Both the position numbers and the translations under genes were made by a program. Positions 1-53,356 of a stretch of 53,356 nucleotides of DNA are shown piece by piece (positions within the stretch are counted from its first letter, which is position 1; each line of letters starts with the position of its first letter). Origin of the DNA: Candidatus Dojkabacteria bacterium (GTDB taxonomy: Bacteria; Patescibacteriota; Dojkabacteria; JAOAGR01); the NCBI GenBank assembly GCA_026415655.1, contig JAOAGR010000007.1, forward strand, positions 1 to 53,356, given 5' to 3'. Below the pieces are notes generated by a model that was given only the letters and a program-made list of their open reading frames with translations, did no database searches and was not told the origin of the DNA.

Positions 1-168
1 CTTATCTACCATATCCAGACCATTGCAGATACGCTGATATACTGAAAACTGTATCATATCATAGCCATCTTTGATGAGTGCTTTTCTAAATCGTGCATAG
101 ATCTTACGTTGTTTTTTAGTAACAACCGGCAAATCAAATAAAACAAGTATCCTCATATACTTACTCAT
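1..168 (-). CDS. cas2: CRISPR-associated endonuclease Cas2, N-terminal part (cut by window edge)
   Basis: Cas2 is the structural partner of Cas1 in the spacer-integration complex. Only the first 56 codons are inside the window and the frame stays open to base 1. The translation begins MSKYMRILVLFDLP, the first beta strand with its conserved Asp typical of Cas2, followed by a basic helix (TKKQRKIYARFRKAL) and the DGYDMIQFSVYQR segment that resembles Cas2 of type II-C loci. A second possible start, 12 bases further in at position 156, would give MRILVLF, the usual Cas2 N-terminus, so the start is uncertain by four codons. It lies 37 bases downstream of cas1 on the same strand and completes the cas9-cas1-cas2 order. 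The rest of the gene, and presumably the spacer array, lie to the left of the window. Confidence 0.92.
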   Translation of the reverse strand, partial: MSKYMRILVLFDLPVVTKKQRKIYARFRKALIKDGYDMIQFSVYQRICNGLDMVDK

Positions 169-205
169 AAGTTAAAACTACGAGTATTATAACACAAAAT
201 TTTTG

Positions 206-1102
206 CTATAGGAATATAATTTCCGGCAATAATAACCTTTTTGGATCTTTTGCATTTATACTCATAACTAAAGTATCAACTAATACATCAACACTTTGTT
301 TTATATTTATCTTTTTATCGTTATGTAATACCCTGTATTCAAATATTTTTAATAACTCAAATTTTACCTCTTTACTCTGAATATTGTTCATTCCATTCTC
401 AAATAAATTTATCACATAACTATCAATAATAGGTCTATAAGGTTCTATCAAGTCATCGCTAAGGTTAAAATTGTTATATTGATTTTTATGAAAAATACCT
501 AAAGATGGTATAAAGCCATGAGCCACCAAAGTACGACTGATAGAACCTCTGACTATGCTATATGCATAATTCAAAAGGCCATTAACTGCATGATTATCAT
601 CTTCTCTAGAAAAATTTTCGCCAAATAAGGATCTAAAGTATATTTTAGATGCCAATCCCTCTTTATTATCACTATCGCCAGACTTGATATCATCAGCTAG
701 AGAATAAAGTTGTATTGATGTTTCATTATTGAGTTTATCCAATAATTTTGCCTGATTAATAATCTTTTGTCTAACTATACGTGCCCACAATTGTTTTTTG
801 AATGGCAAAGATAAAGAAATCTGCTTCTCGACTCTGAGTCTCTGACGTCCGAAACTATGAAATGGTATCGCTATCGCATTCGGTAAATGTTTTTCATCAC
901 AAAATATGATCAATATATCATGACTAGCACAGTATGATATAAGATATGATGTCAAAACCATTTGCCTGCTCTCTATGACTATAGCCGAGATATCATCTAC
1001 CGGTATATCTATTATCTCTTTGTCATCTTTTGTATATACTAGTCTATTATCTTTTATATTGAGCTTTCCATAGTCACTAAAATGTATGTATCTAAAACTC
1101 AT
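206..1102 (-). CDS. cas1: CRISPR-associated integrase Cas1 (type II)
   Basis: Cas1 is the metal-dependent integrase that inserts new spacers at the leader end of the array together with Cas2. The 298-residue length is normal for type II. Residues 1-80 form the beta-rich N-terminal domain with the IDIPVDDISAIVIES segment. The helical catalytic domain shows the expected metal ligands: Glu148 in NKEGLASKIYF, His205 in GIFHKNQYN and Glu220 in SDDLIEPYRP. The start codon overlaps the cas9 stop by four bases (ATGA), so the two genes are translationally coupled. No csn2 or cas4 is visible between cas1 and cas2, which fits subtype II-C, although genes beyond cas2 cannot be seen. Confidence 0.96.
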   Translation of the reverse strand: MSFRYIHFSDYGKLNIKDNRLVYTKDDKEIIDIPVDDISAIVIESRQMVLTSYLISYCASHDILIIFCDEKHLPNAIAIPFHSFGRQRLRVEKQISLSLPFKKQLWARIVRQKIINQAKLLDKLNNETSIQLYSLADDIKSGDSDNKEGLASKIYFRSLFGENFSREDDNHAVNGLLNYAYSIVRGSISRTLVAHGFIPSLGIFHKNQYNNFNLSDDLIEPYRPIIDSYVINLFENGMNNIQSKEVKFELLKIFEYRVLHNDKKINIKQSVDVLVDTLVMSINAKDPKRLLLPEIIFL

Positions 1103-4100
1103 CTCTTTTTCAACAACAATGGCATACGTTTCATTTTTTTCACATCATGGATAAAACCCAAGACATCTATATATTTCTTCTCAAAAACTTTCAGTTTGGT
1201 AATACCTTTTCTCAAGTTTTTCACCTTGTCACCTCCTTCTTTCTTTTTGCTGTCTTTATTGCCTTTCTTTTTTAAAAAACCACTTTTTGGATGGGACCCA
1301 TCATGAGTACGGAAATTATACTTACCGGACGCCGTTGAATCCATCGTCACATAATATAGATATTCTCCACTCACTCCATCACTTAGATATACTAGCTCCC
1401 CTGGATACAAGCTAAAACAAAACTCAAATGTATCATCGATGTGTTTATTATCTTTCAGTGGTGTATACTGTGTCGGTAGATCATGACGCCCTACCCAGCT
1501 AGCATATACCGGAACCGACTTATATCTACCCTTTCTCCTGAAAACATCTACGCGTACTATACTACCATTGTCAGCATAGCCTTTGCCCTTGCCTCTTTTG
1601 AGAGTCACATATGTCACTGCAGGACGCTCTACTATTTTTACTCGTTTTATTCTGTTTCTTCGTTCTGGATTTCGTGATGGTTTGTATATTGGCTCGATAA
1701 AAGCTTGCTTTGCATCCCAGTTATACTCCTCTAATCTCTCCCTAAGCACTCTGATAGTTTCTGGATCAGCTATGATCATACCTTTTAGATTCCTTGAATT
1801 GAGATCTTTTTCAAAATTAGATTTCTGAAGCTCAGTAAGGCTAATAGTTTTTATAAAGTATGCTTTACCATTTATCTTACGAATAGATTTCACTGTTTCT
1901 TCATGTATAGGTCCTGTTATCTTATATTTTGCCATCCTAGACACGAAAAGAGGACGTATGAATCTTACGTACTCTTCACCATACTGTTTATCTAATATTC
2001 CTTCTTCTCTCAGTTCCTCTATAGGATTATCACTAAATATACGTATATTCACATCTTTTCTAAAATTTGGCCATGGTTCGGGTGCAAACTTGATAGATTC
2101 AGGATCCACGCTTTTATCCAATACTTTTTGTCTATTTTCTTTGATTTTATACCACTCAGTAAATCTCATTAGCATCTTTTGATTTGCAACTCCCACAATT
2201 ACCGCATCAAGTGCATGATGTCTAAGATTTTCCTCTCTATCCTTGTTTAGTCCGTAACTTTTTCTGAGAAGACTCGTTAGTAACCCTTGGAAGGTATAAA
2301 CTCTTCTTTTTAGCTTCTTACTTTCTTTAAACAATAAATTATTTTCTAGATAGTTTTTGATAAATCTAGAAGCATATTTAGTATCGTTAGAATCTCTTTC
2401 CAAAAATGAATTTAAATCTCTTTGAGAATAGTTCTCTGTCAATAATCTAGCAATCTTTGATGGATGAAGTTTCATTACATCCGTCCAGATCTGTTTCATT
2501 CGTTCCCATCTTTCTGTATCATGACCGAAATACTCGAATGGAGTTCTATCACTTTTATTTTGATTTTCTTGTGCAAATACCAATACTTTATTATTGATAC
2601 TATCATCAAGACTTCGACTAAATGGTAATATATGATCTATTTCAGTGCTATTGATGAAGTCATCCACTGTGATTTCACGTCCTGAGTATACACATTTATG
2701 ATCCTGCTCTTTCCACAATTTAAACTTTGTTATATTTGTACCGTTTACCGGTATACCCAATCTCTCTAGCTCGGCTTGAATTTCTTTATTCTTCTCTTCA
2801 CGATCACGATTTTGGTTAGATAATTTTCCCCTTTCATCCTTGGGCAATTTCATCTCTCTAGCTAACTCAATATGTATCAAACTAGGTTTACCATATCGTT
2901 GAATAAGTGCATTGACTACTTTTCTTGTCTGTGCAATAGCTCTATGAACTACAGGATTACGAATATCATCATATGCTACCTCAGGTAGTTGGTCATATTT
3001 AGATACTGCCTCTTGAGGATTGTTTGATCGAATGTATGCTAAAGCTTCACTGTATTTAAGAGCCTGATCCCTAAGCAATGGCAACATCTCCCTACAAGCT
3101 CTGAGACTAAGATTTGAGGTACCAGAGAAATCAACATATACATTCTTAAGACCCTTGGAATATTCGGATAAACCTGCATTCGTCAAATTTTGTTCTAGTT
3201 CCTCCTTAGTATAAGAATAATTCATTATCTCTACCAGCTTATCGGCAGTATCGTATTTGTCAAGCTCGGCAAAAAGTGGATTGAATTTATCTTCTGACAA
3301 ACCACAGTTTTTTAACAAATGGTATCCTTTTAGGGCAAAAAATTTTCTGTTTTCAGCTTTTTTTGTCGGTATACGGATCCAACGCTCTTGATCCTCTTGT
3401 GATTTCTTTGATCCTTCATTTTGTGTGGTGCTTTGTTCAGCTTCTACTTGTGATTCGTCTTGTTTTTCTTTTTTACTTTTTTTAGAACTTTTGACCTTAT
3501 CAAAATAGGTACATGATTTGAAGTAAATTTTATCTTCTTCTGACAGTCCCAGTACTTTTGTTCTGATATCATAATACGTAATCTCTTCTTTCTCTAAAGC
3601 CAACTCGAATAACTTTTGTCTTAGATCATCTGTCAAATAACCATCTTCCCATTTACCATTTCTTGTATCTACCCATGTCAAATTATTAATTTTCTCCCAC
3701 AATGACTTAAATTCTACACTAGGAGCATATTTTGGCGCTCTAGGTTCATCTTTGTATATTTCACAGTATCCTACATTTTTCTTAATACTTTCCGCAGTAG
3801 CAAATGGTCTCTGGTACCCCACCGTATTATATAGCTGATCTGCAATTTCACGATTTATTACACCAAGTTCAACCTGTTTATCTAAAATCATTTTCAGCTC
3901 TTGTAAAATCATCTCTCTCTTTGCGCCAAAAATATAATTTTCACCCTCATTTCTTTTTCTCTCAACAAATAGTTCGTCTTTTAGAAGCATCTCGCCAATT
4001 GTGCGATAGTTCCTTTCTGATCGTCTTTGTTCCGTTTGTTGTATTGCATTTTTGTATCCCTTATCACTCTTATTTGCCTCTGATTTATTTGCATCTTTGG

Positions 4101-4551
4101 CATTGGATTTAAATCCCCTTCTCTTTGCGAGATGCAATACCGCCCTAGCCAATTCTGGTAAAGACAAAGCCTCATCCAGTCCTTTTACTCTTACTTCATA
4201 TGGATTGATACCAAAATATTCTTGTGACTCAAAAAATTCTTTGTCTTTGAAGACAGCGGGATAGTTTTGTATAAAAATATTTTTAATTTTTCTTAATCTC
4301 TGTTGCCTTCTGTCTATGACTCGTCTTAATCCCCTCGCCTCTCTTCTTTTTTGTGACGGTAAATTTCCTTTTTCATCCTCAATACTATCCCAGACTCTCA
4401 CTCCCACATCTATCAACCTCTTTACATCATATTTTTCACCGTCAGCGTTTTCTTCATCTATCTCTATCACCGCCCAACCTAGTGATGTAATGCCCAAATC
4501 TAGGGCTATCAGATAATCAAAATTTTTTGTGTTTACGTTTTTGAATTTCAT
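1099..4551 (-). CDS. cas9: Cas9 RNA-guided endonuclease, subtype II-C
   Basis: Cas9 cuts both strands of a target matched by crRNA:tracrRNA. All catalytic parts are present in 1150 residues. RuvC-I is ALDLGITSLGWAV with Asp18. The arginine-rich bridge helix is near residues 68-90 (RREARGLRRVIDRRQQRLRK). RuvC-II is IHIELARE with Glu562. HNH is EIDHILPFSRSLDD with Asp639 and His640, plus Asn663 in QENQNKSD. RuvC-III is HHALDAVIVG with His779 and Asp782. The last about 200 residues should hold the PAM-interacting region and reach the usual DVLG near residue 1132, then add an 18-residue basic tail. A charged low-complexity stretch at about 352-390 interrupts the recognition lobe. Domain order and size fit II-C, and every nuclease residue I could check is intact, so the enzyme is probably active. 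Confidence 0.98.
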   Translation of the reverse strand: MKFKNVNTKNFDYLIALDLGITSLGWAVIEIDEENADGEKYDVKRLIDVGVRVWDSIEDEKGNLPSQKRREARGLRRVIDRRQQRLRKIKNIFIQNYPAVFKDKEFFESQEYFGINPYEVRVKGLDEALSLPELARAVLHLAKRRGFKSNAKDANKSEANKSDKGYKNAIQQTEQRRSERNYRTIGEMLLKDELFVERKRNEGENYIFGAKREMILQELKMILDKQVELGVINREIADQLYNTVGYQRPFATAESIKKNVGYCEIYKDEPRAPKYAPSVEFKSLWEKINNLTWVDTRNGKWEDGYLTDDLRQKLFELALEKEEITYYDIRTKVLGLSEEDKIYFKSCTYFDKVKSSKKSKKEKQDESQVEAEQSTTQNEGSKKSQEDQERWIRIPTKKAENRKFFALKGYHLLKNCGLSEDKFNPLFAELDKYDTADKLVEIMNYSYTKEELEQNLTNAGLSEYSKGLKNVYVDFSGTSNLSLRACREMLPLLRDQALKYSEALAYIRSNNPQEAVSKYDQLPEVAYDDIRNPVVHRAIAQTRKVVNALIQRYGKPSLIHIELAREMKLPKDERGKLSNQNRDREEKNKEIQAELERLGIPVNGTNITKFKLWKEQDHKCVYSGREITVDDFINSTEIDHILPFSRSLDDSINNKVLVFAQENQNKSDRTPFEYFGHDTERWERMKQIWTDVMKLHPSKIARLLTENYSQRDLNSFLERDSNDTKYASRFIKNYLENNLLFKESKKLKRRVYTFQGLLTSLLRKSYGLNKDREENLRHHALDAVIVGVANQKMLMRFTEWYKIKENRQKVLDKSVDPESIKFAPEPWPNFRKDVNIRIFSDNPIEELREEGILDKQYGEEYVRFIRPLFVSRMAKYKITGPIHEETVKSIRKINGKAYFIKTISLTELQKSNFEKDLNSRNLKGMIIADPETIRVLRERLEEYNWDAKQAFIEPIYKPSRNPERRNRIKRVKIVERPAVTYVTLKRGKGKGYADNGSIVRVDVFRRKGRYKSVPVYASWVGRHDLPTQYTPLKDNKHIDDTFEFCFSLYPGELVYLSDGVSGEYLYYVTMDSTASGKYNFRTHDGSHPKSGFLKKKGNKDSKKKEGGDKVKNLRKGITKLKVFEKKYIDVLGFIHDVKKMKRMPLLLKKR

Positions 4552-4562
4552 GGTTCATTAAC

Positions 4563-4597
4563 ATTATATTTATGCTATGAAATTAGCATAAATTATA
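4563..4597 (-). promoter_or_regulatory. Candidate cas operon promoter with an operator-like palindrome
   Basis: Reading the minus strand, a TATAAT hexamer (4568-4563) lies 11 nt before the cas9 start codon. Directly upstream, 4569-4577 (TTTATGCTA) and 4584-4592 (TAGCATAAA) are perfect 9-base inverted arms around a 6-base centre. With one indel the symmetry extends into the flanking TATA sequences (4565-4597). The palindrome covers the place where a -35 box would sit, which is a typical repressor or activator site. A second TATAAT occurs at 4597-4592. No good -35 hexamer is visible. The role is inferred from position only. Confidence 0.45.
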
Positions 4598-5044
4598 CCA
4601 TCTTTGTGGGAACGGTAGATGAGAAAGATAAATAACGTACTCAAATTACACATAGACATCTACAAGATACAAACTTGGAATTTGATACTTCACAAATATT
4701 ATATCTGAACATAATATGATGTGAGCTGTATCATTTAATTATACTTTTGCAATCGTCTCATACCTTCTACAATTACAAACTGTAACCTCATTTCCATATG
4801 TATATCAAACCAAAATGCCCCCAAAACTCGCATTTATCGTCTCAAAATCCAATGTCCATGATGTTTTTTCTCAAATGTATCTAATTTTCATGCTATCCTG
4901 TGTTGAACAAGATAAAAATTGTGTTGATAACTTTAAATAATCCATAATTCCAAAATTTGCAACGTCATCGTAATGTCATTATCAGCCTTATATCCATCGA
5001 CCTAATGCTAACCTCTTGATTGCAAAAAATAGGGAGATTATTCA
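4598..5044. other. Non-coding spacer between cas9 promoter and tracrRNA candidate
   Basis: I see no convincing reading frame on either strand, no CRISPR repeat and no tRNA. The stretch has short AT-rich runs only. It could carry the far-upstream part of the cas promoter region. It is listed so the gap is accounted for. Confidence 0.5.
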
Positions 5045-5118
5045 GTTATAAAAAGCTCCGGGCGAAGCCCGGAGCGAGTCACGGTATCAGGCAAAGCCTA
5101 ATACCTTATTTTTATAAC
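5045..5118. repeat. 10-bp inverted repeat enclosing two hairpins
   Basis: GTTATAAAAA at 5045-5054 and TTTTTATAAC at 5109-5118 are exact inverted copies. Between them are the two hairpins described for the tracrRNA candidate. On the plus strand the structure also ends in a T-run (5109-5113) after the GGTAT...ATACC hairpin, so it could terminate transcription from both sides. If the outer arms pair, the whole element forms a three-way junction. Confidence 0.7.
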
Positions 5119-5165
5119 CATATGTCCCAATAAATATTTTAGAGTATTTTTGTTTTTTTGTGTAA
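5048..5165 (-). ncRNA. Candidate tracrRNA for the adjacent Cas9
   Basis: On the minus strand the sequence reads as an A/U-rich segment (5165-5110), the junction AAAAATAAGG (5113-5104), a nexus-like hairpin (GGTATTAGGC / GCCTGATACC with a TTT loop, 5105-5083, one mismatch), a short linker GTGACTC, and a 9-bp GC hairpin (GCTCCGGGC, TTC, GCCCGGAGC, 5075-5055) followed by TTTTT. The motif ATAAGG, then nexus hairpin, then terminator hairpin, is the usual 3' half of tracrRNAs of Cas9 systems. The presumed anti-repeat lies upstream, so the CRISPR repeat is expected to begin with something close to TTTTTATAACCATATGTCC. Location (upstream of cas9) and strand fit II-C loci. The 5' end is uncertain. The array is outside the window, so anti-repeat pairing could not be checked. 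Confidence 0.72.
5050..5075 (-). terminator. Rho-independent terminator (tracrRNA and/or the upstream 585-codon gene)
   Basis: On the minus strand a 9-bp GC-rich stem (GCTCCGGGC / GCCCGGAGC, loop TTC) is followed at once by five T residues. This is one of only two textbook intrinsic terminators I find in the window. It would end the tracrRNA candidate and would also stop read-through from the gene ending at 5213. Confidence 0.85.
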
Positions 5166-5212
5166 GTAGTACATTATTTTAAAAGATCCATATTGAAAAA
5201 ATTCAATCTGAT

Positions 5213-6970
5213 TCATGTTATTTCAGGTAAATCTACTTGGCGATTTTGTACATCAGTTTTGATAGATTCCCTGACGAGCCATAAACTATTCTCAATCATC
5301 TTTCTCTTCTCTACTTCATTATCATAATAAGCATCAGTACAGCTGCTCATATCATACTTATATAGATTCATGACAAGATTGGCATAGTAGAAAGACTTAT
5401 CTTTCTCACCAATGATATAATAAAAGTGGCTAAGACCAGCACATCTATACATAAACATGTATCCCCAGTTTCTTCTTACAGAAATCCTTATCCAAGATTT
5501 GTAAAATCTTTCAATTATATGTTTTTCCTTTATAGACAAATTTAATTTATATTTTACTAGTTTAATTTGTTTTAAATAACCTGCTACAAAATTAATTATA
5601 TCCATTGGACTATTTGGCATACTCCTGAGTAACTCTTTAGCCACAAAGATTCTTTGTTCACGATTTAATCTCCTTTTTGATACATAATATTCCCAAACAA
5701 ATGAATGAAAATAATATATATGATTATCACCTTCAATCGATAAGCAATATGCCAGAGTCGAATTTGGCACAGGATCTATCACATAGGTCCATCTAGTTAG
5801 TTTACTTCTTCTGAGGTATTCATTCTTACGCTGATCTTTCACAAGAAAAACAGATTCATCCAAATATGCCAAATAATCATTAGATAACCTAACTATATTA
5901 GATAGATGATGATATGTTTGGACTATACAATGTTCTACATCTAGGTATCTGTTCAATAAAATATATGTCATTAAAGCAATACCAGTACAATTCATCCTGC
6001 GAGTGTGATAAATTTCACCTATATCAAAAATCTCCCTTTCATAAACAAAAAAATGAGAACATCTTAGAAAATCAACCAAAAGCTGGCAAGCTTTCATCTC
6101 TAACTCTGATTTTTTTATTGGATCTTTTTCTCGGTTTATAAGCTGTATGTATTCTTTTATACTGCGCCCATTTGCGTAATTTTTTTCAAAAATTGCTAAT
6201 AATTTATGCAGATCAGTCAGTCTCTCTACTTCTAAACATGCTATTTCGAATATAATTGATTGCAATAGGTGCTCTATCTTTAGATATAAATTGGATAATA
6301 AATATTTCAGTCTTTGTATTATTACACTTGGGCTTATCTCGGACTGTTCTGATTTGTGATTAAAAAATAGATGTCTTTGTAATAAATCTAATATTTCGGT
6401 TGTGTCTATTTCAAAACTTATCCCATTTTCGTCACATGTCGATAAAACTCCAGTAATTGTGTTTTTTAACTTTTTTATATGGACATTATGTATCAAGACT
6501 TCATTTGTTTTGTAGAAGTATTCTAATGATTTACATAGGAAGTATATCTCCCGTAAATATTTATTACACAGGATATTAACCTTTGATTCAACATTGACAT
6601 GTTGTCTATACCAGGATCCATAAACATCCACTAGTTTAATCGATAAATCAAAAAGATTTACGAAATCAAAATGCTTATGATTTATTATAATCCTTATCTC
6701 TGGGACTTGTGTCTCCTTCTTCGTATGCTTAATAGATGATTTGTCATTTGGATCTTCACCTACTTCTATCTCTCCATCTATTGCATGTATTGTATTTGTA
6801 TATTTCCTTATAATGTATTTCTTTTTTAGTTTTTTATTTGTCTTTATCGAAATGTACGTACCGAAATACTTACAACAAAAATCAATTACACTCCAGTACA
6901 TTTTTGCCCCCAAAAATGGTAGTTTGGGCCTTTTATCGAGTCTTATCATATTTAAAAATGAATTGTACAT
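5213..6970 (-). CDS. SirB1-like (transglutaminase-like) protein with TPR-like C-terminus, function unknown
   Basis: This 585-residue protein has no firm family assignment. Residues 325-371 resemble the transglutaminase-like cysteine core of SirB1-type proteins: RRMNCTGIALMTYILLNRY with Cys328, then His354/His355 27 residues later, then Asp371 in AYLDES, with a further VIDP (Asp399). The C-terminal part (about 500-570) is helical and TPR-like, as in SirB1 relatives. The first 320 residues are rich in Lys, Ile and Asn and are not recognised. No signal peptide or membrane segment is seen. The gene ends about 50 bases before the tracrRNA candidate. A decayed second copy lies upstream at 7239-7373. 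A peptidase or transferase role is inference only; a link to the CRISPR locus is possible by position but unproven. Confidence 0.8.
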   Translation of the reverse strand: MYNSFLNMIRLDKRPKLPFLGAKMYWSVIDFCCKYFGTYISIKTNKKLKKKYIIRKYTNTIHAIDGEIEVGEDPNDKSSIKHTKKETQVPEIRIIINHKHFDFVNLFDLSIKLVDVYGSWYRQHVNVESKVNILCNKYLREIYFLCKSLEYFYKTNEVLIHNVHIKKLKNTITGVLSTCDENGISFEIDTTEILDLLQRHLFFNHKSEQSEISPSVIIQRLKYLLSNLYLKIEHLLQSIIFEIACLEVERLTDLHKLLAIFEKNYANGRSIKEYIQLINREKDPIKKSELEMKACQLLVDFLRCSHFFVYEREIFDIGEIYHTRRMNCTGIALMTYILLNRYLDVEHCIVQTYHHLSNIVRLSNDYLAYLDESVFLVKDQRKNEYLRRSKLTRWTYVIDPVPNSTLAYCLSIEGDNHIYYFHSFVWEYYVSKRRLNREQRIFVAKELLRSMPNSPMDIINFVAGYLKQIKLVKYKLNLSIKEKHIIERFYKSWIRISVRRNWGYMFMYRCAGLSHFYYIIGEKDKSFYYANLVMNLYKYDMSSCTDAYYDNEVEKRKMIENSLWLVRESIKTDVQNRQVDLPEIT

Positions 6971-7468
6971 TCTATATGCCTACAATAAAATGAGAACAAA
7001 AAATACTAGCATAGATTTGAGTTAATCTGTGGCATCACATAAAAATCAATATAAAGTCAATAAATAAAGGAATCGTTTTATTTTTAATCAAAAGTGATGT
7101 ACACAGTTACAATATACAAATAAAAATTAGGCTCAACAAACCAACTGCTTCACATATCATTTTATGACCTTTATCAATTCAGGATGATATTATGCAAAGA
7201 ATTCTTGAGGCACTTATTTATGTTATGCAAGCTTTATTTCAACACTCCTTTTCAATCTCTGCGTCATTTTTATAATCATCAGTCCAACCGCTCGTATCAT
7301 ACTTAATATAAATTTAGACAATATTAGAATAATAGAAATACTCACTATTGTAGTGAATGAATAAAACGTGTATCTAAAAACGTAGGATGAAAGGCAAAAC
7401 CGAATTGATAGTCCGGACTCATACCCGAGTCATAACCATATTGAAGTGACACTATCCCTTTGTAAAAA
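6971..7468. other. Non-coding stretch containing a gene remnant
   Basis: No intact gene is present. Part of the stretch (7239-7373) is a degraded paralogue of the neighbouring 585-codon gene, listed separately. The rest is AT-rich with scattered stops in all frames. Confidence 0.6.
7239..7373 (-). pseudogene. Remnant of a paralogue of the SirB1-like gene (C-terminal part)
   Basis: Translated on the minus strand from about 7373 to 7239, this stretch gives NSEYFYYSNIV, a stop, then IYIKYDTSGWTDDYKNDAEI before another stop. It aligns with residues 514-556 of the 585-residue neighbour (KSFYYANLVMNLYKYDMSS, then CTDAYYDNEVEK). The nucleotide match is also visible, for example around TCAGT and TATCATACTTA in both copies. 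An internal TAA, and the absence of any intact reading frame upstream, show that it is dead. The likely history is a tandem duplication followed by decay. Confidence 0.75.
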
Positions 7469-7822
7469 CTATAATTTGGCAAACCATCCATTTATAGAAC
7501 GTACTACATTTGTCAAGAAACTACCTGCATGCAACTTGAGTGTTGTACTAGTAAATAAACCCGCGGTAATGTGATATAATAGATAATTGGTTAATTCATG
7601 ATCTATAATGCCTTGTGTTGACAGAACGAACAACGTAGGAAGCGCTAGCAACATAAAAGGTGTCACCTTTCTCTCAAAGAGATAGTTTGCAAAATGAGAT
7701 GTGAAATATATTCCAGCAGTAAAAATGTCAACATTAAAAAGAGTATGTGCTATCGCAGCCAACACAACAGGAATAGCAACACGCACATTTGAAAAAACAC
7801 AACCTTCACGACGATTTTCCAT
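7469..7822 (-). CDS. Small membrane protein, unknown function
   Basis: This 117-residue protein has hydrophobic segments near residues 14-30 (VAIPVVLAAIAHTLF), 33-48 and 56-72 (PFMLLALPTLFVL), and perhaps one more near 80-92, so it is probably an integral membrane protein. I do not recognise the family. A TATAAT hexamer on the minus strand (7835-7830) ends 7 nt before the ATG and there is no Shine-Dalgarno site, which suggests a leaderless transcript and supports this start. It sits between the pseudogene remnant and tRNA-Lys in a region that looks accessory. Confidence 0.6.
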   Translation of the reverse strand: MENRREGCVFSNVRVAIPVVLAAIAHTLFNVDIFTAGIYFTSHFANYLFERKVTPFMLLALPTLFVLSTQGIIDHELTNYLLYHITAGLFTSTTLKLHAGSFLTNVVRSINGWFAKL

Positions 7823-7895
7823 CGAGATAATTATAAAGGAAAAATTATAAAAAATAAATGTGTAAAATGTTAGCTTTAAAATACAAAGTAGCGTT

Positions 7896-7971
7896 TGGTG
7901 AGGCGTACTGGATTCGAACCAGTGACACGCGGCTTAAAAGGCCGCTGCTCTACCAGCTGAGCTAACGCCCC
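7896..7971 (-). tRNA. tRNA-Lys (anticodon UUU)
   Basis: The minus strand folds as a full cloverleaf. The acceptor GGGGCGT pairs with ACGCCTC (one G-U), the D arm is GCTC/GAGC, the anticodon arm GCGGC-CTTTTAA-GCCGC has the anticodon TTT, and the T arm is ACTGG-TTCGAAT-CCAGT. Discriminator A is followed by an encoded CCA (7898-7896). Confidence 0.97.
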
Positions 7972-8416
7972 GATAAACATGAGTATGATACAACCAATGT
8001 CAAATTTTGACAAGTATCAGAAATTTAAAATCCAGCTTACGCAATATTCTTCTCTCAGAAAAGGAATCATCGGCATTATCACTAAAGCATTAATTCTTCT
8101 TACCTAAATGGATTATGACAGCCAAATATGTTCTTATTTTGACCTTTATTGCAAATGTATCAGATTAAAATTGTATAATATAAAGCTTGGGTATTGTTTA
8201 ATATCTCACAAAGAATCAACTTTAAAAGTTTGTCCTTAATTATATTGAGAGATATATTTTAGAATATTGTTATAATAACTATTAGATGTTTAAAGGACTT
8301 AATTTTATCAATTAATGTTGGTTTAAAGCCCTTTTCTGAAATTACTAAATCCATCATTTAATTATAAGATCGTAAATATATTATGATAAAATGAAAATAT
8401 TACAACAAATTTTCTC
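7972..8416. other. Non-coding spacer between tRNA-Lys and the XRE gene
   Basis: No gene is seen. Near 7996-8011 a near-palindrome (TGTCAAATTTTGACA) includes a TTGACA reading towards the tRNA and might be its -35 element. The remainder is AT-rich without recognised motifs. Confidence 0.45.
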
Positions 8417-8884
8417 ATGGAAAACGACAAAAATTTGGAAATTAAAAAATTTTATAAAAATATAGGTAGAAAAATTAGGCATGTAATAAAATTGTTTAAA
8501 TGTAAAAGAAATGCTCTAGCGAATTATTTAGGTATAAAAAAAATAACACTTTTTCAGTACGAATCAGCAAAAAGACATATTGATATCTATAAACTCAAAA
8601 AAATATCTGAGTTTTTCGAGTTACCGATCGATTTTTTCATTACAGAAAACTACTCGCCGTCACAACACATAAATATAAACAAAAACACACAGAAAGTATT
8701 TGAATCATACAACTACATACCTGATTACAATCTCCAAGAAAATCTTGAATTTGCCTTAGAAATAGCATTAAAAACTTATTTTAAGGGTCAAAAATTTTCA
8801 CCAGAGAACGCGAATATCCTGACACAAAAGATACTACAAGAAGTAAAAAAGATATCCTCCTCAACACCTAAAGATTCTCTATAA
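8417..8884 (+). CDS. XRE-family helix-turn-helix regulator
   Basis: This 155-residue protein has an N-terminal HTH_XRE domain at about residues 13-72: IGRKIRHVIKLFKCKRNALA, NYLGIKKITLFQYESAKR and KKISEFFELPIDFF, matching the five-helix Cro/C1 plan in which the second and third helices read DNA. The C-terminal half (about 85-150) is helical and not recognised; it may mediate dimerisation. It stands alone in the accessory region, 55 bases before the promoter of the next gene. A target cannot be named. The palindrome at the cas9 promoter is one thing it could bind, but that is speculation. Confidence 0.8.
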   Translation: MENDKNLEIKKFYKNIGRKIRHVIKLFKCKRNALANYLGIKKITLFQYESAKRHIDIYKLKKISEFFELPIDFFITENYSPSQHININKNTQKVFESYNYIPDYNLQENLEFALEIALKTYFKGQKFSPENANILTQKILQEVKKISSSTPKDSL

Positions 8885-8904
8885 ATCGGTATAAATCACA
8901 ACTG

Positions 8905-8933
8905 TTGACAGACGTATACAAAATATCTAATAT
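8905..8933 (+). promoter_or_regulatory. Sigma-70 type promoter for the Pro/Gln-rich protein
   Basis: A consensus TTGACA at 8905-8910 and TAATAT at 8928-8933 are separated by exactly 17 bases. This is the best complete promoter in the window. It places the transcription start at about 8939-8941, either on the TTG at 8939 or within a few bases of the ATG at 8945. Confidence 0.7.
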
Positions 8934-8944
8934 GATTATTGACC

Positions 8945-9670
8945 ATGTCAGATCAAAATAATAACACAATAAATCTACAACAATTTATGGCACAGTATGG
9001 TGCTACTACTACAGAGTCAACATCGTCTGGTGTTCAACCAGCCAGTCCAATACAATCATCTCAACCAGTATCTAATGATCCATTCGCGGTAAATGATGGT
9101 AGAAATGTGCCTCAACCAGTTGCTCAACAAAGTCCAGCCCCAACTCAAGCAGCACCACAGCAACCAATGCAACAGCCAGCAACAACACCACAGGCAGGTG
9201 GTCAAATGCCAAGTTCGCTTCCTATGATGGCAGCTCCCGCCAATCAACCAAGGCAGGTACCTTATGATCCAAATATATTAAACCAGCTTGTTCCTTTGGT
9301 TAATAGAAAATATAGGCCAAGTGTTTTTCGTGAATACATGAAACAAAATAATTTTCCAATCGATCCTCAAATGGATCAGGAATTGAACATGGCAGGTCCT
9401 GATATAAGTGAAGAAGTTTTCCAATTTGAACTAGCAAGACTTTATAATAAAGTAGAGGTTGATATTTATGATTATATTATGAAATATCTTCCTGAGGATA
9501 AGAAACCAGAGTTTATGCAAATTGCAAATAACCCAAATGCTGCACCAAACGATCCAAATATCGTACAGAAGATTCAACAATTTTTACTACAAAATATACC
9601 TAACGTACAACAATTAATAGCTGATTACTTTTACAATATAACTATTCAGTATTTGATGGGAAGATTTTGA
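8945..9670 (+). CDS. Pro/Gln-rich N-terminus with a conserved-looking helical C-terminal domain, unknown
   Basis: The protein has 241 residues from ATG 8945; a TTG two codons earlier (8939) is an alternative start. Residues 1-100 are low complexity, rich in Gln, Pro, Ala, Ser and Thr, and probably disordered. Residues 105-241 (from DPNILNQLVPLVNRKYRPSV) are ordered and helical, rich in acidic, aromatic and Gln residues. There is no signal peptide or membrane segment. I do not recognise the family. It has its own strong promoter and its own intrinsic terminator, so it is a single-gene transcript and probably well expressed. That suggests a structural or RNA/protein-binding role rather than a rare enzyme, but this is inference. 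Confidence 0.8.
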   Translation: MSDQNNNTINLQQFMAQYGATTTESTSSGVQPASPIQSSQPVSNDPFAVNDGRNVPQPVAQQSPAPTQAAPQQPMQQPATTPQAGGQMPSSLPMMAAPANQPRQVPYDPNILNQLVPLVNRKYRPSVFREYMKQNNFPIDPQMDQELNMAGPDISEEVFQFELARLYNKVEVDIYDYIMKYLPEDKKPEFMQIANNPNAAPNDPNIVQKIQQFLLQNIPNVQQLIADYFYNITIQYLMGRF

Positions 9671-9692
9671 TATAAAGTTAAATTAAATAGGT

Positions 9693-9722
9693 AAAAAGGA
9701 CCTCAAATCGAGGTCCTTTTTT
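9693..9722 (+). terminator. Rho-independent terminator
   Basis: GGACCTC (9698-9704), loop AAATC and GAGGTCC (9710-9716) are followed by six T residues and preceded by five A residues. The A-run extends the stem to 12 bp and makes the element usable from both strands. It ends the transcript of the gene stopping at 9670. Confidence 0.92.
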
Positions 9723-9882
9723 ATTTCTTGTTATCCTTAGGAAAAAAGTTTTTTGTCTTCATATAAGAATTTTTTTATTTACTAACTAGACTTTAAGGTT
9801 CTGTATACGATATAAACTTTACTAGATCTGATTTTAAAATCCTAAACGAATGTAAAGTTAGTTTAAATAGAAAAGAAAAAAT

Positions 9883-11331
9883 TCAGATGATTTTTCTGAT
9901 TTCAAATGCCGATGAATCTTTTTCTCCAAATGATGAATAAGAACTAATAATCACAATAACATTATCTCCTCTTTTAATCAAATGTTTTTCTAGTGCATCT
10001 TGAATCATATAACTAATCATTTCTTGTCTATTTATAAGATTGTCAGGAATAAACATAGGTTTTATGCCTCTAGACATCAATAAGTGTCTTCTTTTTGATG
10101 GATCAGGTGTATATGCATAAATTGGTATATTTGTTGGAATTTTGGAAATAATTCTTGCAGTAAATCCAGCCCGTGTATACATAAGTATAGCCCCGGTATC
10201 AATACTATTTATTGCATCTTTTACTGAATTGACGACGGTGATAGCTCTGATAGCAACTTCATCATTTTTTTCCGGGTTAAATTCTGTGATAAGTTTGTAA
10301 TCTAAATAAAACGTATCATTCAATTTTCTGCTTTTATAAAGTTGCAAAAAATACTCCTCTGCAACTCTTGCAGTTTTAGACATGGTTTCAACTGCTTCTA
10401 TAGGATACTTTCCAGTCGATGTTTCGGCAGATGTCATTATGGCATCGGTATTATCTAAAACAGCATTAGCAACATCACTGACCTCGGCACGTGTTGCGGA
10501 CGGATTATTTACCATCGACTCTAACATGTGTGTAGCTACTATCACTGGCTTTGCCACCTCTCTACATCTACGAATAAACTCTTTTTGTAATATTGGTATC
10601 ACCTCAAAAGGCATTTCGACACCAAGATCACCTCTAGCAACCATGATACCGTAAACGTTTTTCAAAATTTCATCAAAATTTTGTACTCCAAGTGGATCTT
10701 CTATCTTCGCTATTATTTCTATATCAGTACCCTTAATCATTTCTTTAATGGCATTTACATCATTGACATCGCGGATAAAAGAACCAGCTATAAAATCCAC
10801 ACCGACCTCAATACCAGCCTTGATATCCTTTTTGTCTTTTTCAGTCAGAGGATCAAAACTCAATTTTGTACCTGGAGTGTTGACAGTTTTGAGTCTCTTT
10901 AGAACCGAATTATTTTCAACAACACAAAATATGCGTGTACCTTCTATTTTCTCGACTTTTAATCTTACTTTACCATCATCTATGTATATCGGAGCACCTG
11001 GTTTTATATCAAGATGTAAATTTTCATAACTAACGATAATATCACCAAACTCGTTTTCCCTTGTATTTAAGACCAATACTTCGCCTGCTTTTAATGTACG
11101 ATCTTCGCCTATATCCGATATTCGGATTTTATGTCCCTTTAGATCAAGCATTATAGCTACCTCATCAGTGATTTCTCTAATAAGTGTAGTAACTCTTTTT
11201 ATCTCATCTGCATCAGCAAAAGAGGCATTGATACGTGCTACACTCATTCCTCGATCTACTAGTGCTTTTATAACATCAGGATCCCATGTGGATGGACCTA
11301 TAGTACAAACTATTTTAGTTCTTGGTTTCAT
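9883..11331 (-). CDS. pyk: Pyruvate kinase
   Basis: The enzyme transfers phosphate from phosphoenolpyruvate to ADP, the last ATP-forming step of glycolysis. The 482 residues cover the TIM barrel with inserted B domain (about 71-170) and the C-terminal domain (about 345-482). Key residues are present: Arg33, Asn35 and Ser37 in VARINASF, Asp63 and Lys65 in LDLKGHKIR, Lys209 and Glu211 in IAKIED, Asp235 in VARGDLG, and Thr267 in ATHMLESM. The usual NFSHG and DTKGPEIR loops are altered here to NASFA and DLKGHKIR. It is the last gene of the nusA-rnpM-recF-prmC-pyk string, 31 bases after prmC. A TAATAT hexamer 6 nt before its ATG suggests it also has its own start site. Confidence 0.95.
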   Translation of the reverse strand: MKPRTKIVCTIGPSTWDPDVIKALVDRGMSVARINASFADADEIKRVTTLIREITDEVAIMLDLKGHKIRISDIGEDRTLKAGEVLVLNTRENEFGDIIVSYENLHLDIKPGAPIYIDDGKVRLKVEKIEGTRIFCVVENNSVLKRLKTVNTPGTKLSFDPLTEKDKKDIKAGIEVGVDFIAGSFIRDVNDVNAIKEMIKGTDIEIIAKIEDPLGVQNFDEILKNVYGIMVARGDLGVEMPFEVIPILQKEFIRRCREVAKPVIVATHMLESMVNNPSATRAEVSDVANAVLDNTDAIMTSAETSTGKYPIEAVETMSKTARVAEEYFLQLYKSRKLNDTFYLDYKLITEFNPEKNDEVAIRAITVVNSVKDAINSIDTGAILMYTRAGFTARIISKIPTNIPIYAYTPDPSKRRHLLMSRGIKPMFIPDNLINRQEMISYMIQDALEKHLIKRGDNVIVIISSYSSFGEKDSSAFEIRKII

Positions 11332-11362
11332 GAAAGAATATTAATTTTTTTAATCATATATT

Positions 11363-12067
11363 TCAAATAACTATTATCTCCCCATTATCAATTTCCAAAA
11401 AAGATCTTTTAATATTTTCACTTTTTTTAATTTTATTTAATAACTCTGTTATTAATTCGTCACCGTTCATACCACCAAACAAAGCAATATGTGGTTCGTA
11501 TTTATATACACTATTTGGCAATTTACGTGAATTTGGGATATATGGCAAATTAGCAACTATCATACAGTCTGATAAATTTTCGAATTCCAAATCACGAAAA
11601 TCTGTATGTATCAGCTTAATCTTATTTTGTAATTTATATTCTGTAATATTAATATTTGCGACATCTAGCGCATCTTTTGAGATATCAATACCGTAAAACG
11701 AAATATCTCTATCACGAAGCTGATCTGCTAAATAGATAGCGATACATCCAGACCCAGTACCGATATCTAATACACACCGCACATTATCTTGTGAGGCAAT
11801 ATACTCTAAAGACAATTTCGCAAGTTCCAATGTTTCCTGCCTTGGTATAAGTACTCTATTATCCACATACAGTTGACACTCACCAAATTCGGCAAGATTA
11901 AATATGTATTCAATCGGTTCATCAGCTTTTAATCTAACAAAGATTTCCTCCAAGGTAAGTCTATATTCAACTTTGTGAAAATACTTGATAATAAAGTTAG
12001 TGTATTGTACACGCAAATATTCTGGCAAAAAATCCAACTTTTTATAAATATCTAAGAAATCGAGCAT
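11363..12067 (-). CDS. prmC: Release factor glutamine N5-methyltransferase
   Basis: PrmC methylates the GGQ glutamine of release factors using S-adenosylmethionine. At 234 residues it is shorter than most (about 280), mainly in the N-terminal helical domain. Residues 71-80 show RVLIPRQETL, the substrate-side motif. Motif I is VLDIGTGSGCIAIYLA (99-114) and the acidic strand end is GIDIS. The catalytic tetrapeptide reads NLPY (173-176) instead of the family's usual NPPY. This is typical of some related N6-adenine methyltransferases, so specificity could be questioned, but the VLIPR motif and context favour PrmC. Its start overlaps the end of recF by 26 bases. Confidence 0.9.
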   Translation of the reverse strand: MLDFLDIYKKLDFLPEYLRVQYTNFIIKYFHKVEYRLTLEEIFVRLKADEPIEYIFNLAEFGECQLYVDNRVLIPRQETLELAKLSLEYIASQDNVRCVLDIGTGSGCIAIYLADQLRDRDISFYGIDISKDALDVANINITEYKLQNKIKLIHTDFRDLEFENLSDCMIVANLPYIPNSRKLPNSVYKYEPHIALFGGMNGDELITELLNKIKKSENIKRSFLEIDNGEIIVI

Positions 12068-13166
12068 CTGCTTGTAGATTTATTTTCGCAATTTTGTACT
12101 TGCTATCAAGATTGTAATCAACCCCTGTAATAAATGTTTGTATCCGTTTTTGCAAAATAAAATCAATAATCATATTTTCGTTTTCCTTATCTAGTTCTGA
12201 AAAAATGTCATCAAATAATAATATTGGATAGTTACCCGTTCTATTCTTAAACAGTTCTGCTATCGACATAAGCAAAAATAACATACCAACACGCTGCTGC
12301 CCACGCGAGCCAAAATCGGATAATTTAATAAAATCATTATTTGGCAAGACACATATATAAATTTCCCATAAATCACGGTGTATACCTTTTGTTGTAGTCT
12401 TTTTTTCTAAATCTATATTGAAAAATTCACGTAGTTTCTGAAGATAAGTATAGCTTAAATCTTCCTCAAAGATATCGTCAGTATTTATGCTAGGGATATA
12501 TCTTATTCTGAAACGATATCTTGTGTTTTGATTAGACAACTTTTCTAGTTCATCATTTAACATTTCAAAAAAACACTTCCTCTCTTCTATTATTTTTACT
12601 CCGTACTGAACTAGATTCTCAGTCCATATTTTCATCTGTAAGTCATATTTTTTGTCATATTTTTCAAGTAATTTATTTCTGTTTTTCAAAGATCTTTTGT
12701 AACTACGTAAGGCCAAATAATATGATGGACTCAATTGTTCTATTAAATTATCTATATAATCTCGTTTCTTAGCTGGAGAAGTATTTATTATTTTTATTAC
12801 ATCAGGACTAAACCATATACTAGGTACTCTACCCACAAATTTTGTGATGGAACATTTTTTATTGTTGTGGTAAAGATTTTTTTTTCTTTGAACGGCGTCT
12901 ATCTCAAAAAGATGGTTAATATAAATTTCATCTTTTTCTATAATTGACTTAACCCTAGTAAAATTGGATTCACTTTGTAAGCTTACCAAATCAAAAACAC
13001 TTTTTGCTCTAGATGATCTACCTTGAGTCACACACATAAGTGCTTCTAAAAAATTTGTTTTACCTGCACCATTTGGCGAAAAAATATAGTATAACTGTTC
13101 TTCGATATCCAAACTAACTTTCTTAAAATTTCTAAAATGTGAAATGTTAATGTGTATGATTTTCAT
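12042..13166 (-). CDS. recF: DNA replication/repair protein RecF
   Basis: RecF is an SMC-like ATPase that recognises gapped DNA and helps load RecA with RecO and RecR. The 374 residues include Walker A (SPNGAGKTNFLEA, Lys36-Thr37, with Ser at the usual first Gly), the ABC-type signature DFGSRGQQR, and Walker B ILLFDDIFSELD, each typical of RecF. It overlaps rnpM at its start (20 bases) and prmC at its end. In many bacteria recF sits beside dnaN, so its place in a nusA operon is a different arrangement. Confidence 0.95.
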   Translation of the reverse strand: MKIIHINISHFRNFKKVSLDIEEQLYYIFSPNGAGKTNFLEALMCVTQGRSSRAKSVFDLVSLQSESNFTRVKSIIEKDEIYINHLFEIDAVQRKKNLYHNNKKCSITKFVGRVPSIWFSPDVIKIINTSPAKKRDYIDNLIEQLSPSYYLALRSYKRSLKNRNKLLEKYDKKYDLQMKIWTENLVQYGVKIIEERKCFFEMLNDELEKLSNQNTRYRFRIRYIPSINTDDIFEEDLSYTYLQKLREFFNIDLEKKTTTKGIHRDLWEIYICVLPNNDFIKLSDFGSRGQQRVGMLFLLMSIAELFKNRTGNYPILLFDDIFSELDKENENMIIDFILQKRIQTFITGVDYNLDSKYKIAKINLQADARFLRYL

Positions 13167-13434
13167 TTATGTAAGCGACTAATTCTAGTTCTAATTTTTT
13201 TAATTCTATATCACTGAAATTTTTTCTTAAAGATTTGGACAATAATCTTCCATGTTTTTTCATAATAATATTTATACTTTCCAAATCTGGAAAGATGTAA
13301 CAACCTCTACCTGGTAGATTTTGTTTTTTGTCTAATGATAGATTACCGTTCTTATCACAAGCAATTCTAATTAACTCATACTTTGGATACTTTTTTCGTG
13401 TAGCTATACATGTACGTATAGGTATATGTTCCAT
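13147..13434 (-). CDS. rnpM: YlxR/RnpM RNA-binding protein (DUF448)
   Basis: This is a 95-residue member of the YlxR family, small RNA-binding proteins linked to RNase P modulation in Bacillus and normally found directly after nusA. The family marks are PIRTCIATRKKYPKYELIRI at residues 5-24 and PGRGCYIFPD at 41-50, followed by the C-terminal helix pair (SKSLRKNFSDIELKK). It follows nusA after 42 bases and overlaps recF. A TATTAT hexamer lies 5 nt before the ATG, so an internal leaderless start is possible. Confidence 0.93.
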   Translation of the reverse strand: MEHIPIRTCIATRKKYPKYELIRIACDKNGNLSLDKKQNLPGRGCYIFPDLESINIIMKKHGRLLSKSLRKNFSDIELKKLELELVAYINENHTH

Positions 13435-13476
13435 TCAATATAATAATCAATACAAATCTTATACTCTAAAATTTAA

Positions 13477-14622
13477 TTACTCATCACTTGAGTTTTCTCT
13501 ATTTTTCTTTGATTTCTTAATTATTTTCTTGAATTTAAAATTCTCAAACTCTTCTTTATTGTTAGTAATATCTATTTTGTACCCAGTCAATTTAACAGCT
13601 AACCTAACATTTTGTCCATCTTTACCTATAGCCAGAGAGAACATATCATCAGAGACAAGTACTACCGCCGCCTTTGATTTCTTCGCCATGCGAATATTCA
13701 TTATCCGTGCAGGTGACAAAGCATTAGCAATGTAAGTGGCAGGATCATCACTATATTGGATAATATCTATTTTTTCTGGATTTACTTCATTCATAATACT
13801 ATCAATCCTTGTTCCCTTTGGACCAACACAAGCTCCTATTGCATCGATCTTTTCGTTCTTGGATCTAACGGCAATCTTCGTACGTGAACCAGGTTCTCTA
13901 GCAATACTGACTATTTCTACAGAACCATTAGCAACTTCCGGTACCTCCATCTCAAAAATGGCTTTAATAAAATCTTCTGATGCTCTAGATAAAACCATTC
14001 TTTTATCATTTTCTGAATTTTGTAACTTCACAAGCAAAAATTTCTTTCTTTCTGAACTACGATAATTCTCACCAGGAATAGCCTCATAAATAGGCATTAT
14101 TGCTTCGACTTTATCTACCTCAACTCTTACATACCTACTATCCTTTCTTTGAATAACACCAACAACGATTTTACCTACCCTATCAACAAATTTAGATAAA
14201 GAAACATTTAGTTCCGCATCTCTCAATCCCTGTAAAAGTCTCTGAAATGCAGCTTTTGCTGCAATCCTACCAAAATTATCCGGAGTAACATCAATCATTA
14301 TGGTATCACCGGTTCTTAGTTTTGTGTCAATGAGTTTTGCCTGTGCTTCTGATATTTGAGTATTTGGATTTGATACAAGATCAACAACTTCTCGATTTGC
14401 CAATATTGATATCTCACCAGACTCTTGGTCGATTTCTACAGTGTAGGTCTTTAATTCTTCCGCTGTTAATTCTACACCCTCGTTCTCTTTTAGCCACCTC
14501 TTGTATGCGGTCAAATAAGCATTTTTAACTTGTTCTAAGACAGAACCTACATCTAATCCTCTTTCTTCCGCTATCTGATAAATAGCAGCTAAAAAATCTA
14601 TTTTTCCTATATCTTTTGACAT
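13477..14622 (-). CDS. nusA: Transcription termination/antitermination factor NusA
   Basis: NusA binds RNA polymerase and nascent RNA, affecting pausing, termination and antitermination. The 381-residue protein has the N-terminal polymerase-binding domain (about 1-130, EERGLDVGSVLEQVKNAYLT), the S1 domain, and two KH domains including GPKGTRIDSI and VSDDMFSLAIGKDGQNVRLA, then a basic tail (KKIIKKSKKNRENSS). There are no C-terminal acidic repeats, as in most non-proteobacterial NusA. It opens the leftward operon. The usual upstream rimP is missing and infB does not follow rnpM, so the classic cluster is broken up. A CATAAT hexamer 4 nt before the ATG hints at a very short or absent leader. Confidence 0.97.
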   Translation of the reverse strand: MSKDIGKIDFLAAIYQIAEERGLDVGSVLEQVKNAYLTAYKRWLKENEGVELTAEELKTYTVEIDQESGEISILANREVVDLVSNPNTQISEAQAKLIDTKLRTGDTIMIDVTPDNFGRIAAKAAFQRLLQGLRDAELNVSLSKFVDRVGKIVVGVIQRKDSRYVRVEVDKVEAIMPIYEAIPGENYRSSERKKFLLVKLQNSENDKRMVLSRASEDFIKAIFEMEVPEVANGSVEIVSIAREPGSRTKIAVRSKNEKIDAIGACVGPKGTRIDSIMNEVNPEKIDIIQYSDDPATYIANALSPARIMNIRMAKKSKAAVVLVSDDMFSLAIGKDGQNVRLAVKLTGYKIDITNNKEEFENFKFKKIIKKSKKNRENSSDE

Positions 14623-14668
14623 ATTTATTATGTTTATTTTTTATATTCCGTATTTTATCATATCATAC

Positions 14669-15391
14669 ATGAGTAATCCCGTATATAAAATAGCAGTTGT
14701 TCGTGCTGTAAGAATAAGAAATATTACACTGAGACTCTTGCAAAAAGATTTAGTAGAACTCAAAGTACCCAAAAGAACCCCTCACAAACATATTCAAGAT
14801 TGGATTGAGAAAAATAGACAAGAGATCATTCAATCCATAAATACATTAACATCAAAGTCATATTTTGTGCATCTAGAAAACAATCAGCCAATACAGATGT
14901 TAGATAATCAATATACGTGTTTATTTAAATATTCTCAAAGAAACAAAGTTAATATTAGACACAATCTTATAATGTTTGAAATAAATGATACTTCTAATCT
15001 TTCCAAATTAATAAAAAAATTAGCTAAAAAAGTTTTAATAAATTTTGTAGAAAATATATCCAAAGAAATTGATATTTCATTTAATAAACTATACATTAAA
15101 GATAATGTATCAAATTGGGGAAGTTGTTCTTCAAAGAAAAATATTAATTTAAACTATAAAATTATTTTTTTACCTAAAGATCCAGCAAAATATATTGTCG
15201 TACACGAATTATGTCATATTGTACACATGAATCATAGTCCAAATTTTTGGAATTTAGTCGAGAAATTTATGCCTAATTATAAATTAATAAGGAAAACATT
15301 ACGTAACAAGTATAGAAATATAATTATCCAACCACCTCAAGAATTCATAAATGTAGACAAAACAGAAAATATTTATAAAATATATTCCTAA
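14669..15391 (+). CDS. YgjP-like zinc metallopeptidase (M48/WLM-type fold)
   Basis: This 240-residue protein belongs to the YgjP (DUF45) group of gluzincin-like peptidases. The metal site is VVHELCHIVHMNHSPNFW with His179, Glu180 and His183, and His189 in the downstream NHSPNFW motif that is the family's hallmark. The preceding SNWGSCSSKKNINLNYKI (about 148-165) is also characteristic. No signal peptide is visible. I chose ATG 14669 because the sequence from there (MSNPVYK) leads into the fold, whereas a start at 14630 would add 13 hydrophobic residues and lie 7 bases from the nusA start. It is divergent from nusA. The cellular substrate is unknown. Confidence 0.85.
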   Translation: MSNPVYKIAVVRAVRIRNITLRLLQKDLVELKVPKRTPHKHIQDWIEKNRQEIIQSINTLTSKSYFVHLENNQPIQMLDNQYTCLFKYSQRNKVNIRHNLIMFEINDTSNLSKLIKKLAKKVLINFVENISKEIDISFNKLYIKDNVSNWGSCSSKKNINLNYKIIFLPKDPAKYIVVHELCHIVHMNHSPNFWNLVEKFMPNYKLIRKTLRNKYRNIIIQPPQEFINVDKTENIYKIYS

Positions 15392-15393
15392 AA

Positions 15394-15840
15394 TCAAAAT
15401 CCAATCAATAACTTTTCTCCTAATTTTCTGTCTATTCCGCGAGAGTAAAAATAGTATAAGTCCTTATTTTTGATATTCTTAATTACCAGCCCATGACCTG
15501 CTTTTTGTACGTCACGATCATGAATGAACATACCGGGAGTGATGTTTGCCCTGGATTTTTCATCCATGACATAAACAACAATGTTCAATTCAGCTGAAAC
15601 CCCCTTCACTCCATTTGGTATATGCACCTCCACAGGCATCTCGCATTCAGATTTGTATAAGGCAATCTTAATATCTATATTTGACTCAACAGAAGGAGTC
15701 GAAAAAATAAACTTCATTTTCGTCTGAATTTTCTGATTACGAAGTTTTAGTCTGAATTTATAATCAGCACTTTTTGTTACCTTTAATTCACTATAATTTT
15801 GAATATTCTGGATGTCATTAATAATAATCTCATCTCTCAT
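15394..15840 (-). CDS. Minimal SufB/SufD-type beta-helix protein
   Basis: This is a 148-residue protein matching only the C-terminal end of the SufB/SufD core. The pattern TPGMFIHDRDVQKAGHG, then DLYYFYSRGIDRKLGEKLLI, corresponds to the family's P-x-L-x-I-x-x-x-D-V-x-x-x-H-G and YL-x-SRG-(I/L)-x-x-x-x-A signatures. Full SufD proteins have about 400 residues, so this is a very short form, probably a compact Fe-S scaffold partner, but no sufC or sufB is in the window. A TATAAT ends 5 nt before the ATG without a Shine-Dalgarno site. It lies 6 bases upstream of the stop of hisS on the same strand. The assignment of the fold is good; the function is inferred. Confidence 0.75.
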   Translation of the reverse strand: MRDEIIINDIQNIQNYSELKVTKSADYKFRLKLRNQKIQTKMKFIFSTPSVESNIDIKIALYKSECEMPVEVHIPNGVKGVSAELNIVVYVMDEKSRANITPGMFIHDRDVQKAGHGLVIKNIKNKDLYYFYSRGIDRKLGEKLLIGF

Positions 15841-15846
15841 AACCTA

Positions 15847-17133
15847 TTATACAGTATTTAAATCAGCAAGTTCGATTATTTCTTCTCGTCCGCTATCCAT
15901 ATATTTAATCTTGGCTATGTTTTTGCCGATTTCATCTTCTCCAACTATAACAACTTTTTTGTAATTCATTTTATTTGCGTAACTCAAGGCTTTAGTCAAT
16001 GTCTCTTTTTTTAATCCCTCAATTATGTTTAGTTCTTTTAATCTTAAATTTTTGGATATATTAAAAAATCTATTAATTTCATTTATCAATAGAGGAAAGT
16101 AATATATGTCTTCATTATCTTGAAAATTAGGCCACAGATTCCAATTTGTCAAAAAAATATCGATGGAAACATCTCCGGGTGCAAAACCTACTGCAGGTAA
16201 ATCTTCAACACCAAATATCTTTCCAAGCCCATTGTATCTTCCTCCCCCAAAAAGCGATCTTTTGAAATCTGGATTATTATCAAATGCTTCAAACACAATG
16301 CCATCATAATAATCAAAACCACGTATCAAATCAGGTGAGTACACTAAATAATCTGCATACTCAGTATTATCTAAATAACTAAAAATCTCATTTATCTCTT
16401 TCACGCCTTTTGAGTCAGAAAGTACTGGATCATCAAGAATGTCATTGTATTTATAATTCATCCATTTATTTATATTTTCAATCTGTGAAGTACTTAAACC
16501 TAAATTAGCTAATTCTGCATTAAAATCATCAGTTGATAACTTATGAAATTTATCTAATTTACGTGAAATTTCTGTTTTAAGTTTTGGATCTAATATCTCT
16601 AGAACTTTTTCAAAAAAATCTTCCATGAGAACTCTATGGTTCAATTTAATATAAAACGACTTTTTTGGTGGATTGAAAACTCTTAATACATCTATAGCCA
16701 ATCTCAATATTTCAATATCAGCCAAGATCGAATTTTCACCAAATATATCTACATTTAACTGCCAAAACTCTCTCAATCTACCTTTTTGCGGTCTTTCCCC
16801 TCTAAAAAAATTAGCTATACTGAATAATCTTAGTGGCTTGGGCGAAGAATTATATACTTGTGAAACCAATCTAGTAACCGATGGTGTCATCTCGGGTCTT
16901 AAACACAACTTTCTTCCCCCACTATCTTCAAAACGGAATAACTCTTTGTTTATATCTTCACCTGATTTTGCTTCATACATTTCTATATGTTCTATGACTG
17001 GAGTAAGATACTCCTGATAACCATATGAAATCGCAACACTTCGCCATTTGTCAAATATATACTTTTGTTTGGCATAATCATCAGGTAAAAAATCTCGACA
17101 TCCTTTGTATGGTTGATTAGAAATTTTTGTCAT
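15847..17133 (-). CDS. hisS: Histidyl-tRNA synthetase
   Basis: This class II synthetase charges tRNA-His. Its 428 residues contain motif 2 (FFRGERPQKGRLREFWQLN, 109-127), the adjacent LRPEMTPS (78-85), the histidine-specific RGFDYYDG segment (family RGLDYYTG), and motif 3 near GGGRYNGLGKIFG. The C-terminal anticodon-binding domain (about 330-428) ends in KKVVIVGEDEIGKNIAKIK. The usual Leu of RGLDYY is Phe, and the last base of that motif is Asp rather than Thr; both are tolerable changes. A TAAAAT hexamer lies 9 nt before the ATG. Confidence 0.97.
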   Translation of the reverse strand: MTKISNQPYKGCRDFLPDDYAKQKYIFDKWRSVAISYGYQEYLTPVIEHIEMYEAKSGEDINKELFRFEDSGGRKLCLRPEMTPSVTRLVSQVYNSSPKPLRLFSIANFFRGERPQKGRLREFWQLNVDIFGENSILADIEILRLAIDVLRVFNPPKKSFYIKLNHRVLMEDFFEKVLEILDPKLKTEISRKLDKFHKLSTDDFNAELANLGLSTSQIENINKWMNYKYNDILDDPVLSDSKGVKEINEIFSYLDNTEYADYLVYSPDLIRGFDYYDGIVFEAFDNNPDFKRSLFGGGRYNGLGKIFGVEDLPAVGFAPGDVSIDIFLTNWNLWPNFQDNEDIYYFPLLINEINRFFNISKNLRLKELNIIEGLKKETLTKALSYANKMNYKKVVIVGEDEIGKNIAKIKYMDSGREEIIELADLNTV

Positions 17134-17189
17134 ATTAACTTTATTTTATTCCAAAAAAGTTATATTGCAATAACTACACTAATTAATAC

Positions 17190-18266
17190 CTAAATATTCT
17201 CAACAAATTGCCATACATTATAAATATCTTCTTTTTTCCAGAAATTACTTTTATCTTTATTTATTAAAGAATGAAACATTATTACATGTTCTTGGTACAC
17301 AGGCAAATCTTGAGACGCATATATCTTTTTTTCTTGTCCATTAGAAAAAACTTTTATAAACATATCAGGTGCTATAAAAATTTTAATAATATCCCCATTA
17401 TTGAAGAATATCTCTATTGAAGTTTCTTTTTCTGGCTGTTTTTTACCAGATTCAAATATTATGTGAATACCATTTTTTTTATCAAATGAGTCAATCAAAA
17501 AATAAGTTTCTGTTAATGAATTATGATTGTCTACTTCATCTCTATAACCATTGTACTGTGCCTTAACAATATTACGAACATCAAGATCATTAACTTCCAA
17601 TACATTACCTATTTTTCTATATAATTTAAGAAGCATTGAAAATAAATGAAATATCATATCTTTTATAGCTCCAATTTTGTCATAATAATTTCCTCTACCC
17701 TCAATACCTATTTTTTCTAATGCTCTTATATGTATTTTAGAAATTTTATTTACATGATTATCAAATAAATCATCGAATTCTGAATAATATTTATCAAAAT
17801 CCAATCCTGGTTTAAACATATAATGATCAAAAAAATGTACATTTTTCTCTAACCTACAATTTTGAACAATATTAAGTATATTTTGATATTCATCAAAATT
17901 TGATGCAAATGGCTTTTCTATAACAATATCAAATTTTGATTTATCCAAAAAACAAAATAAATTTAACAAATTAACAAATGCAACAGGAGGTAGCGCAAGG
18001 TAAACTATCGTATACTCTGCACTACTCAAAATATTTGATATCAATTCAGAATCTCTGTAATCATACTGAATCAAATTAATAAATAAATTATCATATTCAC
18101 CTACAATACTTTGCATTTCATTTGTATCGACAACAGAACGTGATAATCCATATAAATTAATTTTTGTATCTGGATTTAATACTACGAATTCTTTGATAGC
18201 AGGCAAAACTTTCCTTTTTGATACATCACCACTTATACCGGCAATTACAAATTGTATACTTGACAT
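17190..18266 (-). CDS. Divergent, short glucose-6-phosphate dehydrogenase homologue
   Basis: The N-terminal Rossmann signature GISGDVSKRKVLPAI (10-24) is the G6PDH form of GASGDLA-x-RK. It is followed by EKPFA (117-121, family EKPFG), DHYMFKP (147-153, family DHYLGKE) and GRGNYYDKIGAIKDM (190-204, family GRGGYYD...RDM). At 358 residues it is over 100 shorter than standard Zwf. The catalytic histidine region RDM-x-QNH is changed to KDMIFHL, so the base may be His207 only if one residue is deleted. The enzyme may therefore use another sugar phosphate or be weakly active. A TATAAT ends 5 nt before the ATG (leaderless type). No gnd or pgl is nearby. Confidence 0.75.
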   Translation of the reverse strand: MSSIQFVIAGISGDVSKRKVLPAIKEFVVLNPDTKINLYGLSRSVVDTNEMQSIVGEYDNLFINLIQYDYRDSELISNILSSAEYTIVYLALPPVAFVNLLNLFCFLDKSKFDIVIEKPFASNFDEYQNILNIVQNCRLEKNVHFFDHYMFKPGLDFDKYYSEFDDLFDNHVNKISKIHIRALEKIGIEGRGNYYDKIGAIKDMIFHLFSMLLKLYRKIGNVLEVNDLDVRNIVKAQYNGYRDEVDNHNSLTETYFLIDSFDKKNGIHIIFESGKKQPEKETSIEIFFNNGDIIKIFIAPDMFIKVFSNGQEKKIYASQDLPVYQEHVIMFHSLINKDKSNFWKKEDIYNVWQFVENI

Positions 18267-18294
18267 TTCTAATTATAAAAATAAACTTAATATT

Positions 18295-20034
18295 ATGAAA
18301 ATATCAAAGCAAAAAATACTTTTTACATTTGTTGGAATAGTAGCTTTATTATCGATTTTAGCTTTAACATTATTTTTATATTTTTCCAGTAGTGTGAAAT
18401 TAAATATTCACAACAATTATACCGTCCAAGCAGAAAGTAAAACATTTTTAGGTGTTCGCTGGTTAGAAAAAGAATGGTTTTTACATGGTGTGAATATGCC
18501 TTGGATAAGATGGGGATGTGACTTTGGTGGACCATGCTCTGATGGATATGATGGTGTCTCACAGGAGGATGTGCAACAGCGGATTAGACAAAGGTTTAGT
18601 ACTTTAAGGGAAGCAAATGTACACGTAGTTAGATGGTGGTTGTTTCCTCAGTTCAACTATGGTTTGGAGAGGGAAGACTTCGCTGAAACAATCATCGCAG
18701 AAAGGAGAGAAATAAGAATAGATACAGAAACATATTATCAATACTTTCCCATAAGAATATCTTTTGATGTATTCAAGGATATAGATAAAGCCATAGAAAT
18801 AGCTGATGAATATGACATCTATTACAATTTCACCATTTTTAGCAGTATGCATGCAATACCTATGGAATGGGTTATAGAAAGTGAATATAGAGATGCCCTG
18901 GTGAGAGTTCTAGGTGAGTTATTTAGTAGATATGCTAATCATCCGAGAATACTTGCTTGGGAGGTTGTGAATGAGCCTGAATTTGCATCATCTGAATATG
19001 GTGGTGAAGCGAGTACATATTCTATGGATGAAATAATACGGTTCGTCTCTGATATAGTTGCCGAACAAAGAAGAGTATCTCCCAGAACTCTTGTAAACAT
19101 CGGTCCTGCCTTCATAGCAAATACTCGTGAAGATTATAGATATGACATTATTAACAAATGGTTCCAATCCGGCATAAATCCTGATTTCATAAGTCCCCAC
19201 TATTATGATTATATGGATGATAATATCAATATATTTCGTACTGACGCTAACAGATTACGTAGTCTATATGGCTCTAAGACAATACCCATAGTAATTGGTG
19301 AGGGCTATCTTGGTGATCCCGTTGATGCAAATGAAAGACTCGAAAGAACAAGATCTTTAGGCTATGCAGGCTTTTGGGGATGGTCATTATTTCCCGAATC
19401 AACCTACGACAGAATGGAAATCGACTGGGATGGTGTGTCCACGTACGGAAACAACTATGCAGATAATGGTCCAAGACAAACTCTTGAAACACCAACCAAC
19501 ACCCCAACACCAATCAATACTCCAACACCGACATCAACCAATACTCCAACGCCAACATCAACCAGCGCCCCAACACCGACATCAACCAATACTCCAACAC
19601 CAACATCTACCAACACTCCAACTAATACTCCAACACAAGCTAATACTATCTCTCCTACACCAAAACGATCCACAAACAATCAAAACGCTTCATCATCGCC
19701 AACTCCCACTAAGAAGGAGAACACGGATGTTCCAATCACCAATTCCACGGCATCACAACCAACACAAACACCGATAACAGAAATAGCTCAAAAAGAAGGA
19801 TCACATGACGTTACACCAACTACAAACATTACAGATGCTAAAACTTCGGAAACTATTAATGCTTCAAGCAAGAATGAAATTAAGCGATCAAATTTAGATG
19901 AATTTTTGATACGAAACTGGTTATTTTACTGTTGTGGAATAATACTATTGTTATTGGTAATGATACCTCTCCTTTTACCAATAATAAATCGAAAAGAAAA
20001 AAATAAATCAAAAAAATCAAGTCAGGATATTTAA
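18295..20034 (+). CDS. Surface-anchored glycoside hydrolase (GH5-like TIM barrel) with Thr-Pro stalk
   Basis: The protein has 579 residues from ATG 18295; the longer frame from 18193 would overlap the divergent neighbour. Residues 7-33 form a signal anchor. Residues 45-395 form a clan-A glycoside hydrolase barrel: RWWLFPQFNYG, the acid/base site LAWEVVNEPE (Glu227), and the nucleophile strand PIVIGEGYLG (Glu336), followed by FWGWSLFPES. Residues about 399-450 are repeats built on TPTPTSTN. A second Ser/Thr-rich linker runs to 520. The tail is a membrane helix (WLFYCCGIILLLLVMIPLLL) and basic residues. The layout presents the enzyme outside the cell on a stalk. Substrate is likely a beta-linked polysaccharide of cellulase/mannanase type, but the exact family is not certain. 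Confidence 0.85.
   Translation: MKISKQKILFTFVGIVALLSILALTLFLYFSSSVKLNIHNNYTVQAESKTFLGVRWLEKEWFLHGVNMPWIRWGCDFGGPCSDGYDGVSQEDVQQRIRQRFSTLREANVHVVRWWLFPQFNYGLEREDFAETIIAERREIRIDTETYYQYFPIRISFDVFKDIDKAIEIADEYDIYYNFTIFSSMHAIPMEWVIESEYRDALVRVLGELFSRYANHPRILAWEVVNEPEFASSEYGGEASTYSMDEIIRFVSDIVAEQRRVSPRTLVNIGPAFIANTREDYRYDIINKWFQSGINPDFISPHYYDYMDDNINIFRTDANRLRSLYGSKTIPIVIGEGYLGDPVDANERLERTRSLGYAGFWGWSLFPESTYDRMEIDWDGVSTYGNNYADNGPRQTLETPTNTPTPINTPTPTSTNTPTPTSTSAPTPTSTNTPTPTSTNTPTNTPTQANTISPTPKRSTNNQNASSSPTPTKKENTDVPITNSTASQPTQTPITEIAQKEGSHDVTPTTNITDAKTSETINASSKNEIKRSNLDEFLIRNWLFYCCGIILLLLVMIPLLLPIINRKEKNKSKKSSQDI
19487..19640 (+). repeat. Short tandem repeats coding for the Thr-Pro stalk
   Basis: Imperfect repeats of ACTCCAACACC and CATCAACCAAT type code for TPTPTSTN units. 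Such tracts can change length by slippage without breaking the frame, which would lengthen or shorten the stalk. Confidence 0.7.
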
Positions 20035-20441
20035 TTAATAAATATATCATTCGCGGTAAATCCTTGAAAATTCTTGTATCCGCTACATCACAGACATAAA
20101 ATATGTTTTATCTTTCTAATCGCCATACATTCTAATTGAATCTAAATAGCCTAAATAATAAGTGTAGATTTTCCTATAAGTCGGACATATGTCTTCGATT
20201 CTTAATATACGGTGTTGTTGCAAGGAGGAAATTATATCCTGACATGACTTGCATATTCTAAGAATATAACTCTGTTCCGCATTTGTCTGCCAAATGAAAA
20301 AATTCCCCCTAGTCGTACAATATCATATAAATACTAATTATAAATTTTAAAAGTGAACATGAATGATTTTTGGTGTAAAAAATAGTTATTTTGAATGAAA
20401 TCAAAGCTCGCTGCTCGCTGATCATGTTGGTAAACTCTAAG
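20035..20441. other. Non-coding convergent spacer with several palindromes
   Basis: No gene is seen. Between 20184 and 20267 three small symmetric elements cluster: GACATATGTC (20184-20193), the pair TGCAAG/CTTGCA (20219-20224 and 20248-20253) with an inner AGGA/TCCT, and ATATTC/GAATAT (20253-20258 and 20262-20267). They could form stems in a transcript end but none has a clear T-run. Confidence 0.4.
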
Positions 20442-21503
20442 CTAGTTCGTAGTCAAAATCTCCGCCTCATTGTTCCTCATCAATATCATGTCTTCAATTC
20501 TCATTCGATAGTCTTCAAAGACTATCTCAGGCTCAAGTGTAAAAACCATATTATTCTTTAAACTAGTATTTTGGTATTTATCACGATAAAACATCGGTTC
20601 TTCATGTAAATCAAATCCGATACCATGACCAAGAGCCTCAATTTCTAAGGTATCTGCAGGTAAACCAACACTCTTCATCACATCGGTATACGTGTTTAAG
20701 ATATCACCAAAGGTCGTTTGTAAAGATAGAGAATCAATGACTTTATGATGCACCATCTGAAGCTTATTCCAATTTTCTTCTGCTTCAGGATAGTTAATAA
20801 ATTTCATCCTGGTACAATCGGTATAAAATCCATCCAACACAAGACCAAAGTCAATTAGGACTATATCTTTATCTTTGACTTTTATTTTTGACGGAGTACC
20901 AATTGTTGAATATTTTATGTATGGCATTGATACAAGACTAATATCAAATGCTGTCTTATCGGCTAAATTGTGTATTTCATTTCTGATTGTTTTTGCAATC
21001 TCACTCAGAATCACCCCTGGCTTGACCAGATCATAAAATAATTCGACTATCTGATTTAATATCTTCGCAGCTTTTTTGATTTTTTCTATCTCTGCGTCTG
21101 TTTTTATAGAAACCAAATCGAGTATTTCTGGCTCTATGTCGATGAGATCTACATTTTTATCCAATTTAAGAAAATGACTGATCGGCGCTTTGCCTATGAT
21201 TCCTATCTTTCTTTTACCTATCAATAAATTTTTAAGATAGTCAGATATATAATCTTCATCTGGTATAGTAACTATATCACCATCATATGCCTCTGATAGA
21301 AGCTTGGACATGTATTGTATCTCGATATAATAAGATGCGTTTTGATCTATGTAAAAATAATGAAATGGTGATACACACTTTATCCCATTAAATAACAAGT
21401 CATATTTATAAAAGTTCATATCAGAGTAGACCAAAACACAATCTAGTACATAGTCTGAAATAATTTTTCTAACATAATCTATACGTTCTATATTCGCCGA
21501 CAT
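20442..21503 (-). CDS. M24 family metallopeptidase (Xaa-Pro dipeptidase type)
   Basis: This 353-residue pita-bread-fold peptidase is expected to release residues next to proline using two divalent metals. The five ligands are seen in order: Asp in LIDFGLVLDG, Asp in YTDCTRMKF, His in EALGHGIGFDLHEEP, Glu in FTLEPEIVF and Glu in RIEDMILM. Residues 1-120 form the creatinase-type N-terminal domain. It is cytoplasmic, with no signal. GAGGGG, about 9 nt before the ATG, is one of the few Shine-Dalgarno-like sites here. A second, longer M24 enzyme is encoded at 44566-45858. Confidence 0.88.
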   Translation of the reverse strand: MSANIERIDYVRKIISDYVLDCVLVYSDMNFYKYDLLFNGIKCVSPFHYFYIDQNASYYIEIQYMSKLLSEAYDGDIVTIPDEDYISDYLKNLLIGKRKIGIIGKAPISHFLKLDKNVDLIDIEPEILDLVSIKTDAEIEKIKKAAKILNQIVELFYDLVKPGVILSEIAKTIRNEIHNLADKTAFDISLVSMPYIKYSTIGTPSKIKVKDKDIVLIDFGLVLDGFYTDCTRMKFINYPEAEENWNKLQMVHHKVIDSLSLQTTFGDILNTYTDVMKSVGLPADTLEIEALGHGIGFDLHEEPMFYRDKYQNTSLKNNMVFTLEPEIVFEDYRMRIEDMILMRNNEAEILTTN

Positions 21504-22062
21504 TTCAGTTTACCCCTCTATTCTGATTGTAACTACATTTATCCCAATTTTCTATCTACGGGAATAAAACCCGTGAGAATCCGGTATTAATCCTATCTTA
21601 GACTACGCTCGTTAGAATTATCTTCCCTACCGTTGTGATATAAAAATTATTAATATGCTATCACCTAGCCCACCCACCCTGCAGGATATAAGCATAATAA
21701 TGACTGTTAATATAATAACAAAAAACAGTATTTTCTATGTATACCAGACAAACGGGTTAGCATCCAATTAAAGTATTGACAAAGTAACTTGAATTAGATT
21801 TCTATTCAAATAAATCAAACAATAGGCATCAGAGACACCATGATGATCTAACAATAGTCTAAAGGCATACTAATCTAGATTTTTTCCGATTTATGGTCAA
21901 CACTACAAAAACATGAGATAAAGTTTATCATACGTAACTTATAAATGATACTCACCATGAGATTTAAGGGAAACGAAACCCGAAGAATGTGATACCTATT
22001 TTGAATAGAAGCAAAAGGTATACTCGTCTACAGCCTGATTGATAATGCCAACAAATCATCCA
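21504..22062. other. Long non-coding spacer between the M24 peptidase and leuA
   Basis: About 560 bases hold no convincing frame. Visible elements are a small hairpin ACGGG...CCCGT (about 21553-21571), an isolated TTGACA near 21775 without a good -10 at 16-18 bases, and a bulged stem TTGAAT-AGA/TCT-ATTCAA near 21791-21811. No known RNA family is recognised. Confidence 0.4.
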
Positions 22063-23580
22063 TTAATTTAAAGAATTCCTATAAATAAACTTATTAATAG
22101 TATTCAGATAAGCTTTTACCGCTGCGACAACAATATCCGTATCAACACCATGTCCATTATATCTTTCATTACCAATAGAAATTGCAATGTTGGCTTCACC
22201 AATAGCATCCTTACCAGAAGTAACAGCATTTATAGAAAACTCTTCTAGGGTCATACCATAAATACCAATAATCTTCTCTATAGCTTTAAATGCAGCATCA
22301 ATTGGACCGTTTCCGACACTAGACTCAACATATTCCTTTTTACCCTTTTCGATACAAACTGTGGCCGTAGGAATAGTATTATCTCCGGCTATAATTTGAA
22401 CATTCTTTAGAATATAAATCATTTTATCTTCTTGTATGCCCATATCAGCAAAAAGTGCTATCAAATCCTCCTCGTGAACATTCTTTTTCTTATCAGCAAT
22501 CTGCAAAAATTTTTTGTATATCTCTTCGAACATATCTTCGTCATAGCTAATACCTAAATCTCTTAATTTAGCTTTTAGGGCATGTCTACCTGAATGTCTT
22601 CCTAAGACAATATCAGAACCAGATCTACCAACATCTTCTGGTTTCATTATCTCATATGTTTGTTTGTATTTTAAAACTCCATCTTGATGTATACCCGATT
22701 CATGAGCAAATACATTTCGTCCAATTATGGGTTTTGTATAGGCAATAGGAAATCCAATAATAGAAGAAAGCATTTTACTAGTTTTGTATATCTCTTTTGT
22801 ATTTACTCCGCATTCAAAGTCATAAATATCCTTTCTAACATTAATAGCCATCACTACTTCTTCCAAAGCCGCATTACCAGCTCTTTCACCAATGCCATTT
22901 ACACATACCTCTACCTGTCCTGCTCCCGCTTGAAGTCCCATAAGCGAATTAGCTACTGCTAAACCAAGATCATTGTGACAATGTACACTAATTACTGCTC
23001 TATCACCGATTGCTTCTTTTATTTCTTTGACAATGTTATAAAACTCATCCGGTGTAGTATATCCTACAGTATCTGGTATATTAATTGTTGTTGCCCCAGC
23101 CTCAACAGCACATAAAAAAACCTCTTTTAAAAAATTTAAATCACTACGTGTAGCATCCTCAGCTGAAAACTCTACATCGTCAGTTAAACTTTTAGCATAA
23201 GAAACTGCTCTTTTCGCTAGATCAATTACTTCTGCAGGAGTCTTTTTGAGCTTATACTCCATATGTATCGGAGAAGTAGCTATAAATGTATGTATTCTTT
23301 TTCTTTTGGCGGGTTTTATTGCCTCGTACGCTATGCGTATATCTTCCTCAACAGCTCTTGCTAAGGCAGCAATGATGGGTCCCTCTACCTCGCGAGCAAT
23401 TCTATTTACTCCATCAAATTGCTCAGGCGAAGATACCGGAAATCCTGCTTCTATGATGTCAACACCTAACGAAGCTAATTGCTTTGCAAAAACCAATTTA
23501 TCACTAGCAGACATACTTGCACCAGGTGACTGTTCACCATCTCTGAGCGTAGTATCAAAAATCAATATTCTTCTTGCCAT
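22063..23580 (-). CDS. leuA: 2-isopropylmalate synthase
   Basis: LeuA condenses acetyl-CoA with 2-oxoisovalerate in the first committed step to leucine. The 505-residue protein starts with FDTTLRDGEQSPGA (8-21, Asp9 and Arg13), carries the metal-binding HCHND (200-204) and the GxGERAGNA strand (GIGERAGNAALEE), then HESGIHQDGVLKYKQTYEI, which favours LeuA over citramalate or homocitrate synthases. A full C-terminal LeuA regulatory domain (about 385-500) is kept, so leucine feedback is likely. No leuB, leuC, leuD or ilv gene is in the window. TAGAAT ends 6 nt before the ATG. I looked for a T-box or leader peptide and saw none. Confidence 0.95.
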   Translation of the reverse strand: MARRILIFDTTLRDGEQSPGASMSASDKLVFAKQLASLGVDIIEAGFPVSSPEQFDGVNRIAREVEGPIIAALARAVEEDIRIAYEAIKPAKRKRIHTFIATSPIHMEYKLKKTPAEVIDLAKRAVSYAKSLTDDVEFSAEDATRSDLNFLKEVFLCAVEAGATTINIPDTVGYTTPDEFYNIVKEIKEAIGDRAVISVHCHNDLGLAVANSLMGLQAGAGQVEVCVNGIGERAGNAALEEVVMAINVRKDIYDFECGVNTKEIYKTSKMLSSIIGFPIAYTKPIIGRNVFAHESGIHQDGVLKYKQTYEIMKPEDVGRSGSDIVLGRHSGRHALKAKLRDLGISYDEDMFEEIYKKFLQIADKKKNVHEEDLIALFADMGIQEDKMIYILKNVQIIAGDNTIPTATVCIEKGKKEYVESSVGNGPIDAAFKAIEKIIGIYGMTLEEFSINAVTSGKDAIGEANIAISIGNERYNGHGVDTDIVVAAVKAYLNTINKFIYRNSLN

Positions 23581-23813
23581 ATCTTCATTCTAAAACTTTG
23601 ATAAATATTTTACAATATGCAAACTCTATAGATGTTAAATATCAATATATTACTACGAACACAGTAAGTGACCAATTTAATTAAATACAATAATTTATAA
23701 AATATTTACTCTTAATCAGAAGATATAAATGCCATCTAATTTTATAGATCAAATACAATTCATTAACATTAATTTACTACTCTACTATTTATTAAATTGT
23801 TTTAATATTGACT

Positions 23814-26800
23814 TTAATTTTCTCCCCTTGAAAAGCTATATCCCATGATAATTCCAAAAATTAATCCAACAACAAGCAATATTATTGCCAATATTATTAA
23901 CCACCATTGATTAAACTGTCCATCTTCATCGTTATTTACATTGTTATTTTGATTATTTGAAGGTGTAGATGTGGGTTTTTGATTTGTAACAGGTTCTGTT
24001 GGAGTAATTTTTTCACCTAAAACATTGGTTGGAGATACAGTATTTGTAGGCTTAGGAGTAGTTGTTGGACTTTGATTAGGAGTTGAAGTTACGGTGACTG
24101 TTGGCTGCGACGGCTGTCCAACAGCAATTCTAACAGATGCTCTGGATTCATCACCATCAGCATCTACTACACGCGCTGAACAATAATATTCTCCCGGATT
24201 TGATAGATTTATAGTATCTGATAAAAATTCAAATGAATTAGTATTATTTGATATACCTGAACATATGCCACTAAATGAGTAATTAAATGAAGCATTACCT
24301 GTTCGAGTTTGATTTATTACGACTCTAAACGATGTATTTGGTGTTATATATATAGCCCCATCAATATTAGAGGCAGGTGATGTTCCATATAAAACTATTA
24401 GCGGTAGATTATCTTTTGATGTTGTTGGTGTTGGGGTAGGTGTTGATGTTGGCGTAGATGTGACAGTTGGAGTCGGTGTAGAGGTAGGTGTTGGTGTAGA
24501 AGTAGCAGTCGGCATTGGAGATGGTGTAGAGGTTGGGGTTGGTGTTACGGTTGGGGAAGGTGTCAATGTTGGTGTTGGAGTGGGTGTTGCAGTTGGAGTG
24601 ATTGTTGGGACTACCGTTGGAGTAGGTGTTGGTGTCACTGTTGGAGTAGGAGTTATAGTAGGTGTAGGGGTGAGTGTAATAGTAGGGGTCGGAGTGAGAG
24701 TGAGTGTAGGTGTTGGAGTCGGTGTAGGAATGGTATTTATGATGATGTTTTTATTACCACCGAGCGAATTAGGTCCACCTGGATTTGGAAGCTCTAAAAA
24801 TGCTTCCTGTTCAAAAATATCGAGTATTTGACCATCATTTAAATTTAAAGCATATATATTTACATAATTCAAATCCGTTGTGTTTTCACCTTCTTCAACA
24901 TTATAAATAAAGACAAGAGTAGGACTTCCTGAACCCGAAAAATAAAAGGCTTCCCCTCCACTATTTAAAATCAAACTTGGGTTACCATCTACAAAAACAT
25001 TATCTTCAAACTCTATTGTTATTAAAATCGTATCACCTACAGTATATGTGCCATCAGGTGTGCTCGATGTGACATTTACAATTCTAGGAGGACAATAATA
25101 TGCATCACCGCGAATATCCCAATTATTTGGTGCATTTGTAAGTATATTTCTTGCATTTTCACCGTTGCAATAGATCAATCCCTCTGCCCCCAGAGTAACA
25201 TTTGGTTTAACAAACTGCGATGCCCAACGAGTCAGAATTGCATCATAATTTTTAATACTAATAGCAGTACCATCAAAAATATTTGACATACTAACTACAT
25301 TTTGTATATTCCACATGCTTAAATCTTGATTAAAAGAGATCGCTCCTGAGAACATTTGATCCATATTTTCAACATTACTAGTGTCCCAAGAACCAATTGG
25401 CTGATTAAAAGCAATTGCATCCTGAAACATACCCGTCATGTATACTACATTGCTAGTATCCCATGAACTAAGAGATTGATTAAAAGAAGTAGAACCTGCA
25501 AACATATATGACATATTTAACACACTAGATGTATCCCATCCTCCTATTTGCTGATTAAACGAAACCGCATTTTCAAACATATTAGAAAAATATTTAACAT
25601 TACTCGTGTTCCATGTACTGATATCCTGATTAAAAGATCTCGCGTTTTGAAACATGCCCGGCATCCAAATTACATTGCCAGTATCCCATTCACTCAATGA
25701 CTGATTAAAAGAAGTAGCATTAGCAAACATATATTCCATCCAATGAACATTACTAGTATCCCAAGTACCTATTGGTTGATTGAATGAAATTGCACCTGCA
25801 AACATCTCCCCCATATCAACAACATTACCAGTATCCCAAGAACTAATATCTTGGTTAAATGATTCCGCTTCTGAAAACATTTTATACATATATTTGACTT
25901 TACTTGTATCCCAATTTCCTATTGGTTGATTAAACGATTTTGCTCCGTAAAACATCCCTTCCATATTTTCAACATTACTTGTATCCCATGACCCTATTAG
26001 CTCATTAAATGATGTTGCATTGGCAAACATATATGCCATACTTTTTACATTGCTTGTATCCCAACTTCCTATTGGTTGATTAAAAGATTCCGCTCCTGCA
26101 AACATTTCATCCATATTTTCAACATTACTGGTATTCCAATTTCCGATATTTTGATTAAATGATACAGCTGCATAAAACATACCTGTCATGACTCTCACAT
26201 TACCAGTTTTCCAATTTCCTATAGGCTGATTGAAAGAACTTGCTATAGCAAACATATTTGCCATATCTTCAACATTACTTGTATCCCATGTTCCGATATT
26301 TTCATTGAACAATTTAGCTCCAAAAAACATTCCTGCCATTGTTCTGACATTACTTGTATCCCAATCAGCCATAGCTGGATTTGTCGTCAATGATGAAGCT
26401 TCAGCAAACATCCAGCTCATATCGGTTACATTACTTAGGTCCGGAGTATCTGTTGCATTAATAACCATGTTTGAACAACCAGCAAAAGCCAGCTGCATGG
26501 TTTGCCATTGTATATCACCCCACTGATCTATTGATATAAGCTTCAAGTTATCTGGTCCTTTAGCAAAATATATACGAGGAAATGTACCGGTAATCCATAT
26601 TTGGTAAACACCTGGTGTCGCATAAGTACAAGTTACATCTCCTATTTGATTGGTAAATTCATATATTCCATCGCCATTACAATCAACATTGTAGTCATAG
26701 CCACCTCCATAGGTCGGAATAATAAATTGATTATTTGCACTGCCTCCTTCATTATCGGTTTTTACTGTGATTTTAAAAGCAGTACTATCAGCATATACTA

Positions 26801-26894
26801 ACTGATCGACATTTTGAGCAAGAAACAAGATTGATAAAAATATGAAAAAAACAATTAAAAATATATATTTTGAGTATAAATTTTGTTTAAACAT
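23814..26894 (-). CDS. Large surface protein with BspA/DUF285 repeats and Thr-Pro stalks
   Basis: This 1026-residue protein has a signal sequence at 8-35 ([15 protein letters not shown]), a PKD-like domain (about 40-110), sixteen 25-residue BspA/DUF285 units (146-545) and an Ig-like domain (about 603-700) with [15 protein letters not shown] and SGSGSPTL. Next come a Thr-Pro stalk (722-835), a further beta domain (about 838-930), a second Thr-Pro/Ser linker (930-990), a membrane helix ([20 protein letters not shown]) and a short basic end. Such repeats occur on cell-surface adhesins. The same stalk-and-anchor plan is used by the glycoside hydrolase at 18295. A role in contact with host or neighbour cells is inferred. 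TATTAT ends 7 nt before the ATG. Confidence 0.9.
24412..24731 (-). repeat. Low-complexity tract coding for (Thr-Pro)n stalk
   Basis: On the plus strand the tract reads as runs of GGTGTTGGAGTAGG type; the coding strand gives alternating Thr-Pro with some Val, Ile and Ser. The simple composition makes it prone to in-frame length change. Confidence 0.75.
25260..26459 (-). repeat. Sixteen tandem 75-bp units (BspA/DUF285)
   Basis: Each unit codes for 25 residues on the plan FNQPIGxWDTSNVxxMxxMF plus a variable AxS end. The phase is kept without any gap over the whole 1200 bases. The units are diverged enough that most differ at several codons, but some share long runs (units with SFNQPIG and WDTSNVENM), so recombination between them is possible. 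Confidence 0.9.
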
Positions 26895-27334
26895 AATTCC
26901 TATAATATCATGCTATCTTATTTTAATCAATAAATATAATATTATTAACAAAGTCTAATCTTGTTCATTTATAGATAAAATGCGATGAAATTATTTATTA
27001 TTTTAACTAAAATAAATCCTTAATTTGCAAAATTGTAAATTCATATCCAATATTGATTTTCCAAAAGTTATTATTTTAGTCAAGTTAAGCCAATCATTAA
27101 TCAACATAAAATTTTTATAATATTCTATTAAACATTATGTAAATAAATTTTGAGGTGGTTAAGACTTATATCAATTTGATAATGTGAAAAATGAATCATT
27201 TTTTATATTTAGAAAAGGTCCACATGAATATATTTTTTAATGTGCCACTTTGCTTTTTAATTGTCTAATCGAATACTTATTCAAGTAGATAATGATTGAA
27301 AAAATATCAATAATAATTTAGTCATAAAACTTGT
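26895..27334. other. Non-coding AT-rich spacer
   Basis: I see no gene, RNA or strong hairpin. The left edge carries the TATTAT (26907-26902) proposed as -10 for the BspA-type gene. The rest is very AT-rich. Confidence 0.4.
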
Positions 27335-27835
27335 TTATTTTTTTACAAATAATTTTAGTAATATGTCTCCTACCACAACTTCTGGATATTTATGATTTGT
27401 ATCTATATGTATATTTGCAAGGGAATAAACTGATTTTCTTTTTTCATAAAGCTCTCTTACAAATTCATGCCCTTTTTTCAAAAGTGGCCTAGAATCATCA
27501 TCTTTACATCGCTCAAACACAGTATATATATGGACATCAAGCCACACAACTATTCCTTGCGATTTCATAAATTCCATATTTTCAAGTTTTGCCCCAAGGC
27601 CACCACCCGTTGATATCACCAAATTATCTTTTTCTGATAATTCTCGAAGCTTTTGACTTTCAAGATTACGAAAATATTCCTCTCCTTTTTTCTCAAAAAT
27701 CTGTGCGATACAGCAACCTTCACTTTGCTCGATATATTTATCTATATCAATATGTTCATACCCCAATTTTTCTGCTAATAAACGTCCAACAGTACTCTTT
27801 CCTGCACCCATAAAACCTACAAGGTAAATTTTCAT
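27335..27835 (-). CDS. aroK: Shikimate kinase
   Basis: AroK phosphorylates shikimate at O3. The 166 residues carry the P-loop GFMGAGKSTVGRLLA (7-21), the shikimate-binding Asp in HIDIDKYIE (30-32), the arginine of YFRNLESQ, the STGGGLG glycine run, and the lid arginine in CKDDDSRPLLKK. It diverges from aroB with 64 bases between starts. TACAAT ends 6 nt before its ATG. With the genes to its right it makes up the pathway from DAHP to chorismate. Confidence 0.95.
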   Translation of the reverse strand: MKIYLVGFMGAGKSTVGRLLAEKLGYEHIDIDKYIEQSEGCCIAQIFEKKGEEYFRNLESQKLRELSEKDNLVISTGGGLGAKLENMEFMKSQGIVVWLDVHIYTVFERCKDDDSRPLLKKGHEFVRELYEKRKSVYSLANIHIDTNHKYPEVVVGDILLKLFVKK

Positions 27836-27899
27836 GTTTATATTGTATTACATCTGGATAAATATATAAACATGATATAAGATTATATATTTGATTTAG

Positions 27900-28949
27900 A
27901 TGAGAGGTATAAATATTACAACTAATACCAAAACATACAAAATCTGCATAGGCGAGAATATTTTCAGTGATGCTATTGATTCATTCATAATAGAACAAAA
28001 TCCAGACAAAATTGTATTGGTCATGGATGAAAATTTGTTTGATGTGCTAAAGGAACATGATTTATTGAAAAAACACCAATATATCAAAATAAGATGCACT
28101 GAGAAAAACAAAAACATAAAAACTATAATCAAAATTTTACATTTTTTTTATTTACAAAACATTAGCAGAAAATCACTAGTTATCAATATTGGCGGAGGTG
28201 TATTAACAGATGTTGCAGCGTTTGCTTGTAGTATTTATCAAAGAGGAGTTAGGTACATCAATATTCCTACCACTTTACTATCTATGGTTGATGCAAGCTT
28301 TGGTGGTAAAACTGGAATAAACTATAAAAATATTAAAAATCTAATAGGGTCTTTTTATCATCCAGACATAGTAATTGTGGATACAAATTTTTTAAAGACC
28401 TTGCCAAAAAGATATTTTATTGGAGCTTATGGAGAAATTATTAAACATGCACTTATTTATGATACTAATTATCTTGACTATTTAATGAACAAAAATCATG
28501 ATCTAGTTGAATTAATAGAAAAATCAATTTTGATCAAAAAATCTGTTGTTGGTGATGATGAATTTGAGACAAAAGGTACAAGAAAAATTTTAAACTTTGG
28601 CCATACCATAGGTCATGCAATAGAGTCATATTCTCAAAAAGTGAAAAAAACCCTTTACCATGGCTATGCTGTAGCAAAAGGTATAGTGGCTGAAAGTTGG
28701 ATATCCTACAAACAAGGGTTATTAACTGAACAAGAATCTGAGAAAATTATCAACCTTATTAATAAATATAATCTAAATAAAAAGTTGAAATTTAAAATTG
28801 ATGCTGAAGAAATAATCACCATGATGATGAAGGATAAAAAAAACTCTAATAATGAGATTAAATTTGTTTTACTTGAAAGAATCGGCAAAGCTATACCTGA
28901 CCAAACTGTACCTAAAAATTTAATTATCGAATCACTAAATCTCTTATGA
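27900..28949 (+). CDS. aroB: 3-dehydroquinate synthase
   Basis: AroB converts DAHP to 3-dehydroquinate with NAD and a divalent metal. The 349-residue protein shows the NAD loop NIGGGVLTDVAAFACSIYQRG split by its glycine run, TTLLSMVDASFGGKTGIN, GEIIKHALIYD and the metal-binding NFGHTIGHAIE. TATATT ends 8 nt before the ATG. The stop overlaps the aroA start by four bases, so the two are coupled. It is the first gene of the aroBADC operon. Confidence 0.96.
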   Translation: MRGINITTNTKTYKICIGENIFSDAIDSFIIEQNPDKIVLVMDENLFDVLKEHDLLKKHQYIKIRCTEKNKNIKTIIKILHFFYLQNISRKSLVINIGGGVLTDVAAFACSIYQRGVRYINIPTTLLSMVDASFGGKTGINYKNIKNLIGSFYHPDIVIVDTNFLKTLPKRYFIGAYGEIIKHALIYDTNYLDYLMNKNHDLVELIEKSILIKKSVVGDDEFETKGTRKILNFGHTIGHAIESYSQKVKKTLYHGYAVAKGIVAESWISYKQGLLTEQESEKIINLINKYNLNKKLKFKIDAEEIITMMMKDKKNSNNEIKFVLLERIGKAIPDQTVPKNLIIESLNLL

Positions 28950-30256
28950 AAATAGCAAAAATAAAACCTAATAAAATACTTAAAGATAACGTAATACCTC
29001 TTCGTGGGTCGAAAAGTATAACAAATCGCACTTTGATAATTAGTTTTCTCACAAATAATGAAACAATTTTACAAAACTACTCATCCTCTGATGACAGTAA
29101 AACAATAATAGAATTTTTCCGAAAAATTGAAGCAAAAATAGAAGAAATAGACGATGATACAATAAAAATACAAGGGATATTGCCCAAATTACCTATAAAA
29201 AAGGAAATCATACACAATGTGGGACCTGCTGGCACTGCTGCAAGATTTTTAACAGCATTTTGTGCAAGATTTTGCGAAAGCGTTACTCTTGACGGATCAG
29301 AAAGAATGCGTGAAAGACCGATGAAACCTCTGCTTGAGGTATTGGAAAAATTAGGAGCAGAATTTGAATATTTGGGGGAAAAATATCACCTGCCTTTCAG
29401 AATAAATTCAATTATCAAAAATACCAATGACCGCGCGGTTGACATACCTGGTAATATTTCTAGTCAATTTATTACTGCTCTGCTTTTGATATCGCCATTC
29501 TTGGATAATATAGAAATAAATATTACAGACGGTTTAGTTTCTGAACCATATCTGGATATGACTATAGATACAATGAATCATTTTGGTGTAAAAGTAAGTA
29601 AATATAAAAATGCTGAAACAGTTAGACTAACAATACAAAATGGCCAATATTATGGCCAAACATACTTTATTGAAGGTGATGCATCGAGTGCAACTTATTT
29701 ATGGGGATTAGCGGCTATTTCTGGATCTCAAATTGGTGTTAAAAATATATTTAAAAACTCAATACAACCTGATTTTCAATTTGTTTATGTACTCGAAAAA
29801 ATGGGCTGTAAAATATCATTTGAAGATAATATTGTATACGTACGAGGTAATGAATCTTTAAGTCATTTGAATGTCATCAACATGTCATCTATGCCTGATA
29901 GTGCACAGACACTAGCTTGTGTTTTAGCTACAGTAAAAGGTAAAACTAGACTTACAGGCCTATCCACCTTACGTGATAAAGAAACAGATCGCATATCAGC
30001 ACTTGAAAACGAACTGAGAAAAATAGGGGTCAAAACTATTGCCAAAGGTGATGAATTAGTTATCGAATCTGATGGACAGATTAACTCTGCGCGTATCGAG
30101 ACATACAAAGATCACCGAATGGCAATGGCTTTTGGCATGTTAGGAATAAAAGTACCTATTGAAATTATAGATCCGGATGTAGTAAGTAAATCATTTCCTG
30201 AATATTTTAATGTTCTAGAAAAATTAGGTTTATCTGTAGAATTTGTAGAAGAATAA
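28946..30256 (+). CDS. aroA: 3-phosphoshikimate 1-carboxyvinyltransferase (EPSP synthase)
   Basis: AroA joins phosphoenolpyruvate to shikimate 3-phosphate. The 436 residues include GSKSITNRTL (21-30, Lys23 and Arg28), GPAGTAARFLTAF, ERMRERPMKPLL, the central DASSATY, LRDKETDRISALE and the C-terminal YKDHRMAMAFGML. The loop GPAGTAARF is the PEP-binding segment. It overlaps aroB and is followed 5 bases later by aroD. Confidence 0.96.
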   Translation: MKIAKIKPNKILKDNVIPLRGSKSITNRTLIISFLTNNETILQNYSSSDDSKTIIEFFRKIEAKIEEIDDDTIKIQGILPKLPIKKEIIHNVGPAGTAARFLTAFCARFCESVTLDGSERMRERPMKPLLEVLEKLGAEFEYLGEKYHLPFRINSIIKNTNDRAVDIPGNISSQFITALLLISPFLDNIEINITDGLVSEPYLDMTIDTMNHFGVKVSKYKNAETVRLTIQNGQYYGQTYFIEGDASSATYLWGLAAISGSQIGVKNIFKNSIQPDFQFVYVLEKMGCKISFEDNIVYVRGNESLSHLNVINMSSMPDSAQTLACVLATVKGKTRLTGLSTLRDKETDRISALENELRKIGVKTIAKGDELVIESDGQINSARIETYKDHRMAMAFGMLGIKVPIEIIDPDVVSKSFPEYFNVLEKLGLSVEFVEE

Positions 30257-30261
30257 ATTTT

Positions 30262-30942
30262 ATGAAAATAGCGACATCTATAACAGAAACAGATATTAAT
30301 CTAGCAATAGATAATGCACTAAAAATAATGGATAAATATCCTGATATAATTATCGAATTAAGAGCCGATTATTTAGACAAAATTGATGAAGCTGACTTAT
30401 CTTTATTCAGAAAAAAACTTACATCAAAATTAATATTTACTCTACGAGAGCCTAGCGAAGGTGGCAAAAGACAATATGATTTTGATGAAAAAATAAAAAT
30501 TTTATTATTAGCGCAAGAACTTGGCTTTGACCTAATAGATTGTGAATTTAAAATTTTTGAGAAACTACAGATTTCAAAGCAATCAGAATTTGATAAAACC
30601 AAATTAATACTAAGCTATCATGACTTTAAAAAAACTCCTTTATACAAAACAATAAAGAATCTTTATAAAAATATTAAATATTATTATCCCGCAATTATTA
30701 AACTAGCTTTTGCAGTGAACTCATCAAGAGATGTGAAAAAAGTATGTAAATTAATCATTTCTACAAATGATAAAAAAGTCATAATAGGCATGGGTGAACA
30801 AGGTAAAATGACACGCTTATTAGGTCCAATATTAGGATGTGAATTTACATTCGCAGCAAATGAATTTTATACTTCAGCACCCGGTCAAGTAAAAATAGAT
30901 ATCCTTGATAAAATATATAAAGAAATTAATAAATTAATCTAA
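30262..30942 (+). CDS. aroD: Type I 3-dehydroquinate dehydratase
   Basis: AroD removes water from 3-dehydroquinate through a lysine Schiff base. The 226-residue barrel has [21 protein letters not shown], the active His in [10 protein letters not shown] and the Schiff-base lysine in [15 protein letters not shown], then [22 protein letters not shown] and the end [10 protein letters not shown]. All parts are as in type I enzymes. One base separates its stop from aroC. Confidence 0.95.
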
Positions 30943-30943
30943 C

Positions 30944-32029
30944 ATGGCAGGAAACAGTTTTGGACAATTATTTAGAATTACTACGTTCGGCGAATCCCAT
31001 GGTGGATGTGTAGGTGTAATCATAGATGGTTGTCCACCAGGCATTGAAATAACAGAAGAAGAAATCCAAAAAGAACTAGATCGTAGAAAACCTGGTCAAT
31101 CTTCTATCACGACACAAAGAAAGGAAGAAGATAAGATTTCTATACTTTCGGGTTATTTTGAAGGTAAAACAACAGGTACACCGATATTGATTTTAGCTTA
31201 CAATAAAGATGCTCGCTCCGAAGACTATCTAGAATTAAAAGAATTATATCGACCATCACATGCGGATTATACTTATGAGATGAAATATGGATTTAGAGAC
31301 TGGCGCGGATCTGGTAGAGCATCAGCACGAGAGACACTAGCAAGAGTTGCTGCGGGTGCCATTGCCAAAAAATATCTTAAACAAAAATACAATATCGAAT
31401 TTTTAGCATATGTTGATGAGGTTGGAGAGATAAAATGTCCAGATATTGATCCAAAATATGTAAGAATAGAAGATATAGAAAATAACATCATCAGATGCCC
31501 TGATCAAATTACTGCGCAAAAAATGATTGATCTTATCGAAGAAATTCGCAATGAAGGTGACTCCGTAGGAGGTGTAATAAAAGGCATAATCAGGGGAGAT
31601 ATACCAGTAGGGCTTGGCGAACCTGTTTTTGACAAATTACATGCCGATCTCGCCAAAGGGATGATGTCAATACCAGCAGTAAAAGGATTTGAGATAGGAT
31701 TGGGATTTAGATGCACAAAGCTAAGAGGTTCAGAACATAATGATCCATTTATTAATGACAACGGCAAAATTAGGACAGCGAAAAACAATTCTGGTGGTAT
31801 ACAAGGAGGAATAAGTAATGGTGAGATGATTTACTTTCGCGTTGCCTTCAAGCCAGTCTCAACCATCAGAAAAGAGCAAATCACAGTAAATCGTAAAAAA
31901 GAAAAAGTTACTTTATCACCGGCAGGAAGACATGATCCGTGTGTATTACCTAGAGCTGTGCCAATCGTTGAGGCCATGGCATCATTGGTAGTAATGGATC
32001 ATGTGTTGAGGTATGAGGCGTATAAATAA
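30944..32029 (+). CDS. aroC: Chorismate synthase
   Basis: AroC makes chorismate from EPSP using reduced FMN. The 361-residue protein has the three family signatures: [19 protein letters not shown] near the start, the [19 protein letters not shown] region, and the C-terminal [19 protein letters not shown]. It closes the aroBADC operon. There is no visible intrinsic terminator behind it. Confidence 0.97.
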
Positions 32030-32350
32030 AAGTGATATCTGATTATATTGTAATTAATTTTTTTATCCAAAGAAAGAAAATACAATTTGAATGTTAAATC
32101 ATTAAATCTAAATAAATCAATGCAATTTGTGACGAATAAGAAATATTTTTCGTCGTGAATCGAAACTAATTAAATGTGGTAACTAGTCAAATTTATTTTT
32201 TACATAAATAATCACTCTAAATTATTCATTTCCAAATTATTTAAAAACCAAAATAAATTAATTTTGTACCAAGATTTATCCGTATAGCCAATAAAAACGT
32301 CATTTATTAGAGAATTGTAAGGCTATATATATTTCTTACAAGATAATTTA
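32030..32350. other. Non-coding convergent spacer aroC/tyrA
   Basis: AT-rich, without a gene or a clear hairpin-plus-T terminator for either flanking gene. Confidence 0.45.
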
Positions 32351-33205
32351 TTAAACCCTCTTCCTTCTATCACTCACTTTTCTAATAATATCCTCAATCT
32401 CTTGGTCATCATTATTCATTATAGCCTTTTCTAAATCTGCTAAAGCATCTTTAAATATTCTTATACTTTCTAATACATTTTGTTTATTTTCTAAAAATAT
32501 ATCTCGCCACATAGATGGTGTGCTAGCAGCAATCCGTGTTGTGTCTTTAAAACCTCCACCAGTATAAGTAATTATGTCAAAATTGATTTTCTGTGAGATT
32601 CTCATTGCAGTATCCACCAAAGAAAAAGCAATTACATGAGGCAAATGTGATATCCCGCCGAATATTACATCATGCAAATAGGGGTCCATATATTCTACAG
32701 AACCACCCAATAATTTCCACAAATCCTCAACAATATCCAATGCTTGTTTGTTTGTTGATTCCAGCGGTGTAAGAATGATACGAGCATTGACAAATAAAGT
32801 AGGTAGAGCACTTTCGATGCCTTCTTTTTCTGTACCGGCAATGGGATGACCACCTACAAATCTTATTGGAGCAAGTAAATAATGTAAATCTTTAACAATA
32901 TTTCCCTTTACACTTCCAACATCTGTTACGATAGTTGTATTTTTAAGAAATGGTTTGATTTTTGAAACAATATCTCTCAAAGTACGGACAGGTGTACATA
33001 AAATTACCAAATCCACATCTTGCCATGGTACAGATGAGTGCTCCGAATATCCATCAACAATAACACCAGAATTTTTCCCATACTCTACCCTACTTTTATT
33101 TACATCGAGACCGATAACTCTATATTGTGCATCTAAATCTTTCAACCTATATGCGATAGACCCTCCTATTAATCCTAAACCATAAATTAAAATTGTTTCT
33201 ATCAT
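32351..33205 (-). CDS. tyrA: Prephenate dehydrogenase
   Basis: TyrA oxidatively decarboxylates prephenate to 4-hydroxyphenylpyruvate for tyrosine. In 284 residues it has the NAD motif YGLGLIGGSIAYRL (9-22), the prephenate-site GGHPIAGTEKEGIESA, and the helical C-terminal domain with FGGISHLPHVIAFSL and GGGFKDTTRIAAS. There is no chorismate mutase or ACT domain, so a separate mutase would be needed. It lies between aroC and aroE but on the opposite strand. Confidence 0.93.
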   Translation of the reverse strand: MIETILIYGLGLIGGSIAYRLKDLDAQYRVIGLDVNKSRVEYGKNSGVIVDGYSEHSSVPWQDVDLVILCTPVRTLRDIVSKIKPFLKNTTIVTDVGSVKGNIVKDLHYLLAPIRFVGGHPIAGTEKEGIESALPTLFVNARIILTPLESTNKQALDIVEDLWKLLGGSVEYMDPYLHDVIFGGISHLPHVIAFSLVDTAMRISQKINFDIITYTGGGFKDTTRIAASTPSMWRDIFLENKQNVLESIRIFKDALADLEKAIMNNDDQEIEDIIRKVSDRRKRV

Positions 33206-33281
33206 ATAAGTTAGTTTTAAGTAGTATATATTTTTATAATCAAATTTGTAATACCATAATTAATTCAATAAAATCATCTCT

Positions 33282-34124
33282 ATGAATATAACAATAAATG
33301 GAAACACAGAGATTTATTGCATATACGGACATCCTGTAAAACATTCAAAATCACCAATTTTTCAAACCTTTCTATTTCAAAAATACGGCATAAATGCAAT
33401 CTATATTCCATTTGAAATAAAACCAGAAAACATAAAAGACGCTATCAATGCAATAAGAATATTTAATATAAAAGGAACAAATATCACTGTACCACATAAA
33501 GAATCAGTTATTTCTTATTTAGATGATTTATCTGATGAGGTAAAAACAATAAAGGCTGTTAATACAATAAAAAATATAGATGGCAAGCTTTATGGATACA
33601 ATACCGATTGGTATGGTTTTTATGAAAGTATTAAAAGAAACTTAAAGGAAAACAAGATTAAAACAGCATTAGTAATAGGTGCTGGAGGAAGTACGCGTGC
33701 AATAATATTTGGTCTCATCAGACTCAATGTTGATCATATCATAATAACAAACAGGACAGTATCAAAAGCAGAAGAAATAAAAAACGATTTTATAAACCTT
33801 CATAAAGAAATCTCTGTCATACCTCTAGAAGAAATAAACAAATGCTTGTTAGATGTGGATATTATCATAAATACTACTTCAGTAGGATTAAAAGATGATG
33901 GTGTTGATTTATTCGATTATGATAATATCTCATCAAATCAAATAATTTTTGATGTAATATACAAAGAAACCAAATTAATAAAAAAAGCTCAAGAAAAAGG
34001 TTGCGAATATCTAACAGGTCATGACATGCTTATATATCAAGGAATAAAGGCATTTGAAATATGGACAGATATCTATCCTAATGAAGAATCAATATTCCAC
34101 ATAAGAAAACTAATTTCTCATTAG
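33282..34124 (+). CDS. aroE: Shikimate dehydrogenase
   Basis: AroE reduces 3-dehydroshikimate with NADPH. The 280 residues include the substrate motif HPVKHSKSPIFQ, the catalytic lysine in NITVPHKES, NTDWYGF, and the nucleotide fold LVIGAGGSTRAIIFGL with NRTVSKAEE. The start is supported by a TAAAAT hexamer 7 nt before the ATG. It completes the set aroB, aroD, aroE, aroK, aroA, aroC. Confidence 0.95.
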   Translation: MNITINGNTEIYCIYGHPVKHSKSPIFQTFLFQKYGINAIYIPFEIKPENIKDAINAIRIFNIKGTNITVPHKESVISYLDDLSDEVKTIKAVNTIKNIDGKLYGYNTDWYGFYESIKRNLKENKIKTALVIGAGGSTRAIIFGLIRLNVDHIIITNRTVSKAEEIKNDFINLHKEISVIPLEEINKCLLDVDIIINTTSVGLKDDGVDLFDYDNISSNQIIFDVIYKETKLIKKAQEKGCEYLTGHDMLIYQGIKAFEIWTDIYPNEESIFHIRKLISH

Positions 34125-34202
34125 ACAAAATTGTTTAGTTATATATAAATCTATATTGACATACAATAATCTTATTGATAAATTTACCACTGTAAAATTA
34201 AA

Positions 34203-34589
34203 ATGGCCAAGAAGCAAAAAAAGAATACACAAAGTGATTTAGAAGAAGATGCATTATCTATCGAGGAAGAATCTAATGATTCTCTAATAACAGATGTCTC
34301 TCTAGAGGAAATTTTAAAAAACCCCGAAAAATATACTGATGTTAATACTAGTGAAGAGGAAGAAATAGTATCTTGGTGTCCTGATTGTGTTGATCACCGG
34401 GTATTCGTCAATGGAACATGTACAACTTGTGGTTATATCAAAAAATCCCTTACAAAATCAAAAAAAGTTAAATACGAAGATTTAGAAGAGTCAGAGTCAA
34501 AGTATAACCCTGATGCAATGCTTTGGTCTGATTATGAGGAAGAAAAATATAGTGTAAACTATCGTGATGATGATTCTGACGACTATTAA
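34203..34589 (+). CDS. Acidic protein with a four-cysteine zinc ribbon, unknown function
   Basis: This 128-residue protein has Lys-rich first residues, then very acidic sequence (EEDALSIEEESND, SEEEEIV), then a single zinc-ribbon-like motif WCPDCVDHRVFVNGTCTTCGY (four Cys in two C-x2-C pairs, about residues 58-77), then another acidic tail ending DDDSDDY. No family is recognised. It could be a polymerase- or ribosome-associated factor, as small zinc ribbons often are, but this is a guess. A TTGACA (34156) and TAAATT (34179) at 17-base spacing, plus a TAAAAT 4 nt before the ATG, are candidate promoters. tRNA-Arg follows after 20 bases. Confidence 0.75.
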   Translation: MAKKQKKNTQSDLEEDALSIEEESNDSLITDVSLEEILKNPEKYTDVNTSEEEEIVSWCPDCVDHRVFVNGTCTTCGYIKKSLTKSKKVKYEDLEESESKYNPDAMLWSDYEEEKYSVNYRDDDSDDY

Positions 34590-34609
34590 TGATATAATAA
34601 ATTTTAATT

Positions 34610-34685
34610 GGTCACGTAGCTCAACGGATAGAGCAACTCCCTTCTAAGGAGTAGGTTGCAGGTTCGAGTCCTGCCGTGATCGCCA
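34610..34685 (+). tRNA. tRNA-Arg (anticodon UCU)
   Basis: The cloverleaf is complete: acceptor GGTCACG with CGTGATC, D arm GCTC/GAGC, anticodon arm ACTCC-CTTCTAA-GGAGT with TCT, T arm GCAGG-TTCGAGT-CCTGC, discriminator G and encoded CCA. Confidence 0.97.
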
Positions 34686-34694
34686 TTCTTCATT

Positions 34695-35822
34695 ATGTTT
34701 AATCTAAATATATCTAATTTATTGCCTTACATAGAAGTATTTCCAATAATTTTTATTTCATTCGTAATTGGTTTCTTAATAACTCCAATATTACGTTTAA
34801 TCGGACTTAGATTTGGCTTTTCAACCAAACCAAAATCTTTATCTAATGAAAATGAGCGAGGATACGAAACTAGATTACACAAAGTAACAATGTCACGACT
34901 GGGTGAATTTGCCGTTTTAATACCACTATTTATACTGATATGGAATCAATATCCACAAATGGATCTTAAAATGCTCGGAATTCTTGTCTCAATAGCAATT
35001 ATAGGCATATTAGGAGCTTTTGATTCAAAATACAATTTGTCTGAAATAATAAAACTTCCGATACTCATAATTGCGACTTTAATATTGATATTTACAGGAA
35101 CCTACTTTGACATTACATCAAGTCTCTTCAATCCCGGTATACCAGATATTTATTTCAAAAATCCAATAACAAATTCTGATATTTCATCGCTATCATTTTT
35201 ATTCACATTGATATGGATACCCGTGATATCAACCGCAGTAAGTTATGTCGGTGGTGTCGATGGCTTATCCGAAGGTACCACGGCTATAGCACTTATGATA
35301 TTTCTTTTGATAGGTATCAGAATTAATGATCCCATCACGGTATCAATAGCATCTATATGTCTTGGCGGATTAGTAGGTTTATTGCCTTATAACTTCCACC
35401 CCGCGATAATATATTCGGAGCATCTTATTTATGGATTTCTAATAGCTATTTTGTCTATCACATCACAGGCTAAGATCGCCACTTCGATACTAATTTTGAC
35501 ATTACCAATAGTGGATTTTGTGTATGTTGTAATAAACAGAACCAATAAGTTCTTACAATCGGAAAAAGAGAAAAACTTTCTAAATTGGCTTAGAGCTATA
35601 GGAACAGGTGATAAAAATCATCTACATCACAAAATGCTACAACTAGGCTTAAAACCCCATCAAATTTCTTTGATACAATATCTAATTTATGCAATACTTG
35701 GATTAACCGCTATAGCAGTGTCCGGAATGTTTCTGACGCTCTCCCTACTTGGCACTTTGACGGCTTGTGTGCTAATATATTATTGGATTAATATAAAAAT
35801 AATAAACAACAAAAATGAATAA
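34695..35822 (+). CDS. Polyprenyl-phosphate sugar-1-phosphate transferase (WecA/TagO/MraY superfamily)
   Basis: This is a 375-residue integral membrane enzyme with about ten hydrophobic segments. The motif TRLHKVTMSRLGEFAVL stands for the family's H-x-x-P-x-PR-x-GG segment, VGGVDGLSEGTT for the N-x-x-DG-x-DGL aspartate motif, and DKNHLHHKMLQLGL near residue 315 for the cytoplasmic HLHH-type motif. That HLHH form points to the WecA/TagO branch (N-acetylhexosamine-1-phosphate onto undecaprenyl phosphate) more than to MraY. Several usually fixed residues differ (the two Gly after Arg, and Asn before VDG). Its product would feed surface glycan synthesis. The next gene starts inside its last codons. 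Confidence 0.82.
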   Translation: MFNLNISNLLPYIEVFPIIFISFVIGFLITPILRLIGLRFGFSTKPKSLSNENERGYETRLHKVTMSRLGEFAVLIPLFILIWNQYPQMDLKMLGILVSIAIIGILGAFDSKYNLSEIIKLPILIIATLILIFTGTYFDITSSLFNPGIPDIYFKNPITNSDISSLSFLFTLIWIPVISTAVSYVGGVDGLSEGTTAIALMIFLLIGIRINDPITVSIASICLGGLVGLLPYNFHPAIIYSEHLIYGFLIAILSITSQAKIATSILILTLPIVDFVYVVINRTNKFLQSEKEKNFLNWLRAIGTGDKNHLHHKMLQLGLKPHQISLIQYLIYAILGLTAIAVSGMFLTLSLLGTLTACVLIYYWINIKIINNKNE

Positions 35823-36198
35823 AATGCGTGAATCTGAAATAAAACAAATAATCGAACAAATTAAAAAAAATTGGGGTACTTATTGTTCTGCGTGTGGGGC
35901 AAAAAAGACAGATGATTCATTTAAAGTTGTTGATTTACAAGCAAATGTAATTAAGCTCATATCCGAATGTCCTGTATGTAAACAAAAAACGATGATCAAT
36001 GCTGTATCTAACGTCGGTATGCAGGTAAGTCAGATTGTTACTGACCTGACTATGGAAGAGATGAACAAGTTTAATCGACCATTATCAAATGATGATTTTT
36101 TAGAATTTTATTCTCAAATCAAAAATATAGAAAAAGCTAAAGATTTGTTTTTTAGTGGTGGGACTGGTCAAAGTAGTACAAATTCAGATAATTCCTAA
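35815..36198 (+). CDS. Zinc-ribbon protein, unknown function
   Basis: This 127-residue protein carries YCSACGAKKTDDSF and, about 30 residues later, SECPVCKQK, so two C-x2-C knuckles form one zinc ribbon (about 20-65). The rest is helical (LTMEEMNKFNRPLSNDDFLEFY) with a Ser/Asn-rich end. No family is recognised. The start at 35815 overlaps the upstream stop by 8 bases; an ATG at 35824 is an alternative. Coupled translation with the membrane transferase is likely, but a shared task is not evident. Confidence 0.75.
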   Translation: MNKMRESEIKQIIEQIKKNWGTYCSACGAKKTDDSFKVVDLQANVIKLISECPVCKQKTMINAVSNVGMQVSQIVTDLTMEEMNKFNRPLSNDDFLEFYSQIKNIEKAKDLFFSGGTGQSSTNSDNS

Positions 36199-36637
36199 TA
36201 ATTTTTTAATACTATTCTCATATTTAAATTCCATTTTGAAATTTGTATTAAATGAATTGTGTCAACAGTATATTTTTATTTTGTCAATAATTCTTCAAGA
36301 CACACAACCATCTATAATTAGTGTTCTTTTATATTTAAGTGCATTCATAATATTGAATAAAGGCAAATAATTTTAATTTGACAAGTTTACTTTTAATAAG
36401 CACTAATTGCACAAGTATATTTATTTTAAAAGTTATTTATTATAAACCTTTAATAACTTTCAAGATTTCTTATGAAATTAGGATAATTGAAATTAGTAAT
36501 AAATATTGAATTATGAGATTGTTATGTTATAAAAAAATAATTTAATCTATATCGGCATTACAATCCAAACCCTAAAAGAAAAAGGTAATCTTATAATGAT
36601 ATTTTGCTTATCTTAACTATTACCATTTACGCAAAAT
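36199..36637. other. Non-coding convergent spacer
   Basis: AT-rich. A 71-codon hydrophobic frame at 36155-36370 overlaps the zinc-ribbon gene and has biased, low-complexity composition, so I do not call it. No clear terminator or RNA is seen. Confidence 0.4.
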
Positions 36638-37441
36638 TTAAATACTGCCTTTAAAAATCCTAACCCAATCCTGAAGCATCAATTCACTTGGTCTTTTATC
36701 CAGTATCTCTGATGGTATATGCCTCAGATCCAAAATAATCTTTCTCAAGTTATTTTTTACTTTTTTTCTAGGCTCAGAGAATGCATATTTGATATACGAG
36801 GCCAATAAACGACGATTATAATCTTTATACTCATCATCACGCACTACAGTCATATAAGCTGAATAAACCTTTGGTTCTGGATAAAAAGATTTTGGTGATA
36901 ATACAAATTCTATCCTAGGCTTGCCAAAAAGTCTTATATAATTTGCTAAAAAATCTGCTTTCGGCGGCGTGGAGATATAGCTTTCTACTACTTCTTTTTG
37001 TAATATAAAATGCAACTCTGTCCAATCCAGTGTGCTTTCTAACAAATTCATTATAATTTTTTTAGCTGAATTGTAGGGTAAAGAGGAAAAAACCTTAATC
37101 TTCTGCTCTTTTATCTTGCTATAATCAAACTTAGTAGCATCCTCCCAAAATATTTCATAATTTGAATAATTTTCAAGAACTTTTGTTAAAACTTCTTTTA
37201 AACTTTGATCAATCTCTATCAGATATACTTTTTTTGCATATTTACAAAACTCATAAGTAAAAATACCCATACCTGGACCTATCTCTAAAACAATGTCATT
37301 CTTTGTAATATTTATATTTGATAATATGCTATTTAACTTATACTCATCTATCAAATAATTTTGACCAAATTTTTTGGATGGTGAAATATCATACTTATTG
37401 AGAAAAGTCTTTATTATCTTTATGTTAGCTAAAGTAGACAT
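36638..37441 (-). CDS. rsmA: 16S rRNA adenine-N6 dimethyltransferase RsmA (KsgA)
   Basis: RsmA dimethylates two adenines in the 3' hairpin of 16S rRNA. The 267 residues contain KKFGQNYLIDEYKL (23-36), motif I VLEIGPGMGIFTYEF (51-65), the acidic IEIDQSL, and the C-terminal domain with FYPEPKVYSAYM and EPRKKVKNNLRK. The catalytic motif, usually NLPYNIS, is SLPYNSA (120-126), so the first Asn is replaced by Ser. Erm-type enzymes also share this fold, but the RSPKVxS-like C-terminal segment favours RsmA. Its start overlaps the end of the next membrane gene upstream by one base. Confidence 0.92.
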   Translation of the reverse strand: MSTLANIKIIKTFLNKYDISPSKKFGQNYLIDEYKLNSILSNINITKNDIVLEIGPGMGIFTYEFCKYAKKVYLIEIDQSLKEVLTKVLENYSNYEIFWEDATKFDYSKIKEQKIKVFSSLPYNSAKKIIMNLLESTLDWTELHFILQKEVVESYISTPPKADFLANYIRLFGKPRIEFVLSPKSFYPEPKVYSAYMTVVRDDEYKDYNRRLLASYIKYAFSEPRKKVKNNLRKIILDLRHIPSEILDKRPSELMLQDWVRIFKGSI

Positions 37442-37839
37442 TAGATTATTTCATCCAACAAAAGATTATACAAAGAAAATACAACACTTATAAATAACAT
37501 AAGAAAATTTCTAGACATTTCAATCTCACCAATTTTTAGCTCTTTTGTTACTATTCCTCCAAAACCTCCTTGTGTAATAGAAAAACCATTCAGAAAAAGA
37601 TCAAATAAAAAAATAACGCACCATGCAAATCCAGTAAAAAATATAAATTTAACTATAATATTGGGCTTCAATGTAAAAAATCTAATAAATCTAATATAAC
37701 TCGCATTCAAAAATACTAATGCAATAGCTAACACAAAATAATTTAACAAATACATTACTTCAAAACCCAAAAATACTTTTTCCAAAACAAAAATTAGCGC
37801 TAAAAAACACATAAATTTCAAAAATGTATCTTTATTCAT
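37441..37839 (-). CDS. Four-helix membrane protein, unknown function
   Basis: This 132-residue protein has four hydrophobic segments: about 8-24, 26-44 (MYLLNYFVLAIALVFL), 62-84 (NIIVKFIFFTGFAWCVIFLFDLF) and 110-130. No family is recognised. It ends on the first base of rsmA and is probably co-transcribed with it. A GATAAT hexamer precedes the ATG by only 3 nt, which is too close for a firm promoter claim. Confidence 0.65.
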   Translation of the reverse strand: MNKDTFLKFMCFLALIFVLEKVFLGFEVMYLLNYFVLAIALVFLNASYIRFIRFFTLKPNIIVKFIFFTGFAWCVIFLFDLFLNGFSITQGGFGGIVTKELKIGEIEMSRNFLMLFISVVFSLYNLLLDEII

Positions 37840-37892
37840 ATGATTATCTAGTTGATATCGCTATAAGAATAGCATATATTTTGATAAAGAAC

Positions 37893-38480
37893 ATGGCAAA
37901 ACGTAGTTTCAACTTACTTATAAAACCAGTACTACAAAAGGATTTTACCGATAAATTGTATGATTTCGTCACAGGTCCTTTGAGATATATCGTTGTCATT
38001 ATAATTTTCGTCATAGTCATTGTATTTGCTTTCCGTTTACCATTAGACATCAGGTTAAAAGATCTAGAAAAAGAAACAGAGAAATTATCTAAAAATATAG
38101 ACATAGAATTATACCCTGAAAAAGTGGCCAAATATGAAGAAATAAGCCGAAAAGAAGCAATCGTTGCTGGTTATGAAGACCTTATTACAACGGATTCAAG
38201 TAACGGAAAAATTATTAGTGTTTCATTCATACTGGATGAAATAAACAAAATAATTAATAAGTTCAACCAAAATATAAAAATCGAGAATATCAGTATAGAA
38301 ACTAAAGGAAACGAATCTACAATAAATATACGAGGTTATACATCTCGGTTTCAGGATATTTCTATTCTACAGCAGGATTTGAAAAACATAAAAAATGTAA
38401 AAGATGTAATCGTAAATAATTTATCTAGTGAAGAAGGAAAAACTCCATCATTTAATATAATCGTAGCGATGTCAATATAA
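37893..38480 (+). CDS. PilN-like type IV pilus assembly protein
   Basis: From ATG 37893 the protein has 195 residues: a basic start (MAKRSFNLLIKPVLQ), one membrane helix (YIVVIIIFVIVIVFAF), a short coiled coil (LKDLEKETEKLSKNI) and a C-terminal ferredoxin-like domain ending NIIVAMSI. This is the plan of PilN, the inner-membrane alignment protein of type IV pili. An upstream ATG at 37824 would overlap the divergent gene and add an odd Tyr-rich leader, so I prefer 37893. The sequence match is by architecture, not by strong motifs. It pairs with the PilO-like gene 9 bases downstream. Confidence 0.6.
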   Translation: MAKRSFNLLIKPVLQKDFTDKLYDFVTGPLRYIVVIIIFVIVIVFAFRLPLDIRLKDLEKETEKLSKNIDIELYPEKVAKYEEISRKEAIVAGYEDLITTDSSNGKIISVSFILDEINKIINKFNQNIKIENISIETKGNESTINIRGYTSRFQDISILQQDLKNIKNVKDVIVNNLSSEEGKTPSFNIIVAMSI

Positions 38481-38489
38481 ATATAGGTT

Positions 38490-39182
38490 ATGTACAACGA
38501 CATACATGCAAACAAGTTATCTTTAAAAAATATTTTCTACTATAACCGACAAAGAAAAACATATGTTGAATTAGCTATTTCCCTGATCATTATAGTAGTA
38601 TTTTTAATTTTTGCACTTATACCCACTATCGGAACGATAGACAAAGTAAAAGAAAGTATAGAAAAATATGAAGAGATAAAGGAGAAACAAAAAAGGATAT
38701 TGGATCAAGGACGAAAATTAGAAAGTCTATCCAATGAAGAGATTGGATCGCTATCACAAGAAATCCAATACCTGCATAAAATAGTTCCTAACCAAACCGA
38801 TATCAGATTAATTTATGTAAATATATATAATCGTGCAAGAAAAACAAACACTGTAATAAAAAGTATAAAACTAAATGAACCGAAATCATCTATCAGTTCC
38901 AATATTTTTTTATCCTCAAAATCTTTAGAAGTTGAACTACAGCTAGAAAATAACAGCATAAACGACTTAAATCAATTTATAAAACAAATTGAAGGACCAC
39001 AGGCCTTCCCTTTTCCAAGTATGATAACAAAAGTCAATATTCAAGATCCAAATATCAGGACAGAAGAGTCATCAAACAACACATCAAATAACCAAAATCA
39101 AGAAGAAAATTCTGCAAGAAATATACAATCAAATTTAACTATGTTACTCTTTTTTCCTGAAAATGCGAATTTTACCAATTAG
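38490..39182 (+). CDS. PilO-like type IV pilus assembly protein
   Basis: This 230-residue protein has an N-terminal membrane helix (LAISLIIIVVFLIFALIPTI, about 28-47), a coiled coil (KVKESIEKYEEIKEKQKRIL), then an alpha/beta domain (KIVPNQTDIRLIYVNIYNRA) and a Ser/Asn/Gln-rich stretch near the end. This matches PilO, which forms a heterodimer with PilN. The other pilus genes (pilB, pilC, pilM, pilin) are not in the window. The assignment rests on topology and on the PilN-like partner. Confidence 0.6.
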   Translation: MYNDIHANKLSLKNIFYYNRQRKTYVELAISLIIIVVFLIFALIPTIGTIDKVKESIEKYEEIKEKQKRILDQGRKLESLSNEEIGSLSQEIQYLHKIVPNQTDIRLIYVNIYNRARKTNTVIKSIKLNEPKSSISSNIFLSSKSLEVELQLENNSINDLNQFIKQIEGPQAFPFPSMITKVNIQDPNIRTEESSNNTSNNQNQEENSARNIQSNLTMLLFFPENANFTN

Positions 39183-39224
39183 AGACATTAGCAGCGTTTC
39201 GCATTATTTGCTAAAATTGTTGTT

Positions 39225-40313
39225 ATGAAAAAAGATTACTATGAAATACTTGGTGTAAGCAGAAATGCAACACAAGAAGAGATAAAAAAGGCGTTTCGTA
39301 AAAAAGCAGCACAATTGCATCCTGACAAAAATAAAGCCCCTGATGCACATGAGAGATTCAAAGAATTGAATGAAGCTTATCAGGTTCTATCGGATGAGAA
39401 TAAAAGACGAGTTTATGACCAATTTGGCACTGCAGATTTTTATAATACTGGTAGCGGTGGTGGATTTAATTATCAGCAATTTGATATTGATCTTGATGAT
39501 CTATTTGGAATGGGATCTATTTTTGGCTCACCATTTGAGGAATTCTTTGGTGGTGGACGTAAACAGAGAAACAGACCAAGAAAAGGAACAGATGTCTATG
39601 CACAGGTAGAAATTACTTTAAAAGAAGTTATTACGGGTACAGAGAAAGAAATCAAATACACAAGATTAGACAAATGCAAAGCATGCAATGGTAAAGGAGG
39701 GTCACGAGTTGAGAAATGCCAAACGTGTAAAGGCACAGGTAGAGTTCAACAAATAAATCGTACTCCATTTGGTAATATCCAATTTGTTACAACATGTCCA
39801 ACATGCAATGGTAGTGGTGAAACTGTAACTGAAAAATGCACCATATGCAAAGGGCAAGGGACTATTCAGAATCTTCATGTAATAAAAATCAAAATACCTG
39901 CCGGAATAGAACATAAAATGAATTTAAGATATGAAGGCGAAGGAAATGTGGGTTCAAATGAAGTACGTGGTGATTTGTTTGTAGAGGTGTTAATAAAAAA
40001 TGATCCAAAATACAAACGCGTAAACAATGATATAGTACACGAGATAGAAGTCGACATTATTGACATGCTTATTGGTCAAAATATAAGTGTAGAAACGCTG
40101 AATGGAACGAAAAGCATAACTATCAAACCTGGTACAAATCCTTTTGAACAAGTGGTCTTACAAGGACTCGGCATACCAGATTTAAGAAGCAAAAAAAGAG
40201 GAAATTTTCTTGTAACAATAAAACCAATAATGCCGAAAAATATAACAGAAGAACAGAAACAATTGTTATTAAAATTCAAAGAATTAGAAAACAAGAAAAA
40301 TAGATGGATTTAA
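39225..40313 (+). CDS. dnaJ: Chaperone DnaJ (type A Hsp40)
   Basis: DnaJ delivers clients to DnaK and stimulates its ATPase. The 362 residues have the J domain with HPD at 32-34, a Gly/Phe region (about 75-115), four zinc repeats ([32 protein letters not shown]) and the C-terminal substrate domains. TAAAAT ends 7 nt before the ATG and no Shine-Dalgarno site is seen. dnaK and grpE are not adjacent; instead the gene overlaps the ftsQ-like gene by 10 bases and so leads a cell-division operon. Confidence 0.97.
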
Positions 40314-41011
40314 AAAAACGATCAAATCTTACGAAGATATTTTTTATTACAATAATAATCTCAACTATACTAATAATATTAGGATCGTTAATTTACAATA
40401 CGCCTAAACAAATACATATAACTTCAAATACACCTGAAAATATTGATCTTTATAAAGATGAATTAAAAGAATATCTGTCTAGAGAAATTTATTTCAAAGT
40501 CAATCCAGCAGACATAGAAAATGAATTAAAAATGAAATATCCATTTATTCAAAAGATAAATATCAATAAACTTATAATTTACGGTTTTATCATAAACGTA
40601 GAAGAATTTTTACCTGTTTTAGAAATAAGATCTGCAGATAAAAAATATTTTTATATAGATAAAAATTTAAATGTTATTACATCAGAAAGACAATATAAAT
40701 CAAATAACATAATAGTCTCAATCGAATACCAAAGTGCGAATCCAGAACAAATAGATACATTCATCTTGAAAAATATATTAGATTTGTGTATTAAAATACA
40801 AGATAAATTAGAGAAAATACAAAAAATTTATTTTGATAATTTAGGCATGTTAACTATAATATTGAACAACAATAAATCTATAAAACTAGATTTAACAGAA
40901 TCTTTTAGTGATATAGGAACACAAATAGAAAAACTTAGAATGCTCTTGGAAGATAAGATACAATTTAATACTGCTGATCTGAGATTTAAAGATAATATAA
41001 TAGTAAAATGA
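40304..41011 (+). CDS. ftsQ: FtsQ/DivIB-like cell division protein
   Basis: This 235-residue protein has a short basic cytoplasmic start, one membrane helix ([20 protein letters not shown], about 12-31), a POTRA-like segment (about 36-100, including [19 protein letters not shown]) and a beta domain ending [14 protein letters not shown], the family's D-x-R-x-x-D-x-x-x-V-K end. FtsQ links early and late division proteins. Sequence identity to known FtsQ is low, so the call leans on topology, the C-terminal motif and position directly before ftsA. Confidence 0.8.
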
Positions 41012-41017
41012 AATATA

Positions 41018-42358
41018 ATGGCGGCACATCAAGAAATAATTACGGGAGTTGATATAGGTTCCTATAAGATATCCACTATCATATGTAATGTGGAATATAA
41101 TGATAATATTCCTACTGTCTCAGTAATTGGCTGCGCGACTGTACCATCCAAAGGAGTTAGAAAAGGAGTGATAGTCAATATTAATGAAGTAGTAAACTGT
41201 ATACAACAATGTTTACAAGCAGCGGAAAAAATGGCTGGTATTTCCGTTACTGACGTAAATGTCTCTATTAACGGAATACATATAATGTCCAGTAACAACA
41301 AAGGTATAGTATCAGTAACAAATGAAGAGATCGATCAAAATGATATTAGAAGGGTTATCGAGAATTCAAAAAATACTGCCGTATCTCAACAAGTTCGTAA
41401 GATTATTCATGTGATACCAAGAGAATTTATTGTGGATACCCAAAAAGGTATAAAAGAACCTCTTGGAATGCAAGGATCTAGGCTTGAAGTGGATACGCAC
41501 ATAATTTCTGGATTGAGCACGGCTGTTAGTAACACGGAAAAAGTCATCATAGAATCTGGATATAAACCAAATATTACTTTTGCCGGACTCGCCTCTGCCC
41601 AGAGCGTGCTTACAATGACAGAAAAAGATCTCGGAGTGATGTTGTTGGATATTGGACATGGTTGTACAACAATCACAATCTATCAAGAAGAATCTATTGC
41701 CTTCTCAGGTGTAGTTAATTTGGGTGGACAATCCATTACTAGTGACTTAGCTATAGGATTGCAAATACCGATTGAAGAGGCCGAAAAACTAAAAAAAAGA
41801 ATAGGATCAATCATTGAACGACAGAATTTTGTCAACAAAGAGCCATCAAATATACCTAGTTATCTGAGAAACGACATAACTAAAAACGACAGATTAAGTT
41901 TGTCAAATATAAAAGATAACGAGGAAGATGATGATCTTTTAGATATAAGTGAGTTAAAGATACCAGGTTTGCCTAAGCTATCAAAAAGAATCTATCAAGA
42001 AATTGTTACATGCAGATTAGACGAAATATTTCAAATGGTAAATAAAACTGTATCAAATGCTGGATTTACTACAAGAATGCCTGCCGGAATAGTAATCACC
42101 GGTGGGACTGCAAATTTATATAATATTAAGGAATATTGTCGCAATTATTTTGGAGTACTAACACGTATAGGGTCACCCCAGGGATTAGTAGGTCCATTGA
42201 TAGATGAAGTAGGCGATCCATCATTTGCCACAGCACAGGGCCTTATCTTAAAACAGATAAACGATCAATCATACAACATGGAGTCTGATCATCTAGAACC
42301 AGAAGGGGATGGGTTACTAGACAAAGTGATAAATTTCATTAAAAATCTAACTAACTAA
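41018..42358 (+). CDS. ftsA: Cell division protein FtsA
   Basis: FtsA is an actin-like ATPase that ties FtsZ to the membrane. The 446 residues show GVDIGSYKISTIIC near the start, the SHS2 (1C) domain (about 85-165), the phosphate-binding MLLDIGHGCTTITIY, and the GIVITGGTANLYNI segment. The end is KVINFIKNLTN, a short amphipathic helix as needed for membrane binding. An inserted acidic stretch (NEEDDDLLDISELK) lies near residue 310. The start may also be served by an internal TAAAAT 8 nt upstream. Confidence 0.95.
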   Translation: MAAHQEIITGVDIGSYKISTIICNVEYNDNIPTVSVIGCATVPSKGVRKGVIVNINEVVNCIQQCLQAAEKMAGISVTDVNVSINGIHIMSSNNKGIVSVTNEEIDQNDIRRVIENSKNTAVSQQVRKIIHVIPREFIVDTQKGIKEPLGMQGSRLEVDTHIISGLSTAVSNTEKVIIESGYKPNITFAGLASAQSVLTMTEKDLGVMLLDIGHGCTTITIYQEESIAFSGVVNLGGQSITSDLAIGLQIPIEEAEKLKKRIGSIIERQNFVNKEPSNIPSYLRNDITKNDRLSLSNIKDNEEDDDLLDISELKIPGLPKLSKRIYQEIVTCRLDEIFQMVNKTVSNAGFTTRMPAGIVITGGTANLYNIKEYCRNYFGVLTRIGSPQGLVGPLIDEVGDPSFATAQGLILKQINDQSYNMESDHLEPEGDGLLDKVINFIKNLTN

Positions 42359-42360
42359 TC

Positions 42361-43614
42361 ATGTTAATTGCACCGAAGAATGCAAAAATAAACAGTAAAA
42401 ACAAGGATAGAGATGTTCAACAGCCTCCTATCCAAATAAATCAGCATAATTTTTCACCATTAGAAGAAAATCCCTATTCTGATTTTGAGTCATTACAGGC
42501 ACGAATAATAGTATGTGGAGTTGGTGGCGCTGGATGTAATGCGGTCAATGCTATGGTGGCATCAGGTGAAATCCAAGGTGTTGAATTTTTAGCAGTAAAT
42601 ACTGACGCTCAAGTTTTAAAAAACTCACTAGCAAAACCTATAAACATCGGACGAGAACTTACTAAAGGACTAGGTGCTGGTAGCAATCCGATTATAGGTA
42701 AACAAGCTGCCGAAGACAGTGTAGATGTATTAAATGCTGCATTAGCTGGAGCTGATATGGTATTTATAACCGCTGGTATGGGTGGAGGTACAGGTACTGG
42801 AGCAGCGCCTGTCATAGCTGGCATAGCAAAAGGTAACGGTGCTTTAACAATAGGAGTAGTAACAAAACCTTTTAGATTTGAAGGCGAAAGAAAAATGGAA
42901 ATTGCCTTAAAAGGTATAGAAGAATTAAAGTCAAAGGTTGATGCTTTAATAGTCATACCAAATGAAAGAATCTTGAGTATCATAGACAGAAGCGTCAGCT
43001 ATAGGGACGCCATGAAAAAATCTGATGAAGTATTGAAAAACGCTATCCAGAGTATTTCTGATATCATTACAAAGGTTGGGTATATTAATGTGGATTTTGC
43101 CGATGTAAAAGCAATAATGCAAAATGCTGGAACAACACTAATGGGCATTGGACATTCTAATAGTAAAGAATCCCGAGCTATCGAAGCGACTAAAATGGCT
43201 ATTCAATCACCAATACTTGACTATTCGATAGATGGCGCGACAGGTGTTATTTTGATTATCAGATCCAATCCCGATATATCAATGATAGAAATATCAGAAG
43301 CAGCAGAGTATGTAAAAGGATACGTCCATCCTGATGCATTAATAAAAACGGGAGTGATTATTGACGAAAATCTGAGTGATACAGTTTATGTTACAGTGCT
43401 GGCGACTGGATTCAATATTGATCCTACTGACAACAGCCATATAAGTAAGTCCAATTCTTTTTTTGGTCTCCATTCCAACCCGCAGTTATCAAATTCTGGG
43501 GTAGGTCATGATTTTCATATGAATACAACTCAACAAAACAATACCACAGCAGATGATGAGGACTTAGACTCTACTCCTGCATTTCTAAGACGAAGAAATC
43601 CGCAAAATTTCTAA
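42361..43614 (+). CDS. ftsZ: Cell division protein FtsZ
   Basis: This tubulin-like GTPase forms the division ring. The 417 residues begin with a long polar extension (about 47 residues). They continue with VCGVGGAGCNAVNAM, the GTP signature GGGTGTG (141-147), the T7 loop NVDFADVKAIM, a flexible linker rich in Asn, Gln and His, and the conserved C-terminal peptide TPAFLRRR that binds FtsA. It starts 2 bases after the ftsA stop and ends at the rnc start. Confidence 0.98.
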   Translation: MLIAPKNAKINSKNKDRDVQQPPIQINQHNFSPLEENPYSDFESLQARIIVCGVGGAGCNAVNAMVASGEIQGVEFLAVNTDAQVLKNSLAKPINIGRELTKGLGAGSNPIIGKQAAEDSVDVLNAALAGADMVFITAGMGGGTGTGAAPVIAGIAKGNGALTIGVVTKPFRFEGERKMEIALKGIEELKSKVDALIVIPNERILSIIDRSVSYRDAMKKSDEVLKNAIQSISDIITKVGYINVDFADVKAIMQNAGTTLMGIGHSNSKESRAIEATKMAIQSPILDYSIDGATGVILIIRSNPDISMIEISEAAEYVKGYVHPDALIKTGVIIDENLSDTVYVTVLATGFNIDPTDNSHISKSNSFFGLHSNPQLSNSGVGHDFHMNTTQQNNTTADDEDLDSTPAFLRRRNPQNF

Positions 43615-44352
43615 ATGTCTCAACACGTAAATTACGAACACATCATTGAGAAAACTGAAAATAATAAGGTATCAAGGTTATTGAAGAAGATAGAGATAAA
43701 ATCTACCAATTTAGATTTATACAAAGAAGCACTAACACACAAATCAGCTTGTAAAAAACACAACGAAAGGCTTGAGTTTTTAGGTGATGCAGTATTGGAA
43801 TTAATTGTGACAGAATTGCTATTTAGAGATTTCCCACATCTTTCTGAGGGGGATATGACTAGTCTTAGAGCAGCAATAGTTAAAACTGAAACTCTCAGTA
43901 TGGTAGCTAAAAAGATGAGGCTTGGCCATTACATTATCATGTCAAAGAGCGAAGAAGCTACCGGAGGCCGAAAAAGACCATATATTTTGGCTGATGCATT
44001 TGAGGCTTTACTAGGTGCTATTTATTATGATCAAGGATTTGAAAAAGCAAAATCTTTTGTTAGAAAAAATCTGTACTATAAAGTAAAAGAAATTATAGAA
44101 ACTCGTGAAGATATAGATCCGAAGTCAAGATTACAAGAATTTGCACAAGAAAAATTTAAGCAAACACCAATATATAAAGTTATTCAAGAAGAAGGACCAG
44201 ATCATGATAAAACATTTACCGTGGTCACAATGATTGGTGAACATGTTTATTCAAAAGCAAAGGGCAAATCCAAACAATCAGCCGAACAAATTGCCGCTAG
44301 AAAAACATTAAAAAGATTAGAGAAAAAATTTAACAAAACTCAGATGAATTAA
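43615..44352 (+). CDS. rnc: Ribonuclease III
   Basis: RNase III cuts double-stranded RNA in rRNA and mRNA maturation. The 245 residues hold the catalytic signature ERLEFLGDAVLEL (51-63, Glu54 and Asp58), ILADAFEALLGAIYYDQG with the second acidic pair, and a C-terminal double-strand RNA-binding domain from about 170. The start follows the ftsZ stop directly. In type II CRISPR systems RNase III commonly processes the tracrRNA:crRNA duplex, so this enzyme is the likely partner of the locus at the left end. Confidence 0.97.
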   Translation: MSQHVNYEHIIEKTENNKVSRLLKKIEIKSTNLDLYKEALTHKSACKKHNERLEFLGDAVLELIVTELLFRDFPHLSEGDMTSLRAAIVKTETLSMVAKKMRLGHYIIMSKSEEATGGRKRPYILADAFEALLGAIYYDQGFEKAKSFVRKNLYYKVKEIIETREDIDPKSRLQEFAQEKFKQTPIYKVIQEEGPDHDKTFTVVTMIGEHVYSKAKGKSKQSAEQIAARKTLKRLEKKFNKTQMN

Positions 44353-44565
44353 GAAATTACAATAACAGAAATTTTGAAATTTAATTTTCCATTATTTCTT
44401 TTTACTTTTTTAATAATTCTAATTTGCATGACAAAAAATCAAGAATTCTGTAAATAAGTTATGATTGATATTAGATATTAGAATCAAACGGCACAACATT
44501 AAAGCATTAATACAGAAAAATATACATTAATATAATGTTTTACGTTTTAAAACCGAATATTTACA

Positions 44566-45858
44566 TTATCTACTATTCATAATTTGCTCAATATGATCAG
44601 GATCTATAGGTATAGAAGCTGTAAGATTTTCTGTACCACTCTCTGTAATCAAAATGTCTTCTTCTAGGCGTACACCGATTGCTTCTTCTTTTACATAAAT
44701 ACCAGGTTCACAGGTCAATACAGTGCCCACCTTCACAATACCTGTAGCGACATTGACATCGTGTACATCTATTCCTAAAAAATGTGATGTTCTATGCATG
44801 TAGTATTTTCTATACACTGGATTTTGGGGACTCTGATTTTTTACATCTTCTATTGTGATAAGATCCAATTCAATTAATTTTTCTTCGATCAAATTACCAA
44901 CAAACTTTTCATACTCTTCGTATGTAACATCAGGCTTCAGAAAAGCCATAGCCTGCCTTTGAACATCTAAAACAGCCGAATAAATGTCTTTTTGTCTTTC
45001 TGTAAATTTACCACTCACAGGTACCACTCTTGTAATGTCCGAATTATAAAATCCATAATTTACACCAAAATCAAGAAGAACAATATCACCTTCTTTCAAA
45101 ACATTTTCGTTTTTTTGATAATGCAATATGCAGCTATTTATCCCACCGGCAACAATTGGAGAAAAAGCGTTGCCATATGCGCCATTTTTTAATCCCATAT
45201 AAGTGATTAATGCCTCAATTTCAAATTCGTACATACCAGGACGAATAATTTTCAAAATTTCATCGAATATGTCTTTCGTGATTCGAATAGCATCCTTAAT
45301 TATTTCTATTTCAAAATCTAATTTAACTTGTCTAAGCTCAGATATAAGAGGAGATAACCTTTCAAAATTATGCAATGGATATTTTTCCTTGTAACATAGG
45401 ACTTTTTTCTCATTTTGATTTAAAATTTCTCTTGATGCTCTCAAATGCTCATTAAAATCAAGGTATATATTTTTAAACCTAAAGATATTTTTTTCTAAAA
45501 AGGAATCAAAATTATCTGTATATTCAACATTTTGAATTCCAGATATATGACGTACCTGATCCATAGTCTGCTTATCTCCTTCCCATACTGCAAGATTCGG
45601 ATCAGTTTTATCTACGAATATATATTCATCGACTGAGCCAAATTTATCTATCAAAAAAACCAAAGTTGTGTTAGGTTGATTTATACCAGTAAGCCATAAA
45701 AGATCACTATTTTGCTTAAATGGAAAATTCTCATCAGCTGACGCAGGAAAAACATAATTAGAATGAATAATAGCGATACTATCCTGTTTTAATAAGGAAA
45801 CTAATCTTTGTCGATTTTCTATGAATAATTCTTTTGGAAGTACAGGATAACGTGACAT
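44566..45858 (-). CDS. pepP: Xaa-Pro aminopeptidase (M24B)
   Basis: This 430-residue enzyme releases N-terminal residues before proline. Residues 1-170 form the AMP_N domain (SRYPVLPKELFIENRQRL). The metal ligands are Asp in LLDFGVNYG, Asp in NSDITRVVP, His in HRTSHFLGIDVHDV, Glu in LTCEPGIYV and Glu in VRLEEDILI. Length and domain plan match PepP rather than PepQ. TAAAAT ends 7 nt before the ATG. It diverges from tsaD with 57 bases between. Confidence 0.94.
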   Translation of the reverse strand: MSRYPVLPKELFIENRQRLVSLLKQDSIAIIHSNYVFPASADENFPFKQNSDLLWLTGINQPNTTLVFLIDKFGSVDEYIFVDKTDPNLAVWEGDKQTMDQVRHISGIQNVEYTDNFDSFLEKNIFRFKNIYLDFNEHLRASREILNQNEKKVLCYKEKYPLHNFERLSPLISELRQVKLDFEIEIIKDAIRITKDIFDEILKIIRPGMYEFEIEALITYMGLKNGAYGNAFSPIVAGGINSCILHYQKNENVLKEGDIVLLDFGVNYGFYNSDITRVVPVSGKFTERQKDIYSAVLDVQRQAMAFLKPDVTYEEYEKFVGNLIEEKLIELDLITIEDVKNQSPQNPVYRKYYMHRTSHFLGIDVHDVNVATGIVKVGTVLTCEPGIYVKEEAIGVRLEEDILITESGTENLTASIPIDPDHIEQIMNSR

Positions 45859-45915
45859 AAAAAATATTTTAACATTTAGTTAGTATAAATAAAGATTTAT
45901 ATTTTATAATGCCTT

Positions 45916-47046
45916 ATGTGGATATTGGCTATAGATACATCATGTGATGATACATCTGCAGCAGTGGTACATAATGACTGTGTCATATCGAATGTCATAT
46001 CATCACAAATAAAATATCACCAAAAGTGGGGCGGTGTCGTACCATCCATTGCAAGAAGAAAACATCAGGAATTGATAGACAAAATTGTAGATCGTGCATT
46101 AAAGTTAGCTGGGAAAGAGATGCAAGATATGGATCTTATTGCGGTAACACAAGGACCAGGTCTGGCAATCGCTCTTGAGGTTGGTATAAAAAAAGCAAAA
46201 GAACTCGCAACACAATACAACAAGCCAATTATACCAATAAATCACATGGAAGGACATATTTATTCAACCGTTGCCAGAAATAGAAACGGTAAAAACTCTG
46301 GTGATATAGAATTTCCAGCATTGGTAATCCTTCTCTCTGGTAACCATACCGAATTTCACTTGATGCGTAATCATGGAGATTATGAATTATTGGGTGAAAC
46401 ATTAGATGATGCGATTGGCGAATGTTTTGATAAAGTCGGTAGAATCTTAGATCTTGGATATCCCGCAGGTCCCGTAATAGAAAATCTCGCCAAATCAGGT
46501 GATCCATACAAATACGATCTACCAATCCCAATGGCCAACTCAAAGGATCTAAATGTAAGCTATTCGGGTCTCAAAACTGCCGCTATGAAGCTCGCTGTAG
46601 AAAATCTCGGCAAAACATACAACGAATACGGTAAGAAATTTGTAAATCAATTACAAAAATCAACATATGATATAAAACTTGTGCCAAAATCAATAGAGGA
46701 AGAGAAACAAATAATTTGCGATATCTGCGCAACATTCCAAAGAGTGGCATTTGAACAGATATTTATCAAAATCTCAAAGGCTATTGATCTTTTGCGAAAT
46801 CAAAATATTAACATCAAAACCATACTTGTAGGTGGCGGAGTAAGTAGGAATATGTATCTAAGAAAAGAACTCAGAAGAAGATTTAAAAAATACAAAATGT
46901 TATTTCCGCAATCAAAAAAATTATGCACAGATAACGCGGCGATGATAGGGGTGGCAGCATTTTATAAATATGAAATTTTGAATTCAACCAACTATCAAAT
47001 TAACTTCGATCGTGAACCCAACCAAAAAATATACAAAATCAAATAA
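45916..47046 (+). CDS. tsaD: tRNA N6-threonylcarbamoyladenosine transferase TsaD
   Basis: TsaD installs t6A at position 37 of ANN-decoding tRNAs with TsaB, TsaC and TsaE. The 376 residues contain AIDTSCDDTS (5-14), the metal site NHMEGH (His110 and His114), the family run GPGLAIALEVGI (GPGL), and LVGGGVSRNMYLRKELRRR with the final DNAAMIG aspartate. An insertion of about 30 residues lies around 235-265. TATAAT ends 5 nt before the ATG, giving a leaderless transcript. Confidence 0.96.
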   Translation: MWILAIDTSCDDTSAAVVHNDCVISNVISSQIKYHQKWGGVVPSIARRKHQELIDKIVDRALKLAGKEMQDMDLIAVTQGPGLAIALEVGIKKAKELATQYNKPIIPINHMEGHIYSTVARNRNGKNSGDIEFPALVILLSGNHTEFHLMRNHGDYELLGETLDDAIGECFDKVGRILDLGYPAGPVIENLAKSGDPYKYDLPIPMANSKDLNVSYSGLKTAAMKLAVENLGKTYNEYGKKFVNQLQKSTYDIKLVPKSIEEEKQIICDICATFQRVAFEQIFIKISKAIDLLRNQNINIKTILVGGGVSRNMYLRKELRRRFKKYKMLFPQSKKLCTDNAAMIGVAAFYKYEILNSTNYQINFDREPNQKIYKIK

Positions 47047-47064
47047 ATAAATAAATAAATAAAT
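47041..47064. repeat. (AAAT)6 tetranucleotide repeat
   Basis: Six perfect copies of AAAT span the tsaD stop codon and the bases after it. Because the unit contains TAA in register, slippage here would still end tsaD at about the same place. Confidence 0.9.
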
Positions 47065-47374
47065 GATAATACTTTGCAAGTTTGCTTACGATACAATCTA
47101 ATACAAATTCCTTGAACAAATTCCAAATAAAATGCCATTGAGAAAGTGATGATTTTTATTTGTGTTGATTCTTGCTTGAATTCAATCAACAAAGTTTTAG
47201 TCTTATTTTAACAAAAGAAGGAATTTCATTAGAGTAATGTAAAAGAGATAATTAAACTTATTTACCTAAATGAGCAAGAAACTTAGATATATTACGATTT
47301 TATCCTAATCTAAAGATAAAAGATGTTTCAGCTATAACTATAAATTTTATTCCAAGCTCAGCTCTGTACATTTT
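47047..47374. other. Non-coding spacer upstream of mraZ
   Basis: No gene is seen. A stem GTTGATT/AATCAAC (47164-47170 and 47184-47190) with an inner palindrome TTGAATTCAA and a T-rich stretch 12 bases on may be a weak terminator for tsaD. The right end leads into the mraZ promoter. Confidence 0.4.
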
Positions 47375-47409
47375 TGGTGAAAAATGGTTAAATATGGTGA
47401 GTGATGTTG
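47375..47409 (+). promoter_or_regulatory. MraZ operator: four direct repeats at 10-bp spacing
   Basis: TGGTG (47375), TGGTT (47385), TGGTG (47395) and TGTTG (47405) follow one another at exactly 10-base steps, one DNA turn. MraZ proteins are known to bind such TGG-type direct repeats ahead of their own gene, so this is a likely autoregulatory site. The third and fourth boxes overlap the likely -10 (TATGGT, 47393-47398) and the ATG at 47404, so binding would block initiation. Confidence 0.8.
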
Positions 47410-47847
47410 GTAGGCGAGTTTGAGGTAAAAATTACAGAAAACAATCGGCTCGCTCTACCAAGCAAATTTAGGAAAGAATTAGGTGATAAATTGATAGTGA
47501 CTAATGGTTTTGAAAGATGTCTGATGCTTTTGGATATAAATGGATTTAAAGCTCTTACAAAAGTTATATCAGAGGGACGTTTTAGCAATGTCAATGTCCG
47601 TGATGTGGCCAGATACCTTTTGGGATCTGCTCACGAGATCACACTTGATAAACAGGGGAGATTTGTACTGCCTCAATCTCTCAAGGAATTTGCAGCTATT
47701 ACAGATGACGAATGTGTATTTATAGGACTTCTCGACAAAATAGAAATCTGGTCAAAATCAAAGTGGCTAGCACATAAAAATAAAATATCTTCTGAAGCAG
47801 AGAAGATAATTAATCTTTTAGATAAAGAGATTTATGAAGGAAATTAG
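47404..47847 (+). CDS. mraZ: Transcriptional regulator MraZ
   Basis: MraZ represses its own division-gene cluster. The 147 residues hold two SpoVT/AbrB-like folds with the paired D-x-x-x-R motifs (ALPSKFRKELGDK and LDKQGRFVLPQSLKEF). ATG 47404 is preferred over the GTG at 47401 because TATGGT then lies 5 nt upstream as in neighbouring leaderless genes; the start is uncertain by one codon. The operator boxes overlap this start. The stop lies 14 bases inside rsmH, and the order mraZ-rsmH-ftsL-PBP is the classic dcw beginning. Confidence 0.95.
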   Translation: MLVGEFEVKITENNRLALPSKFRKELGDKLIVTNGFERCLMLLDINGFKALTKVISEGRFSNVNVRDVARYLLGSAHEITLDKQGRFVLPQSLKEFAAITDDECVFIGLLDKIEIWSKSKWLAHKNKISSEAEKIINLLDKEIYEGN

Positions 47848-48742
47848 ACACATACCCGTGCTTCTCAATGAAGTATTAGATATATTTGATGCAATTCAGA
47901 AAACCAAACCAGATAAGCATATTGTTTTGGTTGATTGTACTCTAGGCATGGGAGGACATTCATCAAAGTTGTATGAAAAACTCAAAAAAGGAACATTAGT
48001 ATCATTAGACCTTGATCTCAAGAGTATTCAGTATTGTATCAACACATACAACTTTGATAGTTCTTCCATGCCTATTTCAGATGGTAAAAATACATTTACT
48101 ATATGGAAAAAAATTGATGAAGAAAAATCATGGATAATAGTACATGCAAGATTTAGTCAGATAGAAAGTGTACTCAATATACTTGGTTTTTATGGGTATG
48201 ATTTATTATTAGCTGATTTAGGATTTTCAAATTTTCAGATAAAAAAAACACAGAGAGGACTTTCTTTTGACAGCAAAGGAAATCTATCAATGAATTTATC
48301 TGATTCCGTAGATAATAAACTTAGAAATTTGTTAAAAAATAAACTTTTGATTCGAGGAGTCTTACAGAGGTATACAGATCTACCGGATCATACTATCAAA
48401 AGAGTAGTTAATAACATCGCGAATTATCAAAGTGAACTTAATACAAATGTTGATTTAATAAAGGCAATAAATTTACCCAAGTATATCGTTAGAAAAGTAT
48501 TTGTTGCGTTTCGAATCTATTCTAATGATGAAGAATTTGAACTTAACACATTAATTAATTTCATCTCCAGGCAAAAATCTGGCGTCTCTCTGATTATAAC
48601 TTTTAGTAACTTCGAATCAAGCCTTGTAGAACAAGGTAATTATAGATTCGGAATAATCGAACCAAATATAAAAGAAATCTTAGAAAATGACCAGGCGAGG
48701 AGTGCAAAACTCTATAAAATTTACAGTTCAGAGTCAGAATAA
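47834..48742 (+). CDS. rsmH: 16S rRNA m4C1402 methyltransferase RsmH
   Basis: RsmH (MraW) methylates N4 of C1402. The 302 residues show the N-terminal HIPVLLNEVLDIF (6-18), the SAM motif LVDCTLGMGGHSSKLYEKL (32-50), LLLADLGFSNFQIKKTQRGLS standing for the family's DLG-x-SS-x-QLD-x-x-RGFS, and the C-terminal VFVAFRIYSNDE (family FQAIRI-x-VN-x-E). Several usually fixed residues have changed (Ser to Asn in SS, Gln-Leu-Asp to Gln-Ile-Lys), so it is a divergent form. It overlaps both neighbours. Confidence 0.92.
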   Translation: MKEIRHIPVLLNEVLDIFDAIQKTKPDKHIVLVDCTLGMGGHSSKLYEKLKKGTLVSLDLDLKSIQYCINTYNFDSSSMPISDGKNTFTIWKKIDEEKSWIIVHARFSQIESVLNILGFYGYDLLLADLGFSNFQIKKTQRGLSFDSKGNLSMNLSDSVDNKLRNLLKNKLLIRGVLQRYTDLPDHTIKRVVNNIANYQSELNTNVDLIKAINLPKYIVRKVFVAFRIYSNDEEFELNTLINFISRQKSGVSLIITFSNFESSLVEQGNYRFGIIEPNIKEILENDQARSAKLYKIYSSESE

Positions 48743-49019
48743 TAAATTTTATGATCATATTCGTATTTTGTTTTTTATTATTGGAATATCAGTTATTTTA
48801 CTAGTCGGGGTAAAAACCTATATCAATACTGAATATGCTACACAGGGCAATTATTTATACCAACTAGAACAACAACAAAAACAACTAATAACAGAAAATC
48901 TCAAAATTCGCGAACAAATAGCCGAACTGAACAATATCAAACGTATAGAATCAGAGGCTCAAGTTCAAGGATTTAGAAAGGTGGAAAAAGAAGAGATCAA
49001 ATATTTGGAGGTCAAATGA
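48687..49019 (+). CDS. FtsL/DivIC-like division protein
   Basis: This 110-residue protein has one membrane helix (ILFFIIGISVILLVGVKTYI, about 27-46) and a leucine-heptad coiled coil (YQLEQQQKQLITENLKIREQI) ending in KRIESEAQVQGFRKV. This is the topology of FtsL, found at this position between rsmH and the division PBP. It overlaps rsmH by 56 bases. FtsL sequences are poorly conserved, so the call rests on shape and place. Confidence 0.8.
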   Translation: MTRRGVQNSIKFTVQSQNNKFYDHIRILFFIIGISVILLVGVKTYINTEYATQGNYLYQLEQQQKQLITENLKIREQIAELNNIKRIESEAQVQGFRKVEKEEIKYLEVK

Positions 49020-51070
49020 AACTAAGCCAAATAAAAATTCTTATAATTAAATTTGTTTTTATTTTAATATTTTTAAGTATTATTATTCAACTTTTTCGTA
49101 TTCAGATCATCGAGGGAAGTAAGTGGAAAACTCTATCAGAAAATAGAGCAAACTACATAAATACATATAAAGCAACTAGAGGAAACATTCTATTCTCTGA
49201 TGGCAGTATACTTGCAACTTCTGTTTTGGCGTATACATTTTATCTAAAACCACAAAATATCAAGAAAGAAATAGAGAAAAATTCACTAGATAAAGAAAAA
49301 TTTGTAAATGATTTGGCGGACATCCTAAATTTGGATCGAGAATATATAGAAAAATCAATTGATACTAATCTTTTCGAAAAAATCATACTTAGATATACAA
49401 CTAAGGAAAAGATAGATAAAATAAGCGAACTATACCCATTAAATCTGGATATATGGCGAGTGGAACAAACTTACAAAAGAATTTATCCGAATAACGAAAT
49501 AGCATCCAAAATAGTTGGATTTGTAAGACTTGATGATAATGAAAAAGAAATTGGCCAATACGGTATAGAAGACTATTTCGACGGTATTTTGCGAGGAGTA
49601 GACGGTGTCATAGAAGCAAAAAGAGGAAATTTCGGTCAGCAAATTATTGTGGATGAAAAATTTTTCTCTACGTTACCCAAAAATGGCGCAAATATAAAAC
49701 TGACTATTGATAAGAACATCCAAAAAATCATTGATGAAAAAGCAAAATACTGGACTGACAAGGTAAAAGCAAAAGAAACTGTAATAGTAGCAATGGAGTC
49801 TAATAGCGGACATATACTTGCTATTGGTAATTATCCAACATATGATCCCAACAGATTTTGGGAGGGGGAGATAGTTGATTGCGAATTGGAATATTATGTA
49901 ATACATAAGAAATGTCTTCAAAAAGATATCGATGACAACTTGACTACAGAGGAACCTGAGATTAGCGAAGATATCATACTTCCTGATGGATACGAAGAAG
50001 AACTGAAAAGAATTGAAGAAGAACAAAGAAAATTAGAAGAAAGAAAACGCCAACTTTTAGAACAGATAGAAAATCAACAAGAAGAATTTGAAGACGATGA
50101 ATTATCAGATGAAGAATTAAAAATACTCGAAAAAATTCCTGAAAATGCACGTAAGAATCTCAGAAGAGAAAGTTTGAGTTTTGGAGAAATTTTCCGTAAT
50201 TCAGCAACGGATGCGTTGTATGAGCCAGGATCTGTAATAAAAGTTATTACAGTTGCTATAGCATACGAGACAAAATCTATTCCAACATCACCATTTTACA
50301 ATCTTGGATCACATACAGGCTGTGAAAAGGTTGCTGATAGAGTACTTTGTACTTTTAATAAAGTACCAAGAAAGGATTTGACAGTAGAAACGATGCTTAG
50401 ATTTTCTGACAATGTTGGCGCTTTGAGAGTAGCCCAAAAAATACCTAAAGAAAAATATTTTTTTGAATGGCAGAGACTAAAATTGGGTGAAAAAACCGGT
50501 ATCGAATCAAAAACAGAACCTATTTTTTATCCCAAACCAGTGAATCTATGGACAGATGTGGATATTGCAACATCCTCATATGGTCAGGGTCTCATAGTAC
50601 TCACCCCGGTACGTCTAACCTCTATATGGAATATTTTAGCATCAAATGGATATTATCATTCCCCTACTTTAGTAATTGAAATTGATGATGATGGTAAGAT
50701 AATCAGATCTGAAAAAGAAAAAATAAAAATCTTTGAAGAGTCCACAGTAATTGATACATTGTACGTTACTTCACTAGCTACAAAAAACTCAATAACAGAT
50801 CCTTTTATAAAAAAAATCTATGACAAATATAATTTTGTCAGTAAGACGGGTACAGCAAATGTTATCAGAGAAAATGGACAAGGTTATTATGAAGATAGAT
50901 TAAACATAACTCAGGTTGGTATAGCACCATTAAACAATCCTAAAATAACTTTATTAGTCTGGTTTCGTGAGCCATCTATAGGATATAACGGAGCTGATCC
51001 CACATCTCAAAATACTGCACAGGTTGCTTGGGCTGATATCCTTGATAGTATCATGCCATTGATGGAATAA
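49016..51070 (+). CDS. Division-type class B penicillin-binding protein (FtsI/PBP2-like)
   Basis: This 684-residue transpeptidase cross-links peptidoglycan at the septum. An N-terminal membrane helix (about 9-27) is followed by the PBP dimer domain (about 50-215) and the transpeptidase domain with all three motifs: Ser406-x-x-Lys409 in YEPGSVIKV, SDN (464-466) and KTG (610-612). Between DPNRF (277-281) and the active serine lies an added 110 or so residues containing an acidic coiled coil (EEELKRIEEEQRKLEERKRQ). The start has a good Shine-Dalgarno sequence, GGAGG five bases before the ATG, unusual in this window. Its ATG overlaps the FtsL-like stop by four bases. Confidence 0.94.
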   Translation: MKLSQIKILIIKFVFILIFLSIIIQLFRIQIIEGSKWKTLSENRANYINTYKATRGNILFSDGSILATSVLAYTFYLKPQNIKKEIEKNSLDKEKFVNDLADILNLDREYIEKSIDTNLFEKIILRYTTKEKIDKISELYPLNLDIWRVEQTYKRIYPNNEIASKIVGFVRLDDNEKEIGQYGIEDYFDGILRGVDGVIEAKRGNFGQQIIVDEKFFSTLPKNGANIKLTIDKNIQKIIDEKAKYWTDKVKAKETVIVAMESNSGHILAIGNYPTYDPNRFWEGEIVDCELEYYVIHKKCLQKDIDDNLTTEEPEISEDIILPDGYEEELKRIEEEQRKLEERKRQLLEQIENQQEEFEDDELSDEELKILEKIPENARKNLRRESLSFGEIFRNSATDALYEPGSVIKVITVAIAYETKSIPTSPFYNLGSHTGCEKVADRVLCTFNKVPRKDLTVETMLRFSDNVGALRVAQKIPKEKYFFEWQRLKLGEKTGIESKTEPIFYPKPVNLWTDVDIATSSYGQGLIVLTPVRLTSIWNILASNGYYHSPTLVIEIDDDGKIIRSEKEKIKIFEESTVIDTLYVTSLATKNSITDPFIKKIYDKYNFVSKTGTANVIRENGQGYYEDRLNITQVGIAPLNNPKITLLVWFREPSIGYNGADPTSQNTAQVAWADILDSIMPLME

Positions 51071-51088
51071 TTGATTGAACAATAATTT

Positions 51089-52213
51089 TTATCTTGCTAT
51101 CTTTAGCTGTCTACCTTTCCAAACCCCTGTTTTAGTCAAAAATGCATAATATGATCTAATACTTAGAGGGATAGTCATAAACATTTGTAAAGGAAAAAGC
51201 AAAATACTATATATGACACCTTGATTTGTCATTCTAGCCTTCATAGTAATACCTACGATTAAAAATGATAATGCTATAAAACCAAGATATGATGTATAAA
51301 ACAATAAATAAATGGGAATTATCACATAAAACATTACTACCGCAAGATGAAATAAAATAAACAAAACCGGATTAGCCCTAGAAATCAAATAATAGTTTTT
51401 AGTAAAGCCTAGAAATGACTCCTCAAAATTTTTATACATTCTACACATGACAAAATCATTGGCAAAGTATGTTCCTACTTTATATTTTTCTCTTTTCAAA
51501 AGCCTAGACATTTCAAGATCTTCAACAACTTGATATTTTAATGTTTCATGTCCTCCTACTCTATCATATACATCTCTACGTATTAAGATAAATTGTCCAT
51601 TAGCAGCAGCTAAAGAATGATGCGATAATTTATAAATACTTATCAATGGTAGAAAAGCAGTCAAAAACCATTCCATAAGTGGTACTATTAAAAGTTCTCC
51701 AAAAGTCTGCATTTTTTGACTAGAAAAAGCAGAAACCATGTCAAATTTATTTTTTTCTAACTCCTCTAAAGCTATATCTAGCGCATATTTGTGTAATACA
51801 ACATCTGCATCGATAAAAAGTAAATACTCACCTGTAGCATACTTTTGAAGATTCCAACAAGCCCAGTTCTTGCCAAGCCAATCCTCGGGTAATTCTGTAC
51901 CTTCAAATACTTTGATTTTTTCTGGATATTTTGATGCCAAATTATTTAGTAATTCACCTGTATTGTCTGTTGATTTATCATTTAAAACCAATATTTCTAT
52001 GTTTTGATAATTCAGATTAAGACAAGATAAGACAGTTTTTGTTACATTTGTTTCTTCATTACGACATGGGATAAGTATACTTACTTTTTTATTTTGATTT
52101 GATGCTTTGTTAAATCTAAACCTCGGAGCGGTAAAATAATTTATAGTTACAATAGAAAAAGATAACAATCCGAATAAAAGATAAATATAAATCCAATAAT
52201 CAGCTTCCACCAT
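51089..52213 (-). CDS. Family 2 glycosyltransferase, membrane-bound
   Basis: From ATG 52213 the protein has 374 residues: an N-terminal membrane helix (about 5-25), the GT-A domain with SILIPCRNEETNVTKTVL, NDKSTDNTGELL and the metal-binding DADVV, the acceptor-side VVEDLEMSRLLK, and three to four membrane helices at the C-terminus. The plan resembles the CrtQ/IcaA-like group that transfers sugars to lipids or polysaccharide. ATG 52213 is preferred over TTG 52219 because the TTG would lie inside a TATAAT (52224-52219) that sits 5 nt before the ATG. The gene is convergent with the PBP gene. Confidence 0.86.
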   Translation of the reverse strand: MVEADYWIYIYLLFGLLSFSIVTINYFTAPRFRFNKASNQNKKVSILIPCRNEETNVTKTVLSCLNLNYQNIEILVLNDKSTDNTGELLNNLASKYPEKIKVFEGTELPEDWLGKNWACWNLQKYATGEYLLFIDADVVLHKYALDIALEELEKNKFDMVSAFSSQKMQTFGELLIVPLMEWFLTAFLPLISIYKLSHHSLAAANGQFILIRRDVYDRVGGHETLKYQVVEDLEMSRLLKREKYKVGTYFANDFVMCRMYKNFEESFLGFTKNYYLISRANPVLFILFHLAVVMFYVIIPIYLLFYTSYLGFIALSFLIVGITMKARMTNQGVIYSILLFPLQMFMTIPLSIRSYYAFLTKTGVWKGRQLKIAR

Positions 52214-52219
52214 AAGCAA

Positions 52220-53356
52220 TTATACCAAATAATCTTTTAGATATTTTCCCGTCCAGCTATTAGGATTTTGTATTATCTGAAGAGGTGTCCCACAAGCCAC
52301 AATATCTCCCCCTTTATCACCACCTTCTGGCCCCAGATCTATGATGTAATCTGCCGTTTTGATAACATCAAGGTTATGTTCGATCACTAAAATGGTATTT
52401 CCTTTGTCTCTGAGACTATGCAGTACGTCCAAAAGTTTATTGACATCCTCAAAATGTAATCCAGTTGTTGGTTCGTCTAATATATACAAGGTCCTACCGG
52501 TATTTTTTTTGGCCAGTTCTGTTGCTAATTTGATACGCTGAGATTCGCCACCCGAAAGAGTATTCGCTTGTTGTCCAAGTTTTATATAACCTAGCCCAAC
52601 TTGCTGTAGAACATTCAATTTATTAAAAACTCTTGGAATATTTTGAAAAAATACCAGAGCTTCATCAACTGTCATCTCTAAAACTTCATAAATATTTTTG
52701 CCACGATAAGTTATTTCTAAAGTTTCACGGTTATACCTTTTACCACCACAAGCATCACATGTAACATAGACATCAGGTAAGAATTGCATCTCTATTTTAA
52801 TGATTCCATCACCTTTACAACTTTCACATCTACCACCTTTGACATTGAAAGAAAATCTACCTGATTTATAGCCACGCATTTTAGCCTCATTTGTATTTGC
52901 AAAAAGATCTCTAATATCATCAAAAAAACCCACATATGTCGCAGGATTTGATCTGGGAGTACGACCAATAGGAGATTGATCTACTGCTATTACCTTGTCG
53001 ATATGCTCAAGACCCTCTATATCATCATGTAAACCTACAGGATAATGCGTACCATAAAAATAATTGTGCAATTTTGTATACAAAATATCATTAATCAAAG
53101 TAGATTTTCCTGAACCTGATACTCCAGTAATACAAACAAATTTGCCAATAGGTATTGATACATCAATATTTTTTAAATTATTTTGTCTTGCTCCCTTGAT
53201 ACGTATCACTTTATCTAATGAGATATTTTCAGAACGCGAAATAAACTTGTGTCCAACGATTTTCTCACCACGTATGTATGGCGCAGTTACTGAAAATTTA
53301 TCTTGTTTTAAATTATCTAAATCACCTGCAAATATCACTTTTCCCCCATGCACACC
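52220..53356 (-). CDS. uvrA: Excinuclease ABC subunit A, C-terminal part (cut by window edge)
   Basis: UvrA recognises damaged DNA with UvrB in nucleotide excision repair. The last 379 codons are present and the frame runs off the right edge (GVHGGKV), so the true start is outside. Seen in order are the second Walker A ([13 protein letters not shown]), the C-terminal zinc module (CESCKGDG then [10 protein letters not shown]), the ABC signature [12 protein letters not shown] and Walker [13 protein letters not shown]. These are the marks of the second ATPase half of UvrA. The stop codon lies inside the TATAAT of the downstream glycosyltransferase gene. Confidence 0.97.

Follow-up and report, generated by a model that had tools for sequence, protein, structure and literature searches.

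A predicted type II-C tracrRNA in a Dojkabacteria genome and its matching CRISPR array on an adjoining contig

Type II-C guide RNAs and the Dojkabacteria cas locus

The tracrRNA is the helper RNA that enables Cas9 to use guide RNAs. Among the closest described systems, the guide of GeoCas9 (PMC12514136) has a geometry identical to that of the element presented here, with 8 bp in the lower stem, a UC/UU loop, a C-G pair opening the upper stem and AUAAGG, but its region 3' of the nexus is longer, whereas our locus has one nexus hairpin and one terminator. The crRNA:tracrRNA and sgRNA of Neisseria meningitidis (Nme1) Cas9 (PMC9674691) share with our element the 8-bp lower stem ending in G-U, the UC/UU loop, AUAAGG followed by a hairpin and the type II-C cas genes, although they carry extra upper-stem mismatches and a longer 3' part and have little sequence in common with it beyond the conserved positions. 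Similarly, the AtCas9 guide (PMC12634846) agrees in AUAAGG and in the geometry of stem and loop, while its stem sequence and 3' hairpins are different. The II-C locus of Bordetella pseudohinzii (PMC4624362) likewise has the order cas9-cas1-cas2 with its array on the far side of cas2, and upstream of cas9 it encodes a tracrRNA that has a promoter and a terminator; this tracrRNA is, however, divergent from cas9, while ours lies on the cas strand. The predicted tracrRNA differs from known ones only in its sequence and its short 3' part. Candidate-phyla bacteria seldom carry CRISPR, and Dojkabacteria are known for Cas12a (PMC6509639); in a literature search of incomplete coverage, no description of a Cas9 tracrRNA from Dojkabacteria came up.

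The window analysed here (53,356 nt) is the entire contig C11 (G000:C11) of a Dojkabacteria (WS6) genome of 882 kb in 14 contigs (92% complete). Its cas genes occupy the left end on the minus strand (Table 1), and the contig end itself falls within cas2. Only cas9, cas1 and cas2 are present at the locus, with no match to csn2 (II-A) or cas4 (II-B) among the neighbouring ORFs scanned, so that the gene set, as read from the sequence, is that of II-C. The RuvC and HNH catalytic motifs of Cas9 (D18, E562, D639-H640, H778-H779 and D782) are all in place and conserved in a 55%-identical relative. The best matches among solved structures are Cas9 chains of 1055-1095 aa, which we take to be mostly of the Geo/Nme type within II-C. 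The same contig also encodes RNase III, the host enzyme that would be expected to cleave the duplex of repeat and anti-repeat.

Table 1. Features of the cas locus and of the predicted tracrRNA (positions in the window)
Feature	Position	Strand	Remarks
cas2, 5' part	1..170	minus	3' part at end of contig C12 (L022)
cas1, type II	206..1102	minus	TIGR03639
cas9, 1150 aa, full length	1099..4551	minus	TIGR01865 E 4e-198; Pfam HNH_4 + RuvC_III
tracrRNA, predicted full length ~81 nt	5050..5130	minus	promoter spacing, anti-repeat, two hairpins, T-run
intrinsic terminator, GC hairpin, 9 bp	5055..5075	minus	-18.2 kcal/mol; T-run TTTTT 5054-5050
nexus-like hairpin, 10 bp, UUU loop	5083..5105	minus	starts inside AUAAGG; -13.6 kcal/mol
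anti-repeat TTGGGACATATGGTTATAAAAAT	5108..5130	minus	pairs with repeat positions 1-23
promoter-like TACACA-17-TAAAAT	5136..5164	minus	predicted start ~5128-5130 = first base of anti-repeat
585-aa gene, family unknown	5213..6970	minus	upstream of tracrRNA
rnc, RNase III	43615..44352	plus	TIGR02191 E 1.3e-75

Parts and fold of the predicted tracrRNA

The minus strand from 5130 to about 5050 almost certainly represents the tracrRNA of a type II-C CRISPR-Cas9 system. It shares its strand with cas9, whose start lies ~500 nt further downstream, and the order of its parts on the cas strand is TTGGGACATATGGTTATAAAAAT-AAGG-hairpin-spacer-GC hairpin-TTTTT, with ATAAGG at 5109-5104. A preliminary description of this DNA, made with the array out of view, had proposed a tracrRNA candidate upstream of cas9 from ATAAGG, a nexus-like hairpin and a GC terminator hairpin with a T-run; all of these could be located, both hairpins lie downstream of the anti-repeat, and the folding energy of the 59-nt 3' half is -34.6 kcal/mol, compared with -15.8 +/- 2.6 for shuffles (z -7.3). 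A terminator scan found one terminator against 0.2 expected. The same description had extended the anti-repeat over 5110-5165, of which the part up to 5130 stands (with the limit moved to 5108), while 5131-5165 turned out to be promoter-like sequence. Taken alone, the -35/-10 pair is weak, since such pairs occur at 8 sites in the region against 5.2 expected, a count not above chance; its position, with a start at the anti-repeat, nevertheless supports a promoter role. Every sequence-level feature of a tracrRNA for which we tested is present in the candidate element. In Rfam at the gathering threshold only tRNAs were matched, and the element has no match to a curated RNA family.

The repeat, the array and the contig junction

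From the anti-repeat it had been predicted that the start of the repeat would closely resemble TTTTTATAACCATATGTCC and that the array would lie to the left of cas2. No repeats were found within the window, and the array is invisible there because contig C11 starts inside cas2. When the genome was searched for TTATAACCATATGTCC, allowing up to 3 mismatches, the tracrRNA site was matched along with hits in a regular series on contig C12, with 2 mismatches. This array, at the end of contig C12 (61,179) that abuts C11, comprises 7 nearly identical repeats GTTTTTATTCCCATATGTCCCAAGTTGTGGTAAACT and 5 spacers of 30-31 nt, is convergent with the cas operon, and the 3' part of cas2 comes after it. Where the two contigs meet, their terminal 16 nt (the end of C12 and the start of C11) match at 15 positions with 1 mismatch, and the cas2 frame is open, without a stop, across the joined ends; since the contigs overlap and cas2 reads through the junction, the array is placed directly left of cas2, where it was expected. 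Array and cas9 are nevertheless on separate contigs, and their join depends only on this 16-nt overlap with its one mismatch and on the cas2 frame.

Seventeen of the 19 predicted letters of the repeat were right. The two wrong ones coincide exactly with a conserved 2x2 internal loop, in which UC of the repeat faces UU of the anti-repeat; a full complement of the anti-repeat would call for AA at this point, which is why they were missed. The duplex consists of 8 bp, the first being a terminal G-U, the 2x2 internal loop and 13 bp, so that the complementarity between segment and repeat, on which the candidate had been made to depend, is there. Repeat positions 2-23 form 20/22 Watson-Crick pairs with 5130-5109, while the next best site on either strand of the 53 kb window reaches 16/22; among 1000 shuffled repeats, no more than 19 pairs were ever obtained. 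Likewise, the possibility of a better anti-repeat elsewhere is not borne out, as a genome search for positions 2-23 allowing up to 3 mismatches gives 8 matches, namely the 7 array copies and the anti-repeat, and a backwards control pattern gives 0 in the same search. Pairing energy alone is not decisive, because RNAduplex on 40-nt tiles ranks the tracrRNA site first only narrowly (-28.6, vs -28.1 for an intragenic tile at 11521).

These values bear on another reading of the element, in which it would be no more than an intrinsic terminator or attenuator serving the 585-aa gene, its resemblance to the repeat being accidental. It does lie downstream of the stop codon of that gene on the same strand, it is a good terminator, and it could also terminate read-through from the gene; an accident of such complementarity, unequalled among the shuffles, is hard to credit, however, and the same element precedes cas9 in three other genomes, with covarying repeat and anti-repeat (see below), so that we regard this reading as extremely improbable and retain that of a tracrRNA. 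The region beyond the 585-aa gene contains, at ~7259-7305, an apparent decayed partial copy of the C-terminal region of its protein. A similar stretch flagged by the repeat finder (7266-7285) was rejected as an anti-repeat, being apparently such a decayed copy of the neighbouring gene.

The array has several features of its own. In its last repeat, AAGTTGTGGTA pairs perfectly with the flanking TACCACAACTT, followed by T's (L022:5934-5960), in an 11-bp hairpin that is likely the terminator of the array transcript, with the repeat supplying half of it; a terminator-like hairpin is found at the same place in the related locus L033. The first repeat has its last letters changed to ATC, and between it and the remaining six lie 754 nt (L022:4828-5581, G000:C12) with a GC content of 37%, against 29% in the flank. 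This stretch, apparently inserted into the array, encodes an orphan ORF of 163 aa (4930-5421, plus strand) with an HNH-like RHH...N...H...H pattern, for which Pfam, PADLOC, phage, viral-contig and class-wide searches gave no match. With regard to a Neisseria-like promoter within the repeat (an extended -10 at its 3' end), the repeat of the related locus L034 ends in TGTATAAT, a good match, whereas that of the window's genome ends in TGGTAAACT, a weaker one. The 3' ends of the five spacers had no match in IMG/VR, and neither the five full spacers nor one putative spacer matched phages; no protospacer having been found, no PAM was derived.

Relatives within Dojkabacteria and working of the system

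Three other loci of the Dojkabacteria class carry TTATARARATAAG and the hairpins just upstream of cas9, in one copy each. The first (CALDYZ010000018.1 = contig G051:C18, L024), from another Candidatus Dojkabacteria genome, encodes the Cas9 of 55% identity; L034 (genome G014) has an array of GTCTTTATTCCCTTCTAATTCCCGATAGTGTATAAT, and L033 (genome G019) two decayed repeats, one of which reads GTTTTTATTCCCCGTAATTCCCCGTAGTGTAAAAT. A search of G051 for the predicted repeat yielded, besides the anti-repeat (L041), one lone site with no surrounding array; its array is absent from the assembly. In the two loci that keep repeats (L034 and L033), the own repeat is the best partner of the own anti-repeat, and the cognate duplexes of the window's genome, L034 and L033 share the 8-bp stem, the UC/UU loop and the upper stem. 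Energies of cognate duplexes are -28.4, -36.2 and -28.0, vs -13 to -23 for non-cognate pairs. Covariance had been suggested beforehand as a check on the element, and in six duplexes (Dojkabacteria together with the Nme, Geo and At guides) 97% of cells pair and seven of 12 pairs covary, changing on both sides, in an alignment which was cut by hand around the pairing and therefore leans towards structure, the six not being a random sample. When the partner is slid by 1-3 columns as a control, pairing drops to 37-57%.

Matches to Cas9 were obtained in 5 of 86 searched genomes of the class; 4 of them have this type of tracrRNA, and 2 of those 4 a broken cas9 frame. In G195, the DNA around a Cas9 fragment contains no such tracrRNA motif or array, and the Cas9 match of G425 is very weak. 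G009, with an array of a different repeat and a distant Cas9, was set aside. No close relative of the window's Cas9 was found among viral contigs; a nearly full-length relative, 29% identical, is encoded at 100-3351 of MT837457.1, a 6.8-kb phage record ('Bacteriophage sp.') from human faeces.

In L034 and L033 cas9 is broken by stops or frameshifts while the tracrRNA is kept, and L033 has no open cas2 among the listed ORFs. The broken cas9 of G014 and G019 could suggest that the element is the tracrRNA relic of a system no longer working, as could the shortness of the array and the lack of a spacer with a known target. The broken frames may, however, be partly assembly errors, and in the window's genome cas9 is full length with its catalytic motifs, cas1 and cas2 are open, the repeats hardly differ from one another, and repeat, anti-repeat and hairpins are all undamaged. 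We therefore consider a relic very unlikely and favour the tracrRNA of a working system.

In such a system, RNA polymerase would start at the anti-repeat and stop at the GC hairpin with its T-run. The 23-nt anti-repeat pairs, as sequence and covariation show, with nucleotides 1-23 of every repeat copy in the transcribed array. By analogy with known Cas9 systems, Cas9 would bind both the nexus-like hairpin and the duplex, which RNase III may trim, and the Cas9 complex would cut DNA that matches a spacer. A further-reaching proposal, which we regard as speculative and rather unlikely, is that Dojkabacteria possess a II-C lineage of their own, with a compact two-hairpin tracrRNA of ~81 nt and guides showing no cross-reaction with the Cas9s described so far, and that the 754-nt insert, which holds the HNH-like ORF, may be a functional accessory.

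The tracrRNA alone can suffice to predict the CRISPR repeat when an assembly breaks before the array, and a repeat so predicted can locate the array on another contig, which helps where metagenome assemblies are fragmented. For the Dojkabacteria, a candidate-phylum group that seldom carries Cas9, this adds a set of Cas9, tracrRNA and repeat that is probably complete.
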